DNA of 64,000 bases from Clostridia bacterium. Its GTDB lineage: Bacteria; Bacillota; Clostridia; Monoglobales; Firm-18. Under the pieces are notes generated by a model that was not told the DNA's origin, ran no database searches, and was given only the letters and a program-made list of their open reading frames with translations. Made by a program: the position numbers and the translations under genes. Position 1 is the first letter of the stretch. Each line of letters begins with the position of its first letter. This document shows, piece by piece, positions 1 to 64,000 of this stretch. The stretch is from assembly GCA_017397315.1 (NCBI GenBank), contig JAFQJA010000019.1, positions 1-64,000 on the forward strand. Direction: 5' to 3'.

Positions 1-1263
1 GATGTGTTGGTGCGTGTTCATACAACGGAAGAAATATCACAGATAATGAAACTCGCCTGGGACAAGACTATACCTGTAACAATAAGAGGAAGCGGAACCG
101 GTCTTGTGGGTTCGGCAGTTCCCGTAGAGGGAGGTATTCTTCTTGAAACAACCCAGATGAACAAGATAATTGAATTGGACAAAAACAATTTAACTGTTAC
201 TGTAGAACCAGGTGTTTTGTTGATGGAGTTATCGGCTTTTGCGGAAGAAAATGACTTTTTGTATCCGCCTGACCCGGGAGAAAAATCCGCAACTATTGGT
301 GGCAACATTTCAACCAATGCAGGCGGAATGAGGGCTGTAAAATATGGCGTTACAAGAGATTATGTAAGACAACTTACCATTGTTACCCCAGAGGGCGAAG
401 TCTTAGTTCTGGGCGGAAAAGTGGCGAAAAATAGTTCAGGATACAGTTTGAAGGATTTGGTTATAGGCTCAGAGGGCACACTTTGCATTATTACAGAGGC
501 GGTTTTGAAACTTGTGCCGTTGCCAAAGGTTTCTATTAGTTTATTAGTACCTTTCCCGGATATGAAAAGTGCCATTGAGGCAGTACCGCAGATAATACGG
601 TCAAAGGTAACACCTACAGCAATAGAATATATGTCCCGCGACACAATTTTGTTCTCTGAAAGTTATCTGGGCAAGAAATTCCCTGACACTAAAAATGATG
701 CATACATTTTGCTGACTTTTGACGGAAACACTGATGAACAAGTAGAAGAAGATATGAAAAATGTGGCGGAATTATGTCTCCGTATAGGTGCGCTTGATGC
801 ATACATTGTAGATACTGAGGAACGAAAAAAAGCGGTATGGTCTGCAAGGGGAGCGTTTCTAGAGGCTATAAAAGCATCTACAACCGAGATGGACGAATGT
901 GATGTTGTAGTACCTGTTGACAAGGTTGACGATTTTATAAAATTCACTCACGGACTGGCTGAAGAAATGAATGTGAGGATACCAAGTTTTGGTCATGCAG
1001 GTGATGGAAATCTACATGTTTATATATGCCGAGACCAACTTGGTTCGGAAGACTGGGAAGATGTGCTTTCAAAATGCTTTGACAAGATGTACCTTAAAGC
1101 TAAAGAATTAGGCGGTCTGGTATCGGGAGAACACGGCATTGGTTTTGCAAAAAAAGAGTATTTAAAAGAACTGCTTGGAGAAACACCAATTTCTCTTATG
1201 CAGGGAATTAAAAAGGTTTTTGATGAAAAGAATATACTTAATCCCGGAAAAATCTGTTTTTAA
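1..1263 (+). CDS. FAD-binding oxidase, GlcD/lactate dehydrogenase type (5' truncated)
   Basis: The reading frame is open from base 1, so the true start lies outside the window; about 45 N-terminal residues of a typical 460-residue family member are missing. The N-terminal part is a PCMH-type FAD-binding domain with the run [13 protein letters not shown] and the motif [17 protein letters not shown]. The C-terminal part carries the FAD-linked oxidase signature ([13 protein letters not shown], then SGEHGIG) and ends in NPGKICF, as in GlcD and D-lactate dehydrogenases. Such enzymes oxidise 2-hydroxyacids (glycolate, D-lactate, 2-hydroxyglutarate) to 2-oxoacids, often with an ETF partner in Clostridia. 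The substrate cannot be read from the sequence. tmcAL follows within 20 bases, suggesting cotranscription. Confidence 0.9.
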
Positions 1264-1281
1264 TATGAAGAGGCGATAATT

Positions 1282-2448
1282 ATTAAAACTGTAGGAATTG
1301 TTTCGGAATACAACATTTTTCATAACGGACATTTGTATCAGATAGAAAAGACAAAAGAAATCACGAATTGCGAGAACATAGTTGCTGTAATGAGCGGTAA
1401 CTATGTTCAGCGTGGGTCGGTGGCTGTTTGCAACAAATGGGCGAGAGCGGAAATGGCGGTTAAAAACGGAGTTAATCTTGTTATAGAATTGCCATCGGTT
1501 TACAGTTGCCAGACCGCTGAAATATTCGCGAGAGGTGCTGTGGAAATTTTTAATGCCTTAAATATTATTGACGGCATTTCTTTTGGTGTGGAAAATGATA
1601 ACAAAGAAGAAATAATAAAGACCGCTACAGTTTTGAATAATGAAACAACACAATTTAAAGACGAATTGGCAAAGAAACTTGCTATGGGTACAGGTTACCC
1701 CAAAGCAAGACAAATGGCATTAAAAAAGGTTTATGGCATTGATTTGACAGACAGCCCCAACAATATTTTGGCAGTAGAATATGTAAGACAACTGCAAAAA
1801 CTAGGGAGTAATATTGATATAGTGCCAATAAAAAGAAAAGGAAGTTTTCACGACCAAAAGGGAAGCGCCTCTTATATCCGTGAACTTATTAGAGACGGCA
1901 AGGATTTTTCTGGTTTAGTGCCTAAATCAGTTATGGAAATTGTGAAACGAGAAACTGAAAAAGGAACAATGCCTGTTTTTGACACAACATTTTCGCAGGC
2001 ACTTTTATACAAGTTAAGAACAGTGTCTTCTGATGAACTCAAAAGCATTGCTGATATGGCGGAAGGCCTGGAAAACAGAATTACATTTGAGGGTGCAAAA
2101 CAAAACGACTTTGAAAATCTTGTGTCGGCTATAGCAACAAAACGATATTCCAACGCAAGAATAAGACGAATTTTGATGAACATTCTTCTTGGTATCACAA
2201 AAGAGGAAGTGGCTAAAAGTCCGTCGTACATCAGAGTACTTGGTGCAGACAAAAAAGGCTTTGCAATGTTAAAAGAGTTAAAAGACAGGTGCGATTTGCC
2301 TGTGATTATAAAAACGGCAGATGCTAATAATTTCCCGCAATTAGATAATGAGATAAAGCGTTCGTCGGTATACGCTCTGGGATACAAAAACAAAGATGTC
2401 TCTTTGTCTTTACAGGAATATACCGAGGGGGCATATATTTTAAAATAA
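1282..2448 (+). CDS. tmcAL: tRNA(Met) cytidine acetate ligase (TmcAL, formerly YlbM)
   Basis: TmcAL uses acetate and ATP to acetylate the wobble cytidine of elongator tRNA-Met. The product is about 388 residues, matching the family. The HIGH-like nucleotidyl-transfer motif HNGH lies at residues 14-17, followed by AVMSGNYVQRG, NLVIELP and SASYIREL. The start is unusual. The conserved N-terminus (KTVGIVSEYN, then HNGH) lies upstream of the first ATG/GTG/TTG in frame (TTG at 1333, which would delete the catalytic motif). The only codons available after the in-frame stop at 1261 are ATA 1276, ATT 1279 and ATT 1282. A GAGG at 1270-1273 sits 8 bases before ATT 1282, where homologues have their ATG, so I use ATT 1282. 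Confidence 0.88.
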   Translation: MKTVGIVSEYNIFHNGHLYQIEKTKEITNCENIVAVMSGNYVQRGSVAVCNKWARAEMAVKNGVNLVIELPSVYSCQTAEIFARGAVEIFNALNIIDGISFGVENDNKEEIIKTATVLNNETTQFKDELAKKLAMGTGYPKARQMALKKVYGIDLTDSPNNILAVEYVRQLQKLGSNIDIVPIKRKGSFHDQKGSASYIRELIRDGKDFSGLVPKSVMEIVKRETEKGTMPVFDTTFSQALLYKLRTVSSDELKSIADMAEGLENRITFEGAKQNDFENLVSAIATKRYSNARIRRILMNILLGITKEEVAKSPSYIRVLGADKKGFAMLKELKDRCDLPVIIKTADANNFPQLDNEIKRSSVYALGYKNKDVSLSLQEYTEGAYILK

Positions 2449-2462
2449 TTTATAAAAAACTC

Positions 2463-2491
2463 TTGTGTTTTTAAAACTCCTATGGTATAAT
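2463..2491 (+). promoter_or_regulatory. Promoter of the carB leader transcript
   Basis: A -35 box TTGTGT (2463-2468), a 17-base spacer and a perfect -10 TATAAT (2486-2491) follow the tmcAL stop. Transcription would begin near 2498 and give a leader of about 160 nt before carB. No other promoter-like sequence is seen between the leader hairpin and carB. Confidence 0.8.
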
Positions 2492-2525
2492 ATATTGATA
2501 TTTGCGAAATGGGAGGTTAAGGATA

Positions 2526-2591
2526 ATGAAAAAAATGCTAAAGAAAGTTATTTATTTCCTTACAACCCCACTATTTTTATTTTCATTTTAG
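2526..2591 (+). CDS. Putative 21-residue leader peptide upstream of carB
   Basis: A short ORF has a strong ribosome site (GGGAGG, 2511-2516, 9 bases before the ATG). It encodes a lysine-rich start (MKKMLKK) and then a hydrophobic Phe/Leu-rich tail ending in FLFSF. The second half of the coding sequence is strongly T-rich. Its TAG stop (2589-2591) reaches the first bases of the hairpin at 2590-2620, so a ribosome finishing this ORF would mask the hairpin. There are no Arg codons and only one Tyr, so classical arginine attenuation is unlikely. A small membrane peptide is the alternative reading. Whether it is translated is unproven. Confidence 0.5.
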   Translation: MKKMLKKVIYFLTTPLFLFSF

Positions 2592-2625
2592 CGTTCACGA
2601 TTTTTTAATTGTGAGACGCTTTTTT
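2590..2625 (+). terminator. Intrinsic terminator/attenuator in the carB leader
   Basis: A 12-bp stem pairs 2590-2601 with 2608-2620, with one bulged G at 2615 and one G-U pair. The loop is 6 bases and a run of six T follows (2620-2625). It lies inside the carB transcript, between the leader promoter and the carB ribosome site at 2645-2650, so it would set how much transcription reaches carB. Confidence 0.8.
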
Positions 2626-2659
2626 ATTGTGTATTTTTATTAACAGGAGGGAAAAAAGT

Positions 2660-5600
2660 ATGCCGCGTAACAAGGATATTAAAAAAGTAATGGTAATAGG
2701 CTCGGGCCCTATTATTATCGGTCAGGCTGCTGAATTTGACTATGCCGGAACACAAGCGTGCAGGGCTTTGAAAGAAGATGGAATAGAAGTGGTATTGGTT
2801 AACTCTAACCCTGCTACTATTATGACAGACAGTGTAATGGCTGATGAAATTTATATCGAACCTTTAAATTTAGATACGGTTAAAAGAATTATAGAAAAGG
2901 AAAAGCCGGACAGCCTTTTGTCAACTTTAGGAGGACAAACAGGTCTTACATTATCGATGCAGTTGGCAAAGGAAGGTTTTTTGGAAAAGCATGGCGTTAA
3001 ATTGTTAGGTGCCAACCCCGAAACTATTGACAAAGCAGAGGACAGACAGTTGTTCAAGGATGCTATGATGGGCATAGACATTCCGGTTATTCCGTCAAAA
3101 GTTGTAACAGACATTGAAAGCGCGTTGGAATTTGCAAATGAGATAAAATACCCCGTTGTAGTCAGACCTGCTTTTACATTGGGCGGTACAGGCGGCGGTA
3201 TAGTTTATAACGACGAAGAACTTTACGAAATAGGTACAAACGGTTTAAGACTGTCGCCTATTACTCAGGTTTTGATTGAAAAATGTGTCTCCGGCTGGAA
3301 AGAAATAGAATTTGAAGTAATGCGCGACAGAAAAGGAAATGCAATTATTGTGTGCGATATGGAAAATGTGGACCCTGTTGGTGTACACACAGGAGACAGT
3401 ATTGTTGTTGCACCTTGTATGACTTTGTCAAAAGAAGAATATACAATGCTTAAAACTGCCGCTATAAAAATAGTTAATTCGTTAGGCGTTGAGGGTGGTT
3501 GCAACTGTCAGTTTGCTTTGCACCCCACAAGCCACGAATATGCAGTTATAGAAGTTAACCCACGAGTTAGCCGTTCTTCTGCTCTTGCATCAAAAGCAAC
3601 AGGTTATCCTATTGCTAAAATTGCCGCAAAAGTCGCAATCGGTTATTCATTAGATGAAATTAAAAATGATGCAAATGGTACATCTTCTGCATTTTTTGAG
3701 CCACAAGTTGACTATGTAGTTGTAAAATTCCCTAAATGGCCTTTCGATAAATTTGTGTATGCTAAAAGACTTTTGGGTACACAGATGAAAGCCACAGGCG
3801 AAGTAATGGCAATAGGTATGAGTTTTGAACAAGCCCTTTTAAAAGCGGTAAGAGGTGCAGAAATAGGTCTTGACGATATGAATTACAAAGTTTTCAAACC
3901 CCTTACTGACAAAGAAATTATGGACCGTGTTGCAACTTGCGACGACCAGAGAATATTTGCAGTTTTTGAAGCAATTAAAAGAGGAATTGAACTTTCAGAT
4001 ATTTATGACATTACAAAAATTGACACATGGTTTTTACAAAAACTTAAAAACCTTGCGGAAATGGAACACGAACTTGAAAATAACCAACTATCAAAAGAAC
4101 TGTATTATAAAGCAAAAAAACTCGGTTATACCGACAAGTCTATAACGAATATATCAAAAAGTCAGGTGCCTTGCCGTATTCCGTTGTCTTACAGAATGGT
4201 TGACACCTGTGCAAAAGAATTCTCTGCAGACACACCGTATTTCTATTCTGCAATAGACTGCGAAAATGATGCACAAAGATTTATTGATAAAAAAGGCGAC
4301 AAACAGACTGTTGTTGTATTTGGTTCAGGGCCTATAAGAATAGGACAAGGTATTGAGTTTGACTACTCATGCGTACAATGTGTGTGGACACTTAAGAAAA
4401 TGGGCTACGATGTTGTAATTGTAAACAACAATCCCGAAACTGTTTCAACAGACTTTGACACCGCAAACAGACTTTACTTTGAGCCGTTGACACCCGAAGA
4501 TGTTATGAATATATTAGAAGTTGAAAAACCTTATGGTGTGGTAGTTGCATTTGGCGGACAAACAGCAATAAAACTAACCAACTTCTTAACAGAAAAAGGT
4601 GTTAAAATACTTGGTACTCAAGCAGACAGTATTGACGCTGCAGAAGACAGAGAGCGTTTTGACGCACTTTTGGAAAGATTAAAAATCAAGCGTCCTGTAG
4701 GCGATACCGTAATGACAATGGAGGAAGCGTTGGAAGTTGCACAGCGTATCGGCTATCCTGTGCTTTTAAGACCGTCTTATGTATTAGGCGGACAAAATAT
4801 GATTATTGCATTTAGCGAAGCGGATGTTAAAGAATATATGAAGATAATTCTTTCTAACAACATTGAAAACCCTGTTTTGATTGACAAATATTTAATGGGT
4901 ACAGAACTTGAAGTAGATGCAATAAGTGATGGGGAAGATGTTCTTGTTCCCGGTATTATGGAACATATTGAAAGAGCAGGTATTCATTCGGGCGACTCTA
5001 TTGCAGTATATCCTGCGTGGAATATCAGTAACAGAATAAGAGAAAAACTAATCGACCATACAAAAGAACTTGCACTGGCACTTAAAACAAAGGGCCTTAT
5101 CAACATCCAGTATCTTGTATATGAGGACGAAATTTATGTAATTGAGGTTAATCCGCGTTCTTCAAGAACAATACCTTATATAAGCAAGGTAACTGGTGTT
5201 CCAATGGTAGAACTTGCCACAAAAACAGCCATCGGATACAAATTATCAGATTTGGGATACGGTACAGGTTTATATAAAGAATCGCAATATGTGGCAGTTA
5301 AAGTACCTGTATTTTCCTTCGAAAAACTTATAGATGTTGATGTTCACTTAGGACCTGAAATGAAATCAACAGGCGAAGTTCTGGGTGTGGGAAAAACATT
5401 AAGAGAAGCTCTTTACAAAGGTTTGAGTGCCGCAGGATACAGCCTTAAGAAAAACGGTGGCGTGTTGTTTACCATAAGAGATACAGACAAACCGGAAATG
5501 ATTGCAACAGCTAAAAAGTTCAAGGAACTTAATTTTACTATTTACGCAACAGAGGGTACTGCAAAAACATTAAGAGAAAATGGCATTGAAGTAATAACAA

Positions 5601-5860
5601 CATACAAAATACATCAGAACCCCAACGACAACATTGTAAATCTTCTTGAAAGCGGAGTTATTGACTATGTAATTTCTACTTCGTCTAAAGGAAGAATACC
5701 AACATACGACAATGTTAAAATCAGACGAAAAGCGGTAGAATTAAGTATTCCGTGCTTAACTTCTATTGATACAGCAAATGCTATTGTAGATAGTTTAAAC
5801 AGCGGATATTCACTTTACACAACAGAAATCGTGGATATAAACAAGATTGTGAAAAGATAA
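2660..5860 (+). CDS. carB: Carbamoyl-phosphate synthase large subunit
   Basis: CarB makes carbamoyl phosphate from bicarbonate, two ATP and ammonia channelled from CarA, feeding pyrimidine and arginine synthesis. The 1066-residue length is standard. Each of the two homologous halves has an ATP-grasp core. The first opens with VMVIGSGPIIIGQAAEFDYAG and carries RPAFTLGGTGGG. The second carries VVVFGSGPIRIGQGIEFDYS and RPSYVLGGQNM. A C-terminal MGS-like regulatory domain follows, with ATEGTAKTLRENGI. The start is ATG 2660, 9 bases after AGGAGGG; an upstream in-frame GTG is not preceded by a ribosome site. carA is not adjacent, which is unusual. Expression is probably set by the leader hairpin just upstream. 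Confidence 0.97.
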   Translation: MPRNKDIKKVMVIGSGPIIIGQAAEFDYAGTQACRALKEDGIEVVLVNSNPATIMTDSVMADEIYIEPLNLDTVKRIIEKEKPDSLLSTLGGQTGLTLSMQLAKEGFLEKHGVKLLGANPETIDKAEDRQLFKDAMMGIDIPVIPSKVVTDIESALEFANEIKYPVVVRPAFTLGGTGGGIVYNDEELYEIGTNGLRLSPITQVLIEKCVSGWKEIEFEVMRDRKGNAIIVCDMENVDPVGVHTGDSIVVAPCMTLSKEEYTMLKTAAIKIVNSLGVEGGCNCQFALHPTSHEYAVIEVNPRVSRSSALASKATGYPIAKIAAKVAIGYSLDEIKNDANGTSSAFFEPQVDYVVVKFPKWPFDKFVYAKRLLGTQMKATGEVMAIGMSFEQALLKAVRGAEIGLDDMNYKVFKPLTDKEIMDRVATCDDQRIFAVFEAIKRGIELSDIYDITKIDTWFLQKLKNLAEMEHELENNQLSKELYYKAKKLGYTDKSITNISKSQVPCRIPLSYRMVDTCAKEFSADTPYFYSAIDCENDAQRFIDKKGDKQTVVVFGSGPIRIGQGIEFDYSCVQCVWTLKKMGYDVVIVNNNPETVSTDFDTANRLYFEPLTPEDVMNILEVEKPYGVVVAFGGQTAIKLTNFLTEKGVKILGTQADSIDAAEDRERFDALLERLKIKRPVGDTVMTMEEALEVAQRIGYPVLLRPSYVLGGQNMIIAFSEADVKEYMKIILSNNIENPVLIDKYLMGTELEVDAISDGEDVLVPGIMEHIERAGIHSGDSIAVYPAWNISNRIREKLIDHTKELALALKTKGLINIQYLVYEDEIYVIEVNPRSSRTIPYISKVTGVPMVELATKTAIGYKLSDLGYGTGLYKESQYVAVKVPVFSFEKLIDVDVHLGPEMKSTGEVLGVGKTLREALYKGLSAAGYSLKKNGGVLFTIRDTDKPEMIATAKKFKELNFTIYATEGTAKTLRENGIEVITTYKIHQNPNDNIVNLLESGVIDYVISTSSKGRIPTYDNVKIRRKAVELSIPCLTSIDTANAIVDSLNSGYSLYTTEIVDINKIVKR

Positions 5861-5863
5861 TAA

Positions 5864-5897
5864 AAAAAGACCTGTATCTTATGATACAGGTCTTTTT
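5864..5897. terminator. Bidirectional terminator between carB and wecB
   Basis: A perfect 15-bp inverted repeat (5864-5878 with 5883-5897) has a 4-base TTAT loop. It has an A-run on the left and a T-run on the right, so it works for the convergent carB (+) and wecB (-) transcripts. Confidence 0.93.
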
Positions 5898-5898
5898 A

Positions 5899-7038
5899 TT
5901 ATAAATCTTTTGGTCTTTCGCCCATTCCGAAACGGTACAAAATTGCTTCTGCAATTCTTTTTGAGGCTTTGCCATCGCCGTAAGGGTTTACGGCATTAGC
6001 CATTTTGTTATACTCGTTTTTATCTGTAAGCAAAGTACAAGCCATATTATAAATAGTGTCTTCGTCAATTCCTGCAAGTTTTACAGTGCCCGCCTCTATT
6101 GCCTCGGGGCGTTCTGTTTCATTTCTTAAAACAAGTACCGGTTTGCCAAGAGACGGTGCTTCTTCCTGCAAACCGCCCGAATCAGTCATAATCATATAAC
6201 TTCTGTCCATAGCGTTATGCAGGTCGTTAACATCAACAGGGTCTATAAGTTTAATTCTTTCGTGTCCGCCTAAAATTTTATTTACAACTTCACGCACCGC
6301 AGGATTTAAATGAACCGGATACACGACGGACACATCCTGGAATGTATCAACTATTCTTCTTATGGCGTTACAGATATTATGTAACGGTTGACCTAAATTT
6401 TCTCGTCTGTGAGCTGTTACCAGTATAACCCTTGAATTTTTAAAATCTATTTGTTTAAGACTGTTGCAGAATATATGGTTTTCACTTACCGTTGTTGCCA
6501 TAGCATCAATTACAGTGTTGCCGGTAATAAAAATATCTTCGTCTTTAATATTTTCGTTAAGCAAGTTCTGTCTGTTTGATTTGGTGGGTGAGAAGTGCAT
6601 TTCTGCAATTCTTCCCGTTAAGTTTCTGTTCATTTCTTCGGGGAACGGAGAGTATTTGTCGAAAGTTCTTAGTCCTGCTTCTACATGTCCCACAGGCACC
6701 TGATTATAAAATCCCGCAAGAGCACCGACAAAAGAAGTGGTAGTATCACCGTGTACTAAAACTATATCGGGTTTTGCTTCTTTTATTACATCGTCAAGAC
6801 CTTCCAATGCACTTGTCGTGATTGTGGTTAGGGTTTGGCGTTGTTTCATAATATCCAAATCATAGTCAGGTTTTATATTGAATATATCAAGGACCTGGTC
6901 AAGCATTTGTCTGTGCTGAGCAGTTACGCAAACGATTGACTGGATTTGTTCGTGTTTTTCAAGTTCCAGAACAAGGGGAGCCATTTTTATAGCCTCCGGT
7001 CTTGTACCGAAAACGGACATAACCTTAATTTTCTTCAT
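5899..7038 (-). CDS. wecB: UDP-N-acetylglucosamine 2-epimerase (non-hydrolysing)
   Basis: This enzyme interconverts UDP-GlcNAc and UDP-ManNAc for wall teichoic acid or surface polysaccharide synthesis in the cytoplasm. The 379-residue product starts MKKIKVMSVFGTRPEAIKMAP and carries VHGDTTT, HVEAGLRT, the stretch PFPEEMNR and MTDSGGLQEEAP, all hallmarks of the WecB/MnaA fold. The open frame extends about 24 codons further upstream, but the homologous start is ATG 7038. The start overlaps the end of wecA by 14 bases, pointing to translational coupling. It is the last gene of the leftward operon and ends at the bidirectional terminator. Confidence 0.95.
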   Translation of the reverse strand: MKKIKVMSVFGTRPEAIKMAPLVLELEKHEQIQSIVCVTAQHRQMLDQVLDIFNIKPDYDLDIMKQRQTLTTITTSALEGLDDVIKEAKPDIVLVHGDTTTSFVGALAGFYNQVPVGHVEAGLRTFDKYSPFPEEMNRNLTGRIAEMHFSPTKSNRQNLLNENIKDEDIFITGNTVIDAMATTVSENHIFCNSLKQIDFKNSRVILVTAHRRENLGQPLHNICNAIRRIVDTFQDVSVVYPVHLNPAVREVVNKILGGHERIKLIDPVDVNDLHNAMDRSYMIMTDSGGLQEEAPSLGKPVLVLRNETERPEAIEAGTVKLAGIDEDTIYNMACTLLTDKNEYNKMANAVNPYGDGKASKRIAEAILYRFGMGERPKDL

Positions 7039-8089
7039 TGTATTCGTTCCTTTCTCTGTTGCGTATAGAAAGAGTTTTAATTCCGCACAAAAGCAGTAAC
7101 AAAATAGCAAAAATAAATATAAATGCTCTTTCCCAACCGCTTAATATGATTACAACTGCGCTTAAAGACAAAAGTGCACTTGCAATACAGAGGATTGAAA
7201 CGGACTGACTTTGATTAAAGCCCATATCAATTAGTCTGTGGTGCAAATGTCCTCTGTCGGGATGCATGGGCGACTGTCCTTTTAAAACTCGCCGTATAAT
7301 TGCAAAACTTGTATCAAAAATCGGCAAAGCAAGAATTAAAAACGGTACACTTACGGAAATTGCAGCGTAACCTTTAAACAATCCCATTACACTTATGCTT
7401 CCGAATACAAAGCCTAAGAAAGTTGCACCCGCATCACCCATAAAAATAGATGCGGGGTGTTTATTAAATGGTAAAAAACCAAAACAAGCACCTGCAATTG
7501 ATGCAGACAAAATAGCAAGGTTGGTTTCACCTGTTAATAGCGCTACTGTAGACAACGAAATTGCAGAAATAGAGGAAATGCTTACCGAAAGACCGTCAAG
7601 ACCGTCAATTAAGTTAAAAGCATTTGTTACGCCTACAATCCAGAAAACAGTTAGGGGTACTGACCACATGCCAAGAGAAATGTATTGAGCCTCCTGCCAG
7701 AAAAACGGATTGGTAAGGTGGTCTATTTTTACTCCATGCATAACTACCAGAAGTGCTGCACCTATTTGTATCAAAAACTTTAGGATTGCAGGCAAGTCCA
7801 AAATGTCATCTAAAACTCCAAGCGAAACAATTATTACCGCGCCTAAAAGCACGCCCATTAACTGACTGTTTATATCGCAAAAACAAAGGATTGAAATAAG
7901 CGCACCGTAAAAGATTGCAACACCGCCTATTGTGGGTATTGCTTTTTTATGCATTCTGCGTTCATCTTTTGGAATATCAACTGCACCGATTCTAAATGCC
8001 AATGTCTTTACAATAGGTGTAGATGCGTAAGATACCGCGAAAGAAACCGCGATAGCAAACAATAATCGTAATACTATATCTAAAATCAT
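7025..8089 (-). CDS. wecA: Undecaprenyl-phosphate GlcNAc-1-phosphate transferase (TagO/WecA family)
   Basis: This integral membrane enzyme transfers GlcNAc-1-phosphate from UDP-GlcNAc to undecaprenyl phosphate, the first step in wall teichoic acid or polysaccharide linkage units. The 354-residue protein has about ten hydrophobic segments and the family motifs in order: DIPKDERRMHKK (38-49), DDILDLP (94-100), LIDGLDG (160-166), FMGDAGATFLG and the cytoplasmic HPDRGHLHHRL loop. The start ATG 8089 is preceded by GGGAGAAA. It overlaps wecB and follows trpS by 14 bases. Pairing with wecB suggests a ManNAc-containing linkage unit. Confidence 0.93.
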   Translation of the reverse strand: MILDIVLRLLFAIAVSFAVSYASTPIVKTLAFRIGAVDIPKDERRMHKKAIPTIGGVAIFYGALISILCFCDINSQLMGVLLGAVIIVSLGVLDDILDLPAILKFLIQIGAALLVVMHGVKIDHLTNPFFWQEAQYISLGMWSVPLTVFWIVGVTNAFNLIDGLDGLSVSISSISAISLSTVALLTGETNLAILSASIAGACFGFLPFNKHPASIFMGDAGATFLGFVFGSISVMGLFKGYAAISVSVPFLILALPIFDTSFAIIRRVLKGQSPMHPDRGHLHHRLIDMGFNQSQSVSILCIASALLSLSAVVIILSGWERAFIFIFAILLLLLCGIKTLSIRNRERNEYNEEN

Positions 8090-8103
8090 ATATTTTCTCC
8101 CAT

Positions 8104-9099
8104 TTATCTTTCGGTGAAACCGACTTTCTTATAAACTTTTCGTAAAGTCTTGTATGCAACATGGGCTGCTTTTTCTGCACCATTTTCATACACGCTCTTT
8201 AAATATGCTTTGTCTTGTGATAGTTTATTGAATTTATCCTGAAGAGGTGCTAATGCGTCAGCAACTGTTTCTGCTACTGCAAGTTTGAATTCTCCGTAAC
8301 CTTTGCCCTGAAATTCCAAAACAGCTTCGTCTATTGTTTTGTTTGTAACTGCACTGTAAATGGAAAGCAAATTATTGATGCCGTCTTTGCCCTCTCTGTA
8401 TGCAATTTCCCCATCACTGTCAGTTACGGCTTTTTTGAATTTGCGGATAATTGTATCTTTGTCGTCAAGAATAGCAATGTAACCGTTGGGGTTGGGGTCG
8501 GATTTACTCATTTTTGCTGTAGGCTCTGCAAGGCTCATAATTCTTGCCCCCACTTTTCCGATATATGGTTCCGGCATAGTAAACACATCACCGTATACAT
8601 TGTTAAATCTGTTGGCAATATCTCTTGTGATTTCAAGATGCTGTAACTGGTCGTGCCCGACAGGAACAAGATTTGCCTGATACAGCAAAATGTCTGCCGC
8701 CATTAAAACAGGGTATGTGAAAAGACCGCTGTTTATATTATCTGCGTGTTTGGCAGATTTATCCTTAAATTGCGTCATTCTTTGAAGTTCGCCCATATAA
8801 GTATAGCAATTTAGTATCCAGTTAAGTTCTGCGTGTGCAGAAACATGGCTTTGGAAAAATAATGTGCTTCTATCAGGGTCAATTCCGCTTGCAAGATAGA
8901 TTGTAAAAATCTCCATTGCTCTTTTACGAAATTGTGCAGGGTCTTGTCTTACTGTAATAGAGTGTAAATCTGCAACACAATAAAAGCAGTCATAATCATC
9001 CTGCAACTTACTCCAGTTTCTTAATGCGCCGATGTAGTTGCCAAGTGTAAGAAGTCCGCTTGCCTGAATAGCACTTAAAATTCTTTTTTTGTCATCCAT
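8104..9099 (-). CDS. trpS: Tryptophanyl-tRNA synthetase
   Basis: TrpS charges tRNA-Trp. The 331-residue length and motifs fit a class Ic synthetase of the bacterial type: the HIGH-equivalent TLGNYIGA (residues 18-25), DLHSIT (45-50), GHDQLQHLE (148-156) and KMSKS (196-200). The ATG at 9099 overlaps the upstream aminotransferase stop by 8 bases. wecA begins 14 bases after its own stop, so trpS sits inside a four-gene leftward operon. No T-box leader is present because the gene has no untranslated region of its own. Confidence 0.96.
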   Translation of the reverse strand: MDDKKRILSAIQASGLLTLGNYIGALRNWSKLQDDYDCFYCVADLHSITVRQDPAQFRKRAMEIFTIYLASGIDPDRSTLFFQSHVSAHAELNWILNCYTYMGELQRMTQFKDKSAKHADNINSGLFTYPVLMAADILLYQANLVPVGHDQLQHLEITRDIANRFNNVYGDVFTMPEPYIGKVGARIMSLAEPTAKMSKSDPNPNGYIAILDDKDTIIRKFKKAVTDSDGEIAYREGKDGINNLLSIYSAVTNKTIDEAVLEFQGKGYGEFKLAVAETVADALAPLQDKFNKLSQDKAYLKSVYENGAEKAAHVAYKTLRKVYKKVGFTER

Positions 9100-10276
9100 T
9101 GTTTTTTAAAACCTTTCCTAAAATTTCCATGCCTTGTACTATCTGTTCATCTGAAGCCATAGAGTAGTTTAGTCTGAACGCGGATGTTATTGCTGTCTGG
9201 TCTATCATTGCACTTGAACCAGGAACGATGGCTACATTGTTCTCAATAGCTTTTGCATTTAAAACTGCACTATTGCTACCGTCGTTTGCATCACACCACA
9301 AGAAAATTCCGCCTTCGGGGTTAGTGGCTGTAACATTGCCCGGGAAATATTCTTTTATACATTTTTTCATTAAGTCGCATTTTTTTCCGATATGCTGACA
9401 ACTCTTTTTGATGTGAGCATCCAAATCGTACTGTTTTATAAATTCGCTTATAATCATTTGTGAAATGACATTTGTGTGAACATCACTAACCTGCTTGCAC
9501 ACAACACACTTTTCTATTAATTCAGCATCAGCACAAAGGAAACCAACACGAAGTCCGGGAGCCATGATTTTCGAATATGATCCGGCATAAATTACTATGT
9601 TGTCTTTATCCATTGACTTTATTGTTGCGACAGGCTCTCCTTTAAATCTCAACTCACCGTAAGGATTGTCTTCTAAAATGAATACGCCGTGTTTTTTTGC
9701 AACTTCCAAAATTTGTTTTCTCTTTGCAAGAGACATTGTTCTTCCTGATGGGTTCTGGAAAGTAGGAATTGTATAAATAAACTTAATGTTATTATGTTGC
9801 TCCAAAATCTCATCTAATTTTTCTATGTTCATACCGTCTTCGTCCATCGGCACGCCGTATAATTGTGCGTTATATGAACGGAAACAGTTAAGTGCACCCA
9901 CGAAAGAAGGCACTTCACACGCCACGCCGTCGCCTTCGTTTAAAAGGGCTTTTGAAACAAGTTCAATTCCTTGCTGTCCGCCGGAAACCATAATAACATT
10001 ATCTTTTTCGTTGCCTGTGTTTTGTAATGCAAGGCGTTTTTTTGTCTGTTCTATAAGGGGTGCGTAACCCTCGGTAATACCATACTGCAACGCCGTTACC
10101 CCTTGGTTTAAAAAGATTTCTCTTGCAATTTCGGCAATTTCTTTATTGGGATAAAGTTCGGGGGATGGCATACCACCTGCAAATGAGATCATACCAGGCT
10201 TTGCAATTGCCTTAAATGATGCTCTTATTGCAGAACCCTGCAAATCTTTTACTCTATTTGAAAATTCTATATTCAT
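9092..10276 (-). CDS. PLP-dependent aminotransferase, 2-aminoadipate/MocR-like class I
   Basis: This is a 394-residue fold-type I aminotransferase without the GntR domain of true MocR regulators. Visible motifs are GGMPSPELYP (34-43), the LQYG substrate-loop motif (63-66), SGGQQGIEL, PTFQNPSG (171-178), the DNPYGEL loop and the PLP lysine in SYSKIMAPGLRVGF (Lys236). The LQYG and FQNPSG elements are those of the LysN/ARO8-like aminotransferases acting on 2-aminoadipate, aromatic or branched-chain amino acids; the substrate is not determinable. It is the promoter-proximal gene of the operon aminotransferase-trpS-wecA-wecB. Confidence 0.9.
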   Translation of the reverse strand: MNIEFSNRVKDLQGSAIRASFKAIAKPGMISFAGGMPSPELYPNKEIAEIAREIFLNQGVTALQYGITEGYAPLIEQTKKRLALQNTGNEKDNVIMVSGGQQGIELVSKALLNEGDGVACEVPSFVGALNCFRSYNAQLYGVPMDEDGMNIEKLDEILEQHNNIKFIYTIPTFQNPSGRTMSLAKRKQILEVAKKHGVFILEDNPYGELRFKGEPVATIKSMDKDNIVIYAGSYSKIMAPGLRVGFLCADAELIEKCVVCKQVSDVHTNVISQMIISEFIKQYDLDAHIKKSCQHIGKKCDLMKKCIKEYFPGNVTATNPEGGIFLWCDANDGSNSAVLNAKAIENNVAIVPGSSAMIDQTAITSAFRLNYSMASDEQIVQGMEILGKVLKNNG

Positions 10277-10312
10277 ACTTATACCCCTTTACGATAAAAA
10301 TACTTACATAAT

Positions 10313-10341
10313 ATTGTATCACAATAACCAATACTTGACAA
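10313..10341 (-). promoter_or_regulatory. Leftward promoter of the aminotransferase-trpS-wecA-wecB operon
   Basis: On the minus strand, TTGTCA (10341-10336), a 17-base spacer and TACAAT (10318-10313). The -35 box shares five of its six bases with the -35 of the rightward gltX promoter. Confidence 0.75.
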
Positions 10342-10363
10342 GATTAAAATTAAAATATATTAT
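10335..10363 (+). promoter_or_regulatory. Rightward promoter of the gltX operon
   Basis: Consensus -35 TTGACA (10335-10340), a 17-base AT-rich spacer and -10 TATTAT (10358-10363), about 35 bases before the gltX start. The -35 overlaps that of the divergent leftward operon. Confidence 0.85.
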
Positions 10364-10398
10364 ATATATGTATGTATTTTTAAAAGGAGAGAAGTTTA

Positions 10399-11844
10399 AT
10401 GCCAAAAATCAGAACAAGATTTGCACCCAGCCCGACAGGTTATATGCACATAGGCAATTTAAGAACTGCGTTATATGCTTATTTGCTTACAAAATCTATG
10501 GGAGGAGATTTTATATTAAGAATTGAAGATACAGACCAGGAAAGATATGTCGAAGGTGCCACTGATGTTATTTACAACACTCTTCGTGAAACAGGTCTAT
10601 TGTGGGACGAAGGTCCCGATATTGGCGGTGATTACGGCCCGTACATCCAAAGCGAGCGTAAAGATTTATATAAAAAATATGCTGAAATGTTGGTAGAACA
10701 GGGAAAGGCTTATTATTGTTTTTGCGACAAAGAAAGACTCGAACAGGTAAGACACGACTGCGAAGCACAGAAAATTCCGCCGAAGTATGACAGACATTGT
10801 CTGTCTTTGACGAAAGAAGAAATACAGGCAAAAATTGATGCAGGCGTGCCTTATGTAATAAGACAAAATATGCCACAAACAGGTACAACTTCTTTTGAAG
10901 ATGCTGTTTTCGGTACGATTACTGTTGAAAACATTACTTTGGACGACAATGTTCTTTTGAAATCTGACGGTATGCCTACTTACAACTTTGCAAATGTAAT
11001 AGACGACCATCTTATGGCTATCACTCATGTTATAAGAGGTAACGAGTATTTGTCATCAACCCCAAAATACAACTTGCTTTATGAAGCATTTGGATGGGAA
11101 ATTCCAAAATACATTCACTGTTCTCCTGTTATGAGAGACCACAGTCATAAACTTTCAAAACGAGACGGCGACGCGTCTTACGAAGATTTTATTAAAAAAG
11201 GCTATCTTAAAGAAGCAGTGCTTAACTATATTGCACTTTTGGGTTGGAGCCCACAGGGTGAGCAGGAAAAATTTACTTTGGAGCAGTTGGTAGAAGCATT
11301 TTCGGTTACAGGTATCAGTAAATCTCCTGCGATATTTGACGAGGCAAAACTTGCATGGTTAAACGGAGAATATTTAAGAGAATTAACACCTGTTGAGTTC
11401 TATGAAAAAGCATTACCGTTTATTGAACAGGCTGTTAAAAACCCTGCATACGACAAAAAGAAAATCAGCGAATTATTGCAAAAGAGAACTGAAAAACTGT
11501 CTGATATTCCCGAACAAATCGACTTTTTTGATGCCGTTCCCGAGTACAGCAACGAACTTTATCTTCATAAAAAAATGAAAACAAATGAAGAAAATTCAAA
11601 AACCTCGTTAATCGCGTTAAAAGAACTTTTGTCAAAACAGAATGACTGGACAGTTGACGGAATTCATGACAGCGTAATGGGATTGGTAGAACAGTTGGGA
11701 ATTAAAAATGGACAGATGTTATATCCCCTTCGAGTGGCGTTGTCGGGTAAAGCATTTACTCCCGGCGGAGGAATAGAACTTGCAGAAATTCTTGGCAAAG
11801 AAGAAACTTTAAAAAGAATTGACGAGGCAATATTAAAACTATGA
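10399..11844 (+). CDS. gltX: Glutamyl-tRNA synthetase
   Basis: GltX charges tRNA-Glu, and in many Firmicutes without GlnRS also tRNA-Gln for later amidation. The 481-residue protein has the HIGH-like signature (HIGN, 17-20), RIEDTD (41-46) and KLSKR (251-255). Cysteines at 107, 109, 121 and 134 could form the zinc-binding insertion. The start ATG 10399 follows GGAGAG. The stop overlaps the following nucleoside hydrolase start as ATGA, indicating coupling. Whether it is discriminating cannot be judged here; gatCAB is not in the window. Confidence 0.97.
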
Positions 11845-12737
11845 AAAACTTACCCGTAATTATTGATACTGACCCCGGAACAGACGACGCAGTTGCATTG
11901 TTTGTTGCAAAAGCCTTAAATATTAATGTCGACACCGTTGTAAGCGTTTGCGGTAATGTAAATGGCAGTTATACTCACAAAAATGTTGTTGATTTAAACA
12001 GTTTTCTGTCTCTTAATGCCAATGTGTTAAAGGGTGCCGACCAGCCTTTGTCTGGTAACGGATTTACGGCAGAGGAGGTTCACGGAGAAAACGGAATAGG
12101 CGGTGTAATTCTGCCTTTGGCTAAAGACAATGCGGGAAATATTGAAGAACTGCACCACACCTTGAAAAGGCTTAAAAGAGCAGATGTAATTACTTTGGGA
12201 CCATTAACAAATATTGCTTATATTCTGAAAGAACATCCTGAAGTGAAGGCAAATATAAATAGTCTGACTATAATGGGCGGTGGGTTTGAAATTTCAAACA
12301 TACCAAACAATGCGGAGTTTAATTTTGGTTGTGATCCGGAGGCAATCAGGACGGTTTTATGTTCGGATATTGACATAACAATCGTTCCTCTTGATGTTAC
12401 ACATAAGATATATTTATCAAAAGAAGAAATAAAAGATATATGCGGTTTTGAAATTGATAAAACAGATAGTTCTGTTTATGGAGTAATATCTGAAATAATG
12501 TACTATAATTACAAAACTTCAATTGCAAAAAATGACAAAGGAGCATTAATTCACGACGCTACCGCCGTTCTGGCTTACTTGTTTCCCGAATATTTTGAAG
12601 GGGTTTACGGCGATATTTTTGTTGACGAATTCGGTGCAACAACTTTTAAATCGGACGGGAACATTAAAGTATTATTTGATGTTGAGCGAGATTTGGTTAT
12701 GGAAAAATTGAAAAAATGTTTTACGAAAGGATACTAG
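11841..12737 (+). CDS. Inosine/uridine-preferring nucleoside hydrolase family protein
   Basis: Enzymes of this family hydrolyse the N-glycosidic bond of ribonucleosides for salvage. The 298-residue product has the calcium/ribose-binding signature [13 protein letters not shown] at its N-terminus, NADGE-loop equivalents around VHGENG, the segment LDVTHK and the C-terminal [10 protein letters not shown] carrying the last calcium-ligand aspartate. The start ATG overlaps the gltX stop by 4 bases. Base preference (purine, pyrimidine or both) cannot be told from the sequence. The adjacent ABC-F gene starts directly after its TAG. Confidence 0.92.
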
Positions 12738-14642
12738 ATGATGCTTATAAATTGCTCAAACATTTCTAAAATGTATGGCACTGAAACAGTAATAGCACCA
12801 TCATCTTTTGCAGTAAATGACGGAGATAAAATTGGTCTTGTCGGCGTAAACGGTGCCGGTAAGACCACTCTTTTTAAGATGCTTTTAGGTGAACTGTCTT
12901 GCGACAGCGGTGAGATTTACAAGTCCAACAATCTTAAAATTAAATATCTAGAGCAATATGTAAGTTATAATTCCAACAAAACTATTATTGGAATTATAAC
13001 AGACGCCTTTTCGCAGGTGGTGGAAGTTGAAAAACAGCTAAATGACATAACAAAAGAAATGGAAATACATGCCGACGATAAAACAATACAATTGCATCAC
13101 GAATTGAGCGAGAAATATGAAGAACTGGGCGGGTTTACATATAAAAGCAGAATAAAATCAACCCTTTTAGGTCTTGGCTTTTCAGAAAACGATTTCAATA
13201 AAAATTTCTCTGACCTGAGCGGTGGACAAAAAACAAGAGTAATGCTTTGCAAAATATTGCTTGACAAAGCAGATTTGTTGCTTCTTGACGAGCCTACAAA
13301 TCATCTGGACCTAAAAAGCATTGCATGGCTGGAAGACTTTTTAACTGACTATAAAGGCAGTTTTGTTGTTATATCCCACGACAGATACTTTTTAGACAAA
13401 GTAACAAATAAAACGGCAGAAATAGATAACGGAAAAATAATCACATACAACGGCAACTACTCAAGATATACAGTGCAAAAAGAAGAAAGAGAAAAAACTC
13501 TTGAACGGAAATATAAAAAACAAACAGACGAAATTGCAAAACTTGAGGGAATAATAAAACAACAAAAACAATGGAACAGAGAAAAAAATATAAAGACTGC
13601 CGAAAGTAAACAAAAAGCCATAGACAGAATTAAAGAAGATATGGAAACACCTCAGTCGGCTTTGCAGGCTGTTCATTTCTCATTTAAAAGGGCAGAAAGT
13701 TGCGGTAATGAAATTCTGGTTTGCAAAGACTTAAAAATGGGCTTTGATGGAAAAGTACTGTTTGAAGAAGGTAATATTTTTATAAAAAAACAGGACAGAG
13801 TATTTGTAACAGGTGATAACGGAAGCGGAAAAACTACACTTTTAAAAATAATTAATGGTGAATTGACCCCGCTTGAGGGTGAATTCAAACTGGGCAGTAA
13901 TGTGAAAATCGGGTATTTTGATCAGAGCCAAAAATGCTTAAATCTTGGCAAAACTGTGTTTTCACAAATTAGTGATGATTTTCCATCTATGACCAATACC
14001 GAAATAAGAAACGCACTGGCATCATTTTTGTTTAAAGGAGATGATGTGTTTAAATATATTTCCGATTTAAGCGGTGGCGAACGAGCAAGGGTGGCACTTT
14101 TGAAATTACTCCTTTGCAGTGCGAATTTATTAATTCTTGATGAGCCTACTAATCATCTGGATATACAATCAAGAGAGGCTTTGGAAAAGGCACTGCAAGA
14201 TTATGATGGTACAATTTTGGCGGTATCTCACGATAGATATTTTATGGACAAATTATCTACAAAAATATACAACATATCGAACAAACAGATAAAAGAATAT
14301 GCTTATGGATATAAATATTTTGAACAACAAATTAATAATTACAGCAAGCGAGTTAGTCGACAGAAAGCAGAGGCGGTGTTGTCTTACAAATTAAAGAAAA
14401 AGGCAGAGGCCGAAAAAAGAAAACTTGAAAGTTTGATTACTAAAACGGAACAGGAGATTGCTTTGGCGGAAGAAAAAATTGAGGATTTAAAACGACAGCT
14501 TATGCTTCCTGAAGTTGCGGTTGATTATTTAAAAGCTACTGAAATTACTGATGAAATTGAAAAACTCGATTGCGTTCTTACTGAACATTATGAAAAGTGG
14601 GAACAGTACACTGTGCAGTTTTCGACTTTAAATGATATGTAG
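12738..14642 (+). CDS. ABC-F family ATPase (ribosome-associated, Uup/antibiotic-resistance type)
   Basis: This is a soluble duplicated ABC ATPase of 634 residues without membrane segments. It has Walker A GVNGAGKTT (about 35-43) and GDNGSGKTT (about 359-367), two LSGGQ-like signatures (LSGGQK and LSGGER) and two LLLDEPTNHLD-type Walker B motifs, the ABC-F hallmark. A charged linker joins the halves and a coiled-coil C-terminus (about 530-634) follows. ABC-F proteins bind the ribosomal E site and rescue stalled or drug-bound ribosomes; which substrate applies is unknown. ATG 12738 and ATG 12741 are both possible starts behind AAAGGA. It is the last gene of the gltX run. Confidence 0.93.
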   Translation: MMLINCSNISKMYGTETVIAPSSFAVNDGDKIGLVGVNGAGKTTLFKMLLGELSCDSGEIYKSNNLKIKYLEQYVSYNSNKTIIGIITDAFSQVVEVEKQLNDITKEMEIHADDKTIQLHHELSEKYEELGGFTYKSRIKSTLLGLGFSENDFNKNFSDLSGGQKTRVMLCKILLDKADLLLLDEPTNHLDLKSIAWLEDFLTDYKGSFVVISHDRYFLDKVTNKTAEIDNGKIITYNGNYSRYTVQKEEREKTLERKYKKQTDEIAKLEGIIKQQKQWNREKNIKTAESKQKAIDRIKEDMETPQSALQAVHFSFKRAESCGNEILVCKDLKMGFDGKVLFEEGNIFIKKQDRVFVTGDNGSGKTTLLKIINGELTPLEGEFKLGSNVKIGYFDQSQKCLNLGKTVFSQISDDFPSMTNTEIRNALASFLFKGDDVFKYISDLSGGERARVALLKLLLCSANLLILDEPTNHLDIQSREALEKALQDYDGTILAVSHDRYFMDKLSTKIYNISNKQIKEYAYGYKYFEQQINNYSKRVSRQKAEAVLSYKLKKKAEAEKRKLESLITKTEQEIALAEEKIEDLKRQLMLPEVAVDYLKATEITDEIEKLDCVLTEHYEKWEQYTVQFSTLNDM

Positions 14643-14654
14643 TTTTTATAAAAT

Positions 14655-14683
14655 TTGACAAATAAACTGTTATGGTGTAAAAT
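14655..14683 (+). promoter_or_regulatory. Promoter of citrate synthase
   Basis: TTGACA (14655-14660), a 17-base spacer and TAAAAT (14678-14683), lying 12 bases after the ABC-F stop and 30 bases before the citrate synthase ATG. Confidence 0.85.
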
Positions 14684-14712
14684 TACTTATCAATACTTTA
14701 TGTGGAGGAATT

Positions 14713-16062
14713 ATGGTAAAGTTAGATAGTTTATTAAATGAATATGCTACAATGCGTAAAGACAATGTTAATATAGAGGCTGATTATTACAGCAGATATG
14801 ATGTTAAACGCGGATTGCGAAATAAAAACGGAACAGGTGTTTTAGTTGGGTTAACATCAATCGGCGATGTTCACGGTTACATTATTGACGAAAACGAAAA
14901 AGTCAATGTAGAAGGTAAATTGAGATTTCGCGGTGTTGATGTTTTTGATTTGGTTGAAGCATGTGAAAAAGAGGACAGATTTGGCTTTGAAGAAACAGCA
15001 TTTTTATTGTTGTTTGGTAATTTGCCAACGAAACAGCAACTAAAGGATTTTTGTGAGGCACTGTCCCAACTTCGTGAACTGCCTGACAACTTCACTGAAG
15101 ACTCAATCCTTAAGTTTCCAAGCAATGATGTTATGAATAAACTTGCTCGTTCTGTTTTGACTTTGTATTCTGAAGACGATAAAGCGGGAGATACATCTTA
15201 TGAAAATGTAATCAGACAGTCGATGGAATTGATTGCCCGTTTCCCAATAATTATTGCTCAGGCGTATCAAACCAAGAAACATTATTTTGACGGCAAAAGT
15301 TTATTTTTACATAAAAGTAAAAGCGATTATTCTACTGCGGAGAATTTCCTGCATATATTAAGAGCCGACAATAAGTTTACTCACGAGGAAGCAAGACTTC
15401 TTGATTTATGTTTAATACTTCACGCTGAACACGGAGGAGGTAACAACTCTGCGTTTACCACTCATGTTGTGTCGTCTTCCGGAACAGACACATATTCCGT
15501 TGTTGCGGCTGCAGTATGCTCGTTAAAAGGACCAAAACACGGTGGTGCCAACCATAAGGTAATGGCAATGATGAACGAAATTAAACAAAATGTAAAAGAC
15601 TGGAAAGACAGCGAAGAAGTGTCTGCGTACCTGATGAAAATTCTTAATAAAGAAGCGTTTGATAAAACGGGGTTGATTTACGGAATGGGCCATGCGGTAT
15701 ATACCATATCAGACCCAAGGGCTGTACTGCTTAAGAGAAATGCGAAACGGCTGGCACTCGAAAAGAACGCTATGGCAGAATTCGAATTATATAGTCTTGT
15801 TGAAGAGTTGTCTCCCGCTTTGTTTTGCCAACACAAAGGGGTAGATAGACCGATATGTGCAAATGTAGACTTGTACAGCGGGTTCGTTTATTCGATGCTT
15901 AACATATCTGAAGAATTATATACTCCTCTTTTTGCAATGGCTAGGATTGTTGGCTGGTGTGCTCATCATATTGAGGAAATTACATACGGTGGCAAGATAA
16001 TAAGACCTGCATACAAAAGTGTTGCAAAGAAAGTTAATTATTGTCCTATTATAGAGAGATAA
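14713..16062 (+). CDS. gltA: Citrate synthase (Si-type)
   Basis: The enzyme condenses oxaloacetate and acetyl-CoA to citrate, here probably for the oxidative branch leading to glutamate. The 449-residue product has the family core. One catalytic His is in LHAEHGGGNNS, CoA-binding residues are around GPKHGGANHKV, and the second His is in the IYGMGHAVYTISDPRA signature. An N-terminal extension of about 70 residues precedes the core, as seen in clostridial citrate synthases. GGAGG precedes ATG 14713. It stands alone behind its own promoter, with no aconitase or isocitrate dehydrogenase in view. Confidence 0.95.
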   Translation: MVKLDSLLNEYATMRKDNVNIEADYYSRYDVKRGLRNKNGTGVLVGLTSIGDVHGYIIDENEKVNVEGKLRFRGVDVFDLVEACEKEDRFGFEETAFLLLFGNLPTKQQLKDFCEALSQLRELPDNFTEDSILKFPSNDVMNKLARSVLTLYSEDDKAGDTSYENVIRQSMELIARFPIIIAQAYQTKKHYFDGKSLFLHKSKSDYSTAENFLHILRADNKFTHEEARLLDLCLILHAEHGGGNNSAFTTHVVSSSGTDTYSVVAAAVCSLKGPKHGGANHKVMAMMNEIKQNVKDWKDSEEVSAYLMKILNKEAFDKTGLIYGMGHAVYTISDPRAVLLKRNAKRLALEKNAMAEFELYSLVEELSPALFCQHKGVDRPICANVDLYSGFVYSMLNISEELYTPLFAMARIVGWCAHHIEEITYGGKIIRPAYKSVAKKVNYCPIIER

Positions 16063-16152
16063 CGGCGTTTTTATGCCAAAAACCATTTGTGCAAATTTAA
16101 CATAAAAACCTTGCAACATTGTGCATTTTTTTGATAGAAATTACTATGAATT

Positions 16153-16180
16153 TTGCTCAAAATATGAAATAATATAAAAT
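16153..16180 (+). promoter_or_regulatory. Probable promoter of the EF-G paralogue
   Basis: TTGCTC (16153-16158), 16 bases, TAAAAT (16175-16180), about 40 bases before the start. The -35 is only a partial match to consensus. Confidence 0.5.
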
Positions 16181-16221
16181 AGATAGTGCGTTTTTGCACA
16201 AGAACAGGAGGACAATAGTTT

Positions 16222-18276
16222 ATGAGACAATTTGGAATTGACGACATAAGAAATGTTGGTATTTTAGGACACGGCGGGGCAGGTAAAACTTCTCTTGCTG
16301 AAGCAATTTTTAAATTTGCGGGTGTATCTGACAGATTTGGCAAAGTTGCTGATGGTACAACTGTTACTGATTATGACCCGGAGGAAATTAAACGCAAAAT
16401 TTCCATTAACTCAGCCATTGCTTCTTTTGAATATAATGATACAAAAATTAATATTATAGATACTCCCGGATTTTTTGATTTCGTAGGTGAAATTGTCCAG
16501 TCGGTAAGGGTAATTGATTCGGCAGTAATAGTACTTAGCGGTAAATCAGGTGTTACGGTTGGCGCAGAAAAATCATGGGATTATTGCGTAGAAAGAAACA
16601 TTCCGAAAATTATGTTTATCAACAAAATGGATGACGAACACGCTGATTTCCACAAGGTTATGGAACAGTTAAGAGAGAAATTTGGAAAGACAGTTGTGCC
16701 TTTCCAAGTGCCTATTATTGAAAATTACAAGATGCTTGGATTTGTTGATGTAATAAGCATGAAAGCAAAATATTTTCAGGACGGACCACTTAGAGAGGAA
16801 GAAATACCTGCTCAGATGATGCCTGAAATCGAGCCAATTCGTGAAATGATTATTGAGTCGGCGGTAGAAACCAGCGAAGAATTAATGGAGAGATTTTTCG
16901 AGGGCGACACATTTACTGTTGACGAAATTAAAAAAGCGGTTAAAGCGGGCGTAAGAGAGGCTACACTTGTTCCTGTTCTTTGCGGTAGTGCTTTAACAAA
17001 CAGAGGTCTTGGTGTTTTGCTTGATTCTATTCTTAAATATTTACCTGCACCAAGTGATGCTAAGTCCGAAATCACAAAATCAGGTGATGAAATTGTTTGC
17101 GACAAGAACGCTCCGTTTTCAGCCCTCGTATTTAAGACTGTAGCAGACCCGTTTGTAGGAAAACTTTCTTACTTCAAAGTATGTTCGGGTGAAATCAAAG
17201 CGGATTCAACTGTTTATAACTCATCTATTAAAGCAAACGAAAAAATCGGTAAATTATATTTTACTTTTGGCAAGAAACAGTCAGACACCTCTGTTATTAC
17301 TGCGGGAGACATAGGTGCGGTTGCAAAGCTTGCTGGCACAAAAACAGGTCATACCCTTTGCGCTGTGGGTTCTGACATTGAGATAGAAGGAATTGAGTTC
17401 CCTGTCGCTAACCTTTCGTTGGCAATTGTTCCAAAGGCTAAAGGCGATGAAGAAAAAATCAGTTCAGGTCTTCAAAAACTTTGTGATGAAGATTTGACAA
17501 TAAAAATTGGCAACAACACCGAAACTCATGAAATGATTATATCAGGTGTGGGCGAAATGCATCTTGATGTTATAGTAAGCAAATTACAGTCTAAATTTGG
17601 TGTAGGCGTAGATTTGAAAGAGCCTAAAGTTCCTTACAGAGAAGCAATCCGTAAAAAAGTCAAAGTAGAAGGAAAACACAAAAAACAATCTGGCGGACAC
17701 GGTCAGTTTGGTCATGTCTGGATTGAGTTTGAACCGGGAGAAACAGAAGAACTTACATTTGAAGAAAAAATATTTGGCGGTGCAGTTCCCAAAAACTATT
17801 TCCCTGCAGTTGAAAAAGGTTTGCAGGAATGTATTTTACACGGCGTACTGGCCGGATATCCTGTTGTTAATTTAAAAGCAACACTGGTTGACGGTTCGTA
17901 CCACCCTGTTGATTCATCTGAAATGGCGTTTAAAGTTGCGGCATCGTTGGCATATAAAAAAGGTATGGAGGAAGCTTCTCCAATGCTTTTAGAACCTATC
18001 GGTCATCTTGAGGTATTAGTTCCTTCGGAAGTTATGGGCGATATTATCGGCGACATTAACAAACGCCGAGGCAGAGTTCTTAATATGGAGCCTTATGATA
18101 AGAAAAATCAAAAAGTTACTGCAGAAGTGCCGCTTAGCGAAGTGCATAAATATGCGACAGATTTGCGTTCTATGACACAGGGCAGAGGTTCTTTCACAAT
18201 TGAGTTTGAAAGATATGAAGAAGCACCCGCACAGATTGCGGAAAAAATTATAGAAAGCAGTAAAAAAGAACAGTAA
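16222..18276 (+). CDS. Elongation factor G-like translational GTPase (EF-G2 paralogue)
   Basis: The 684-residue protein has the EF-G domain order. The GTPase domain has G1 GHGGAGKT (17-24), G3 DTPGFFDF and G4 NKMD. Domains II and III follow, then a domain IV with GGHGQFGHVWIEF and YFPAVEKGLQE, and domain V with EPIGHLEVLVP. Canonical EF-G has AHIDAGKT at G1 and usually lies in the str operon. This copy has GHGGAGKT and stands alone, as do the EF-G2-like proteins of Clostridia and Thermotoga. Its role (ribosome recycling, stress translation or other) is not established by sequence. The start ATG follows AGGAGGACA. A strong bidirectional terminator follows the gene. Confidence 0.9.
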   Translation: MRQFGIDDIRNVGILGHGGAGKTSLAEAIFKFAGVSDRFGKVADGTTVTDYDPEEIKRKISINSAIASFEYNDTKINIIDTPGFFDFVGEIVQSVRVIDSAVIVLSGKSGVTVGAEKSWDYCVERNIPKIMFINKMDDEHADFHKVMEQLREKFGKTVVPFQVPIIENYKMLGFVDVISMKAKYFQDGPLREEEIPAQMMPEIEPIREMIIESAVETSEELMERFFEGDTFTVDEIKKAVKAGVREATLVPVLCGSALTNRGLGVLLDSILKYLPAPSDAKSEITKSGDEIVCDKNAPFSALVFKTVADPFVGKLSYFKVCSGEIKADSTVYNSSIKANEKIGKLYFTFGKKQSDTSVITAGDIGAVAKLAGTKTGHTLCAVGSDIEIEGIEFPVANLSLAIVPKAKGDEEKISSGLQKLCDEDLTIKIGNNTETHEMIISGVGEMHLDVIVSKLQSKFGVGVDLKEPKVPYREAIRKKVKVEGKHKKQSGGHGQFGHVWIEFEPGETEELTFEEKIFGGAVPKNYFPAVEKGLQECILHGVLAGYPVVNLKATLVDGSYHPVDSSEMAFKVAASLAYKKGMEEASPMLLEPIGHLEVLVPSEVMGDIIGDINKRRGRVLNMEPYDKKNQKVTAEVPLSEVHKYATDLRSMTQGRGSFTIEFERYEEAPAQIAEKIIESSKKEQ

Positions 18277-18285
18277 AAAAATAAT

Positions 18286-18317
18286 AAACCCCGTAGCACA
18301 AGTGCTACGGGGTTTTT
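18286..18317. terminator. Bidirectional terminator between the EF-G paralogue and the yihY-like gene
   Basis: A perfect 14-bp stem (18286-18299 with 18302-18315) has a 2-base loop and A/T runs on both sides. It serves the convergent genes. Confidence 0.93.
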
Positions 18318-18326
18318 GTTATTCTT

Positions 18327-19178
18327 TTATTCCTGTTTTTTTACATTCTGGCCTATTTTTGCATCCCCTTTTCTTTTCATAAGATACATATTTATTTCTG
18401 CACCTATAAACATAAGATACATACAAAAGTAAAGCCAAAGCATAAGAATAAATATCGCGGTTAAACTGCCGTATATATACGAGAAGTTTGAAATGTTATC
18501 AATGTAAAACGAAAACAGGTATGAGAAAATAAGCCAGCCCAGTGCAGAAAACACAGCACCGGGAAACTGGTCTTTTATTTTATTTTTTCCGTTAGGAGTT
18601 ACTGTATAAACGAAAAGGAAAAACAAAACCAGAACAGCAAGAGTTACCAATGTTCTTACGCTTAAAATGATTGCAGTCATATTAATTAAATTTGGGAAAA
18701 ATCTTGCAATAAGTTCTGAAATTCTATTTCCAAATACCATTATAATAAGCATTACGCCAAACAGCAATGCAAGTAAAATGGTATAACCGCAAGAAATTGC
18801 ACGAAGGACAAAATAATTTCTTGTTTCGTTTTTTCTGTAAATTACATTAAGTCCTCTTGAAACTGAAAGCATACCAACTGACGAAGACCACAAAATGATT
18901 AATGCAGAAATCGAAAATACCGTTATTGAAGTATTCTGCGATATTTCCGTAACAACCGATACTATAAGTTTTGTTATGGAGTTAGGCACAAAATCCACGG
19001 TTAATATTTCTATAATCATATCATAGATTGAAAGGAATTTTAAAATGCTTAGTATAAGTATAACAAAAGGAAAAAAAGCAAGCATTATAAAAAAAGCTGA
19101 TTTTGCTGAAAAAGCATCTATATGGTCATTAGAGACATAAGTTATCGTATCGCCGATTTTTTTAAAAACCTTCTTCAA
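18327..19178 (-). CDS. YihY/virulence factor BrkB family membrane protein
   Basis: This is an integral membrane protein of about 283 residues with six or so hydrophobic segments. It carries the family's conserved elements: DHIDAFSAKSAFFIMLAFFPF near the N-terminus, the LIILWSSSVGMLSVSRGLN segment and PGAVFSALGWLIFS towards the C-terminus. The family was once annotated as RNase BN, which is incorrect; its function is unknown. The longest frame starts at TTG 19211, but that codon abuts the promoter's -10 box and would lie upstream of the transcript start. I therefore choose TTG 19178, behind GAAGGGAAG. Confidence 0.88.
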   Translation of the reverse strand: MKKVFKKIGDTITYVSNDHIDAFSAKSAFFIMLAFFPFVILILSILKFLSIYDMIIEILTVDFVPNSITKLIVSVVTEISQNTSITVFSISALIILWSSSVGMLSVSRGLNVIYRKNETRNYFVLRAISCGYTILLALLFGVMLIIMVFGNRISELIARFFPNLINMTAIILSVRTLVTLAVLVLFFLFVYTVTPNGKNKIKDQFPGAVFSALGWLIFSYLFSFYIDNISNFSYIYGSLTAIFILMLWLYFCMYLMFIGAEINMYLMKRKGDAKIGQNVKKQE

Positions 19179-19202
19179 TTTCTCACTTCCCTTCAAATTA
19201 TT

Positions 19203-19231
19203 ATTATACAATATTTTTAAAAAATAGTCAA
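19203..19231 (-). promoter_or_regulatory. Promoter of the yihY-like gene
   Basis: On the minus strand, TTGACT (19231-19226), a 17-base spacer and TATAAT (19208-19203). Its position rules out the TTG at 19211 as a translation start. Confidence 0.82.
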
Positions 19232-19309
19232 CATTCCAAAAATTGTTGTAATTGTTTTATATAAATTGACAATAATAACAAATGAAAACAATTATTTCGG
19301 AGGTATATT

Positions 19310-20374
19310 ATGAAAAGAATATTAGGCATAATTATGGTTTTTGTGATTTTGACTTGTGCTACAGCCTGCGAGGGAGGAGGAACATCTGCTGATGTGCATG
19401 TGTTTTACTATACCTATAGCGACACATATATATCAAGTGTACGCTCCGCTCTTGACAATCAGTTAAATGCAATGGGTGTGTCGTATCAGGATTATGACAG
19501 TAACGGCAATCAGACAACTCAGACAGAACAGGTGCAGACCGCTATAACAAAAGGGGCAAAGGTAATAGTCGTAAATATTGTAAATACAGGCTCTGATGAT
19601 GCGGCGAACGGAATTGTATCTCTTGCAAAAGGTGCGGGTATACCTGTAATTTTCTTTAACAGAGAAGTGTCTGATGATGTTGTTAAAAGTTATGATAAGT
19701 GCGTCTTTGTAGGAACCGATGCCGCTGAGGCGGGACATATGCAGGGCGAAATGATAGGAGAGTATATTGTTGATAATTTTGCATCTGTTGACAAAAACGG
19801 CGACGGAAAAATATCCTATATAATGTTTAAGGGTGAGGAAGGAAACAATGAGGCAATTTACAGAACACAATATGCAGTTGAAGATGCAAACAAGGTGTTA
19901 ACAAGCGCGGGAAAACAACCTCTTGTATTTTACGATTCAGCAAACCCCAATAAATATTTGGTTGATAAAAATGGCCAATGGTCTGCTGCGGCTTCAAACG
20001 AATATATGACTACTGCACTTACTTCGTATAACGAAGCAAATAATAATATGATAGAACTTGTTATATGTAATAATGATGGTATGGCAGAGGGTGCTGTAAC
20101 AGCCCTTAATTCAGTAGGTTATAATTCTGGAGGGAACGGCAAAAGCGTTCCGGTTTTTGGGGTTGATGCCACCGATGCAGCAAAATCATTGATTAAAGAT
20201 AAAAAAATGGCAGGAACAATTAAGCAGGACGCCGAGGGAATGGCAAAGACAATTCAGAAACTGACTAAAAACTGCATTGACGGCAAAGACATTCTGGCAG
20301 ATACAGAGGATTTGAATAAAGACGAAGGTGTTGCAAAAATCCGTATTGCGTATGCAAAATATTTAGGTGAATAA
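19310..20374 (+). CDS. mglB: Galactose/methyl-galactoside ABC transporter substrate-binding lipoprotein (MglB-like)
   Basis: This is a periplasmic-binding-protein-type 1 sugar receptor of 354 residues. A lipoprotein signal leads to Cys20 (lipobox TACAC-like, TATAC then EGGG), so the protein is anchored on the outer face of the cell membrane. The segment DKNGDGKISYIMFKGE matches the calcium-binding loop of MglB, and NNDGMAEGAV plus VFGVDATDAAKSLI are ligand-binding elements of galactose/glucose receptors. GGAGG precedes ATG 19310. ATPase and permease genes follow directly. The sugar is inferred to be galactose, glucose or a methyl-galactoside. Confidence 0.9.
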   Translation: MKRILGIIMVFVILTCATACEGGGTSADVHVFYYTYSDTYISSVRSALDNQLNAMGVSYQDYDSNGNQTTQTEQVQTAITKGAKVIVVNIVNTGSDDAANGIVSLAKGAGIPVIFFNREVSDDVVKSYDKCVFVGTDAAEAGHMQGEMIGEYIVDNFASVDKNGDGKISYIMFKGEEGNNEAIYRTQYAVEDANKVLTSAGKQPLVFYDSANPNKYLVDKNGQWSAAASNEYMTTALTSYNEANNNMIELVICNNDGMAEGAVTALNSVGYNSGGNGKSVPVFGVDATDAAKSLIKDKKMAGTIKQDAEGMAKTIQKLTKNCIDGKDILADTEDLNKDEGVAKIRIAYAKYLGE

Positions 20375-20401
20375 AAAAAGCATTAGCGGGGAGGAAAAAT
20401 T

Positions 20402-21898
20402 GTGAGTGATGTTTTACTTGAAATGAAAAATATTAGCAAGGGCTTTCCGGGAGTCAAAGCCCTTGACAAAGTATCACTTACTGTTAATAAAGGTACTGTC
20501 CACGCTTTGATGGGTGAAAACGGAGCAGGGAAATCAACTCTTATGAAGTGCCTTTTTGGTATATATAATAAAGACAGCGGACAAATACTGCTTGAGGGAA
20601 AAGAAGTGAGTTTCAAAAATTCTAAAGATGCACTGGAAAACGGTGTTGCTATGGTGCATCAGGAACTTAATCAGGCTTTAAAGAGAAATGTGATGGACAA
20701 TATCTGGTTGGGAAGATACCCCACACTCTTTAATTTTGTAGTGTCCGAACAAAAAATGTATAAGGATACAATGGAAATATTTAAACAACTTAATATTGAT
20801 GTTTCTCCCACAGCGATTATGGGTACTCTTCCTGTTGCTAAACGCCAGATGGTAGAAATTGCAAAAGCGGTTTCTTACGATTCAAAAATTATTGTTTTTG
20901 ATGAGCCTACATCGTCCCTTACCGAGCAAGAAGTGGAGCACCTGTTCAGAATTATAAATATGCTCAAAAGCCGTGGTTGCGGAATAATTTACATTTCACA
21001 CAAAATGGAGGAAATATTAAAAATTTCTGATGATATTACGGTAATGCGAGACGGGACACATGTTGCTACAAAGCCTGCTTCCGAAATGACGATAGATAAA
21101 ATAATAAAACTGATGGTTGGCAGGGAACTGGGAAACAGATTTCCGCCAAAAGACAACAAAGTGGGAGAAGTGGTCTTGGAAGTAGAAAACTTATCGGCAA
21201 TGTATTCCGGTCTGGAAGATGTAAGTTTCAAACTTAAAAAAAGCGAGATATTGGGAATTGCAGGGCTTGCAGGTTCGGGAAGAACAGAAGTGTTAGAAAA
21301 CATTTTTGGTATAGCAACAAGAAAAAACGGTAAAATAACATTACACGGCAAAAAAATGGAAAACAAAAACCCTAAAGATGCCATAAAAAACGGATTTGCT
21401 CTTTTAACAGAAGAACGAAGGGCGAACGGAATTTTCGGTATCTTAGATATAACTTTAAATACGACAATTTCCAATTTATCAAATTACAAAGTAAAAAAAT
21501 TGTTTTTGAGCAGTGGGAAAATGCTTAAGGATACAAGGTGGGCAATTAGTACTATGAGGATAAAAACTCCTTCCCACAAAACGCAGATAAGGACTTTGTC
21601 GGGTGGTAATCAGCAAAAAGTTATACTTGGCAGATGGCTTTTAACACGGCCCGAAATATTACTTTTAGACGAGCCTACAAGAGGAATTGATGTTGGTGCC
21701 AAATATGAAATTTATCAACTGATTATTGATTTGGCAAAAAAAGGCAAGTCAGTAATCATTGTGTCTTCTGAAATGCCGGAACTAATGGGTATTTGTGATA
21801 GGATACTTGTTATGTCAGGAGGACGGTTAGCAGGAGAGGTTGATGCAAAAAACACATCGCAGGAAGAAATAATGACACTTGCGTCTAAATATGTATAA
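20402..21898 (+). CDS. mglA: Sugar ABC transporter ATPase with two nucleotide-binding domains (MglA-like)
   Basis: This 498-residue fused duplicate ABC ATPase is typical of the CUT2 (ribose/galactose) class. The N-terminal domain has Walker [10 protein letters not shown] (38-46) and Walker [10 protein letters not shown]. The C-terminal domain has the usual degenerate Walker A (GLAGSGRTE) but an intact signature LSGGNQQK and Walker [16 protein letters not shown]. The start is GTG 20402 behind GGGAGGAAAA. It lies between the binding protein and the permease and would energise the MglC dimer at the cytoplasmic face. Confidence 0.95.
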
Positions 21899-21910
21899 AG
21901 GAGCATAGTA

Positions 21911-22981
21911 ATGAAAAACAGACTAAATCTAAGACAGCGGTATGCACAGTTTATCGCCCTACCCGGCAAAGAAAAAAGAAAAATGGTGGGCGAGACATTA
22001 ATAGATAACTCTCTTTATATATTTATGGTGCTTGCCATTATTGTTATCGAAGTAATCAGCCCCAGGTTCTTATCGGTCCCATCTATCGTTAATATTATAT
22101 CTTTATCTGCCGCCAATTTACCAATAGCGTTGGGTATTGCAGGATGTATTATATTAACAGGAACGGACCTTTCTGCAGGACGAATTGTCGGCGCTGTTGC
22201 CTGTGTATCTGCTTCGCTTTTGCAGTCAAGCGGATATGCAAATAAAATGTTTCCTGCTATAAGTACACAACCTATATTGTTGGTTCTCTTCATTGCGTTG
22301 TCAATAGGTGCACTTGTGGGTTTGATTAATGGTTTTTGTACCGCCAAATTTAACCTTCACCCTTTTATAGTTACTTTGTCAACTCAACTTATTGTTTATG
22401 GCTTTCTTCTTATGTACCTTATGATTGGCACAAACAACGGTCAGTCTATTTCAGGGCTTGACAGTTCATACACAAATCTTATTACGGGAAGTAAAATAAG
22501 TATCGGAAACACGCCAATACCCAATTATGTGTGGTATTCCATTGTGCTGACGGTAATTATATGGTTTGTATGGAACAAAACAAAATTTGGTAAAAATATG
22601 TTTGCGGTAGGCTCAAACCCTGATGCCGCCAACGTGTCAGGTGTAAATGTAAAAAGAACAATAATAGCCGTATTTACACTTGCGGGAATTATGTACGGTA
22701 TAACAGGTTTTATTGAGGCGGCGCGAATAGGCTCTAACAGTGCTGCAACAGGACTTAACTACGAACTTGATGCTATTGCTGCCTGTGTTATTGGCGGTGT
22801 GTCCTTTGTAGGCGGTATAGGAAAGATACGAGGCGTAATAATAGGTGTTGTTTTGCTTCGTATTATATTTGTAGGTTTGCAGTTTGTAGGAATTGACGCC
22901 AATTTGCAGTACGTTATAAAAGGTCTGATTATTCTGATTGCCTGTGCAATAGATATGCGAAAATACTTGGTGAGAAAGTAA
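21911..22981 (+). CDS. mglC: Sugar ABC transporter permease (MglC-like)
   Basis: This is a CUT2-class permease of 356 residues with eight to ten hydrophobic segments. A charged cytoplasmic N-terminus of about 35 residues precedes the first helix. Recognisable parts are TGTDLSAGRIVGA, GLINGFCTAKFNLHPFIVTLSTQLI, the EAA-like region VGSNPDAANVSGVNV and VIGGVSFVGGIGKIRGVIIG. It begins 13 bases after mglA behind AAAGGAG. With MglA and MglB it forms a complete importer. Confidence 0.95.
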   Translation: MKNRLNLRQRYAQFIALPGKEKRKMVGETLIDNSLYIFMVLAIIVIEVISPRFLSVPSIVNIISLSAANLPIALGIAGCIILTGTDLSAGRIVGAVACVSASLLQSSGYANKMFPAISTQPILLVLFIALSIGALVGLINGFCTAKFNLHPFIVTLSTQLIVYGFLLMYLMIGTNNGQSISGLDSSYTNLITGSKISIGNTPIPNYVWYSIVLTVIIWFVWNKTKFGKNMFAVGSNPDAANVSGVNVKRTIIAVFTLAGIMYGITGFIEAARIGSNSAATGLNYELDAIAACVIGGVSFVGGIGKIRGVIIGVVLLRIIFVGLQFVGIDANLQYVIKGLIILIACAIDMRKYLVRK

Positions 22982-22984
22982 AAA

Positions 22985-23107
22985 ATGGATAAAAATAAAT
23001 GTATAATTTATAAAAAAATGAATATTTCTGTAAGATTTCTGAATATACTTATAGTGGGCGGAAACGCCGTACTTATTGGGATTTTAGCAATTTTACTAAT
23101 AAAATAA
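22985..23107 (+). CDS. Putative 40-residue single-pass membrane microprotein
   Basis: A 40-codon ORF starts 3 bases after the mglC stop and ends just before the transport-operon terminator. The product has a basic N-terminal half and one hydrophobic helix (about residues 20-39, containing VGGNAVLIGILAILLI), ending in Lys. The ribosome site is weak (GAGAAAG in the mglC tail), so translation would depend on coupling to mglC. I recognise no family. The intact frame, the membrane-helix composition and the tight packing make it plausible but not proven. Confidence 0.5.
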   Translation: MDKNKCIIYKKMNISVRFLNILIVGGNAVLIGILAILLIK

Positions 23108-23111
23108 TCAC

Positions 23112-23140
23112 AAAGTGCAAAAATTTTTTGCACTTTTTTT
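23112..23140 (+). terminator. Terminator of the mgl-like operon
   Basis: A GTGCAAA/TTTGCAC hairpin flanked by A and T runs, ending in seven T (23134-23140), follows the microprotein ORF. Confidence 0.85.
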
Positions 23141-23151
23141 ATAAAAAAGTA

Positions 23152-23180
23152 TTGCATATTTATAAATTGTGGTGTATAAT
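23152..23180 (+). promoter_or_regulatory. Promoter of the amino-acid ABC transporter operon
   Basis: TTGCAT (23152-23157), a 17-base spacer and a perfect TATAAT (23175-23180), with the start codon 33 bases further on. Confidence 0.87.
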
Positions 23181-23212
23181 AAATCATAAATTAAATTTTG
23201 GAGGAATTAAAA

Positions 23213-23956
23213 ATGAAAAAAACAGTAAAATTTTTAGCGTTAGTTCTTGCTATCGCAACAGTATTATCTTTGGCAGCATGTGGTTCTGACAAAAAAGTTG
23301 TAACTATTGCAACAAATGCAGAATTCCCTCCCTTCGAATATTTTGAAGGTGAAAAAATGGTTGGTGCAGAAATTGATATGGCTTATGCTCTTGCAGAAAA
23401 AATGGGCGTTGAAATTGAAATCACACACATTGACTTTGATGCTGCATTAACAGGTGCTGCAACAGGCAAATACGATATGGCTATTTCAGGTATTACTGCT
23501 ACAGATGACAGAAGAAAGAATATGAACTTCTCAGATGCATACTACAAAGCATCACAGGCAATCATTGTTACTGCTGACAGCGACATCACAACTGCTGCAG
23601 ACTTAGCAGACGGCAAAATCGTTTCTTGCCAGGAAGGTACAACAGGCGAACAGTACTTACTTGATAACGACTATATGATTCAGTCATTCAAAACAGGTTC
23701 AGAAGCAATCACAGCATTGGTTGCAGGTAAAGTTGATGCAGTTGTAATTGACGATGCAGTTGCAAAAGCACTTTCAGCAGAACAAAACGGCAAAACAAAA
23801 GTTTTGGACGAAGCAATGACAAAAGAAGAATATGCAATCGCTATTAAACTTGGCAACGACGAATTTACAGCAGAAGTTAACGAAGCAATCGCTGCACTTA
23901 AAGCAGACGGTTCATTAAAAGAAATCTTTGCTAAATACGATTTGGTAATTGACTAA
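23213..23956 (+). CDS. Polar amino-acid ABC transporter substrate-binding lipoprotein
   Basis: The protein is 247 residues of the SBP family 3 type. An N-terminal signal is followed by the lipobox LAAC (Cys at about residue 23). ATNAEFPPFEYFEGEKMVGAEIDMAYALAEKMG is the family's start of the mature fold, followed by GITATDDRRKNMNFSD and the ligand-binding VSCQEGTTGEQYL. The start is ATG 23213 behind GGAGGA; an in-frame upstream codon has no ribosome site. Codon choice is more biased than in neighbouring genes, consistent with high expression. A hairpin follows before the permease. Ligand class (cystine, Gln, His or Arg) is uncertain. Confidence 0.94.
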   Translation: MKKTVKFLALVLAIATVLSLAACGSDKKVVTIATNAEFPPFEYFEGEKMVGAEIDMAYALAEKMGVEIEITHIDFDAALTGAATGKYDMAISGITATDDRRKNMNFSDAYYKASQAIIVTADSDITTAADLADGKIVSCQEGTTGEQYLLDNDYMIQSFKTGSEAITALVAGKVDAVVIDDAVAKALSAEQNGKTKVLDEAMTKEEYAIAIKLGNDEFTAEVNEAIAALKADGSLKEIFAKYDLVID

Positions 23957-23975
23957 TAATTATTAAGAACTAATT

Positions 23976-24004
23976 GCGGCACAGAACGCTTCTGTGCCGC
24001 TTTT
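23976..24004 (+). terminator. Intercistronic terminator-like hairpin between receptor and permease genes
   Basis: A GC-rich perfect 11-bp stem (23976-23986 with 23990-24000), a CGC loop and a short T4 tract, sited between the binding-protein gene and the permease. No new promoter is visible after it, so it probably acts as a partial terminator or 3'-end stabiliser. Confidence 0.8.
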
Positions 24005-24023
24005 GTCGGAAAGGTAAAATTAT

Positions 24024-24722
24024 ATGGATTGGTTAACTAATTGGGGCAATAAATTATATGAAACATTTATTGTTGACGACAGATATGTAACCCTTATAAG
24101 CGGTCTTGAAAAAACACTTATAATCACTGTCGGAGCACTTATTATTGGTGTTATTATTGGTACAATAGTAGCGGTAATCAAGGTTCTTACAGAGGGCAAA
24201 AAATATTGGGGTATTTTAAATACATTATGCAATATTTACCTTACGGTAATCAGAGGAACACCAGTTGTTGTTCAACTTCTTATTTCCTTCTTTATTATTT
24301 TTATTTCTGCAAAAGACGGAACATGGGTTGCAACAATTACCTTTGGTGTTAACTCAGGTGCTTATGTTGCAGAAATTATACGTTCAGGCATTATGTCTAT
24401 TGACAAAGGTCAGACAGAGGCAGGTCGTTCTTTGGGGCTTTCACAGTTCCAGACAATGAAGGAAATCATTATGCCTCAGGCATTTAAAAACATTTTACCT
24501 GCAATAGGTAACGAAATGATTGCTCTTTTGAAAGAAACATCCGTAGCAGGATATGTTGCTGTTGTTGACCTTACAAAAGCAGGTAATCAGATTAAAAACA
24601 CTACATACGACCAGGTAAATCCTATCCTTTTGGTTGCTTTGGTTTATCTTGTTTTGGTAATTATTATGACTAAATTGTTGTCTGTTATGGAGAGGAGGCT
24701 AAGACGCAGTGATATTCGTTGA
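24024..24722 (+). CDS. Polar amino-acid ABC transporter permease
   Basis: This 232-residue His/Glu/Gln/Arg/opine-type (HEQRO) permease has about five membrane segments. The conserved cytoplasmic EAA loop is visible as [34 protein letters not shown] and [14 protein letters not shown] are further family markers. The C-terminus overlaps the ATPase start by 14 bases, implying coupled translation. It should form a homodimer with the downstream ATPase and take solute from the lipoprotein receptor encoded upstream. Confidence 0.95.
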
Positions 24723-25431
24723 AAATCTCGAAAAAAAATTTGGTGATTTGGAAGTTTTAAAAGGAATTAACGAGCATATTTCTGTTGGTGAAGTTATTGC
24801 TGTTATTGGTCCGTCAGGCTCGGGTAAAAGTACTTTTCTTCGTTGCCTTAACTTGCTTGAAGAACCTACAGGCGGTACTATTACTATTGATGGAGAAGAA
24901 ATTACAAGCGGAAAGATTAATATTAACCGCATAAGAGAAAAAATGGGTATGGTGTTCCAGCAGTTTAATCTGTTCCCTCATTTGTCAGTGCTTGACAATA
25001 TTACTTTGTCGCCAATTAAAGTTAAGAAAATGAAAAAGGAAGAAGCGGTGAAACTTGCTTACTCACTTCTTGAAAAAGTAGGATTAAGAGACAAGGCTGA
25101 TGCTTATCCTGCACAGTTGTCAGGTGGACAAAAACAGAGAATTGCAATAGCGAGAGCACTTGCTATGAATCCTGAAATAATGTTGTTTGACGAACCAACA
25201 TCAGCGTTAGATCCCGAAATGGTAGGAGAAGTTTTAGATGTTATGAAATCTCTTGCTAAAGAAGGTATGACAATGGTAGTGGTAACTCACGAAATGGGCT
25301 TCGCAAGAGAAGTTGCTGACAGAGTTCTGTTTATGGATGAGGGTATAATCGCCGAGAGCGGAACCCCTGAACAAATTTTTGCAAATCCTCAGAACCCAAG
25401 AACACAGTCTTTCTTAAGTAAAGTACTATAA
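24709..25431 (+). CDS. Polar amino-acid ABC transporter ATPase
   Basis: This 240-residue GlnQ/TcyC-type ATPase has Walker [10 protein letters not shown] (about 34-42), Q-loop [10 protein letters not shown], signature LSGGQKQR, Walker [15 protein letters not shown] and the H-loop [15 protein letters not shown]. The start is GTG 24709, within the permease end and behind AGGAGG. It is the last gene of the transporter operon. The terminator that follows overlaps the next gene's ribosome site. Confidence 0.96.
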
Positions 25432-25436
25432 CAAAT

Positions 25437-25476
25437 AATCACCTTGTTGCATAAATTGTAGCGAGGTGATTTTTTT
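25437..25476 (+). terminator. Terminator overlapping the ribosome site of the next gene
   Basis: A continuous 14-bp stem (25437-25450 with 25458-25471, three G-U pairs) has a 7-base loop and a T-run at 25471-25476. The 3' arm contains the GAGGTGA ribosome-binding sequence (25463-25469) of the gene starting at TTG 25478, so the fold both ends the transporter message and hides that site. Confidence 0.78.
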
Positions 25477-25477
25477 G

Positions 25478-25801
25478 TTGGAAATTATTCTTTTGATTGT
25501 TGTTTGTTTTTTCAGTGGTTTTGGTGCGGCAGAGTTTTTTAAGTGGATTTACTGTCATGATAATAAGTGCAAGAAAAATATCCTTACCGTAATACCGCTT
25601 AAAAACGACGAGCAAGAAGCGGAAAAAATAATAAGATGTTGCATTTACGGCGGTGTTTGTGATAATATATTTTTAGTGGATTATAATTCTAATGACAAAA
25701 CTGCAGAAATTGCAAATCGTTTGCAAAATCAGTATGATGGGATTACTACATACAATGTAAAACAGTTCACAAATTTCATAAAGGGATATTATAATGACTA
25801 A
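25478..25801 (+). CDS. Small membrane-anchored protein of unknown function, upstream of recD2
   Basis: The product is about 107 residues. An N-terminal hydrophobic helix (EIILLIVVCFFSGFGAAEFF) is followed by a small cytoplasmic domain with ILTVIPLKNDEQEAEKIIRCCIYG and IFLVDYNSNDKTAEIANRL. The latter pattern recalls the start of a GT-A nucleotide-sugar fold, but the domain is far too short for a glycosyltransferase. Starts at TTG 25478 or TTG 25475 fit the GAGGTGA at 25463-25469; a GTG at 25466 lies inside that site and is unlikely. It overlaps recD2 by 8 bases. I do not recognise a function. Confidence 0.68.
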   Translation: MEIILLIVVCFFSGFGAAEFFKWIYCHDNKCKKNILTVIPLKNDEQEAEKIIRCCIYGGVCDNIFLVDYNSNDKTAEIANRLQNQYDGITTYNVKQFTNFIKGYYND

Positions 25802-28004
25802 TGAAAAGAACGAAATAATTAATGGTACGGTTGAAAATTTAATATACAGTAATAACTACAATGGATATACGGTGTTAAATGTTTTGTTAAAAGACGGCAC
25901 GAACCTTTCCGTTGTTGGTTTTCTCCCCGGAATTTCTGAAGGAGAACAGGTTGAACTTACTGGCACTTATACTGTTCACCCCAAGTATGGTGAACAGTTT
26001 TCTGCCGTGTCTTATGTAAGGCTTTTGCCTCAGAAACTGTCCGAAATAATTAAATTTTTATCTTCGGGAATTATTAAAGGGGTAGGTCCTGCCACCGCCA
26101 AGAAAATCGCTGACCGATTTGGCGAAGAGTCTCTTGAAATAATTGCAGATTATCCTGCAAGACTAGCAGAAATTTCGGGAATTTCCGAAAAAAAGGCATT
26201 GGAAATCGGCAAGAGTTATGTTGAACAACTGGGCGTCCGTGATGTTGTAATGTTTTTTCAGCGTTACGGAATTTCATCGAAATTTGCCATGAAAATTTAC
26301 CGGAAGTATGGTGTTACAACTGTAGAACAGATTAAATTAAACCCTTATCTTCTTGCGGAACAGGTGCGTGGTATCGGTTTTAGCAAAGTTGACGGAATTG
26401 CTTTGTCGTTGGGTTTTTCTCATAATGACAAGCGTAGAATTTGTGCCGGAGTCATTTATTGTCTTTATTCCGCTGCACTAAACGGCCATAGTTATTTACC
26501 TAAAGATACCCTTGTTGAAGATGTTGTAAAACTTCTTGATGTAGATGAGGGAGAGACGGAAAACGCCGTTACCTCTTTGGTTTTTGCAGAAAAAATATAC
26601 ATTGAAAAACACGCTTTGTTTGATGCAGTTTATCTTCCTGTTTACAAAAATGCAGAAGATTATACTGCAAAAAGACTTAAAGCATATAAAAATCACGATT
26701 ATACAAACAACAAAAAGAAAGTAGACAAAATACTTGCTTTGATAGAAAAACAGCAAAATATAGTTTTTGCGGACTTGCAAAAAGAGGCGGTATATGCCGT
26801 TATGGATAACGGTGTTACAGTGATAACCGGAGGTCCGGGCACAGGTAAAACCACCATTATTAACGCCATAATAAAAGTGATGGAAGAAACAGGAAAAACA
26901 GTTTTCCTTGCAGCACCTACAGGAAGGGCTGCCAAGCGTATGACTGAAATGTGCGGAGTAGAGGCAAAAACCATTCACAGAATGTTAGAGGTTGAATTTA
27001 AAGATGACGATGAAACTACTTTTTTTGGCAAAAACGAAGACAACCCCATTGATTGTGATGTTTTAATAATTGATGAAACAAGTATGGTTGATATATTGCT
27101 CGTGAGTGCGGTTTTAAAGGCATTAAAACCTACTGCACGGTTGATTTTGGTTGGCGACAGCGATCAGTTGCCCTCAGTTTCTGCAGGATATGTTCTTCGT
27201 GATATTATTGCTTCCGGCACAGTTAAAACTATTGCTCTTACGGAGATTTTCAGACAGGCTAAAGAAAGTGCTATAGTTGTAAATGCACACTTGATAAACA
27301 GAGGACAGTATCCGGAACTTAACAATGCTGATAATGATTTCTTTTTGGTACGAAGAGACAGTGCTTTTGATATTGTGTCAACCATTGTCCAGTTGTGTGA
27401 AAAAAGACTTCCTAAGGCATACGGTTTTGACGCAGTTTCCGACATTCAGGTGATTTCACCCACGAGAAAGGGACAAGCAGGAGTTGTAGCATTGAACGAA
27501 AAACTGCAGGCAAAATTAAACCCTAAAACTAAAAGCAAAAAAGAAAAAGTTTTCGGAGGAGTAACTTTCCGTGAGGGCGACAAGATTATGCAAAACAAAA
27601 ACAACTATGACATTGAATGGACCAAAGGCGGATTAAGAGGTAACGGTGTATTTAACGGAGATGTTGGATATATAAATAGTATTGATACGGAGGACGAAAC
27701 TTTAACAGTAATATTTGATGATAAAGAGTACATTTACAACTTTTCCCAGGCTGACGAATTGGAACTTGCCTATGCTATTACCGTACACAAAAGTCAGGGT
27801 AGTGAATTTGACGGAGTTGTTATGCCTATGTACCCTTGCGCGCCCATGCTTCAAAACAGAAGTTTGTTATATACTGCAGTTACAAGAGCAAGAAAACTTG
27901 CCGTATTGGTGGGACGAGAGGAATGTATTAAAGTTATGGTTGACAACAAAAGCGAGCAAAAGCGTTATTCGGGACTGCAAAAGAAGTTAGAGGAGCAGTT
28001 ATGA
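25794..28004 (+). CDS. recD2: ATP-dependent RecD2-type DNA helicase
   Basis: RecD2 is a 5'-3' superfamily 1B helicase that acts without RecBC. The 736-residue length is typical. The N-terminal region (about 90-210) has the helix-hairpin-helix repeats GVGPATAKKIADRFG and EISGISEKKALEIG. The helicase core follows, with Walker A GGPGTGKTTI (about 347-356), Walker B LIIDETSMVD and GDSDQLPSV. The C-terminal motif is AYAITVHKSQGSEFDGVVMPM. The start overlaps the preceding small gene and the stop overlaps comF as ATGA, so the genes are probably coupled. Confidence 0.95.
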   Translation: MTNEKNEIINGTVENLIYSNNYNGYTVLNVLLKDGTNLSVVGFLPGISEGEQVELTGTYTVHPKYGEQFSAVSYVRLLPQKLSEIIKFLSSGIIKGVGPATAKKIADRFGEESLEIIADYPARLAEISGISEKKALEIGKSYVEQLGVRDVVMFFQRYGISSKFAMKIYRKYGVTTVEQIKLNPYLLAEQVRGIGFSKVDGIALSLGFSHNDKRRICAGVIYCLYSAALNGHSYLPKDTLVEDVVKLLDVDEGETENAVTSLVFAEKIYIEKHALFDAVYLPVYKNAEDYTAKRLKAYKNHDYTNNKKKVDKILALIEKQQNIVFADLQKEAVYAVMDNGVTVITGGPGTGKTTIINAIIKVMEETGKTVFLAAPTGRAAKRMTEMCGVEAKTIHRMLEVEFKDDDETTFFGKNEDNPIDCDVLIIDETSMVDILLVSAVLKALKPTARLILVGDSDQLPSVSAGYVLRDIIASGTVKTIALTEIFRQAKESAIVVNAHLINRGQYPELNNADNDFFLVRRDSAFDIVSTIVQLCEKRLPKAYGFDAVSDIQVISPTRKGQAGVVALNEKLQAKLNPKTKSKKEKVFGGVTFREGDKIMQNKNNYDIEWTKGGLRGNGVFNGDVGYINSIDTEDETLTVIFDDKEYIYNFSQADELELAYAITVHKSQGSEFDGVVMPMYPCAPMLQNRSLLYTAVTRARKLAVLVGREECIKVMVDNKSEQKRYSGLQKKLEEQL

Positions 28005-28792
28005 AAGTTTTAAGTTTTATATCAAATATTTTTTGCCCTCCAAAATGTATATTTTGCGAAAAACTGATAGGCGTCAACTGTCAAAACAACTATTGCGAAA
28101 AATGTCTTTCGGAACTGATTATTAAAAGTGAGCGGATATGCCAGATGTGCGGACGCCCAATAGAAGTCCCCAGAGGGGAATTGATATGCTTTACCTGTGC
28201 AAATGAACGATACAATTTTAGCAGAAACATTGCGTTGTTTTTGTATAAAGGTAAGGTTAAAGACGCTATTATAAATATGAAATTCAGTGCCAACAATCAG
28301 TGGATTGCATATACTTTTGGCGAACTTTTAGCAGACCATATATCAAAGCAGTACAGTGATGTCGGATTTGACGGAATAGTTTATGTTCCGTCATCTAAAA
28401 AGCGTCAAAAGAAAAGAGGGTATAATCAGGCGGAAATTATTGCGTTGGCTGTTGGCAAGATTTTAGGTTTGCCTGTTTTAAAGGACGCATTAATTAAGTA
28501 TAAGGAAACACCAAAACAAAGCACCTTGTCGTCTGCCGAAAGGCGTAAGAATATCAACGGTTCATACAAGGCAGGTGAAACAGATGTAACAGACAAAGTG
28601 TTACTTTTGATTGATGATGTATTAACAACCGGCTCAACAATGAGCGAGTGTGCAAAAATGCTGACAAAAGCCGGGGCGTTACTTGTATACAGTGCAACAA
28701 TTGCTGTAACTGAGGGGTGGGATACGAAGTGCAGATTAAGAGGAAAAAGATTAAAGATAACAAGAAGAAATTCGACTTATTATACAAAGTAA
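28001..28792 (+). CDS. comF: ComF family protein (phosphoribosyltransferase fold)
   Basis: The 263-residue protein has an N-terminal zinc-finger region of CxxC pairs (CPPKCIFC, CEKC, CQMCGRP, CFTC) and a C-terminal phosphoribosyltransferase fold with the PRPP-binding motif LLIDDVLTTGSTM. ComF is needed for natural DNA uptake in Bacillus and acts with the ComFA helicase, which is absent here. ATG overlaps the recD2 stop. The last 20 or so residues (basic, rich in Arg/Lys) extend beyond the usual family end and are encoded by DNA that also encodes the start of the downstream comEA-like gene. Confidence 0.92.
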   Translation: MKVLSFISNIFCPPKCIFCEKLIGVNCQNNYCEKCLSELIIKSERICQMCGRPIEVPRGELICFTCANERYNFSRNIALFLYKGKVKDAIINMKFSANNQWIAYTFGELLADHISKQYSDVGFDGIVYVPSSKKRQKKRGYNQAEIIALAVGKILGLPVLKDALIKYKETPKQSTLSSAERRKNINGSYKAGETDVTDKVLLLIDDVLTTGSTMSECAKMLTKAGALLVYSATIAVTEGWDTKCRLRGKRLKITRRNSTYYTK

Positions 28793-29250
28793 CGGTAGTG
28801 GTAATTACCATTATCGTTGTAATAGTGTTTATGTTTGTCAGAAATTACGAAAAAAGTTCTGAGAAAATAACTGTAAGTATAAAAGGACATATACAAAAAG
28901 CAGGGGTATATAAACTTGAAAGAGGCGGTACTGTTACCGAAGCGGTTGAACTAGCAGGAGGATTTACTGATACAGCGGACAGGGAATACTTAAATCTTGC
29001 TGAAATCGTTACAGACGGAGAAGAAATTTATATCCCTGCTAAAAACAGGGATATAACAGATAAAATCAATATAAATACTGCTACGGAAGAAGAACTGAAC
29101 AGTTTGCCCGGTATTGGACAGGCAACTGCCGGAAGAATTATTGATTACCGTGAAAAGCACGGCAAGTTTCATTATATAGATGAGATTATGAATGTAAAAG
29201 GTATAGGTGAGAAAACCTTTGACGAAATAAAAGGATATATTACTTGTTAA
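28729..29250 (+). CDS. comEA: ComEA-like helix-hairpin-helix DNA-binding membrane protein
   Basis: The product is about 173 residues: a short basic cytoplasmic N-terminus, one membrane helix (about residues 16-38, VTVVVITIIVVIVFMFV), a SLBB domain (SIKGHIQKAGVYKLERGGTVTEAVELAGG) and a C-terminal pair of helix-hairpin-helix motifs (INTATEEELNSLPGIGQATAGRIIDYREKHG). This is the ComEA architecture for a surface DNA receptor. GTG 28729 is chosen because GAGGGG at 28712-28717 lies 11 bases before it; GTG 28717 directly abuts that site. The gene overlaps comF by 64 bases and converges on, and overlaps by 11 bases, the dehydrogenase on the other strand. Confidence 0.85.
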   Translation: MQIKRKKIKDNKKKFDLLYKVTVVVITIIVVIVFMFVRNYEKSSEKITVSIKGHIQKAGVYKLERGGTVTEAVELAGGFTDTADREYLNLAEIVTDGEEIYIPAKNRDITDKININTATEEELNSLPGIGQATAGRIIDYREKHGKFHYIDEIMNVKGIGEKTFDEIKGYITC

Positions 29251-30193
29251 CTACATTTTGAGGTGTTCCTTTAAGGAACATCTCAATATTTTTTTGCACG
29301 ATTTCCAAAAGATTTTCTCTTACTGTTTTAGGTGCCCAGCCTATATGCGGTGTGATTATAATATTTCTTGCTGCAAGCAGAGGATTATCCGGTTGCATAG
29401 GTTCTACCGACACCACATCTACTGCGGCGTAAATTTTGTCGTTGTTAAGAGCCGACGCCAGGTCGTGCTCATTTATTACGGGCCCCCGTGATGTATTTAT
29501 AAGCAAGCACCCTTTTTTCATTTTGCTGATAGTGTCATTGTTAATAAGGTTTTTGGTGTCATCTGCAAGAGGGCAGTGAAGACTTATTATGTCGCTTTCT
29601 TCAAGCAATTGTTCAAAAGATACGAAGGTGTGTTTTGAATTGGGATAAGGTTTGTTTCTGTGGTTGCAGTATATAACATTCATTGAAAATGCTTCTGCAA
29701 TTTTTGCGACTTCTCTGCCTATTGCTCCATAGCCTACTATACCTATTGTTAATCCTTTAAGAGCGGTAAGTTGAGTTACCCAGTAACAAAAATCTTCAGA
29801 ATTGCACCAATCACCGTTTTTGACGGAGTTGTTTAGTTCCGCAACTTTATTAAAGTGATGCAAAATATAAGAAAACACCAGTTGCGCAACTGACTTCGTA
29901 CTGTATTCCGGAACATTGGATACGGGAATTCCCAATTTCTTTGCGTAGGAAACATCTACGGCGTTATAGCCTGTTGCAAGAGTAGTAATGAATTTTATAT
30001 TGGGGCACTTATTTATAACTTCTTTTGTTATAAGTGCTTTGTTTGTAACAACAATCTGTGCATCGTTAATTCTTTCTGCTACCAAATGAGGAGGAGTTCT
30101 GTCATAAATTGTAAGTTCGCCGAACTTTTCAAAACTGTCCCATGTTAAATCCCCGGGGTTTGTTGTGTATCCGTCAAGCACCACTGTTTTCAT
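29240..30193 (-). CDS. D-isomer-specific 2-hydroxyacid dehydrogenase
   Basis: This is an NAD(P)-dependent cytoplasmic dehydrogenase of 317 residues. It contains the nucleotide-binding fingerprint GIVGYGAIGREVAKIAEAF (about 149-167), the catalytic Arg in NTSRGPVI, the Glu in VVSVEPMQPDNPL and the His in ITPHIGWAP. It reduces 2-oxoacids such as hydroxypyruvate or glyoxylate to D-2-hydroxyacids; a glycerate dehydrogenase is the likeliest subtype but this is not certain. It is a single gene with its own promoter and no terminator visible before the converging comEA-like gene. Confidence 0.93.
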   Translation of the reverse strand: MKTVVLDGYTTNPGDLTWDSFEKFGELTIYDRTPPHLVAERINDAQIVVTNKALITKEVINKCPNIKFITTLATGYNAVDVSYAKKLGIPVSNVPEYSTKSVAQLVFSYILHHFNKVAELNNSVKNGDWCNSEDFCYWVTQLTALKGLTIGIVGYGAIGREVAKIAEAFSMNVIYCNHRNKPYPNSKHTFVSFEQLLEESDIISLHCPLADDTKNLINNDTISKMKKGCLLINTSRGPVINEHDLASALNNDKIYAAVDVVSVEPMQPDNPLLAARNIIITPHIGWAPKTVRENLLEIVQKNIEMFLKGTPQNVVNK

Positions 30194-30224
30194 ATCATAT
30201 CACACCTTTTTATTTAATAAATTT

Positions 30225-30253
30225 ATTATACAATTTTATTGGTTTTATATCAA
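30225..30253 (-). promoter_or_regulatory. Promoter of the 2-hydroxyacid dehydrogenase
   Basis: On the minus strand, TTGATA (30253-30248), a 17-base spacer and TATAAT (30230-30225), about 30 bases before the start codon. Confidence 0.8.
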
Positions 30254-30273
30254 CAATTTATTAAAAAAATATG

Positions 30274-30302
30274 TAGACAAATTGATTTAAAAATGGTAAA
30301 AT
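30274..30302 (+). promoter_or_regulatory. Promoter of the frr-uppS-cdsA-dxr-rseP-ispG-polC run
   Basis: TAGACA (30274-30279), 17 bases, TAAAAT (30297-30302), just upstream of the frr ribosome site. It marks frr as the first gene here, without the usual rpsB-tsf-pyrH upstream. Confidence 0.75.
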
Positions 30303-30330
30303 ATTATTAATATGATTGGAGGTATTACTT

Positions 30331-30885
30331 ATGAATGAAAATTTAAAAAAATACGAAGAGAAAATGGACAAATCTATCAGTTATTTTCATAGTGATATTA
30401 ATACTTTGCGTGTAGGGAGAGCAAACCCTGCGGTTTTAGACAAAATCAAGGTTGAATATTACGGTGTGCCTACACCGCTTGCTCAGGTTGGAACTATTGC
30501 AGTTCCTGAACCGCAGACCATTACCATTCAGCCTTGGGATGCATCAATTTTAAGTGAAATTGAAAAAGCAATTAATAAATCTGATATTGGTATTAATCCG
30601 CAAAATGACGGAAAGTTAATAAGACTTAATTTCCCGCCTTTAACAGAGGAACGCAGAAAAGAACTTGCCAAAACTTTAAGCAAAAAATCAGAAGATGCAA
30701 AAGTTAATATACGAAATATCCGCAGAGAAGCGATAGACTTTTTTAAAAAGGAACTTAAAAACAAAACAATGACAGAAGATGAAGTTAAGGGAGCAGAGGA
30801 TGACGCTCAAAAACTAACAGACAAAAAGATAACTGAAATAGAAACAATAACAGCGAAAAAGGAAAAAGAAATTTTAGAGGTTTGA
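30331..30885 (+). CDS. frr: Ribosome recycling factor
   Basis: RRF splits post-termination ribosomes together with EF-G. The 184-residue length is exact for the family. Diagnostic segments are RVGRANPAVLDKI, YYGVPTPLAQ, PQTITIQPWD and LNFPPLTEERRKEL, followed by a long C-terminal helix. ATG 30331 is preceded by TTGGAGG; a frame extension to 30316 lies inside that ribosome site and is rejected. It leads the lipid-carrier and isoprenoid operon, with uppS starting after one base. Confidence 0.97.
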   Translation: MNENLKKYEEKMDKSISYFHSDINTLRVGRANPAVLDKIKVEYYGVPTPLAQVGTIAVPEPQTITIQPWDASILSEIEKAINKSDIGINPQNDGKLIRLNFPPLTEERRKELAKTLSKKSEDAKVNIRNIRREAIDFFKKELKNKTMTEDEVKGAEDDAQKLTDKKITEIETITAKKEKEILEV

Positions 30886-30886
30886 T

Positions 30887-31603
30887 ATGTTTTTTAAAAA
30901 AAACAAAGACGCAATAGATTTTAACAACTTGCCTTTAAGTATAGGCATTATTATGGACGGTAACGGCAGGTGGGCAAAAAAACGCGGACTGCCCCGAAGT
31001 GCAGGCCACCGTGCAGGAGCCGAAGTTTTAAGAAGAATTGTTGAGTATTGTGATAAAATAGGCATAAAATCAGTTACTGCTTATGCGTTTTCCACGGAAA
31101 ACTGGAAACGGCCAAAAGATGAGGTTGAAAATCTGATGTTGCTTCTGGAGGAGTATTTGTCTGATGCAAAAAAAACTCTTCACGGTAAAAACGCTGTAAT
31201 AAAAGTTGTGGGTGCCAGAAGTGCCCTTACCCCTTCGATATGCGAAAAAATCAAAGAAACAGAGGAAATGACAAAGGACAACACAGGAGTAGTGTTAAAC
31301 CTTGCTATTAATTACGGCGGAAGAGATGAAGTTGTATCTGCGGTAAACAAATGTATCAAAGAGGGCGTTACAGAAATCACGGAGCAGGACATAAGTGCTC
31401 AACTTTATAACAGCGACTTTCCTGATGTTGACCTTATAATAAGACCAAGCGGAGAATTCAGACTTTCTAATTTTATGTTGTGGCAAAGTGCTTATGCAGA
31501 ACTTTGGTTCGATAATGTTTTATGGCCCGATTTTACTGTAAAGCACCTGGATAAAGCAATTATTGATTACCAGAAAAGAAACAGACGCTTTGGCGGAGTT
31601 TGA
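30887..31603 (+). CDS. uppS: Isoprenyl (undecaprenyl) diphosphate synthase
   Basis: This cis-prenyltransferase makes the C55 lipid carrier for cell-wall synthesis. The 238-residue protein has the catalytic Asp in IIMDGNGRWAKKRG, the substrate elements HRAGAE and TAYAFSTENWKRP, and the C-terminal RPSGEFRLSNFMLWQSAYAELWF signature. In that signature the usual RTSGE/RTGGE is RPSGE, a mild variant. Only one base separates it from frr. cdsA follows after 13 bases. Confidence 0.96.
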   Translation: MFFKKNKDAIDFNNLPLSIGIIMDGNGRWAKKRGLPRSAGHRAGAEVLRRIVEYCDKIGIKSVTAYAFSTENWKRPKDEVENLMLLLEEYLSDAKKTLHGKNAVIKVVGARSALTPSICEKIKETEEMTKDNTGVVLNLAINYGGRDEVVSAVNKCIKEGVTEITEQDISAQLYNSDFPDVDLIIRPSGEFRLSNFMLWQSAYAELWFDNVLWPDFTVKHLDKAIIDYQKRNRRFGGV

Positions 31604-31616
31604 GAGGAATCGAAAA

Positions 31617-32396
31617 ATGAAACAAAGGGTTATTACGGGAACAGTATGTGCATTAATTTTAATTGCCGTTTTACTGTCCCACGAAATAGTATTAAAAATA
31701 GGCGTGTCGGTTATTGCCGCACTGTCTGTCTATGAGGTTTTAAAAGTTACAGATATTGAAAAATACAAAATTCCAACTGTATCAGCGGTTCTTTTTGCCC
31801 TTGTATTCACCTGTTTTAAACAAATAATTTTTTTATATTTTATTATTATTTTGTTTTTTGGATACTTTATGTTTGGCAAAAAGCAGATGCAGTTTGAAGA
31901 AATATCAAAGGCATTTTTCATTTCGGTATTTGTACCTATGTTATATGGGTATTTGATTTTAATACGGGGTATGGAACACGGACAAATCCTTGTATGGACG
32001 GTATTTGTTATTTCTCTATTAACAGATACCTTTGCATACTTTACGGGTTGCCTTATCGGCAAGCACAAACTTGCTCCTGTTATAAGTCCCAAAAAGACAG
32101 TGGAGGGTGCAATAGGAGGTTTTTTCGGCTCTGTGCTTGGAATGATTGGACTTTGCTTTGTTTTCGATTCAAACGGACTTGTTGCGAACTATTTTAATGC
32201 AATCGTAATTGCAGTTGTATGTTCTGCGGTTTCCCAGTTTGGTGATTTGTGTGCTTCCTCAATAAAAAGGCAGTACGGAATAAAAGATTACGGCAACATT
32301 ATGCCGGGGCACGGTGGAATGATGGACAGATTTGACGGTGTGATTTTTACAGCACCTGCAGTATATTACCTTATGTTAATATTACCCATAATTTAG
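31617..32396 (+). CDS. cdsA: Phosphatidate cytidylyltransferase (CDP-diglyceride synthase)
   Basis: CdsA converts phosphatidic acid and CTP to CDP-diacylglycerol for phospholipid synthesis. The 259-residue multi-pass membrane protein has about seven or eight hydrophobic segments. It carries the signature SSIKRQYGIKDYGNIMPGHGGMMDR, with the metal-binding Asp, near the C-terminus, and the SPKKTVEGAIGG motif. ATG 31617 follows GAGAGGAA. An 18-codon upstream extension inside uppS is rejected for lack of a ribosome site and homology. Confidence 0.95.
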   Translation: MKQRVITGTVCALILIAVLLSHEIVLKIGVSVIAALSVYEVLKVTDIEKYKIPTVSAVLFALVFTCFKQIIFLYFIIILFFGYFMFGKKQMQFEEISKAFFISVFVPMLYGYLILIRGMEHGQILVWTVFVISLLTDTFAYFTGCLIGKHKLAPVISPKKTVEGAIGGFFGSVLGMIGLCFVFDSNGLVANYFNAIVIAVVCSAVSQFGDLCASSIKRQYGIKDYGNIMPGHGGMMDRFDGVIFTAPAVYYLMLILPII

Positions 32397-32406
32397 GCGG
32401 GATTAT

Positions 32407-33546
32407 ATGAAAATATCTATTTTGGGAAGTACCGGTTCAATAGGTACTCAAACCTTAAGTGTAGTTGACAATAATAAAGAGATTGAGGTTTTGGGTTTAA
32501 GCGGTAATTCCAACATAAAATTATTAGAACAACAAGCAAGAAAATACAAGCCGAAAGTTGTGGCGGTTGCAGACGAGAAAAACGCCACTTTATTAAAGAT
32601 TGCCTTGTCTGATACTAACACCAGTGTGGTGGGTGGTCAAGGTGGTTTATGCGAAGTGTCGGCATTAAGTGAAATTGATACAGTGGTAACATCTGTTGTG
32701 GGAATAGCAGGGCTTGTTCCCACTCTTTTTGCTATTAAGAACGGTAAAAATATTGCGCTTGCCAACAAGGAAACTTTAGTAACGGCAGGGGAAATTGTAA
32801 TTAACGAGGCAAAAAAACAAGGCGTTGGTATATTGCCTGTTGACAGTGAACACAGTGCAATTTTTCAATGTATCGGCAACCACAGACAAAGTGAAGTTAA
32901 AAAACTTATTATTACCGCATCAGGCGGTTCGCAGTACGGCAAAACAAGAGATATGTTAAAAGCCGTAACAGTTAAAGAGGCTCTTTCTCACCCTAATTGG
33001 GATATGGGGAAAAAAATAACTGTTGACAGTGCAACCCTTATGAATAAAGGTTTCGAGGTTATTGAGGCGAAATGGCTTTACGGTGTAGAGTATGACGATA
33101 TAGAAGTTTTGTTGCACAGACAAAGTATAGTTCATTCAATGGTTGAGTTTTGCGACAACAGTGTGATTGCTCAACTATCTGTACCCGATATGAGACTGGC
33201 AATTCATTATGCACTTTGCTATCCGAACAGAGAACCATCGAATTTACCACAACTTGATTTAACCCAAATTGGCAGTCTTACTTTCGAAAAGCCTGATACT
33301 GATACTTTTAATTGTCTTTCCCTTGCAATAGAAGCAGGAAAAAAAGGAGGTACAATGCCGACAGTTTTAAATGGTGCAGATGAGGTCGCAGTATCATTAT
33401 TCCTGCAAGGCAGAATTAAGTTTTTGGAAATTGCAGAAATTGTAGAAAAAGCCCTTTTTGAACATAAGAACACATTAAATCCGACAATTGATGATATAAT
33501 AGAAACAGATAGAGAAATAAGAAACAAAATTTTAAAGGACTGGTGA
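32407..33546 (+). CDS. dxr: 1-deoxy-D-xylulose 5-phosphate reductoisomerase
   Basis: Dxr carries out the first committed step of the MEP isoprenoid pathway (DXP to MEP, NADPH). The 379-residue protein has the NADPH fold at its N-terminus (GSTGSIGTQTL), the central ALANKETLVTAGEI, the metal-binding PVDSEHSAIFQC, the flexible-loop region SHPNWDMGKKITVDSATLMNKG and the C-terminal helical bundle. It begins 10 bases after cdsA. With uppS and ispG in the same operon, it supplies precursors for the lipid carrier. Confidence 0.97.
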   Translation: MKISILGSTGSIGTQTLSVVDNNKEIEVLGLSGNSNIKLLEQQARKYKPKVVAVADEKNATLLKIALSDTNTSVVGGQGGLCEVSALSEIDTVVTSVVGIAGLVPTLFAIKNGKNIALANKETLVTAGEIVINEAKKQGVGILPVDSEHSAIFQCIGNHRQSEVKKLIITASGGSQYGKTRDMLKAVTVKEALSHPNWDMGKKITVDSATLMNKGFEVIEAKWLYGVEYDDIEVLLHRQSIVHSMVEFCDNSVIAQLSVPDMRLAIHYALCYPNREPSNLPQLDLTQIGSLTFEKPDTDTFNCLSLAIEAGKKGGTMPTVLNGADEVAVSLFLQGRIKFLEIAEIVEKALFEHKNTLNPTIDDIIETDREIRNKILKDW

Positions 33547-33547
33547 A

Positions 33548-34567
33548 ATGCTCAATATACTTATTGCCATTTTGGTGTTTTGCCTCATAATTACGGCACA
33601 CGAGTTTGGTCATTTTATATCTGCGAAAATTTGCGGAGTAACTGTGCATGAATTTTCTATAGGGATGGGCCCTGCGTTTTTTAAAAAACAAGGTAAAGAA
33701 ACATTATTTTCCATAAGAGCAATTCCTTTCGGGGGATACTGCAAAATGGAGGGCGAAGACGAACAGTCGGACAATGACGGTTCCTTCAGTAAAAAAAGCA
33801 GACCTAAAAAATTACTGATACTTGCATCAGGTGCAATTATGAACATAATTACAGGCTTTTTACTGTTTGTTATAATTATGTTTCAGACAAAGACGGTAGT
33901 TGTTCCCGTTGTTAACGAGGTCCTGGACAATTATCCTGCATATAATATACTTGTACCGGGCGACGAAATTACTAAAGTAAACGGAAAAAGAGTTTACACA
34001 AGTGCAAATCTTAATACGGAAATTTCAAGAAACGGCGGTTCGCCTGTAGAATTGACATTAAAAAGAAACGGCGAAACAAAAATTGTTACAATTACACCAA
34101 AAAACGAAGACGGAAGGCTTTTATTAGGTTTTATGTCGGGTGTAAAAAAACTTAATTTCGGCAACAGGTTTTTTTACGCGTACAGAAATACCGTTGATTT
34201 TTCTAAAATGGTAATTACCTCGTTGGGAGATTTAATTACAGGAAAGGTTGGTATTAATAATATTTCGGGGCCTGCAGGAATTGTAAGCGAAATAGGAAAT
34301 GCGGCAGACACATCAAAGGAGGAGGGCTCGTATATCCCTCTTTTAGTTCTTGTTGCATTTATTACAATAAATCTTGGAGTATTTAATCTTTTACCCATAC
34401 CCGCTCTTGACGGCGGAAGAATTTTCTTTGTACTGGCAAGTGCTATTATAAGAAAGGATATACCGCCCGAAAAAGAAGGTATAGTTCATTTTATTGGTCT
34501 TTTCCTTTTGTTTGGACTTATGATTTATGCCACGGGCAACGATTTAATAAGGATATTTAGGAGTTAG
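33548..34567 (+). CDS. rseP: RIP metalloprotease RseP (site-2 protease)
   Basis: This is an intramembrane zinc metalloprotease of 339 residues that cleaves membrane-bound anti-sigma factors or signal peptides. The zinc ligands HEFGH lie in the first helix (about residues 18-22), followed by PFGGYCKMEGE, a PDZ domain (about 115-185, VLDNYPAYNILVPGDEITKVNG) and the third zinc ligand in NLLPIPALDGGR. Only one base separates it from dxr, and ispG follows within 3 bases. No substrate anti-sigma factor is encoded in the window. Confidence 0.95.
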   Translation: MLNILIAILVFCLIITAHEFGHFISAKICGVTVHEFSIGMGPAFFKKQGKETLFSIRAIPFGGYCKMEGEDEQSDNDGSFSKKSRPKKLLILASGAIMNIITGFLLFVIIMFQTKTVVVPVVNEVLDNYPAYNILVPGDEITKVNGKRVYTSANLNTEISRNGGSPVELTLKRNGETKIVTITPKNEDGRLLLGFMSGVKKLNFGNRFFYAYRNTVDFSKMVITSLGDLITGKVGINNISGPAGIVSEIGNAADTSKEEGSYIPLLVLVAFITINLGVFNLLPIPALDGGRIFFVLASAIIRKDIPPEKEGIVHFIGLFLLFGLMIYATGNDLIRIFRS

Positions 34568-34569
34568 TT

Positions 34570-35616
34570 ATGGATAGGAAAATAACAAAGGTTATAGATG
34601 TGGGCGGAGTTAAAATCGGCGGTGGAAACCGAATTACTGTGCAGAGCATGTGCAATAAAGACACTAAAAATACCGCAGAAGTTTTAAAGCAGATAAACGA
34701 ACTTTATAATGCAGGGTGTGATATAGTACGCCTTGCAGTCCCTGATGAAAAAGCGGCACAAGCGTTTTCTGTAATTTGCTCTTCCTCACCTGTACCTGTT
34801 GTTGCAGATATACATTTTGACTACAAATTAGCACTTATGTGTGCTGAAAACGGGGCCTCAAAAATACGAATTAACCCGGGAAATATTGGCGACGGACAAA
34901 AAGTTAAAGAGGTTGCGGACAAGTGCAGGAAGTATAAAATCCCGATAAGAATAGGTGTAAATCTTGGCTCTATTGAGAAAGAAATCGAAAAGAGATATGG
35001 ACGCACTGCAAAGGCAATGGTTGAAAGTGCCATGGGGCATATAAGACTTCTTAACAAATACGATTTTGACGATATTGCACTATCATTAAAGGCGTCAGAT
35101 GTAGAGAAAACCGTACAAGCTTATAGAATAATAAGCGGAACTACAAATTATCCATTGCATGTGGGAGTAACGGAAGCTGGAACATTGTATGGCGGTTTAA
35201 TCAAGTCATCAGCCGGTATAGGCTCTCTTTTGCTTGATGGAATTGGAGATACAATAAGGGTGTCTTTAACAGCAGACCCTGTAGAAGAGCCAAAAGCGGG
35301 AATAACATTGCTTAAGGCATTGGGTATCAGAAAAGATGGGATAAATTTTGTTTCGTGCCCATCCTGCGGAAGATGTAAAATAAATCTTGTGGAGATAGCA
35401 AACAAAGTGCATGACGCACTTTGCAATGTAGATAAAGATATAACCGTTGCAGTAATGGGCTGTGTGGTAAACGGTCCCGGAGAGGCAAAGGATGCTGACA
35501 TTGGTATTGCAGGTGGCGACGGTTGTGCAGTTTTGTTTAAAAAAGGCGAAACAATGCGAAAAATAGCGGAAGAAAATATTGTTGACGAATTACTTAAAGA
35601 AATAGGAGAGATATAA
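34570..35616 (+). CDS. ispG: 4-hydroxy-3-methylbut-2-enyl diphosphate synthase (flavodoxin/ferredoxin)
   Basis: IspG is the penultimate MEP-pathway enzyme, with a [4Fe-4S] cluster. The 348-residue product has a TIM-barrel N-terminal part (VQSMCNKDTKNT, DIHFDYKLAL, RINPGNIG) and the C-terminal cluster domain with Cys ligands in CPSCGRCK and GCVVNGPGEAKDADIG. It immediately precedes the TTG start of polC without any gap, with the AGGAG ribosome site for polC lying inside its last codons. Confidence 0.97.
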   Translation: MDRKITKVIDVGGVKIGGGNRITVQSMCNKDTKNTAEVLKQINELYNAGCDIVRLAVPDEKAAQAFSVICSSSPVPVVADIHFDYKLALMCAENGASKIRINPGNIGDGQKVKEVADKCRKYKIPIRIGVNLGSIEKEIEKRYGRTAKAMVESAMGHIRLLNKYDFDDIALSLKASDVEKTVQAYRIISGTTNYPLHVGVTEAGTLYGGLIKSSAGIGSLLLDGIGDTIRVSLTADPVEEPKAGITLLKALGIRKDGINFVSCPSCGRCKINLVEIANKVHDALCNVDKDITVAVMGCVVNGPGEAKDADIGIAGGDGCAVLFKKGETMRKIAEENIVDELLKEIGEI

Positions 35617-38600
35617 TTGCAACATTTATCAGAACTTTTTCCTGAAATCTGGGGAAATGTGAAATTTGACGGTAAGGTAACCGAGACAAAACTATATAAA
35701 GATTCGCGTGAAATTTATGTTAATGCTGAATTAGACCGATTTGTCAATAATGATACACTAACAGAAATCTGCGATAAAATTAAAGAGAAATATAATCTTA
35801 ATGCAGCAGAAATCGCACCTGTTTTTAACAAAGAATGTTACAGCAAAGACTTAATGCCGGAAATAATAAAATACATAAAAGATGCTGATGTGGCGATGTT
35901 TTTACAAAACGGACAGTTCAGTTTTGACGGAGACAACATCAACATAAAATTTAACTGCTCATTAATAGAAAAGGACTTTAAAGGGGCACTTACAAATAAA
36001 ATAAAAGACCTTTTCGGCGTCGATGTTACCGTTATATCATCAGGAATTTCAGAAGACAGTGCAAGAGAGGAACTTGAAAATTTCCAGCGTGAGGTGGAAC
36101 AGAGTAAAGCTAAAATTGTAAAACAAAGAATTAAGGAAAACAGTACAATTATTTACGGCAGAAAAATTAAGGACACAGATATTATGCCTATCGCGGACAT
36201 AAACGAACTTTCAGGCAATGTGGTAATTGAAGGTGAGATTTTTACCAAAGAGATTGATGTTCGTGTTACGAGGGATAAAAAATACATTATAATTTTTTCC
36301 GTAACAGACTACACAAATTCCATTAGTTGTAAAATATTTGTTGACCAGCAACAAGTGTATGAAAGCGTAAGCGAAAGACTTAAAAAAGGCGCATATATCC
36401 GTATTAAAGGTAATGTGGGTTACGATAAATATTCAAGAGAAATCGTGCTTTCTGTATATGACATTAACGAAGCGGTAAAAACTGAAAGAACAGATGACGC
36501 AGAAGAAAAGAGAGTTGAACTTCATTTGCATACGCAGATGAGCAGTATGGATTCAACAGTAAATATAGACCAACTTATTAAAAAGTGCCAGAAGTTCGGA
36601 CACAAAGCAATTGCTGTTACAGACCACGGCGTTGTTCAGGCATTCCCCTTTATGATGAATGCTGCACAAAAGACGGATATTAAAGTTTTATACGGTTGCG
36701 AAATTTATCTTGTAAATATAGGTAGACCCATCGTTTTTTGTGCAGACGGACAAAGCCTTACAAAAAGCGTTGTAGTGTTTGACACAGAAACCACAGGTCT
36801 TAACAGAGAAAATGAAGAGATAATAGAAATAGGTGCAGTAAAAATACAGGACGGGGAGATTGTTGACAGATTTACGACATTCATTAACCCTAAAAAGCCA
36901 ATACCTCAAAAAATTGTGGAACTTACAAATATAACAGACGAGATGGTAAAAGATGCTCCTTTTATCGAAACTGTTATGCCGCAGTTTCTTGATTTTTGCG
37001 GGGACAGTGTTCTGGTTGCCCACAATGCTTCTTTTGATATTGGCTTTGTTAAAGAAACTGCAAAAAGGCTTGGCATAGAAGATTTTGCACCTACATATAT
37101 AGATACTGTAGAGTTGGCACGCGGATTTTTACCCGATTTGCCCAAACACAAACTTGACTTTGTTGCAAAGGCTCTTAATATTTCTTTGGAGGGACATCAC
37201 AGAGCAGTTAACGATGCAGAAACTACAGCACAGATTTATCTGGAATTTGCAAGCCGTTTGCAGAATATGGAAATTACTACTACAGATGGGGTAAATATAG
37301 CATTTGACCAAGAAACAGACCCCAAAAAGAAAGGCTATCACCACGCAGTAATTTTTGCGAAAAATTATACAGGACTTAAAAATCTTTATAAGATAATTTC
37401 TGTATCGCACCTCGAGAATTTTTACAAAAGACCAAGAGTTACAAAGGCTCTTTACTTAAAATACTGTGATGGTCTTATGATTGGCTCTGCATGTGAACAA
37501 GGTGAATTATACAGAAGTATTCAGCAGGGCAAGTCAAACAAAGAAGTTGCATCAATTGCCAGATTTTATGATTATCTGGAAATTCAGCCCCTTGGCAACA
37601 ATGAATTTATGTTGAGGAAAAACATTGTTGAGAGCAAAGAACAATTAATTGAAATAAACAAAAGAATTATTAACCTTGGTGAGTTTTTCGGCAAACCTGT
37701 AGTCGCAACCTGTGATGTTCACTTCTTAGAACCGAGAGATTCTATATACAGGGCTATCTTGCAAAAAGGTCAGGGGTATGAAGATGCTGACAATCAGGCA
37801 CCTTTATATTACAGAACAACAGAAGAAATGTTATGTGAGTTTTCATATCTGCCACCCGAAAAGGCTTACGAAATTGTTGTTACAAATACCAACAAAATTG
37901 CAGATATGTGCGAAAAAATACAACCCGTTCCTGATGGTACATTTCCACCCGTATGGCCTAATGCACCTGACGAAATAAAGGAAATGAGCGAAGCAAAGGC
38001 GAAAAGAATATACGGTGAGAATTTGCCTGATATAGTTCGTGCAAGAATGGATAAAGAACTTCACTCAATTATTACCTACGGTTTTTCAGTTATGTATTTA
38101 ATAGCCCAGAGACTTGTTAAAAAGAGTAACGAAGATGGATATTTGGTAGGCTCAAGAGGTTCTGTAGGTTCTTCATTTGTTGCATTTTTAAGTGATATTA
38201 CAGAGGTTAATGCACTGCCACCCCACTATGTGTGCAAAAAGTGTCAGTACAGTGAATTTGTAACTGACGGCTCTTACGGTTGCGGTGTTGATATGCCTGA
38301 TAAGGTGTGTCCGAAATGTGGAGAAATGCTTTTTAAAGACGGTCATGACATTCCTTTTGAAACATTCCTCGGATTTGCAGGGGACAAAGAACCTGATATT
38401 GACCTTAATTTTTCAGGGGACTATCAGCCAAAAGCTCACAAATATACCGAGGTGTTGTTTGGAGAGGGCTATGTTTTCAGAGCAGGTACGATAGCTACTT
38501 TGGCAGATAAAACTGCATTCGGGTTTGTTAAAAAGTACCTTGATGAAAAAGGAATAGTTGCGTCTAATGCAGAAATTGAAAGATTAATTGGCGGTGTGGG

Positions 38601-39810
38601 AGGAGTAAAGCGTACCACAGGTCAGCATCCGGGCGGTGTAATGATTTTGCCTAAAGGACACGATATCCACGAGTTTTGTCCTGTTCAGCACCCTGCTGAT
38701 GATAATGATACAGACATTATAACTACTCACTTTGATTATCATTCAATAAGCGGAAGACTTCTAAAACTCGATATACTGGGACACGACGACCCCACAGTTA
38801 TTAAAATGCTTGAAGACTTAACGGATATAGATGCAAAAACAATACCGCTTGATGACAAAGATACCATGAGCCTTTTCCTAAATACCGAGGCTCTTGGAGT
38901 AAGCGAAAAGGATATAGATAGTTCAGTAGGAACATTCGGCGTGCCGGAATTCGGTACAAAATTTGTAAGACAGATGCTTGTTGATACGAAGCCTACGACA
39001 TTTTCTGAACTTTGCCGTATATCAGGTCTTTCGCACGGAACTGATGTTTGGCTTAACAATGCACAGGAACTGATTAACAATGGTATATGTTCTCTTAAAG
39101 ATGCGATATGCACAAGAGATGATATTATGACTTATCTTATGTATGCGGGAGTTCCTGCAAAAAGTGCTTTTGATATTATGGAGCGTGTAAGAAAAGGCAA
39201 AGGCTTAAAACAAGACGAGATAGATATTTTAAACGAAAACAATATTCCTCAGTGGTATATTGACAGTTGCCAGAAAATCAAATATATGTTCCCGAAAGCA
39301 CATGCTGTTGCTTATGTTACTATGGCATTCAGAATTGCGTGGTTTAAGGTACACTATCCCAAGGCATATTATATTGCTCATTTAACTGTAAGGGCAGATG
39401 AGTTCGACAGTTCAATTATGTGCAACAAGGAAACTGCGTGGGCGGAAAGACGCCGTCTTGATGCTTTGGGACGAGATGCAAGTGCAAAAGATAAAAATGT
39501 TCTTACGATACTTGAAACAGTTTGCGAAATGTTTGCCAGAGGAATAGAGTTTGAAAAAATAGATTTATATAAATCAGATGCAGTTAAGTTTACAGGTACG
39601 GAAAAAGGTATTATGCCACCGCTTAACGCTTTGCCCGGGCTTGGCGTAAACGCTGCCATGTCAATTGTAGAAGCAAGAAAAGAAGGTGAATTTTCTTCAA
39701 TAGAAGATTTAAGAAACCGTTCTAAAGTAAATAAAACCGTTATAGAATTAATGAAGGAGCAAGGCGTGCTTGACGGTATGCCCGAAAGCAACCAGTTAAC
39801 ATTTTTCTGA
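35617..39810 (+). CDS. polC: DNA polymerase III alpha subunit, Gram-positive PolC type
   Basis: PolC is the replicative polymerase of Firmicutes. The 1397-residue protein has, in order, an N-terminal domain and an OB-fold (about 190-290), then a PHP domain (VELHLHTQMSSMD from about 299). An inserted DEDD proofreading exonuclease follows (FDTETTGLNRE from about 389, with NASFDIG and HHRAVNDAETT). The palm follows, with a zinc finger (CKKCQYSE and CPKCGE, about 870-905) and the catalytic acidic motif PDIDLNFSGDYQ (about 926). The C-terminal helix-hairpin-helix region contains LPGLGVNAAMSIVEAR. The start is TTG 35617 behind AGGAGAG, directly after the ispG stop. Confidence 0.97.
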   Translation: MQHLSELFPEIWGNVKFDGKVTETKLYKDSREIYVNAELDRFVNNDTLTEICDKIKEKYNLNAAEIAPVFNKECYSKDLMPEIIKYIKDADVAMFLQNGQFSFDGDNINIKFNCSLIEKDFKGALTNKIKDLFGVDVTVISSGISEDSAREELENFQREVEQSKAKIVKQRIKENSTIIYGRKIKDTDIMPIADINELSGNVVIEGEIFTKEIDVRVTRDKKYIIIFSVTDYTNSISCKIFVDQQQVYESVSERLKKGAYIRIKGNVGYDKYSREIVLSVYDINEAVKTERTDDAEEKRVELHLHTQMSSMDSTVNIDQLIKKCQKFGHKAIAVTDHGVVQAFPFMMNAAQKTDIKVLYGCEIYLVNIGRPIVFCADGQSLTKSVVVFDTETTGLNRENEEIIEIGAVKIQDGEIVDRFTTFINPKKPIPQKIVELTNITDEMVKDAPFIETVMPQFLDFCGDSVLVAHNASFDIGFVKETAKRLGIEDFAPTYIDTVELARGFLPDLPKHKLDFVAKALNISLEGHHRAVNDAETTAQIYLEFASRLQNMEITTTDGVNIAFDQETDPKKKGYHHAVIFAKNYTGLKNLYKIISVSHLENFYKRPRVTKALYLKYCDGLMIGSACEQGELYRSIQQGKSNKEVASIARFYDYLEIQPLGNNEFMLRKNIVESKEQLIEINKRIINLGEFFGKPVVATCDVHFLEPRDSIYRAILQKGQGYEDADNQAPLYYRTTEEMLCEFSYLPPEKAYEIVVTNTNKIADMCEKIQPVPDGTFPPVWPNAPDEIKEMSEAKAKRIYGENLPDIVRARMDKELHSIITYGFSVMYLIAQRLVKKSNEDGYLVGSRGSVGSSFVAFLSDITEVNALPPHYVCKKCQYSEFVTDGSYGCGVDMPDKVCPKCGEMLFKDGHDIPFETFLGFAGDKEPDIDLNFSGDYQPKAHKYTEVLFGEGYVFRAGTIATLADKTAFGFVKKYLDEKGIVASNAEIERLIGGVGGVKRTTGQHPGGVMILPKGHDIHEFCPVQHPADDNDTDIITTHFDYHSISGRLLKLDILGHDDPTVIKMLEDLTDIDAKTIPLDDKDTMSLFLNTEALGVSEKDIDSSVGTFGVPEFGTKFVRQMLVDTKPTTFSELCRISGLSHGTDVWLNNAQELINNGICSLKDAICTRDDIMTYLMYAGVPAKSAFDIMERVRKGKGLKQDEIDILNENNIPQWYIDSCQKIKYMFPKAHAVAYVTMAFRIAWFKVHYPKAYYIAHLTVRADEFDSSIMCNKETAWAERRRLDALGRDASAKDKNVLTILETVCEMFARGIEFEKIDLYKSDAVKFTGTEKGIMPPLNALPGLGVNAAMSIVEARKEGEFSSIEDLRNRSKVNKTVIELMKEQGVLDGMPESNQLTFF

Positions 39811-39811
39811 T

Positions 39812-40390
39812 ATGATAAAGATTAACGAAGTAATTATAGTCGAGGGGAAATACGATAAAATAAAATTGCAAAGTCTGTTTGATACTTTAGTGGTAACAAC
39901 AGACGGCTTTCGGATATACAAAAACAAAGAGAAAGCCAAGATGTTAAGACTGTTGGCGGAAAAAAGGGGAATAATACTGCTTACCGACTCCGACAAAGCA
40001 GGACTTCGTATTAGAAACAAAGTCCGTGAAATAGTGGGTGATGCAAATATTAAAAATGTATTCGTTCCGCAGATAAAAGGTAAAGAAAAAAGAAAAGACA
40101 AAGGCGGAGCAGAAGGCATTTTGGGTGTAGAGGGGATAAACGACCAGATAATTATTGATGCGGTTATGTCTCAGGCAGTGCAAACTGCACCGGGAGATAA
40201 GATTACCAAAGCTGAGTTTTATGCCCTTGGTTTTAGCGGGAAAAATGACAGCGGACTGAAACGGCAGAAACTGGCGCTGGCTTTAGGCTTGCCCGTTAAT
40301 TTGTCCGCTACTATGTTACTTGACACAATTAACGCTGTGTTTTCAAAACAACAGTTTTATGACTTTATAAATAATCAGGAGGACTTATAA
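39812..40390 (+). CDS. rnmV: Ribonuclease M5
   Basis: RNase M5 matures 5S rRNA precursors in low-GC Gram-positives. The 192-residue protein starts with the TOPRIM domain: the Glu in EVIIVEGKYDKIKL and the DxD motif LLTDSDKAGLRIR, followed by HIKN-like VFVPQIKGKEKRKDKGGAEGILGVEG. A basic C-terminal region follows. It begins one base after the polC stop without its own ribosome site, so expression probably depends on coupling. In many Firmicutes the gene is next to ksgA; here it is not. Confidence 0.9.
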   Translation: MIKINEVIIVEGKYDKIKLQSLFDTLVVTTDGFRIYKNKEKAKMLRLLAEKRGIILLTDSDKAGLRIRNKVREIVGDANIKNVFVPQIKGKEKRKDKGGAEGILGVEGINDQIIIDAVMSQAVQTAPGDKITKAEFYALGFSGKNDSGLKRQKLALALGLPVNLSATMLLDTINAVFSKQQFYDFINNQEDL

Positions 40391-42052
40391 ATGTCAGAAA
40401 TGAAGAAGCAGTCATTTTTGCAGGGAGCATTTGTACTTGTGTGTGCAAATCTTCTGGTAAAAATAATAGGTGCGGGTTTTAAACTGCCTCTTACTTACCT
40501 AATCGGAGAGGAGGGTATGGGGCTTTTTGGCTCTGCCTACACAGTTTATACAATTTTGTTTGTAATTGCTACAGCGGGGTTTCCTATTGCCATTTCAAAA
40601 ATGGTTTCGGAAAGTGTGGCATTGGGACATCTCCGCCAGGCAGACCGTATTTTTAAAGTGGCATTTTTGATGCTTTTGTGTGTAGGAACTGCAGGTACTG
40701 CCGTTTTATATTTCGGTGCAGAAAGTTTCGCAGGATTTTTAAAAACTCCTGATGCCACAGGACCTATTAAGGCTATTGCTCCAGCGGTGTTTTTCGTTTC
40801 TGTAATGTCTTCTTTGAGAGGATATTTTCAGGGACACCAGAATATGTATCCTACTGCAGTTTCGGAAGTGGTAGAGGCTGTGGGAAAACTGGTTTTCGGT
40901 TATTTCCTTGCATATTATTTTATGAATATAAATGTGGCTAAAGCTGCTTCAGGTGCTATCTTTGGTGTTACAATGGGTACGGTTTTAGGTGCAGGAATTC
41001 TAATTGCCATTTTTCTTTTCAAAAGGTTTAAAAATACCCGTTACAGTAGTTCTGAACCTTCGGTGCGAAGCGTAAAAAGTATTGCAAAAGAATTAGTGAA
41101 AATTTCCGTGCCAATTACTATAGGTGCATCTGTTGCAAGCATAACAACATTAATCGATATGGCAACTATAACAAGACGCCTGCAAACCATTACACAAGTT
41201 ACTGAGGAGTTTATTGTAAAATACGGAAGTCTTGCTGATATATCTTCTTTTACAGGTGCTATTGATTCGCAACTTGCAACTAAACTCTACGGTCTTTACA
41301 ACGGTTATGCAGTACCGCTTTTCAATTTGCCTTTGACCATTGTTGCGGCAATAGCTATGAGTGTTGTGCCTGCCATTGCGGCGGCTATAGCAAAAAAGAA
41401 TTATGTAACAAGCAACGGAGTAACAAAAGGTGCCTTAAAAATTACCATACTTTTGGCGTTGCCCTGCGGTGCAGGTTTGTTTGCTTTGGCAAAGCCAATA
41501 CTTGTGGCGTTATATAACAACGGACTTGCAGAAACACTGTTGCAGTCATTGTCTGTTGCAATAGTTTTTGTGTCTTTGCTATCTGTTACAACTGCTGTTT
41601 TACAAGCCTACGGACACCCGTCGATTCCTATGGTTAATATGCTTATAGGCGGAATAGTAAAAATTGCTACAAACTATTATCTTGTGGGCACACCCAAATA
41701 CAACATTGACGGGGCACCTATCGGTACAGTTGTTTGCTATTTTGTTATAGTAATTCTAAATATAATTTGTTTGATAAGAATTACGAAAATAAAGTTTAGT
41801 ATTATTGATTTTGTTATAAAACCTTTGTTTTGTGCGCTTGTTATGGCGATACCGGTACTTGCGGGTTATAAAACGGCGTTCAACTTGGGACTTGGCGTAA
41901 GGCCGTCTGTGTTAGTAGCAGTTGGTCTTGGTGTTTTGGTATACGGTTTGCTTATACTTTTTATCGGGGCAATTAAAAAAGAAGATGTTTTGATGCTTCC
42001 TAAAGGGGAAACTATTTATAAATTACTAACAAAGACAAAACTTATGAAGTAG
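40391..42052 (+). CDS. MOP-superfamily lipid/polysaccharide flippase (SpoVB/MurJ-like)
   Basis: This integral membrane protein of 553 residues has about fourteen hydrophobic segments. Its N-terminal sequence ([45 protein letters not shown] region) is characteristic of the SpoVB/YtgP/MurJ group, which moves lipid-linked precursors across the membrane. A conserved region with [21 protein letters not shown] lies about 135-155. The start directly abuts the rnmV stop, with GGAGG in the rnmV end. Lipid II flipping is the likeliest role; a sporulation or polysaccharide role is possible. Confidence 0.9.
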
Positions 42053-42060
42053 GTGAAAAT

Positions 42061-43065
42061 ATGTCAGAGGAAAGAATTATTTCTGCAAAAAATATTTCAG
42101 AGGACGGAAACTTTGAGTTAACTTTAAGACCGCGTACATTAGAGGAATATGTAGGTCAGGAAAATGCCAAAGAAAGTCTTGAAATATTCATAAAAGCCGC
42201 GAAATTAAGAAATGAGCCTGTGGACCATGTTCTTTTATACGGTCCTCCGGGGCTTGGAAAAACTACCCTTGCGGGTGTTATAGCAAACGAAATGGGAGTA
42301 AACATAAGAGTTACAAGCGGTCCTGCCATTGAAAAGCAGGGCGACCTTGCAGCACTTCTTACCAATCTTTCTGAAAACGACATTTTATTTATAGACGAAA
42401 TACACAGACTGAACAGGTCTATAGAAGAAGTGCTTTATCCTGCAATGGAGGACGGTGCTATAGACATTATAGTAGGACAAGGTCCGTCGGCACGCTCAAT
42501 AAGACTTGATTTGCCAAAATTCACCCTTATAGGTGCTACTACACGGGCAGGGCAGTTGTCTGCACCCCTTCGCGACAGATTTGGCGTTATGTTCAGACTT
42601 GAAATGTATTCAGATGAAGAACTTTGCAACATAGTAAAAAGGTCTGCGAGAATTCTTGATATAAGTGTAAAAGAAGAGGGTGTATATGAAATTGCCTCGC
42701 GTTCAAGAGGAACACCCAGAATTGCCAACAGACTTTTGCGACGAGTTCGTGATTACGCTCAAATCAAAGCAGACGGCGTTATTACAAAAGAAGTTGCAGA
42801 TATGGCACTTAATCTGCTGGAAGTTGACAAAACAGGACTTGATAAAATTGATAAGAGTATATTAAACACGATTATAACTACTTTTGGCGGAGGCCCTGTA
42901 GGACTTGAAACTTTAGCGGCTACAACAGGGGAAGACCCTCTTACCATAGAAGATGTGTACGAGCCGTTTTTGATGCAAAGGGGATTTATAAACAGAACAC
43001 CACGAGGAAGAATGGCAACGGATTTGGCGTACAAATATTTAGATATAAAAAAGGGTTGTGAATAA
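42061..43065 (+). CDS. ruvB: Holliday junction branch migration DNA helicase RuvB
   Basis: RuvB is the hexameric AAA+ motor of branch migration. The 334-residue protein has Walker [12 protein letters not shown] (about 61-71), Walker [11 protein letters not shown], sensor [18 protein letters not shown] and the C-terminal winged helix with [16 protein letters not shown]. ruvA and ruvC are not adjacent, which is uncommon. The final codons and stop are part of the terminator hairpin that follows. It is the last gene of the long rightward run. Confidence 0.97.
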
Positions 43066-43083
43066 TAATTCACAACCCTTTTT
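43048..43083. terminator. Bidirectional terminator containing the ruvB stop codon
   Basis: A perfect 15-bp stem (43048-43062 with 43069-43083) whose 6-base loop contains the ruvB TAA. It also ends the convergent aroA transcript, whose stop is at 43085. Confidence 0.9.
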
Positions 43084-43084
43084 A

Positions 43085-44368
43085 TCAGTTATCCCAAAAA
43101 TCAATTTTCCCCCCAAGGGAAATATAGTCATTCCAGAACTGAGGATATGATTTATCGGTGCATTTATAATCATCAACAGTTACCAATTCTTCGCAAACTG
43201 AAGATGCGATTGCAACGGCCATTGCTATTCTGTGGTCATTACAACTGTTTGTTGCTCCGCCCGATAATTTTTCAGTACCCTCTATTATAAGAGAATCGCC
43301 TTTTTCAATTATTGTTCCGCCAAGGGAATTGAGTTGCTGGGCAATGGTGGACAGTCTGTCGCTTTCTTTTAGTCTTAACCTTGAAGCACCCTTTATTACA
43401 GTCTCACCTGTTGCATTAATGGCTAGTACTGCTATTGCAGGTACCAGATCTGGTATCTGGGAAACATCTATAGTGCAACCGTGAAGATTTGACGGAAGTG
43501 CAGAAATGCCTTTTTCATTGTCAATTATAACTTTCCCGCCCATCTTTTTAATAATTTCTATTATTTTTTTGTCGCCCTGTTTCGTATTGGTGTTTAAGCC
43601 TTTGCATACCACAAAGTTGCCGATAGCACCGGCAGCCAGAAAAAATGCCGCTTGTGAATAGTCTGCCTCAATTGTGTAATTGCAAGGTTTATACTGTTGT
43701 CCGCCTTTTATTTTGAATTTCTTATATCTGTAATTAGTAATTGTTATGCCGTACTGTTGCATAACATCAATTGTTAAATCAACATACGCCTTTGACTCAA
43801 GAGGCGTAGTTACAATAATTTCGCTGTCCTGTGGGTATAAAGGCAGGGTGAACAAAAGTCCGCTTATAAACTGACTGCTTACATTGCCCTCCACTCTTAT
43901 TTTGCCTTGAATGTCTCCGCTTTTAACTGTAAGAGGCAAGTAGTCAAGACTGCATTTATTGTACTCTATATCAAATTTGTCAAACAGATTAAGATATATG
44001 TCAAGAGGTCTTTTGGGAAGACGCCCTTGCCCGTCAAAAGTAACCTTTTTAGTTGCAAGCAGAGCCAAAGGTATTAAAAATCTTAAAGTGGAGCCACTCT
44101 CTCTGCAGTTTAGTTTAACAGGTGCAGAAACATTTAGAGTGTTAGTTCCGTCTATTAAAAGCTTGTCGTCATAGCGTGTTATCTTTGCACCCAATGCTGA
44201 CATACATTCAATCGTTGCGTTTATATCTTCCGAGTCGCCAACATTTTTCAGTTCTGAAATACCCCGTGCGAGGGAAGCACAGACGATAGCTCTGTGGCTT
44301 ATAGATTTGGACGGCGGTATAACAACACTGCCGTTTAATTCTTTTGGAGTTATTGTAATGCTGTTCAT
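43085..44368 (-). CDS. aroA: 3-phosphoshikimate 1-carboxyvinyltransferase (EPSP synthase)
   Basis: AroA joins PEP and shikimate-3-phosphate in the pathway to aromatic amino acids. The 427-residue product has the N-terminal PPSKSISHRAIVCASLA motif, NCRESGSTLRFLIPLALL, the central EGNVSSQFISGLLFTLPL and the C-terminal RLKESDRLSTIAQQL and DHRIAMAVAIAS. The first frame-wise start lies 51 bases upstream, but ATG 44368 preceded by GGGGTGAG matches homologues. The gene is single and isolated from other aro genes. In the Gly-rich N-terminal region LALLATKK, the class (glyphosate-sensitive or tolerant) was not judged. Confidence 0.95.
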   Translation of the reverse strand: MNSITITPKELNGSVVIPPSKSISHRAIVCASLARGISELKNVGDSEDINATIECMSALGAKITRYDDKLLIDGTNTLNVSAPVKLNCRESGSTLRFLIPLALLATKKVTFDGQGRLPKRPLDIYLNLFDKFDIEYNKCSLDYLPLTVKSGDIQGKIRVEGNVSSQFISGLLFTLPLYPQDSEIIVTTPLESKAYVDLTIDVMQQYGITITNYRYKKFKIKGGQQYKPCNYTIEADYSQAAFFLAAGAIGNFVVCKGLNTNTKQGDKKIIEIIKKMGGKVIIDNEKGISALPSNLHGCTIDVSQIPDLVPAIAVLAINATGETVIKGASRLRLKESDRLSTIAQQLNSLGGTIIEKGDSLIIEGTEKLSGGATNSCNDHRIAMAVAIASSVCEELVTVDDYKCTDKSYPQFWNDYISLGGKIDFWDN

Positions 44369-44427
44369 TGTTTTCTCACCCCTTTGGTAAATTATATAAA
44401 AAAATAGTAAAATAGTCAAGAAAATAT

Positions 44428-44457
44428 TTGAAATGTACCACTGTTATGTGTTATACT
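44428..44457 (+). promoter_or_regulatory. Promoter of lepA-hemW
   Basis: TTGAAA (44428-44433), 18 bases, TATACT (44452-44457), 30 bases before the lepA start. Confidence 0.72.
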
Positions 44458-44487
44458 GTATGTAGTATTTTTTAATGGAGGACAAAA

Positions 44488-46284
44488 ATGTCAGATAACA
44501 TTAGGAATTTTTGTATTATTGCCCATATCGACCACGGCAAGAGTACCCTTGCAGACAGACTTTTAGAGCACACGGGTGTTCTTACCGCACGAGAGATGGA
44601 AGAACAGATTTTGGATAATATGGATTTGGAACGCGAAAGAGGAATTACCATTAAGGCAAGAGCCGTAAGGGTAGTTTATAACGCGCGCGACGGCAAACAA
44701 TACATTTTGAATTTAATAGATACCCCCGGACATGTGGATTTCAACTACGAGGTTTCAAGAAGCCTTGCGGCGTGCGAAGGGGCAGTTTTAGTTGTAGATG
44801 CTTCCCAGGGCATAGAGGCACAGACGCTTGCAAACACTTATCTTGCTATAGATAACAATCTTGAACTTGTACCTGTTATAAATAAAATCGATTTGCCTTC
44901 TGCACAGCCTCAGGTGGTAAAAGATGAAATTGAAAATGTTATAGGAATTCCTGCTCAGGACGCACCGCTTATTTCTGCGAAACAGGGAATAGGAATAGAA
45001 GATGTTTTGGAAAAAATAGTTAATGATGTACCTCCGCCGTTGGGCGATATAAACAAGCCTTTGTCTGCACTTATTTTTGATTCGTATTATGATGCTTATA
45101 AAGGTGTAATTATATACTGCCGTGTATTTGACGGACAGGTTAAAGTAGGAGATACTATAAGACTTATGGCAACGGGTAAAGAGTTTGATGTTGTTGAAGT
45201 AGGGTATTTAAACCCTCTTGGTATGGTGCCGTCAAACATGCTGTCGGTTGGCGAAGTAGGATACATTGCAGCAAGTATTAAAAATGTTTCAGATACAAGA
45301 GTGGGCGACACTATTACGATTGCTCAAAACCCTGCCAAAGAGCCACTCGCGGGATACAGAAAAGTAAATCCTATGGTATTTTGCGGTATTTACCCTGCAG
45401 ATGGTGCTCACTACGAAGATTTGCGTGATGCATTAGGGAAATTGCAGTTAAATGATGCTTCGCTAAGTTTTGAGCCTGAAACTTCAATAGCATTGGGCTT
45501 TGGTTTCAGATGCGGTTTCTTGGGTCTTTTGCATATGGAAATTATACAGGAGCGTCTTGAAAGGGAATACAATCTTGATTTGGTTACTACGGCGCCAAGC
45601 GTAATTTACCACTGCTTTAAAACTAATGGGGAGGAGATTGACATTGACAATCCCACAAACCTGCCTCCTGCGGTGGAAATTGCATATATGGAAGAACCTA
45701 TGGTTGATGCAAATATAATGCTTCCTACAGACTATGTAGGTAACATAATGGAACTTTGTCAACAAAGACGAGGCATATATAAGGATATGAAGTATCTTGA
45801 CAGCACAAGAGTAACGCTTCATTATGAATTGCCTCTTAACGAAATAATATATGACTTTTTTGATGCGTTAAAATCACGCACAAAAGGTTATGCATCTTTT
45901 GACTATGAACTTTGCGGTTATCAGCGTTCTACCCTTGTTAAACTTGATATGCTTTTAAACGGCGAGATGGTAGACGCGTTAAGTCTTATTGTTCATACAG
46001 ATAAAGCATACGAAAGAGGACGCAGAATTGCGGAAAAACTAAAAGAAGCAATACCGAGACAGTTGTTTGAAATACCTATTCAGGCAGCGGTAGGAAGTAA
46101 GATTATTGCAAGGGAAACTGTTAAAGCAATGAGAAAAGATGTACTTGCAAAATGCTACGGCGGTGATATTACCCGTAAGAAAAAACTTCTTGAAAAACAA
46201 AAGGAGGGTAAAAAGCGTATGCGACAGGTGGGCTCTGTGGAAGTACCGCAGGAAGCCTTTATGTCGGTGCTTAAACTTGACTGA
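44488..46284 (+). CDS. lepA: Elongation factor 4 (LepA)
   Basis: LepA is a ribosome-dependent GTPase linked to subunit biogenesis and stress translation. The 598-residue length is exact. It has G1 AHIDHGKST (12-20), G2 ERGITIKA, G3 DTPGHVDF, G4 NKID, and the LepA-specific C-terminal domain including [12 protein letters not shown] and the lysine-rich [25 protein letters not shown] tail. GGAGG precedes ATG 44488. hemW starts one base after its stop, as in many Firmicutes. Confidence 0.97.
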
Positions 46285-46285
46285 T

Positions 46286-47368
46286 ATGATTGGTGTATAT
46301 GTTCACATACCCTTTTGTGTGAAAAAATGCAACTACTGTGATTTTAATTCTTTTGATAACAAAAATTCTTTGAAACAAAGATATGCCGAGAAAATTATCG
46401 AAGAAATTAACAACTTTGAGGGCGATTTAAACGCCGACACGGTGTTTTTTGGCGGTGGTACTCCTACAGCCCTTGAGCAGGATTTGTTGCAAAGAATAAT
46501 ACTTGCAGTAAACAATAAATTTAATACAACCGATTGTGAATTTTCTATGGAAGCAAACCCCGCTACGATAAATAGTGAGGGTTTGCTTTTGTTACATAAA
46601 AACGGAGTAAACAGGTTAAGTATCGGTCTGCAGTCTGCAAACAATGACGAATTAAAAGCCCTTGGAAGAATACATTGTTTTGAAGATTTTGTTTCTACTT
46701 ATTGTATGGCAAGAGAAGCGGGTTTTGATAACATAAACACAGATATTATGTTTGGTATACCAAACCAGACGCTTGATTCTTTTAAAAGAACACTGGAGGA
46801 AGTAGTTAAACTTAAACCTGAGCATGTTTCGTGTTATTCGCTGATAATAGAACAGGGAACCCCATTTTATAATATGAACCTTAATTTGCCTGACGAAGAA
46901 ACGGAACGGAAAATGTATTATTATGCAGTATCATATCTGCAACAAAACGGATATATTCAGTACGAGATTTCAAACTTTGCAAAAAAAAGTATGCAGTGCA
47001 GGCACAACATAAAATATTGGGAAAGAAAGAATTATGTGGGTTTTGGTGCAGGTGCAAGTTCGTTAATTGAAAATGTGCGGTATAAAAATTCCGAAAAACT
47101 GATACAATATATTGAGAATAATATGCCTGAAAAAGAAATTCTTACTATGTCTGACGCTTTGGCTGAACATATTTTTTTAGGACTTCGAAAAACGGATGGT
47201 TTTAATATAAAAGAAACAGAACGCCTTTACAACATAGAGTTTTATCAAAAATACAAGACGGTAATTGACAAATACTTAAAGTTGAATTTAATTACTTACG
47301 GAGAAAATATGGCACTTACCAAAGAGGGAGTAAGTGTTTCGAATATTATTATGTCAGACTTTATGTAA
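46286..47368 (+). CDS. hemW: Radical SAM haem chaperone HemW (coproporphyrinogen oxidase-like)
   Basis: The protein is 360 residues. The radical-SAM cluster motif CVKKCNYC (CxxxCxxC) lies at about residues 11-18, followed by FFGGGTPTAL, SMEANPATIN, NRLSIGLQS and FGIPNQTLDSF. HemW handles haem and lacks the residues of true HemN; the N-terminal short form supports HemW. The start is ATG 46286, one base past the lepA stop; an upstream frame through lepA is an artefact. lepA-hemW-hrcA order is standard in Firmicutes. Confidence 0.93.
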   Translation: MIGVYVHIPFCVKKCNYCDFNSFDNKNSLKQRYAEKIIEEINNFEGDLNADTVFFGGGTPTALEQDLLQRIILAVNNKFNTTDCEFSMEANPATINSEGLLLLHKNGVNRLSIGLQSANNDELKALGRIHCFEDFVSTYCMAREAGFDNINTDIMFGIPNQTLDSFKRTLEEVVKLKPEHVSCYSLIIEQGTPFYNMNLNLPDEETERKMYYYAVSYLQQNGYIQYEISNFAKKSMQCRHNIKYWERKNYVGFGAGASSLIENVRYKNSEKLIQYIENNMPEKEILTMSDALAEHIFLGLRKTDGFNIKETERLYNIEFYQKYKTVIDKYLKLNLITYGENMALTKEGVSVSNIIMSDFM

Positions 47369-47386
47369 AATTTTTCAAAAAAAGTA

Positions 47387-47415
47387 TTGACAAATAAAAA
47401 AAATAGTGGTATCTT
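47387..47415 (+). promoter_or_regulatory. SigA-type promoter of the hrcA-grpE-dnaK-dnaJ operon
   Basis: TTGACA (47387-47392), 17 bases, TATCTT (47410-47415). The start of transcription would fall near the left arm of the CIRCE element, as expected for HrcA repression. Confidence 0.85.
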
Positions 47416-47426
47416 ATAACTAGTGA

Positions 47427-47453
47427 TTAGCACTCGCTTCAAAAGAGTGCTAA
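47427..47453. promoter_or_regulatory. CIRCE operator (HrcA binding site)
   Basis: A perfect TTAGCACTC-N9-GAGTGCTAA inverted repeat (arms 47427-47435 and 47445-47453), between the promoter and the hrcA ribosome site (AAGGAGGTG, 47467). HrcA dimers bind it when GroEL-assisted and release it on heat shock. Confidence 0.98.
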
Positions 47454-47480
47454 CAAATTAACGGTTAAGGAGGTGCAGGT

Positions 47481-48524
47481 ATGGATTTAGGCGAAAGAAA
47501 AAAGAAAATACTTGGTGCAGTAATTGAACACTATATCCGTACTGCAGAGCCGGTTGGTTCCCGCACCATTTCGAAACTTGATGAGTTGGGCGTAAGTTCT
47601 GCCACAATAAGAAATGAAATGGCAGATTTGGAAGAAATGGGACTTTTAACACAACCTCACACTTCGGCAGGGCGTATTCCTTCAACTATGGGCTACAGAA
47701 CTTATGTTGACAGACTTATGAAAAGATACGAGTTTTCTGTTTCCGAAATAAACAGACTTCGATCTTTGATGGAATTGGAGTTGACAGAAGTTGACACAAT
47801 GATAAAAGAGCTTACAAATATTTATTCTTACCTTACAAACTATACTATTGTTGGGTCATCTGCAGGCAACAGCAACGGATACATTAAAAATTTTCATATG
47901 GTACAGATTGATAGAAATTCGGCGTTGCTTATAGTTGTAACAGACAAGAATATCGTTAAAAACAAAAAGATTGATTTTGACTGCGATATTGACAGCACCG
48001 TTACGGAACAGATATCCAATATGTTGAATGAGAATCTGGCTGGAGTTATAAAAAGTAAAATTAATCTTGACAAGATATATGAAATTCAGGCAGAGATGGA
48101 TAAATACAAAACGGTACTCTTACCTGTACTTAATTTTGTGAATGAATGTATCGAGTCTTTAGACAATTCAGAAGTGTTTATAAGCGGAGCATCAAAATTA
48201 CTTGATTTCCCCGAATACAGCAATGTTCAAAAGGCAAAAGAACTTCTTGAGTTTTTAGATAACAAAGAGAATTTGCACAGAATGGCGGCAAGTGTTGACA
48301 ATGCTGATGTAAAAATTATTATCGGCAGTGAAAATGATGCCCTTGAATTAAAAGACTGTTCCATTGTGCTTTCGTCGTACAGCATCAAAGGAAAAGGTAC
48401 CGGCACAATCGGATTTATTGGCCCTACCAGAATGAATTATTCCAAAGCGGTATCCACTTTGAAACTGCTTACGGGGCAAATAGATAAACTAACATCTAAC
48501 AAAGAACCGGAGGGTGAGAAATGA
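47481..48524 (+). CDS. hrcA: Heat-inducible transcription repressor HrcA
   Basis: HrcA represses class I heat-shock operons through CIRCE. The 347-residue protein has an N-terminal winged helix (ERKKKILGAVIEHYIRTAEPVGSRTI, SSATIRNEMADLEEMGLL) with the diagnostic QPHTSAGRIPSTMGYRTYVD, and a C-terminal GAF-like part ending with GTGTIGFIGPTRMNYSKAVSTL. It is the first gene behind the CIRCE, giving autoregulation. Its stop overlaps the grpE start as ATGA. Confidence 0.97.
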   Translation: MDLGERKKKILGAVIEHYIRTAEPVGSRTISKLDELGVSSATIRNEMADLEEMGLLTQPHTSAGRIPSTMGYRTYVDRLMKRYEFSVSEINRLRSLMELELTEVDTMIKELTNIYSYLTNYTIVGSSAGNSNGYIKNFHMVQIDRNSALLIVVTDKNIVKNKKIDFDCDIDSTVTEQISNMLNENLAGVIKSKINLDKIYEIQAEMDKYKTVLLPVLNFVNECIESLDNSEVFISGASKLLDFPEYSNVQKAKELLEFLDNKENLHRMAASVDNADVKIIIGSENDALELKDCSIVLSSYSIKGKGTGTIGFIGPTRMNYSKAVSTLKLLTGQIDKLTSNKEPEGEK

Positions 48525-49012
48525 CAGAAGAAATAAAAAAAGAAACAGCGGAAGAAGTTGTTCAAGAAACAACAGAAGAAACAACTGAAGAAACCGCTAC
48601 CGTGGAAAAAGAGTTAAACGACAAATATTTAAGACTTATGGCAGAGTTTGACAACTTTAAAAAAAGAACTGCCAAGGAGAAAACACAGATTTACACAATC
48701 GCAGCTGCAGAGGTGGTAGAAGCAATACTTCCGGTACTTGATAACTTTGAAAGAGCGGTAGCAGACAAAGACAATGTAAGTTACGACGGAATAGTATTAA
48801 TAAAAAGACAGTTTGACGAAATACTTGAAAAACTTGGTGTTAAAGTTATTGAATCAGTTGGCAAACCCTTAAATCCTGAAGTTCATAACGCAGTAATGCA
48901 TATTGACGATGAAAACATCGAGGGGGAAAGCATTATAGTTGAGGAATTCGGAAAAGGGTATATGTATAAAGAAAAAGTAATAAGACATTCCACAGTAAAA
49001 GTGGCTAATTAA
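48521..49012 (+). CDS. grpE: Nucleotide exchange factor GrpE
   Basis: GrpE releases ADP from DnaK. The 163-residue protein has an acidic Thr/Glu-rich N-terminal segment of about 30 residues, a long helix with LNDKYLRLMAEFDNFKKRTAKEK, and the C-terminal beta domain with NPEVHNAVMHIDDE and EEFGKGYMYKEKVIRHSTVKVA. The start ATG overlaps the hrcA stop. dnaK follows 16 bases downstream with a strong AAGGAGGA site. Confidence 0.96.
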   Translation: MTEEIKKETAEEVVQETTEETTEETATVEKELNDKYLRLMAEFDNFKKRTAKEKTQIYTIAAAEVVEAILPVLDNFERAVADKDNVSYDGIVLIKRQFDEILEKLGVKVIESVGKPLNPEVHNAVMHIDDENIEGESIIVEEFGKGYMYKEKVIRHSTVKVAN

Positions 49013-49028
49013 AAGGAGGAAATTGATT

Positions 49029-50843
49029 ATGAGCAAAATTATAGGTATTGATTTGGGTACTACAAATTCATGTGTAGCAGTTATGTAAGGCGGAGAGCCT
49101 GTTGTTATACCAAATGCTGAGGGTGCAAGAACTACCTCATCAGTTGTAGCATTCGCTAAAAACGGCGAAAGACTTGTTGGACAGATTGCAAAACGCCAGG
49201 CAGTAACAAATCCTGACAGAACAATCAGTTCAATCAAAAGAGATATGGGTACAGACAGACGCGTTTCTATTGACGACAAAAAATTCTCGCCCCCTGAAAT
49301 TTCAGCAATGATTTTACAAAAACTAAAGGCGGATGCAGAAAGTTACCTGGGCGAAACAGTAACACAGGCGGTTATAACAGTCCCTGCATATTTTAATGAC
49401 TCACAGCGTCAGGCTACAAAAGACGCAGGTAAAATTGCAGGTCTTGAAGTATTAAGAATTATAAACGAGCCGACTGCCGCAGCACTTGCTTACGGTCTTG
49501 ACAAAGATAACGACCAGAAAATTATGGTATATGATTTGGGCGGAGGTACATTTGATGTATCAATTCTTGAAATCGGCGACGGCGTGTTTGAAGTTCTGGC
49601 AACAAGCGGTAACAACAAACTTGGCGGTGATGACTTTGACCAGAAAATCGTTGACTATTTAGCAGATGAATTCAAAAAAGAAAACGGAACAGATTTAAGA
49701 AACGACAAAATGGCGTTACAAAGATTAACAGAAGCAGCAGAAAAAGCAAAAATCGACTTATCAGGAGTTGCTTCGGTAAATGTTAACTTGCCTTATATTA
49801 CTGCAGATGCTACAGGTCCAAAACACTTGGATGTTACAATCACAAGAGCAAAATTCAATGAATTAACTGCAGATTTGGTTGAAAAAACAATGGAACCCGT
49901 AAGAACTGCACTAAAAGATTCAGGCTTAACACCAAGCCAGATTGATAAAGTGTTATTAGTGGGCGGTTCAACAAGAATTCCTGCAGTAGTAGATGCAGTT
50001 AAAAACATTACGGGTAAAGAACCGTCAAAAGGCATTAACCCTGACGAATGTGTTGCAGTTGGTGCAGCAATTCAGGGTGGTGTTTTAGGCGGAGATGTTA
50101 AAGGTTTGTTGTTGCTTGATGTTACACCTTTATCACTTGGTATTGAAACAGAAGGTGGTATCTGCAATAAGATTATCGAAAGAAACACAACGATTCCCAC
50201 AAAGAAAAGCAGGATTTACTCAACCGCTGCGGACAATCAGACAAGTGTTACAATTAATGTACTTCAGGGCGAGCGTGAAATGGCTGCATACAACAAGTCA
50301 TTGGGAAGATTTGAACTGTCAAATATCCCTCCTGCACCAAGAGGAGTTCCTCAAATCGAAGTAACATTTGACATTGATGCTAACGGTATTGTAAATGTAT
50401 CTGCAAAAGATTTAGGTACAGGTACAGTTCAGAAAATTACAATTACCGCAAGTTCAAACTTAAGTGAAGAAGAAATTGAAAAAGCGGTAAAAGATGCTGA
50501 AAAATTTGCAGACGAAGATAAGGCTGCAAAAGAGAAAATCGAAGTAAAAAACAATGCAGAACACCTTGTGTTCCAGACAGAAAAAACATTAAATGATTTG
50601 GGCGACAAAATTTCTGCAGACGAAAAAGCAGGTATTACCGCTGAAATTGAAAAATTAAAAGAAGTAATTAAAACTGACGATACAGAAAAAATTAAAACGG
50701 CAACAGATGAACTTACAAAGAAATTCTACGAGATTTCACAAAAATTGTACCAGCAGGCACAGCCTGAAGGTGGACCACAGGCAGGACCTCAGGACGACGG
50801 TACGGTTGATGCAGAATTTACTGTTGACGAAGACAACAAATAA
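49029..50843 (+). pseudogene. dnaK: dnaK (Hsp70 chaperone) with an in-frame TAA at codon 20
   Basis: Behind AAAGGAGGA, ATG 49029 starts a canonical DnaK frame (SKIIGIDLGTTNSCVAVM). Codon 20, normally Glu in VMEGGEPVV, is TAA (49086-49088). The frame then continues without another lesion to 50843, about 604 residues in total. It retains [22 protein letters not shown], the ATPase signatures [13 protein letters not shown] and [12 protein letters not shown], the linker [14 protein letters not shown], the substrate-binding domain and the [11 protein letters not shown] tail. One G-to-T change explains the stop. Initiation at the next in-frame ATG (49245) would remove 72 residues including the phosphate-binding loop and catalytic lysine region. 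A sequencing error, recent mutation or recoding are the options. Confidence 0.9.
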
Positions 50844-50851
50844 TAATTAAC

Positions 50852-50886
50852 CAATTATCTCAGGCGGTTTTCCGCCTGAGTAATTG
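50852..50886 (+). terminator. Intercistronic hairpin between dnaK and dnaJ
   Basis: A 15-bp stem with one bulged T (50852-50867 with 50872-50886) and a TTTT loop; its core CTCAGGCGG/CCGCCTGAG is strong. No U tract follows, so it is more likely an mRNA processing or stability element, or a weak attenuator, than a full terminator. Confidence 0.7.
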
Positions 50887-50906
50887 TTGTTAAAGGGGTG
50901 AGTGTT

Positions 50907-52046
50907 TTGGCAGATAAAAGAGATTATTATGAAGTCTTAGGGGTTTCCAAAGGTGCTTCTGACGATGAAATAAAAAAAGCATACAGAAAAAAAGCAAAGG
51001 AATTTCACCCTGACTTACATCCTGGTGATAAAAAAGCCGAAGCAAGTTTTAAAGAGGTAAATGAAGCTTACGCCATATTAAGCGACGAAGATAAAAGAAG
51101 AAAGTATGATCAGTTTGGTCATGCAGGTGTCGATGAAAATGGTATGGGCGGATTTGGCGGATTTGGCGGATTTGGCGATATGGACTTTGATTTGGGCGAT
51201 ATTTTCGGTTCTTTCTTTGGAGGCGGTTCCCGTGGTGGCGGAAGACAAAACGGCCCAAGAAAAGGTGCGGATATTCAGCAAAATCTTGTACTTACATTTG
51301 AACAGGCTGCAAAAGGTTATGAAGCCAAAATTGATGTTATTTGTACTGAGGAATGTCTTGATTGCCGTGGTACCGGTGCAAAAGGCGGTAAAGCTATCGA
51401 GACTTGTCCCAACTGTAACGGCTCAGGTCAGGTAAGACAACAGCAAAGAACACCTTTTGGCGTGTTCCAAAATGTTACTACTTGTTCAAATTGCCGTGGT
51501 ACAGGTAAAATAATAAAAGAACGCTGTGAAAAATGTAACGGAAAAGGCAAAGTTTCAAGAAGAAAGACCATAAATGTTAAAGTTCCCGCAGGTATTGACC
51601 ATGGTCAGATAATTACTGTAAGAGGTGAGGGAAATCACGGAGTAAACGGTGGTCCCGCAGGTGATGTGTATTTAACTATTACCATTATGCCACACAAGTT
51701 CTTTAGCCGTGATGGATACAATGTTCATTGTACTGTCCCTGTTACTTTTGTTGAAGCAACTTTGGGTGCTGAGGTTGAAGTTCCTACACTTAACGGTAAA
51801 GCGAAGATAAAAATTCCTGAAGGTACTCAAAACGGTACTGTCTTCAGATTAAGAGGAGAGGGAATAAGCAAACTTCGAAATCCCGGAACAGGCGACCAAC
51901 TTGTTAAAATTATTGTTGAAACACCCAGACAGTTAAATGCAGAACAGAAGAAATTGTTAAAAGCATTCGGCGACAGTATGGGTATTAAAAACCATCAGGA
52001 AAAGAAGTCATTCTTTGAAAAAATGAAAGATAATAAAAAGAAATAG
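50907..52046 (+). CDS. dnaJ: Chaperone protein DnaJ
   Basis: DnaJ is the Hsp40 co-chaperone stimulating DnaK. The 379-residue protein starts ADKRDYYEVLG and has the J domain with HPD (about residues 32-34, FHPDLHPGDK), a Gly/Phe-rich linker with a triple GGF repeat, and four zinc-finger CxxCxGxG motifs (CLDCRGTG, CPNCNGSG, CSNCRGTG, CEKCNGKG). The C-terminal substrate domain follows. The start is TTG 50907, six bases after AAAGGGGTG; the frame extends to GTG 50898, which lies in that ribosome site. Confidence 0.96.
   Translation: MADKRDYYEVLGVSKGASDDEIKKAYRKKAKEFHPDLHPGDKKAEASFKEVNEAYAILSDEDKRRKYDQFGHAGVDENGMGGFGGFGGFGDMDFDLGDIFGSFFGGGSRGGGRQNGPRKGADIQQNLVLTFEQAAKGYEAKIDVICTEECLDCRGTGAKGGKAIETCPNCNGSGQVRQQQRTPFGVFQNVTTCSNCRGTGKIIKERCEKCNGKGKVSRRKTINVKVPAGIDHGQIITVRGEGNHGVNGGPAGDVYLTITIMPHKFFSRDGYNVHCTVPVTFVEATLGAEVEVPTLNGKAKIKIPEGTQNGTVFRLRGEGISKLRNPGTGDQLVKIIVETPRQLNAEQKKLLKAFGDSMGIKNHQEKKSFFEKMKDNKKK
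51147..51177 (+). repeat. Nine-base tandem repeat in the DnaJ Gly/Phe region
   Basis: Three perfect copies of GGCGGATTT (51147-51173) plus GGCG of a fourth, encoding GGF-GGF-GGF-G. In-frame slippage would lengthen or shorten the linker without breaking the gene. Confidence 0.9.
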
Positions 52047-52054
52047 GTGAATAA

Positions 52055-52987
52055 ATGGACAGTTACAACCAGATTAAAGTTACCATTCCTGTTTGCGATT
52101 TGCAACTTGCGTCAGATGTTATGACTATGATGAATTTTACCGGCGGAATAATGATTGAAGATTATTCTGATATTGATGCATGCCCCTGGGATTATGTGGA
52201 TACGGAAATTTTGGGAAAGGACAGAACAACTGCCTCGGTCAGTGGTTTTGTACCAAGCGGTGAAGAAATTTTACCTGTGATTGAACAGTTAAAATTGTTG
52301 TTGCCTGCAAACGCAAAAATTGATGTTATAACAGTTGAACAAAGCGACTGGGCAAACAACTGGAAAAAGTATTACAAGCCCGTGAGAGTGGGGAAAAACA
52401 TTGTAATTAAACCTTCATGGGAGCAATACGACAAAAAGGAAACAGATGTTATTGTGGAACTCGACCCGGGAATGGCATTTGGTACAGGCACTCACGAAAC
52501 AACAAGAATGTGTATGGAACTGTTAGAAAGGGTTGTAAAGCCTGACACTTCCGTATTAGATGTTGGTTGCGGAAGTGGTATTTTGTCTATAACTTCACTT
52601 CTGATAGGTGCTAAAAATGCCGTGGGGGTTGACATTGACCCCGTGGCAGTTTGCGTCGCTGTAGAAAACGGTGAAAGAAATAATTTTACAAAACCCAGAT
52701 ATGTTATTAAAAAAGGAAACCTTGTTGATGAAATAGATGGGAAATTTGATATAGCAGTTGCAAACATTGTTGCAGATGCAATAATTATGCTTTGCCCTGA
52801 TGTTTTTCGTTTTATTAAAGACGACGGATACTTTATATGTTCGGGAATTATTGAGGACAGAATAGAAGATGTCAAAGAAAAATTAATCAGCGAGGGTTAC
52901 AAAATAGAAGAAGTATTGCGACAGGGAGAATGGTGTGCAATGCTTTGCGAAAGGGATGTAAAAAAAGTCCAGACAGCAAAAAGGTAA
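52055..52987 (+). CDS. prmA: Ribosomal protein L11 methyltransferase
   Basis: PrmA methylates ribosomal protein L11. The 310-residue product has an N-terminal substrate-recognition domain (to about residue 95) and a class I methyltransferase domain with PGMAFGTGTHETTRMCMELLE, SAM-binding motif I LDVGCGSGILSI, VGVDIDPVAV and VANIVADAI. It starts 8 bases after dnaJ behind AGGTGA, and the dnaJ-prmA order is standard in Firmicutes. It is followed by a palindromic terminator. Confidence 0.95.
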   Translation: MDSYNQIKVTIPVCDLQLASDVMTMMNFTGGIMIEDYSDIDACPWDYVDTEILGKDRTTASVSGFVPSGEEILPVIEQLKLLLPANAKIDVITVEQSDWANNWKKYYKPVRVGKNIVIKPSWEQYDKKETDVIVELDPGMAFGTGTHETTRMCMELLERVVKPDTSVLDVGCGSGILSITSLLIGAKNAVGVDIDPVAVCVAVENGERNNFTKPRYVIKKGNLVDEIDGKFDIAVANIVADAIIMLCPDVFRFIKDDGYFICSGIIEDRIEDVKEKLISEGYKIEEVLRQGEWCAMLCERDVKKVQTAKR

Positions 52988-53047
52988 GTATAAATATAAT
53001 CTCTATTATAAAAAGTTGGAAATTTTATAATTTTTGTTGTATATGTT

Positions 53048-53071
53048 GAAAAAGGTCGTACGACCTTTTTC
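53048..53071 (+). terminator. Terminator of the heat-shock/prmA operon
   Basis: A perfect 24-base palindrome (arms 53048-53057 and 53062-53071 with a GTAC loop) continues into a T-rich tract (to about 53080), 60 bases after the prmA stop. Confidence 0.85.
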
Positions 53072-53096
53072 TTTTGTTTTATACCTTTTTGCTATA

Positions 53097-53161
53097 AGCA
53101 AACTTCACCTCTCGACGAACCTTTGTACGCCTTCGTGTAACCCCTGCGGGTTCAGTTTGCT
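53097..53161. other. Compact three-helix palindromic element of unknown nature
   Basis: A closing stem of 8 bp (53097-53104 with 53154-53161) encloses two hairpins: ACGAA/TTCGT (53115-53119 with 53132-53136, 12-base loop) and AACCC/GGGTT (53139-53143 with 53148-53152, CTGC loop). The block is much richer in G+C than the AT-rich flanks. It sits between the prmA terminator and the oppositely oriented HPr-gene terminator, outside both operons. It has no tRNA anticodon or CCA arrangement and no ORF. It could be a non-coding RNA, a dispersed REP/BIME-like palindrome or a miniature mobile element. Confidence 0.55.
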
Positions 53162-53191
53162 CATTCTGCCTTTTTTTCTGTCCCTTAAATA

Positions 53192-53228
53192 AAAAAAGAC
53201 TCATATCCTTTTGGATATGAGCCTTTTT
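53192..53228 (-). terminator. Terminator of the GH3-GH94-HPr operon
   Basis: A 9-bp stem (53200-53208 with 53213-53221) has a TTTT loop. Seven A on the plus strand (53191-53197) give a U tract on the minus-strand transcript. It lies just past the HPr-like gene's stop. Confidence 0.87.
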
Positions 53229-53231
53229 AAA

Positions 53232-53459
53232 TTAGTTAATATAGGGTTTCAATTCTTCGTAAAGCGGGTCAGCATTGTCGCTGTGAATTTCGACTTTAAT
53301 TGGCTTTGCAAGGTCCAAAGAAAAAATACCCATAATTGATTTTGCATCAACGATGTATCTTCCTGATATTAAGTCAACATCGTATGAGTATTTGCTTACA
53401 ATGTTAACAAATGATTTTACATCATTAATTGAAGATAAAAGAATGTTAAATGTTTTCAT
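53232..53459 (-). CDS. HPr-fold protein lacking the catalytic histidine (Crh-like)
   Basis: The 75-residue protein aligns with the PTS phosphocarrier HPr over its C-terminal two-thirds, where DAKSIMGIFSLDL matches the regulatory Ser46 site (here Ser41). The active-site segment, normally GLHARPA with His15, is instead SSINDVKSFVN; no His is present there, so it cannot pass phosphate from Enzyme I. Bacillus Crh also lacks His15 but keeps Ser46 and works in catabolite control; this protein could act likewise, or have another role. GGAGG precedes its ATG. It is the third gene of the GH3-GH94 operon, 12 bases after GH94. Confidence 0.85.
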   Translation of the reverse strand: MKTFNILLSSINDVKSFVNIVSKYSYDVDLISGRYIVDAKSIMGIFSLDLAKPIKVEIHSDNADPLYEELKPYIN

Positions 53460-53471
53460 ATTGAATTCCTC

Positions 53472-55742
53472 CTAAATAATAATTGTTGTATTATCATCAT
53501 TATAAGGAACAAATTTATATTCGTTCTTTGTAATGGTAATATCGTAAACTTTGCCTCTGAATTCTCTTTTTATCTTGGCAGGTAACATTTCGGGGGCGAG
53601 ACACGGATTGATTTCAAGTCCGTCCATTTTCGGCTTAATTCCCAGCATATATTGTGTTACCGCTATATACATCCAACAAGCAGTTCCTGAAAGCCAGCTT
53701 ACATTTGCAAGACCAAACTTCATACTTTCAGGACCAAATATATTAGAAGAATAAACATAAGGCTCCGCATTGTATCTTGTTTCACCAACCTTGCTTTGTG
53801 CAATCATAGGCAACAACTGATGATAATATTTATATGCTCTCTCGGGGTGATTTAACATACATTCTGCAATAATTGCCCAAGTATTTGCGTGGCAGAAAAT
53901 AGAGCCATTTTCACTGCAACCTTTTTTGTCGTAAGTGAGCGGATCTTCTTTTGATGGATAATCTTTCATTGATGGGTGAATTTTCTTAATGCCCATTTCA
54001 GTATCAAGATATTTGTTTACACTATCCATAGCCATTTCCTGTTTGTCTTTGTCCCCAAGTCCGCTTAATACTGCCCAGCTTTGAGAATTTAACCAGATTT
54101 TTGCCTGAGGCTCTTTATCTGAGCCTATATAAATACCTTCGTCTGTAATGCACCGTCTGAACCATTTTCCGTCCCAGGCAGAATTGTTAACCAAAGCCTT
54201 CTGGTCGTTATAAAGTTTGACAAACTTGCTGTCGTCTTCGCCTTTTAGTCTTGCAAGTTCTGCAATTTGTCGTAATACTGTACCGAATTGCATACCTGTC
54301 CAAACACTTTCGCCTTTACCTTTTCTGCAAACTTTAAACAGCATATCGTTCCAGTCAGACGCAAGCATTAGCGGGAAACCATGTTCACCCAAATGATTTT
54401 CTGTGTATTCAACTGCTTTTTTAAGGTGTTCCCAGACAGTGCCTTCTCCGCCGTCGAAATATGTTACAACTTCGTCAAGGTAATCAAGGCTTCCTTCTTC
54501 CATAACAATATGGTAAGCAGTCATTATTAGCCACAAGTGGTTATCTGAACGGGGTTCTTTTACAGGTTCCCAACCTTCATTGGGGAAGAAGTAGTGGTTT
54601 GTGCGTCCGTCCTGATATTGTTGTGTTAATAACAAGTTAAGTTTGTCTTTTGCGCGTCTTAAATCAAAGGGTATCATTGCCAAAGTGTCTTGTGCAGTAT
54701 CTCTCATACCCACGCCTCTGAAGGTTCCTGTAGCATAATAACTTATATTACGAGAGAACTGGAAGTTTCTTTCCGCCTGATACGGATTCCAGATGTTAAT
54801 CATTGTCTGTGCATCTTTGTCAGGTATTTCAACCGAGAATTTGCTTAAGTGCTTGTCCCATTGTTCTTTTAAAGCAACAAATGATTTTTCTACAAAGTCA
54901 TCTTGTCTGCAGTGAGAAACTGATTTTTTAATGTCCTCGTCAGTTATTGCAGTTCCCAGAAAAATATTAACTGTTTTTTCTTCGTTTGCTTTTAAATCAA
55001 TGTTAAGTTCTAAAGCAAAACAAGGGTCTCCGCCCGAAAGCAATGAATTTGTGCATGTGCCGTTTTCAATGCCTATTGGGTTTTCTTCGCTTCTGTATCC
55101 TCCCACAAATTCGTCTCTGTCGCAGTCAAAAGATGTAACAGGAACATTTGTTGCAAAATATACAAGCGGTGTTTCGTTAGGCTTTGGCTGATTTTCAACG
55201 CCGTATTCGTAAACCAGAATATCATCTAAATTGTAGCAAGATAATTGATGTTTATTGTAGCATTGCCATTGCAATTCTCTCATAAATTCCATCATACCAA
55301 GTTCTACGAATGGAAAAATTTTGATTTTCTTATCTGTGGCTGATTTTAGTTTCAGATTCCAGATAAGGCAGTTTTCGTATTTGCCTACAAAGTATGTGGT
55401 TTTAACCTGTATACCATTTTTCTCCGCTTCGAAAATTGTGTAGCCCATACCATGTGTTGACTGCCATTTTTCAGGCTTGTCTTTGCACGGCTCGCTTGTG
55501 GGGCACCAGGTAGTGTTGCCGTCTTTTATGTATGTGTAAAAACCGCTTCTGTCAGTAGGCAAGTGGAAAAATCTGTAGTGGTTTATTCTCCAGATTTGCG
55601 GGCTTTTATAAAATGCTACACCACCGCCCGCCTGGCTGATCATTGTATGAAATGTTCCGTTCGATAAATAGTTCATCCAGGGCGACGGAGTGTTGTACTT
55701 ATCAAAAGTGATTTCTTTTTTATCGTTGTTAAATTTATACAT
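53472..55742 (-). CDS. GH94-family disaccharide phosphorylase (cellobiose/chitobiose phosphorylase-like)
   Basis: Members of GH94 cleave beta-linked disaccharides with phosphate, releasing an alpha-sugar-1-phosphate and saving ATP. The 756-residue protein lacks a signal peptide and is cytoplasmic. It has an N-terminal beta-sandwich (STHGMGYTIFEAEKNGI), the FRGVGMRDTAQDT motif (about 341-353), the catalytic acid in ASDWNDM (DWND 463-466) and the late GLEINPCLAPEM segment. Cellobiose, N,N'-diacetylchitobiose and other beta-disaccharides cannot be separated by eye. Its ATG overlaps the GH3 stop by one base (TAATG), so the two are coupled. Confidence 0.88.
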   Translation of the reverse strand: MYKFNNDKKEITFDKYNTPSPWMNYLSNGTFHTMISQAGGGVAFYKSPQIWRINHYRFFHLPTDRSGFYTYIKDGNTTWCPTSEPCKDKPEKWQSTHGMGYTIFEAEKNGIQVKTTYFVGKYENCLIWNLKLKSATDKKIKIFPFVELGMMEFMRELQWQCYNKHQLSCYNLDDILVYEYGVENQPKPNETPLVYFATNVPVTSFDCDRDEFVGGYRSEENPIGIENGTCTNSLLSGGDPCFALELNIDLKANEEKTVNIFLGTAITDEDIKKSVSHCRQDDFVEKSFVALKEQWDKHLSKFSVEIPDKDAQTMINIWNPYQAERNFQFSRNISYYATGTFRGVGMRDTAQDTLAMIPFDLRRAKDKLNLLLTQQYQDGRTNHYFFPNEGWEPVKEPRSDNHLWLIMTAYHIVMEEGSLDYLDEVVTYFDGGEGTVWEHLKKAVEYTENHLGEHGFPLMLASDWNDMLFKVCRKGKGESVWTGMQFGTVLRQIAELARLKGEDDSKFVKLYNDQKALVNNSAWDGKWFRRCITDEGIYIGSDKEPQAKIWLNSQSWAVLSGLGDKDKQEMAMDSVNKYLDTEMGIKKIHPSMKDYPSKEDPLTYDKKGCSENGSIFCHANTWAIIAECMLNHPERAYKYYHQLLPMIAQSKVGETRYNAEPYVYSSNIFGPESMKFGLANVSWLSGTACWMYIAVTQYMLGIKPKMDGLEINPCLAPEMLPAKIKREFRGKVYDITITKNEYKFVPYNDDNTTIII

Positions 55743-57295
55743 TAGTTACATTCCTTTGCAAAAATACTTTTACCTGTAAACTGAGTATCTCCAAACAGAC
55801 CGTCAACAAGCATCTTGACTGTTTCTGCTGATGGAGATGTGTTCATTTCGATATATGTGTGTTCTTTTGGGAAATATTCAGTTGCAAAGTATGGCGAACC
55901 ATAATTTACAATTATTTTCTTTTTCTTGTCATATTGGTGTGAAGCCCAAATCAACATATGTGCATCACTCCATTGAGCGACAAACATAGCATTAACATTA
56001 AAAATTACAATGTCATAGTTTTTCTGAATTTCTTCTGCATCTGTCGGCCAACAAACCTGAGAAATAGGGTCGAATATGTCTCGTCTTACATCTGCTTCAA
56101 CTCCGCGTTTTGCAAGTTCTTCTTTTAACAGATTGGAAGATACAGTATCGTTATCCGTAACATCAACTATTAATACTTTGTTTATTTTATCTTCAGATAA
56201 CGGAAGAAGACCAATATCGTTTCTTAACATACACATACCATTTTTGGCAATTTCAAGTTTTTTACTGTCTACAAAGTTAGCATCAGGTGTGTCAAAAGAT
56301 TTATTGTCAAGAGCGTTATTTCTGAAGTTTTCCATTTTTTCGATACGATTTAACGCATCTTCTAAACGGGACATTGGAATTTCTCCGCTTAAAATTTGCT
56401 GTTCAATTACATCTGCTGCTTCAACAGGAGGCCACAGAAGAAGGTCTGCACCTGCTTTGAATGCCTGAACAGCTTCAGCTATCTTATCTCCAACGCTGTT
56501 ACCGCCCATAACCAAAGCATCTGTAACAACTGCACCTTCGAAACCAAGTTCACCCTTTAACAGGTCGGTTGTAAGTTTTTTAGAGAATGTTGCAATCGGG
56601 ATAAAACCATTTTCGCCATCTTTATCATATGCTTTTAGTGTTGTGTGAGTAGTCATAACAGACATTGGATTTTCTTTGAACATTTCTTTGTATGTATAGC
56701 CGTAAGTTTCCATCCACTGTTCCATATCCATATTATTGCAACCGGGAGCTATATGCATATTTATAAAGTTTGTACCAATGCCCGGAAAATGTTTTACAGT
56801 TGCACAAACACCCTGGTCCTGTATACCTTTTATAACTTCGCGGTAAACCTTGCCGATTACCTTTGGGTCATCGCTTATCGCCATTAAATACATAAGAGGG
56901 TCAAAGCACATATCAATACTTGGTCCTAAAATCCAGTCTATACCCTTGTCATTCATCTGCATACCAATGATTTTACCCCAGTTATATGCATCTTCTAAAT
57001 TTCTGGAAGCACCAAGTGAACGCTGATTTTCAATGCACACTGTCTGGTTATGAACTCTTGCTCCATCAGCACATACAAGCAACTTGTTTTTAGAATATTT
57101 TTTACATTCGTTTAAAGTGTCAAAGTCAAACTGACTTCCCATATATTTTCCGCTTTCATCACGGAATGCGGCCTCTTCACCGTAGAACAAACCGCCTACC
57201 GGATACTTTTCAAAAAACACTTTTGGTCCGCCGTTACTGTTGATTTCACGAATGGTAACTAGAAATGTTTTTAATATTTTTTCTCTTAATGTCAT
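55742..57295 (-). CDS. GH3-family beta-glycosidase, NagZ-like
   Basis: The 517-residue cytoplasmic protein (no signal peptide) has the GH3 TIM barrel with the KHFPG motif (168-172), a retained His181 as in the NagZ Asp-His dyad, and the nucleophile aspartate in VVTDALVMGG (Asp259). Compared with typical NagZ (KHFPGHG...DSH), the second His of GHG is Ile173 and the dyad Asp is Asn179. A C-terminal alpha/beta domain (about 360-510) resembles the second GH3 domain. It likely removes beta-linked sugars, perhaps N-acetylglucosamine, or acts as a phosphorylase. ATG 57295 is chosen over an upstream in-frame start. It is the first gene of the leftward operon. Confidence 0.85.
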   Translation of the reverse strand: MTLREKILKTFLVTIREINSNGGPKVFFEKYPVGGLFYGEEAAFRDESGKYMGSQFDFDTLNECKKYSKNKLLVCADGARVHNQTVCIENQRSLGASRNLEDAYNWGKIIGMQMNDKGIDWILGPSIDMCFDPLMYLMAISDDPKVIGKVYREVIKGIQDQGVCATVKHFPGIGTNFINMHIAPGCNNMDMEQWMETYGYTYKEMFKENPMSVMTTHTTLKAYDKDGENGFIPIATFSKKLTTDLLKGELGFEGAVVTDALVMGGNSVGDKIAEAVQAFKAGADLLLWPPVEAADVIEQQILSGEIPMSRLEDALNRIEKMENFRNNALDNKSFDTPDANFVDSKKLEIAKNGMCMLRNDIGLLPLSEDKINKVLIVDVTDNDTVSSNLLKEELAKRGVEADVRRDIFDPISQVCWPTDAEEIQKNYDIVIFNVNAMFVAQWSDAHMLIWASHQYDKKKKIIVNYGSPYFATEYFPKEHTYIEMNTSPSAETVKMLVDGLFGDTQFTGKSIFAKECN

Positions 57296-57328
57296 TACGC
57301 CTGCCCCTTTACTAATTATTATGGTTAG

Positions 57329-57357
57329 ATAATACATTATTTTAAGGTGAAAGTCAA
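57329..57357 (-). promoter_or_regulatory. Promoter of the GH3-GH94-HPr operon
   Basis: On the minus strand, TTGACT (57357-57352), a 17-base spacer and TATTAT (57334-57329), about 35 bases upstream of the GH3 start. Confidence 0.8.
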
Positions 57358-57408
57358 GCGATAAGCAAAAAAACCATATAAAAAAGCAAATAAAATATTA
57401 ATTACATA

Positions 57409-57437
57409 TTGTTAAATTAATTGTGTGATGATATAAT
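57409..57437 (+). promoter_or_regulatory. Promoter of the Cys-cluster protein gene
   Basis: TTGTTA (57409-57414), a 17-base spacer and a perfect TATAAT (57432-57437). The leader to TTG 57519 is about 75 nt and contains a GTGATT/AATCAC inverted repeat (about 57448-57474). Otherwise nothing is seen in the 57338-57518 gap. Confidence 0.78.
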
Positions 57438-57518
57438 GGTTTTAGCGTGATTTCAGCATTGTAAGTAATCACCCGACATTCAAATATACAATTAATAAAA
57501 ACGAAAGAGGGAAGTGCA

Positions 57519-58040
57519 TTGAAACAGACGCTTGACAAAAAAGCATTTTATACAAGACTGTATAAAATGCTTGAGAATGTAACGCCTCTGACTGCAGATT
57601 GCGGTGGCCTTTGCGACTGTGCTTGTTGTGCCGTTACAGATGAAATTACAGGAATGTACCTCTTCCCCGGGGAAAAGGTGATGTATGAACTACTTCCAAA
57701 ATGGGCGAAACTTTATGACATTGATTTTACATACGACAACGGCAAAGAGGTTGAACTTATTACATGTATAGGTACTTGCGACAGAAAACTCCGCCCGCTT
57801 TCTTGCAGGATTTTTCCTTTAGTTCCCTATGCAAAACGGGGAGAGAAGTTGCAAGTTTTAATGGACATACGCGGAAGGGGGCTCTGCCCTCTTGCTACTG
57901 CAATGCGTACACAAGACCTTGACCCATTATTTGTAAAAAGAGTAACTTTGGCGATGAGTATGTGTATGAAAGTCCGCGAAACAAGAGAATTCATCTATTC
58001 TCTTTCTGAATTACTCGATGATATAAATATGGTTTTTTGA
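57519..58040 (+). CDS. YkgJ-like cysteine-cluster protein
   Basis: The 173-residue protein is rich in clustered cysteines. The N-terminal CGGLCDCACC (about 28-37), the central CIGTCDRKLRPLSCRIFPL and a later GLCPLA resemble the metal-binding (Zn or Fe) CxxC patterns of the YkgJ family, whose function is unknown. The rest is largely helical with no signal or membrane segment. The start is TTG 57519 behind AGAGGGAAG. It has its own promoter and no close operon partner. The assignment to YkgJ rests on the cysteine spacing only. Confidence 0.7.
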   Translation: MKQTLDKKAFYTRLYKMLENVTPLTADCGGLCDCACCAVTDEITGMYLFPGEKVMYELLPKWAKLYDIDFTYDNGKEVELITCIGTCDRKLRPLSCRIFPLVPYAKRGEKLQVLMDIRGRGLCPLATAMRTQDLDPLFVKRVTLAMSMCMKVRETREFIYSLSELLDDINMVF

Positions 58041-58055
58041 AACTAATACGAATAT

Positions 58056-58394
58056 TTACTTTTTGAACATAAAGAATACGGCACCCATAATACATAAAAA
58101 CGCAAACAAATAATTAACAGTAAACTTTTCTTTCAGGTACAATATCGAGAAAATTGAAAACACACTAAGCGATATAACTTCCTGAATAATCTTTAACTGT
58201 GCTGCGGTAAAATAATTACTTCCCAATCTGTTAGCAGGTACCTGGAATATGTATTCGAAAAAGGCAAGGCCCCAACTGAACAAAATTACCGCCCACAATG
58301 CAGTGCTTTTGAACTTAAGATGTCCGTACCATGCAAATGTCATAAAAACATTTGAAATAACCAAAAGACCAATAGGGTAAAGCGACTGTAACAT
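58056..58394 (-). CDS. DMT-family small membrane protein (DUF486)
   Basis: The 112-residue protein has four hydrophobic helices. The segment TFAWYGHLKFK with ALWAVILFSWGLAFFEYIFQVPANRLG is the hallmark of the DUF486 group of small drug/metabolite transporter-like proteins, which may act as dimers. No substrate is known. It is a single gene with its own promoter (58428-58456) and an AAAGGTGG ribosome site, facing away from mtaB. It overlaps no other gene and converges on the Cys-cluster gene. Confidence 0.85.
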   Translation of the reverse strand: MLQSLYPIGLLVISNVFMTFAWYGHLKFKSTALWAVILFSWGLAFFEYIFQVPANRLGSNYFTAAQLKIIQEVISLSVFSIFSILYLKEKFTVNYLFAFLCIMGAVFFMFKK

Positions 58395-58427
58395 ATAAAA
58401 TCCACCTTTATTTCAAAATCTTTGACA

Positions 58428-58456
58428 ATTATACATCATTTACACATTAAAATCAA
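58428..58456 (-). promoter_or_regulatory. Promoter of the DUF486 gene
   Basis: On the minus strand, TTGATT (58456-58451), a 17-base spacer and TATAAT (58433-58428). Confidence 0.8.
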
Positions 58457-58468
58457 TAAGGTTATGAT
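58439..58468 (+). promoter_or_regulatory. Probable promoter of mtaB
   Basis: TTTACA (58439-58444), 18 bases, TATGAT (58463-58468), 30 bases before mtaB and partly overlapping the divergent DUF486 promoter. Confidence 0.5.
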
Positions 58469-58497
58469 ACAAAAGGTTGTATACAGGAGAGAAAGCG

Positions 58498-59763
58498 ATG
58501 AAAACAGTAAAATTTTATACACTAGGTTGCAAAGTTAATATTTATGAAACAGAAGCTATGAAAAAACTTTTTGTTAACGACGGATATATCGTTACCGAAA
58601 AGGACGATGCTGATGTTTTTGTAATAAACACCTGTACCGTTACTGCGATAAGCGACAGAAAATCCCGTCAGATGATAAGACGGGCAAAACACAAAAACCC
58701 CAATGCTACAGTAGTGGTTGCGGGATGCTTTTCGCAGGTATCAAAAAAACAGGCGGAGGAAATGCCTGAAGCAGATATAATAGTAGGGACTTACGGCAGG
58801 AAAGACATTGTGAAATATGTCCAAAACTTCAGAGGGAAAAAAATGAACTGTGTATATGATGAAATTCCCGCTGTATTTGAGGAAATGCCTTGCGAAAATC
58901 AGTCCAGAACAAGGGCAGTTATCAAAATACAGGACGGTTGCAGAAATTTTTGTTCTTACTGTATTATTCCTTATGCACGGGGCCCTTTGCGTTCAAGGGC
59001 AATTGAAGAAATTGTGAAAGAAGTGGATTTGTTAACTGAAAAAGGGTACAAAGAATTTGTTTTTGTGGGAATTAATCTGGCTTGTTACAATTACAACGGT
59101 CTCAAATTGGCTGATGTTATTGAGAAAGTGTGCGAAATTGACGGAGTAAAACGAGTTCGTCTTGGCTCTTTGGAGCCTAACATATTTACTGCAAAGTTTT
59201 TGGATACTGTAAAAAACCAACCTAAACTTTGTAAGCATTTTCATATTTCTTTGCAAAGCGGTTGCACAGAAACATTAAAGAGAATGAACAGACATTATAC
59301 AAAAGAACATTTTCTTTCATATCTCGAGAAAATAAGAGAGGTATGTCCTGAAGTTAATTTTACCACAGATGTTATGGTGGGGTTTGTCGGAGAAACTGAC
59401 GAGGAGTTTTTTGAAAGTGCAGATACTGTAAAAAAAGCCGGATTCGGCAGTATTCATGTTTTTCCATATTCTGTTCGAAAAGGTACAGCTGCTGAAAAAA
59501 TGGACGGTCATACAGACAATGACACCAAAACACGACGCGCTGAAATTATGGCTGAAATAGGGAAACAGTTAACACTTGACAAACTTAAAAGTTACATAGG
59601 CAAAACGGTGGAAGTACTGTTTGAGACAGAGAAAAATGGTGTATTTGAGGGCTTTACCGACTCGTACATAAAAGTAAAGGCAAAAGGTCAGGATTTGTTT
59701 GGGGAAATTGTTCCTGTTAAAATTGTTGGTGCAGGAAAAGATTTTTTAAAAGGTGAAATTTGA
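58498..59763 (+). CDS. mtaB: tRNA N6-threonylcarbamoyladenosine 2-methylthiotransferase MtaB
   Basis: This radical-SAM methylthiotransferase converts t6A37 to ms2t6A37 in ANN-decoding tRNAs. The 421-residue protein has the N-terminal UPF0004 cluster domain (YTLGCKVNIYETE, NTCTVTAISDRKSRQ, VVAGCFSQV), the radical-SAM cluster motif CRNFCSYC (CxxxCxxC, about 152-159), HISLQSGCTETLKRMNRHY and a C-terminal TRAM domain (ending near KIVGAGKDFLKG). The CKVN start and length separate it from MiaB (CQMN) and RimO. ATG 58498 follows AGGAGAG. Confidence 0.95.
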   Translation: MKTVKFYTLGCKVNIYETEAMKKLFVNDGYIVTEKDDADVFVINTCTVTAISDRKSRQMIRRAKHKNPNATVVVAGCFSQVSKKQAEEMPEADIIVGTYGRKDIVKYVQNFRGKKMNCVYDEIPAVFEEMPCENQSRTRAVIKIQDGCRNFCSYCIIPYARGPLRSRAIEEIVKEVDLLTEKGYKEFVFVGINLACYNYNGLKLADVIEKVCEIDGVKRVRLGSLEPNIFTAKFLDTVKNQPKLCKHFHISLQSGCTETLKRMNRHYTKEHFLSYLEKIREVCPEVNFTTDVMVGFVGETDEEFFESADTVKKAGFGSIHVFPYSVRKGTAAEKMDGHTDNDTKTRRAEIMAEIGKQLTLDKLKSYIGKTVEVLFETEKNGVFEGFTDSYIKVKAKGQDLFGEIVPVKIVGAGKDFLKGEI

Positions 59764-59789
59764 CTTTTGTCCACAATATATGGTACAAT
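59760..59789 (+). promoter_or_regulatory. Promoter of the DUF2232-gdpP-rplI-dnaB run
   Basis: TTGACT (59760-59765), which includes the mtaB stop, an 18-base spacer and TACAAT (59784-59789). Confidence 0.65.
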
Positions 59790-59822
59790 AATATGATAGC
59801 ATTTTTTTAAGAAGGTGTGGTC

Positions 59823-60587
59823 GTGGTTAATATTGTTTTAATTATAGTATCTTTGACAGGATTATTCTTCTCAGCGTTTTATACTTTTAAAAATAAAATA
59901 TCATTTTTCAAAGGTGTTTGCATTGGCACATTATCGCTTTTAGTAGCATTTGTTTTGTCTGTTGTATATCACAAAGCGATGCTTGGCATAAGCCCCATTG
60001 ATGTAATTATCAAGGCTACTTTTGACAGTATGAAACAACTGATTGAAGAAGCACCTGCAGATGTGATAAATTCAATTGCAACAACTATGGGAGAGACAAA
60101 CAGCGAGGTTGTTCGTGCAACTCTTAAATTATCGGTTGAAAGCATGAGACAGATATATTCCACATTGCTTCCGGCTTTTCTAATCACATTATTTGCAGGA
60201 TTTACTTTTATTCTGTTTATGATTATTAAAAGTGTTTTGAGACTATGCGGTAAGGATGTTTCATTCATTATTAATTTTAGCAATATAAGACTTAACAAAA
60301 GTTTTGTGTTGGCGTATTTTGTTGCTTTTCTTGGTGGAATGATTATGCCACATGGGATTATAAGCAGTGTGGTTTTAAACATTTGTTTTGTAATGTCGGT
60401 ATATGTGTATTTTTGCACATTGTCATTGGTTGATTACTTTTTACAAAAGAGGATACAGAGTTTTGTAATAAGGTTTATAATACTTATAATTTTTGTTATG
60501 ACTATGAGTATGGCATTTGGAATTGCGGCATTGTTTGCCATAATCGACGCATTTCGTGATTTCAGAGCAAGAGGTGATCAGTTATGA
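59823..60587 (+). CDS. DUF2232 (YybS-like) integral membrane protein
   Basis: The protein is about 254 residues with around seven or eight hydrophobic segments and few charged loops. The position directly upstream of gdpP and rplI matches that of yybS in Bacillus, which supports the family call more than any single motif. Function is unknown. GTG 59823 is chosen because AGAAGGTG (59810-59817) ends 6 bases before it; the GTG at 59817 is within that site. The stop overlaps the gdpP ATG by 4 bases (ATGA), indicating coupled expression. Confidence 0.82.
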   Translation: MVNIVLIIVSLTGLFFSAFYTFKNKISFFKGVCIGTLSLLVAFVLSVVYHKAMLGISPIDVIIKATFDSMKQLIEEAPADVINSIATTMGETNSEVVRATLKLSVESMRQIYSTLLPAFLITLFAGFTFILFMIIKSVLRLCGKDVSFIINFSNIRLNKSFVLAYFVAFLGGMIMPHGIISSVVLNICFVMSVYVYFCTLSLVDYFLQKRIQSFVIRFIILIIFVMTMSMAFGIAALFAIIDAFRDFRARGDQL

Positions 60588-62566
60588 AGGTTGATAAAAA
60601 ACCATCGTTCAAAAACATATTTGACATTAGGATATATATTTTTGTAACTTTTGTTTTTGCTGTAATTACTTTGTTTACAAGCAAATTATGGCTTGCTGTT
60701 ACAGAGTTTGCATTTGTATTTATTTTTGGTATTCTTGGGATTTTCAACAAAAGAATAAGGGAACAGCAGTTGACAAATTATTTTGCGGACCTAATAAAAT
60801 ATGTCGATAATTCTGAAAAGGGATATATGTATAGTTTTCCGCTTCCTGTTACGGTACTTGATTTAACAGGCAATATCGTGTGGTTTAATGACAAATTTTC
60901 TGATATTTTTGGTAGTGATTTATTTGAAAAAACAATAGACCAGGCAATAAGCGAAATTCATATACTGCAGGTGCTTGAAAACAAAGATAATATTGACTTT
61001 CAGGTGGAAAAAGGCGGGAAAACCTACAAAGTGGTAGGAAATGTAATTGGAACCGGAGAACAAAAAGAAAAATTGTATTCTGTGGTTTTATATTTTATTG
61101 ACAAAACTGCTGAAATTGAAAACTATAACTACGCTGTAAATTCACAGGTGATTTGTTGCAGTATTTTGTTGGACAACTATGATGATTTAATTAAAAACAC
61201 CCCAGATACACACAGGACTTTTCTTTTATCAGAAATTGACGGTGTTATAGAAAACTGGGTTGACGAATTAAACGGCGTATGCAAAAAAATTGAAAAAGAC
61301 AGATATACAGTGTATTTTGAAAACGAGAAACTTCAATCTGTTATAGATGCTAAATTTGATGTGCTGGACCAGGTAAAAGATATAAGCGTAGGAAACTCTA
61401 TCCCTGCCACATTAAGTATAGGGGTAGGTAAAGGCGAGGGAATAAAAGAAAGCGAAGATTTTGTAAATGTTGCAATGGATATGGCTCTTGGTCGCGGAGG
61501 AGACCAGGCGGTAATTAAAGACGGAAAGCAATTCAAATTTTTCGGCGGACATTCTGAAAACTACGGTAAAAACACAAGAGTGAGAGCAAGAGTTGTTTCA
61601 AACGCTTTAAAAGAACTTGTGGACCAGTCAGATAATATATTCGTTTTTGGACATAAAAACGCAGATGCAGACTGTTTTGGTGCATCGGTTGCAGTTGCCA
61701 ACATTGCAAGAGTAAGAAATAAACAGGCATATATTGTTGTTGATAATTTGCAATCCGGAATCGAGAGGGTAATGGACAATCTTAAAAATGACGAGTATTA
61801 TCAAAATTTATTTGTAAGCGAAGCACAGGCACTAAACTATATTACTTCAAATTCTCTTTGTGTAGTAGTTGATACCCACAGTTCAAAATTAATTGAAGCA
61901 CCGAGGGTTTTTGAAGAAGTTAAAAACAGAGTGCTGGTTGACCATCACAGACGGGGAACTGATTATCTCGAGGGATGCGTGCTGACATATCACGAACCAT
62001 ACGCATCATCTGCATGTGAACTTATGACAGAAATTGTTCAGTATATAAGCGACGACTTTACAATGTCAGTTGCTGAGGCACAGGCAATATATGCAGGTAT
62101 TGTTCTTGATACAAAGAATTTTAATGTAAAAACCGGTGTAAGAACATTTGAAGCGGCAACTTTCTTAAGACGAAAAGGAGTTGACACCGTTGAAGTCAAA
62201 AAATTGTTCCAGACAGATTTTGATATGCATATAGCAAAGTCAAAAGTACTTGCCAATGCAGAAATTTATAACAACGAATTTGCTATTTCTACATGGAGCA
62301 CAGAAGACGAGTTTCCTACAGTAATTTCAGCACAGTCTGCAGATGAACTGCTGAACATTACAGGCGTAAATGCGTCATTTGTATTATGTGAATGTAACGG
62401 AGAAATATATATAAGTGCCCGCTCTGTAGGTGCTTATAATGTTCAACTTGTTATGGAACAGTTGGGCGGTGGCGGTCATATGACAGTTGCAGGAGCACAG
62501 ATTAAAGGTAAAATGTTAAGCGAAGTTTTAGATATGCTTAAAGAGGCAATAAATACAGTTCGGTAA
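60584..62566 (+). CDS. gdpP: Cyclic-di-AMP phosphodiesterase GdpP
   Basis: GdpP degrades c-di-AMP and thereby sets osmolyte and wall homeostasis. The 660-residue protein has two N-terminal membrane helices (about 15-55), a PAS-like domain (about 80-170), a degenerate GGDEF-like domain (about 170-320) and DHH/DHHA1 phosphodiesterase domains. The last carry metal-binding FGHKNADADCFGASVAVA, VVVDTHSS, DHHRR (about 451-455) and GGGGHMTVAGAQ. The first DHH aspartate motif reads NADADCFG rather than the common NADMDAIG. It sits between the DUF2232 gene and rplI. Confidence 0.95.
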   Translation: MKVDKKPSFKNIFDIRIYIFVTFVFAVITLFTSKLWLAVTEFAFVFIFGILGIFNKRIREQQLTNYFADLIKYVDNSEKGYMYSFPLPVTVLDLTGNIVWFNDKFSDIFGSDLFEKTIDQAISEIHILQVLENKDNIDFQVEKGGKTYKVVGNVIGTGEQKEKLYSVVLYFIDKTAEIENYNYAVNSQVICCSILLDNYDDLIKNTPDTHRTFLLSEIDGVIENWVDELNGVCKKIEKDRYTVYFENEKLQSVIDAKFDVLDQVKDISVGNSIPATLSIGVGKGEGIKESEDFVNVAMDMALGRGGDQAVIKDGKQFKFFGGHSENYGKNTRVRARVVSNALKELVDQSDNIFVFGHKNADADCFGASVAVANIARVRNKQAYIVVDNLQSGIERVMDNLKNDEYYQNLFVSEAQALNYITSNSLCVVVDTHSSKLIEAPRVFEEVKNRVLVDHHRRGTDYLEGCVLTYHEPYASSACELMTEIVQYISDDFTMSVAEAQAIYAGIVLDTKNFNVKTGVRTFEAATFLRRKGVDTVEVKKLFQTDFDMHIAKSKVLANAEIYNNEFAISTWSTEDEFPTVISAQSADELLNITGVNASFVLCECNGEIYISARSVGAYNVQLVMEQLGGGGHMTVAGAQIKGKMLSEVLDMLKEAINTVR

Positions 62567-62581
62567 GAAAGGTGATTATTT

Positions 62582-63028
62582 ATGAAAGTAATTTTATTGC
62601 AGGATGTTAAAGGAACAGGCAAAAAAGGAGATATTATAAATGTTGCAGACGGTTTTGCAAGAAACGCTCTGTTTCCGAAAAAATTAGCTGTTGAAGCAAA
62701 TGCAACAAATCTTAATATAGCAAAAGGGAAAAACGAAGCAATCGCTCATAAAAAAGAGGTAGAACTAAATACTGCTAAAGATTTAGCAAAAAGGCTGGAG
62801 AATATTACTGTTTCGCTTGTTGCAAAAGCAGGGGAAAACGGCAAATTGTTTGGTTCAATTACTTCAAAAGATATTTCAGAACAACTGGAAAAACAGCATA
62901 AAATTCAACTTGATAAGAGATGGATTAATTTGGACGAGGGTATAAAAAACATAGGAGCAAGAGAAGTTGATATATGGCTTCACCCATCAGTTAAAACAAA
63001 GATTAAAATTGTGATTACAGCACAATGA
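62582..63028 (+). CDS. rplI: 50S ribosomal protein L9
   Basis: The 148-residue L9 binds 23S rRNA and bridges ribosomes. The N-terminal domain contains [36 protein letters not shown], the connecting helix follows, and the C-terminal domain contains [14 protein letters not shown] and [22 protein letters not shown] precedes ATG 62582, 15 bases past gdpP. dnaB follows, giving the common gdpP-rplI-dnaB order of Firmicutes. Confidence 0.98.
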
Positions 63029-63038
63029 GGAGAGTAGT

Positions 63039-64000
63039 ATGGAAGGTGTAGTAAATGTAACGCCGTATAACGAAACGGCTGAACAGTCTATTATAGGCTC
63101 AATGCTTTTAGACAGGGATTGTATCGGCACTGTTACACAAATAGTGAGAAGCGGTGATTTTTATGACCCGCGTAACCGAGAATACTTTGAATGTATTTCC
63201 GATTTATACAATCTGGATTTGCCTGTTGACATTATAACTGTGTCAGAAAGGCTTAAGAAAAGAGGTACTTTTGAAAAAACAGGTGCAGAGGAATATCTTG
63301 TAGATGTTGCAAACTGTGTTTCAACAAGTGCTAATGTAAAACATTACTGTAAAATTGTTGCAGAGTATTCGGTAAGAAGAAAACTTATTTCTGTGTCTGC
63401 TGAAATAAATGAGATGGCATACGGCGGGAATGAAGACATTGACAAAATTCTTGACCTGTCCTCGCAGAAGGTTTTTGACATTGCTTTAAAAAGAACCAAC
63501 GCCGAATTTATGCCTATTCGTGATGTGTTATCCGCAAATTTTGAAAAACTTGCGGAATTATCTAAAAATCCGGGCAAATTAGTGGGCGTTCCTACCGGGT
63601 TTAATAAACTTGACAGCATATTATCAGGTCTTAACAAGGCTAATTTTGTCCTTGTTGCAGCACGACCTGCTATGGGTAAAACTAGTTTTGCACTTAATAT
63701 TGCAACTAATGCGGCTCTTATTGCAAACAAAAAAGTTGCTATTTTCAGTCTTGAAATGAGTAAAGAAGAAATTGTTAACAGAATTTGGTTCTCATCTGCA
63801 ATGGTGGAATCAAACAAGATAAAAACAGGAGAAGTTCAACCTGCTGACTGGACAAGGCTTATTAATTCTATGAAATTGTTGTCTCCTGCAAATATTTATA
63901 TTGATGATACATCATCAATCTCTGTTATGGACATTCGTTCAAAATGCCGACGCCTTATGATGGAGCAGGGTCTTGATTTAATAATCATTGATCACATTCA
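63039..64000 (+). CDS. dnaB: Replicative DNA helicase DnaB (3' truncated by the window end)
   Basis: The frame from ATG 63039 (behind GAGGAGAG) runs off the window with no stop, so about 320 of roughly 440 residues are seen. It opens with the DnaB N-terminal domain (PYNETAEQSIIGSMLLDRDC, about 8-27), then the linker and RecA-like core with PTGFNKLDSILSGL, Walker A ARPAMGKTSF and FSLEMSKEEIVNR. The Walker B end reads LIIIDHI where the family usually has IDYLQ. It is in an operon with gdpP and rplI. Confidence 0.95.
   Translation, partial: MEGVVNVTPYNETAEQSIIGSMLLDRDCIGTVTQIVRSGDFYDPRNREYFECISDLYNLDLPVDIITVSERLKKRGTFEKTGAEEYLVDVANCVSTSANVKHYCKIVAEYSVRRKLISVSAEINEMAYGGNEDIDKILDLSSQKVFDIALKRTNAEFMPIRDVLSANFEKLAELSKNPGKLVGVPTGFNKLDSILSGLNKANFVLVAARPAMGKTSFALNIATNAALIANKKVAIFSLEMSKEEIVNRIWFSSAMVESNKIKTGEVQPADWTRLINSMKLLSPANIYIDDTSSISVMDIRSKCRRLMMEQGLDLIIIDHI

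Follow-up and report, generated by a model that had tools for sequence, protein, structure and literature searches.

Pyrimidine genes of Gram-positive bacteria are usually assigned to PyrR. UTP-sensitive attenuation by coupling of the ribosome to RNA polymerase has, to our knowledge, been described for enterobacteria. A translating ribosome represses terminators that coincide with a stop codon or lie close to one; that of pyrBI lies inside the leader ORF, and in amino-acid attenuators leader ORF and terminator are over 20 bp apart (PMC4824070). In Bacillus subtilis, RNA polymerase outruns the ribosome (PMC9226507), which makes close coupling doubtful where no pause intervenes. The B. subtilis tlrB leader includes such a case: a NusG pause lets the leader ribosome act on the terminator (PMC6851288). 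AT-rich DNA contains many copies of the pause-type motif TTNTTT, of which only a small fraction cause pausing (PMC12288461). In the open-access literature we found no description of attenuation by a leader peptide for either carAB or carB.

Here we describe a conserved candidate ribosome-coupled attenuator located upstream of carB, and recurring at carAB, starting from a single stretch of Clostridia DNA (the window, 64,000 nt). The genome to which the window belongs (G000; 0.92 Mb, 84% complete), placed in the Clostridia by its named carB relatives and by the carB tree, was compared with those of two congeners (G001 and G002), with members of the same family (among them G004 and G007) and with individual loci which are designated by L-numbers. 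The features of the leader are collected in Table 1.

Table 1. Features of the carB leader and its surroundings (window positions)
Feature	Position	Strand	Remarks
Upstream gene, PF05636	ends at 2448		same direction as carB
Promoter: TTGTGT 2463-2468, 17 nt, TATAAT 2486-2491	2463..2491	+	read in sequence
Predicted hairpin P1, SD region pairs with mid-ORF	2506..2577	+	folding
Leader-ORF Shine-Dalgarno (SD), GGGAGG	2511..2516	+	read in sequence; invariant across three species
Leader ORF, 21 codons, MKKMLKKVIYFLTTPLFLFSF then stop	2526..2591	+	ATG 2526, TAG 2589-2591
U-rich tract, TTTTTATTTTCATTTT	2574..2589	+	14/16 T; invariant across three species
Intrinsic terminator	2590..2625	+	hairpin 2590-2620, T6 2620-2625
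carB, carbamoyl-phosphate synthase large chain, 1066 aa	2660..5860	+	no carA adjoining

An earlier note on this DNA had proposed a good promoter followed by a 21-codon ORF with a strong ribosome site and a T-rich second half, whose stop codon overlaps a 12-bp terminator. The ORF and its SD can be read directly in the sequence, its length and position are kept in both congeners, and the T-rich second half is borne out by the U-rich tract, which includes the NusG pause-type motif TTATTT (2577-2582). The description of the promoter was slightly generous: its extended -10 is perfect (TG at 2483-2484; predicted transcription start near A2498), but its -35 matches at only three of six positions, which is why a promoter scan missed it. 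The -10 and its flanks are kept in the alignment with G001 and G002. The overlap and the T6 also stand, but the stem is composed of 13 pairs with a one-base bulge (UUUU loop, -13.4 kcal/mol). The A of the TAG is the first paired base of this hairpin, so that the distance between ORF and hairpin is zero, and 39 nt separate the terminator from the carB ATG. Two features go beyond the note: carA is missing, and the same layout is present at other car operons.

Could such an arrangement have arisen by chance, the hairpin merely terminating transcription of the upstream gene and the ORF being spurious? The upstream gene has the same direction and ends 140 nt earlier. A promoter-like sequence, however, lies between this gene and the hairpin, and only three of 3000 dinucleotide shuffles of the leader gave a comparable SD-ORF on a hairpin (ATG ORF of at least 10 codons, strong SD, end no more than 6 nt from the hairpin base). 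Since, in addition, a block of the leader is conserved in the genus and the layout recurs before other car genes, a chance origin is strongly disfavoured. Within the window, a further terminator-like hairpin, GAAAAAGGTCGTACGACCTTTTTC (53048-53071), also carries a 38-codon SD-ORF ending on it; a second terminator is found about 150 nt beyond and no gene start was called directly downstream.

The earlier note had suggested aligning carB upstream regions from related genomes. This revealed that both the short ORF and its spacing to the hairpin are conserved in the genus, and that the layout recurs before carA elsewhere. Leader DNA as such was identified in only two of 100 relatives, both congeneric (86% and 84%). 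In both, the ORF has exactly 21 codons with the same SD, start and frame. Fine-scale conservation is based on these three sequences only: 2560-2606 forms a 47-nt block which is identical in the three species and spans the last nine codons (including the U-tract), the stop, the terminator 5' arm and most of the loop, while no other stretch of more than 20 nt is invariant in the leader or the upstream gene. For comparison, only 54% of the fourfold-degenerate sites of carB are invariant across the same species. carB also includes one 47-nt invariant run, which is explained by conservation of the protein (98% identical). ORF codons 5-12, on the other hand, vary freely and the changes are mostly non-synonymous, so that selection on the peptide as such is not evident. 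The 3' arm of the terminator drifts in G001 and G002 yet retains its pairing, whereas the 5' arm is invariant. This points to a second constraint on the 5' arm, as expected where the ORF end and the ribosome footprint lie. From these alignments, the nucleotides of the ORF end, the U-tract and the 5' arm are constrained beyond the needs of the peptide and of the hairpin.

The upstream regions of some 107 carB loci were scanned. A sister family within the order has carA-carB operons with a 56%-identical carB, and most of these carry the same layout: a strong promoter is followed by an SD, an ORF of 26-50 codons with a U-rich 3' half, a terminator and then carA. The ORF stop is located at or inside the terminator 5' arm and carA lies 27-101 nt downstream. 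The layout is also present in L084 (Clostridia MAG RGIG3854) and L098 (Treponema sp. C6A8); with these included, the ORFs span 25-50 codons. The leader peptides differ between genera (e.g. LVSLSKPPIYQFPFLLSGVSYFQKQDNY, MRAYMLKFRRGHYFFDFSRNHCLKLF and MTPNIVNHKGIAIYDFSIASSFYCKGEVFFELR), and the leaders of other genera have no sequence in common, only the arrangement of ORF and terminator. Under one rule set, a leader ORF reaches the hairpin at 20 of 34 car terminators compared to 26 of 396 others (Fisher p = 3e-13), although p-values of this kind are overstated because many rows are related and the window was counted twice (as the window and as L001). When loci holding leaders are considered, the ORF lies on the hairpin in 18 of 19 against 5 of 80. 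The T content of the 60 nt preceding the terminator is 0.46 for car and 0.27 for the others. Across the leaders, T is raised at all three codon positions (0.44, 0.39 and 0.48), which argues that U, and not one amino acid, is under selection. In the carB tree, the window's genus, L084 and L098 are separate from the sister family. The layout thus occurs in more than one carB lineage and probably had several origins. At two of the loci, L016 and L017, a U-rich loop lies upstream of carA; its flanks read CCTG/CAGG at one locus and CCCG/CGGG at the other. This is possibly a covarying small hairpin within the leader ORF, perhaps a pause hairpin.

These comparisons also bear on whether the leader could be a structured RNA switch, in which P1 and the terminator bind a ligand or a protein (PyrR-like, or as a new riboswitch) and the ORF is incidental. 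We consider this rather improbable. Folding predicts P1 for each of the three species (-13.5 to -15.8 kcal/mol), where it hides the leader SD, and the invariant block could belong to an aptamer; but the z-scores of P1 are weak (only -1.4 to -1.8, not clearly more stable than shuffles), no Rfam match was obtained at the gathering score for the window and 15 car loci, nor any convincing match below the threshold, and the leaders of other genera share only the ORF-terminator layout. P1 may be a pause hairpin or a translation gate. No antiterminator was detected by folding: truncated transcripts fold into P1 only, and nothing pairs strongly with the terminator 5' arm.

The earlier note had seen neither a PyrR binding loop nor an anti-terminator; for PyrR, this observation can now be extended to the genus. 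The PyrR element (RF00515) gave no match in a genome-wide Rfam search at gathering and permissive thresholds, and the PyrR protein (NF003549) none over the cut-off in G000-G002 (genomes 70-89% complete). The phosphoribosyltransferases of G000 are Hpt, PyrE and two further proteins, one Apt-like and one ComF-like. Two family members, G004 and G007, have a pyr operon that includes carAB and is headed by pyrR and the PyrR RNA element. In G000, the pyr locus (L190, contig 23) reads efp, a small gene, lspA, rluD, pyrB, pyrC, pyrF, pyrK, pyrD, pyrE and a radC-like gene, as named by inspection of the translations; it does not include pyrR and no leader precedes pyrB, which follows rluD. Nor was an ORF-terminator leader found upstream of pyrB and argF of relatives, which suggests that the control is specific to car genes. 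The candidate carB attenuator is the only premature-termination control that we found on the pyrimidine pathway in G000. A plain substitution of PyrR by the ORF leader was discarded as an explanation, since some leader-bearing relatives also have PyrR: it is present in many sister-family genomes with the leader, including most of genus g9.

No match to carA was found in G000 (PF00988 and TIGR01368) nor in G001 and G002 (TIGR01368), while family members have the gene. Its chance absence from all three genomes is unlikely, though possible at completeness levels of 84, 89 and 70%. An enzyme encoded by carB without carA may run on ammonia or with another amidotransferase. A second carB, approximately 45% identical, stands alone at L197 (7894-11175; G018) with no carA seen beside it. 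In several Clostridia (L004-L008), carB is fused in frame to a C-terminal diaminopimelate epimerase (DapF)-like domain, in frames of about 1350 aa.

How might the leader function? On balance, we favour a transcription attenuator worked by the ribosome in which low UTP turns carB on. RNA polymerase would slow in the U-rich tract (2574-2589), aided by the NusG-type pause motif and perhaps by P1. If the pause were long enough, a ribosome loaded at the leader SD would reach the end of the ORF. With TAG in the A site, its front edge would be positioned at about 2601-2602, as calculated from a toeprint distance of 15-16 nt (PMC6851288); the terminator 5' arm would be covered and carB transcribed. 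If the polymerase passed fast, the ribosome would lag, the hairpin would form and transcription would end. Low UTP would be expected to lengthen the pause, because the pausing stretch consists of U, and hence to switch carB on, in the manner of the pyrBI leader of enterobacteria.

The different parts of this proposal do not carry the same weight. It is quite likely that read-through depends on the ribosome: with zero distance between ORF and terminator and a footprint extending over the 5' arm, translation of the leader should give read-through, provided that the ribosome does not fall behind. Coupling may be supplied by NusG pausing, as the conserved TTNTTT suggests. By the rule that this motif is accompanied by a hairpin which precedes the paused 3' end by about 11-12 nt, TTATTT at 2577-2582 together with the weakly supported P1, which ends at 2577, would place a pause near 2588; the motif is not sufficient in itself. 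The NusG protein of G000 carries the residues VRNT, in which we take the N-T pair to correspond to that of B. subtilis NusG in residue numbering. The N and T residues are of the pro-pausing type (as defined in PMC12288461). For the signal itself, UTP or the pyrimidine pool has about an even chance of being correct; it is drawn by analogy with pyrBI (PMC4824070). The lack of such leaders before pyrB and argF of the relatives, the presence of PyrR in most g9 genomes, the free variation of the middle codons and the weak z-scores of P1 count against the proposal.

A ribosome-coupled attenuator could also sense translation (growth rate, ribosome supply or ribosome-targeting drugs) and not UTP; the terminator would then be blocked by a ribosome that moves slowly or stalls close to the end of the ORF, as in tlrB or bmrB. 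The geometry of tlrB is indeed the same, and there, in B. subtilis, the terminator is prevented by a ribosome close to the stop of the leader (PMC6851288), while bmrBCD requires leader translation (PMC4191407); the invariance of the last ORF codons in the genus would fit. We nevertheless regard this as unlikely: carB is a biosynthetic and not a resistance gene, the ORF end includes no RXR-type arrest motif, and the peptides are unrelated between genera while U-richness is retained.

Classical amino-acid attenuation, with stalling at Phe, Leu or Arg codons altering the folding of the leader, appears very improbable. Phe is the commonest residue in leader second halves (39 residues) but has no link to CarB, and the single Arg codon in each of the G001 and G002 leader ORFs has no counterpart in several others (the window, L017 and L025). 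No codon run is common to the leaders, which makes this type of control unlikely, no antiterminator is predicted, and the terminator abuts the stop codon instead of lying more than 20 bp away (criterion from PMC4824070). The earlier note, which had considered arginine attenuation unlikely since the ORF has no Arg codons, is thus in agreement with the wider comparison.

Taking the UTP-responsive attenuator further, it is conceivable, but for the present a tentative proposal, that widespread UTP-sensing, ribosome-coupled attenuators control carbamoyl-phosphate synthase genes in Clostridia and some Treponema. They would have originated separately in several carB lineages. Their peptides would be unrelated, selection acting only on U-richness and on an ORF end placed at the terminator, and their coupling would come from NusG pausing, in organisms whose RNA polymerase presumably runs ahead of the ribosome. 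The recurrent ORF-on-terminator layout at car genes would offer a testable case of functional coupling in Bacillota and, if true, would explain the control of the first steps of pyrimidine synthesis where a genome has no PyrR.

Compared with known systems, the carB leader resembles the trp/his/phe-type leader peptide attenuators in its short ORF ahead of a terminator; it differs in having no regulatory codon run or antiterminator and in a terminator that abuts the stop. With the PyrR-dependent pyr attenuators (RF00515) it would share transcription attenuation of pyrimidine genes in Bacillota, of which the pyr operon of G004 and G007 is an example, but the carB genus lacks an RF00515 match, a PyrR protein and a PyrR binding loop and has a leader ORF instead. 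Closer to it is the tlrB (yxjB) leader of B. subtilis, likewise a Gram-positive leader ORF adjoining an intrinsic terminator, with a T-rich NusG pause which gives the ribosome time and an SD-hiding hairpin (for carB, both are predictions only). tlrB, however, answers tylosin through an RYR arrest peptide, whereas the carB leader has no arrest motif and its gene is biosynthetic. The pyrBI attenuator of E. coli, with its pyrL leader, similarly combines a short leader ORF, a U-rich stretch before an intrinsic terminator and a pyrimidine gene, and there too a ribosome near the terminator is expected to allow read-through. The earlier note had equated the two geometries; a ribosome at the ORF end would cover the terminator as it proposed, but the carB-leader stop overlaps the hairpin base while the pyrBI terminator lies inside the ORF, a small difference. 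The carB leader also differs in its length of 21 codons, in standing before carB and not pyrBI, and in its host, one of the Clostridia with a NusG of the pro-pausing type, and there is no detectable sequence relation. Neither homology nor the gene it precedes places it in the pyrBI family; by analogy, it would work like pyrBI.
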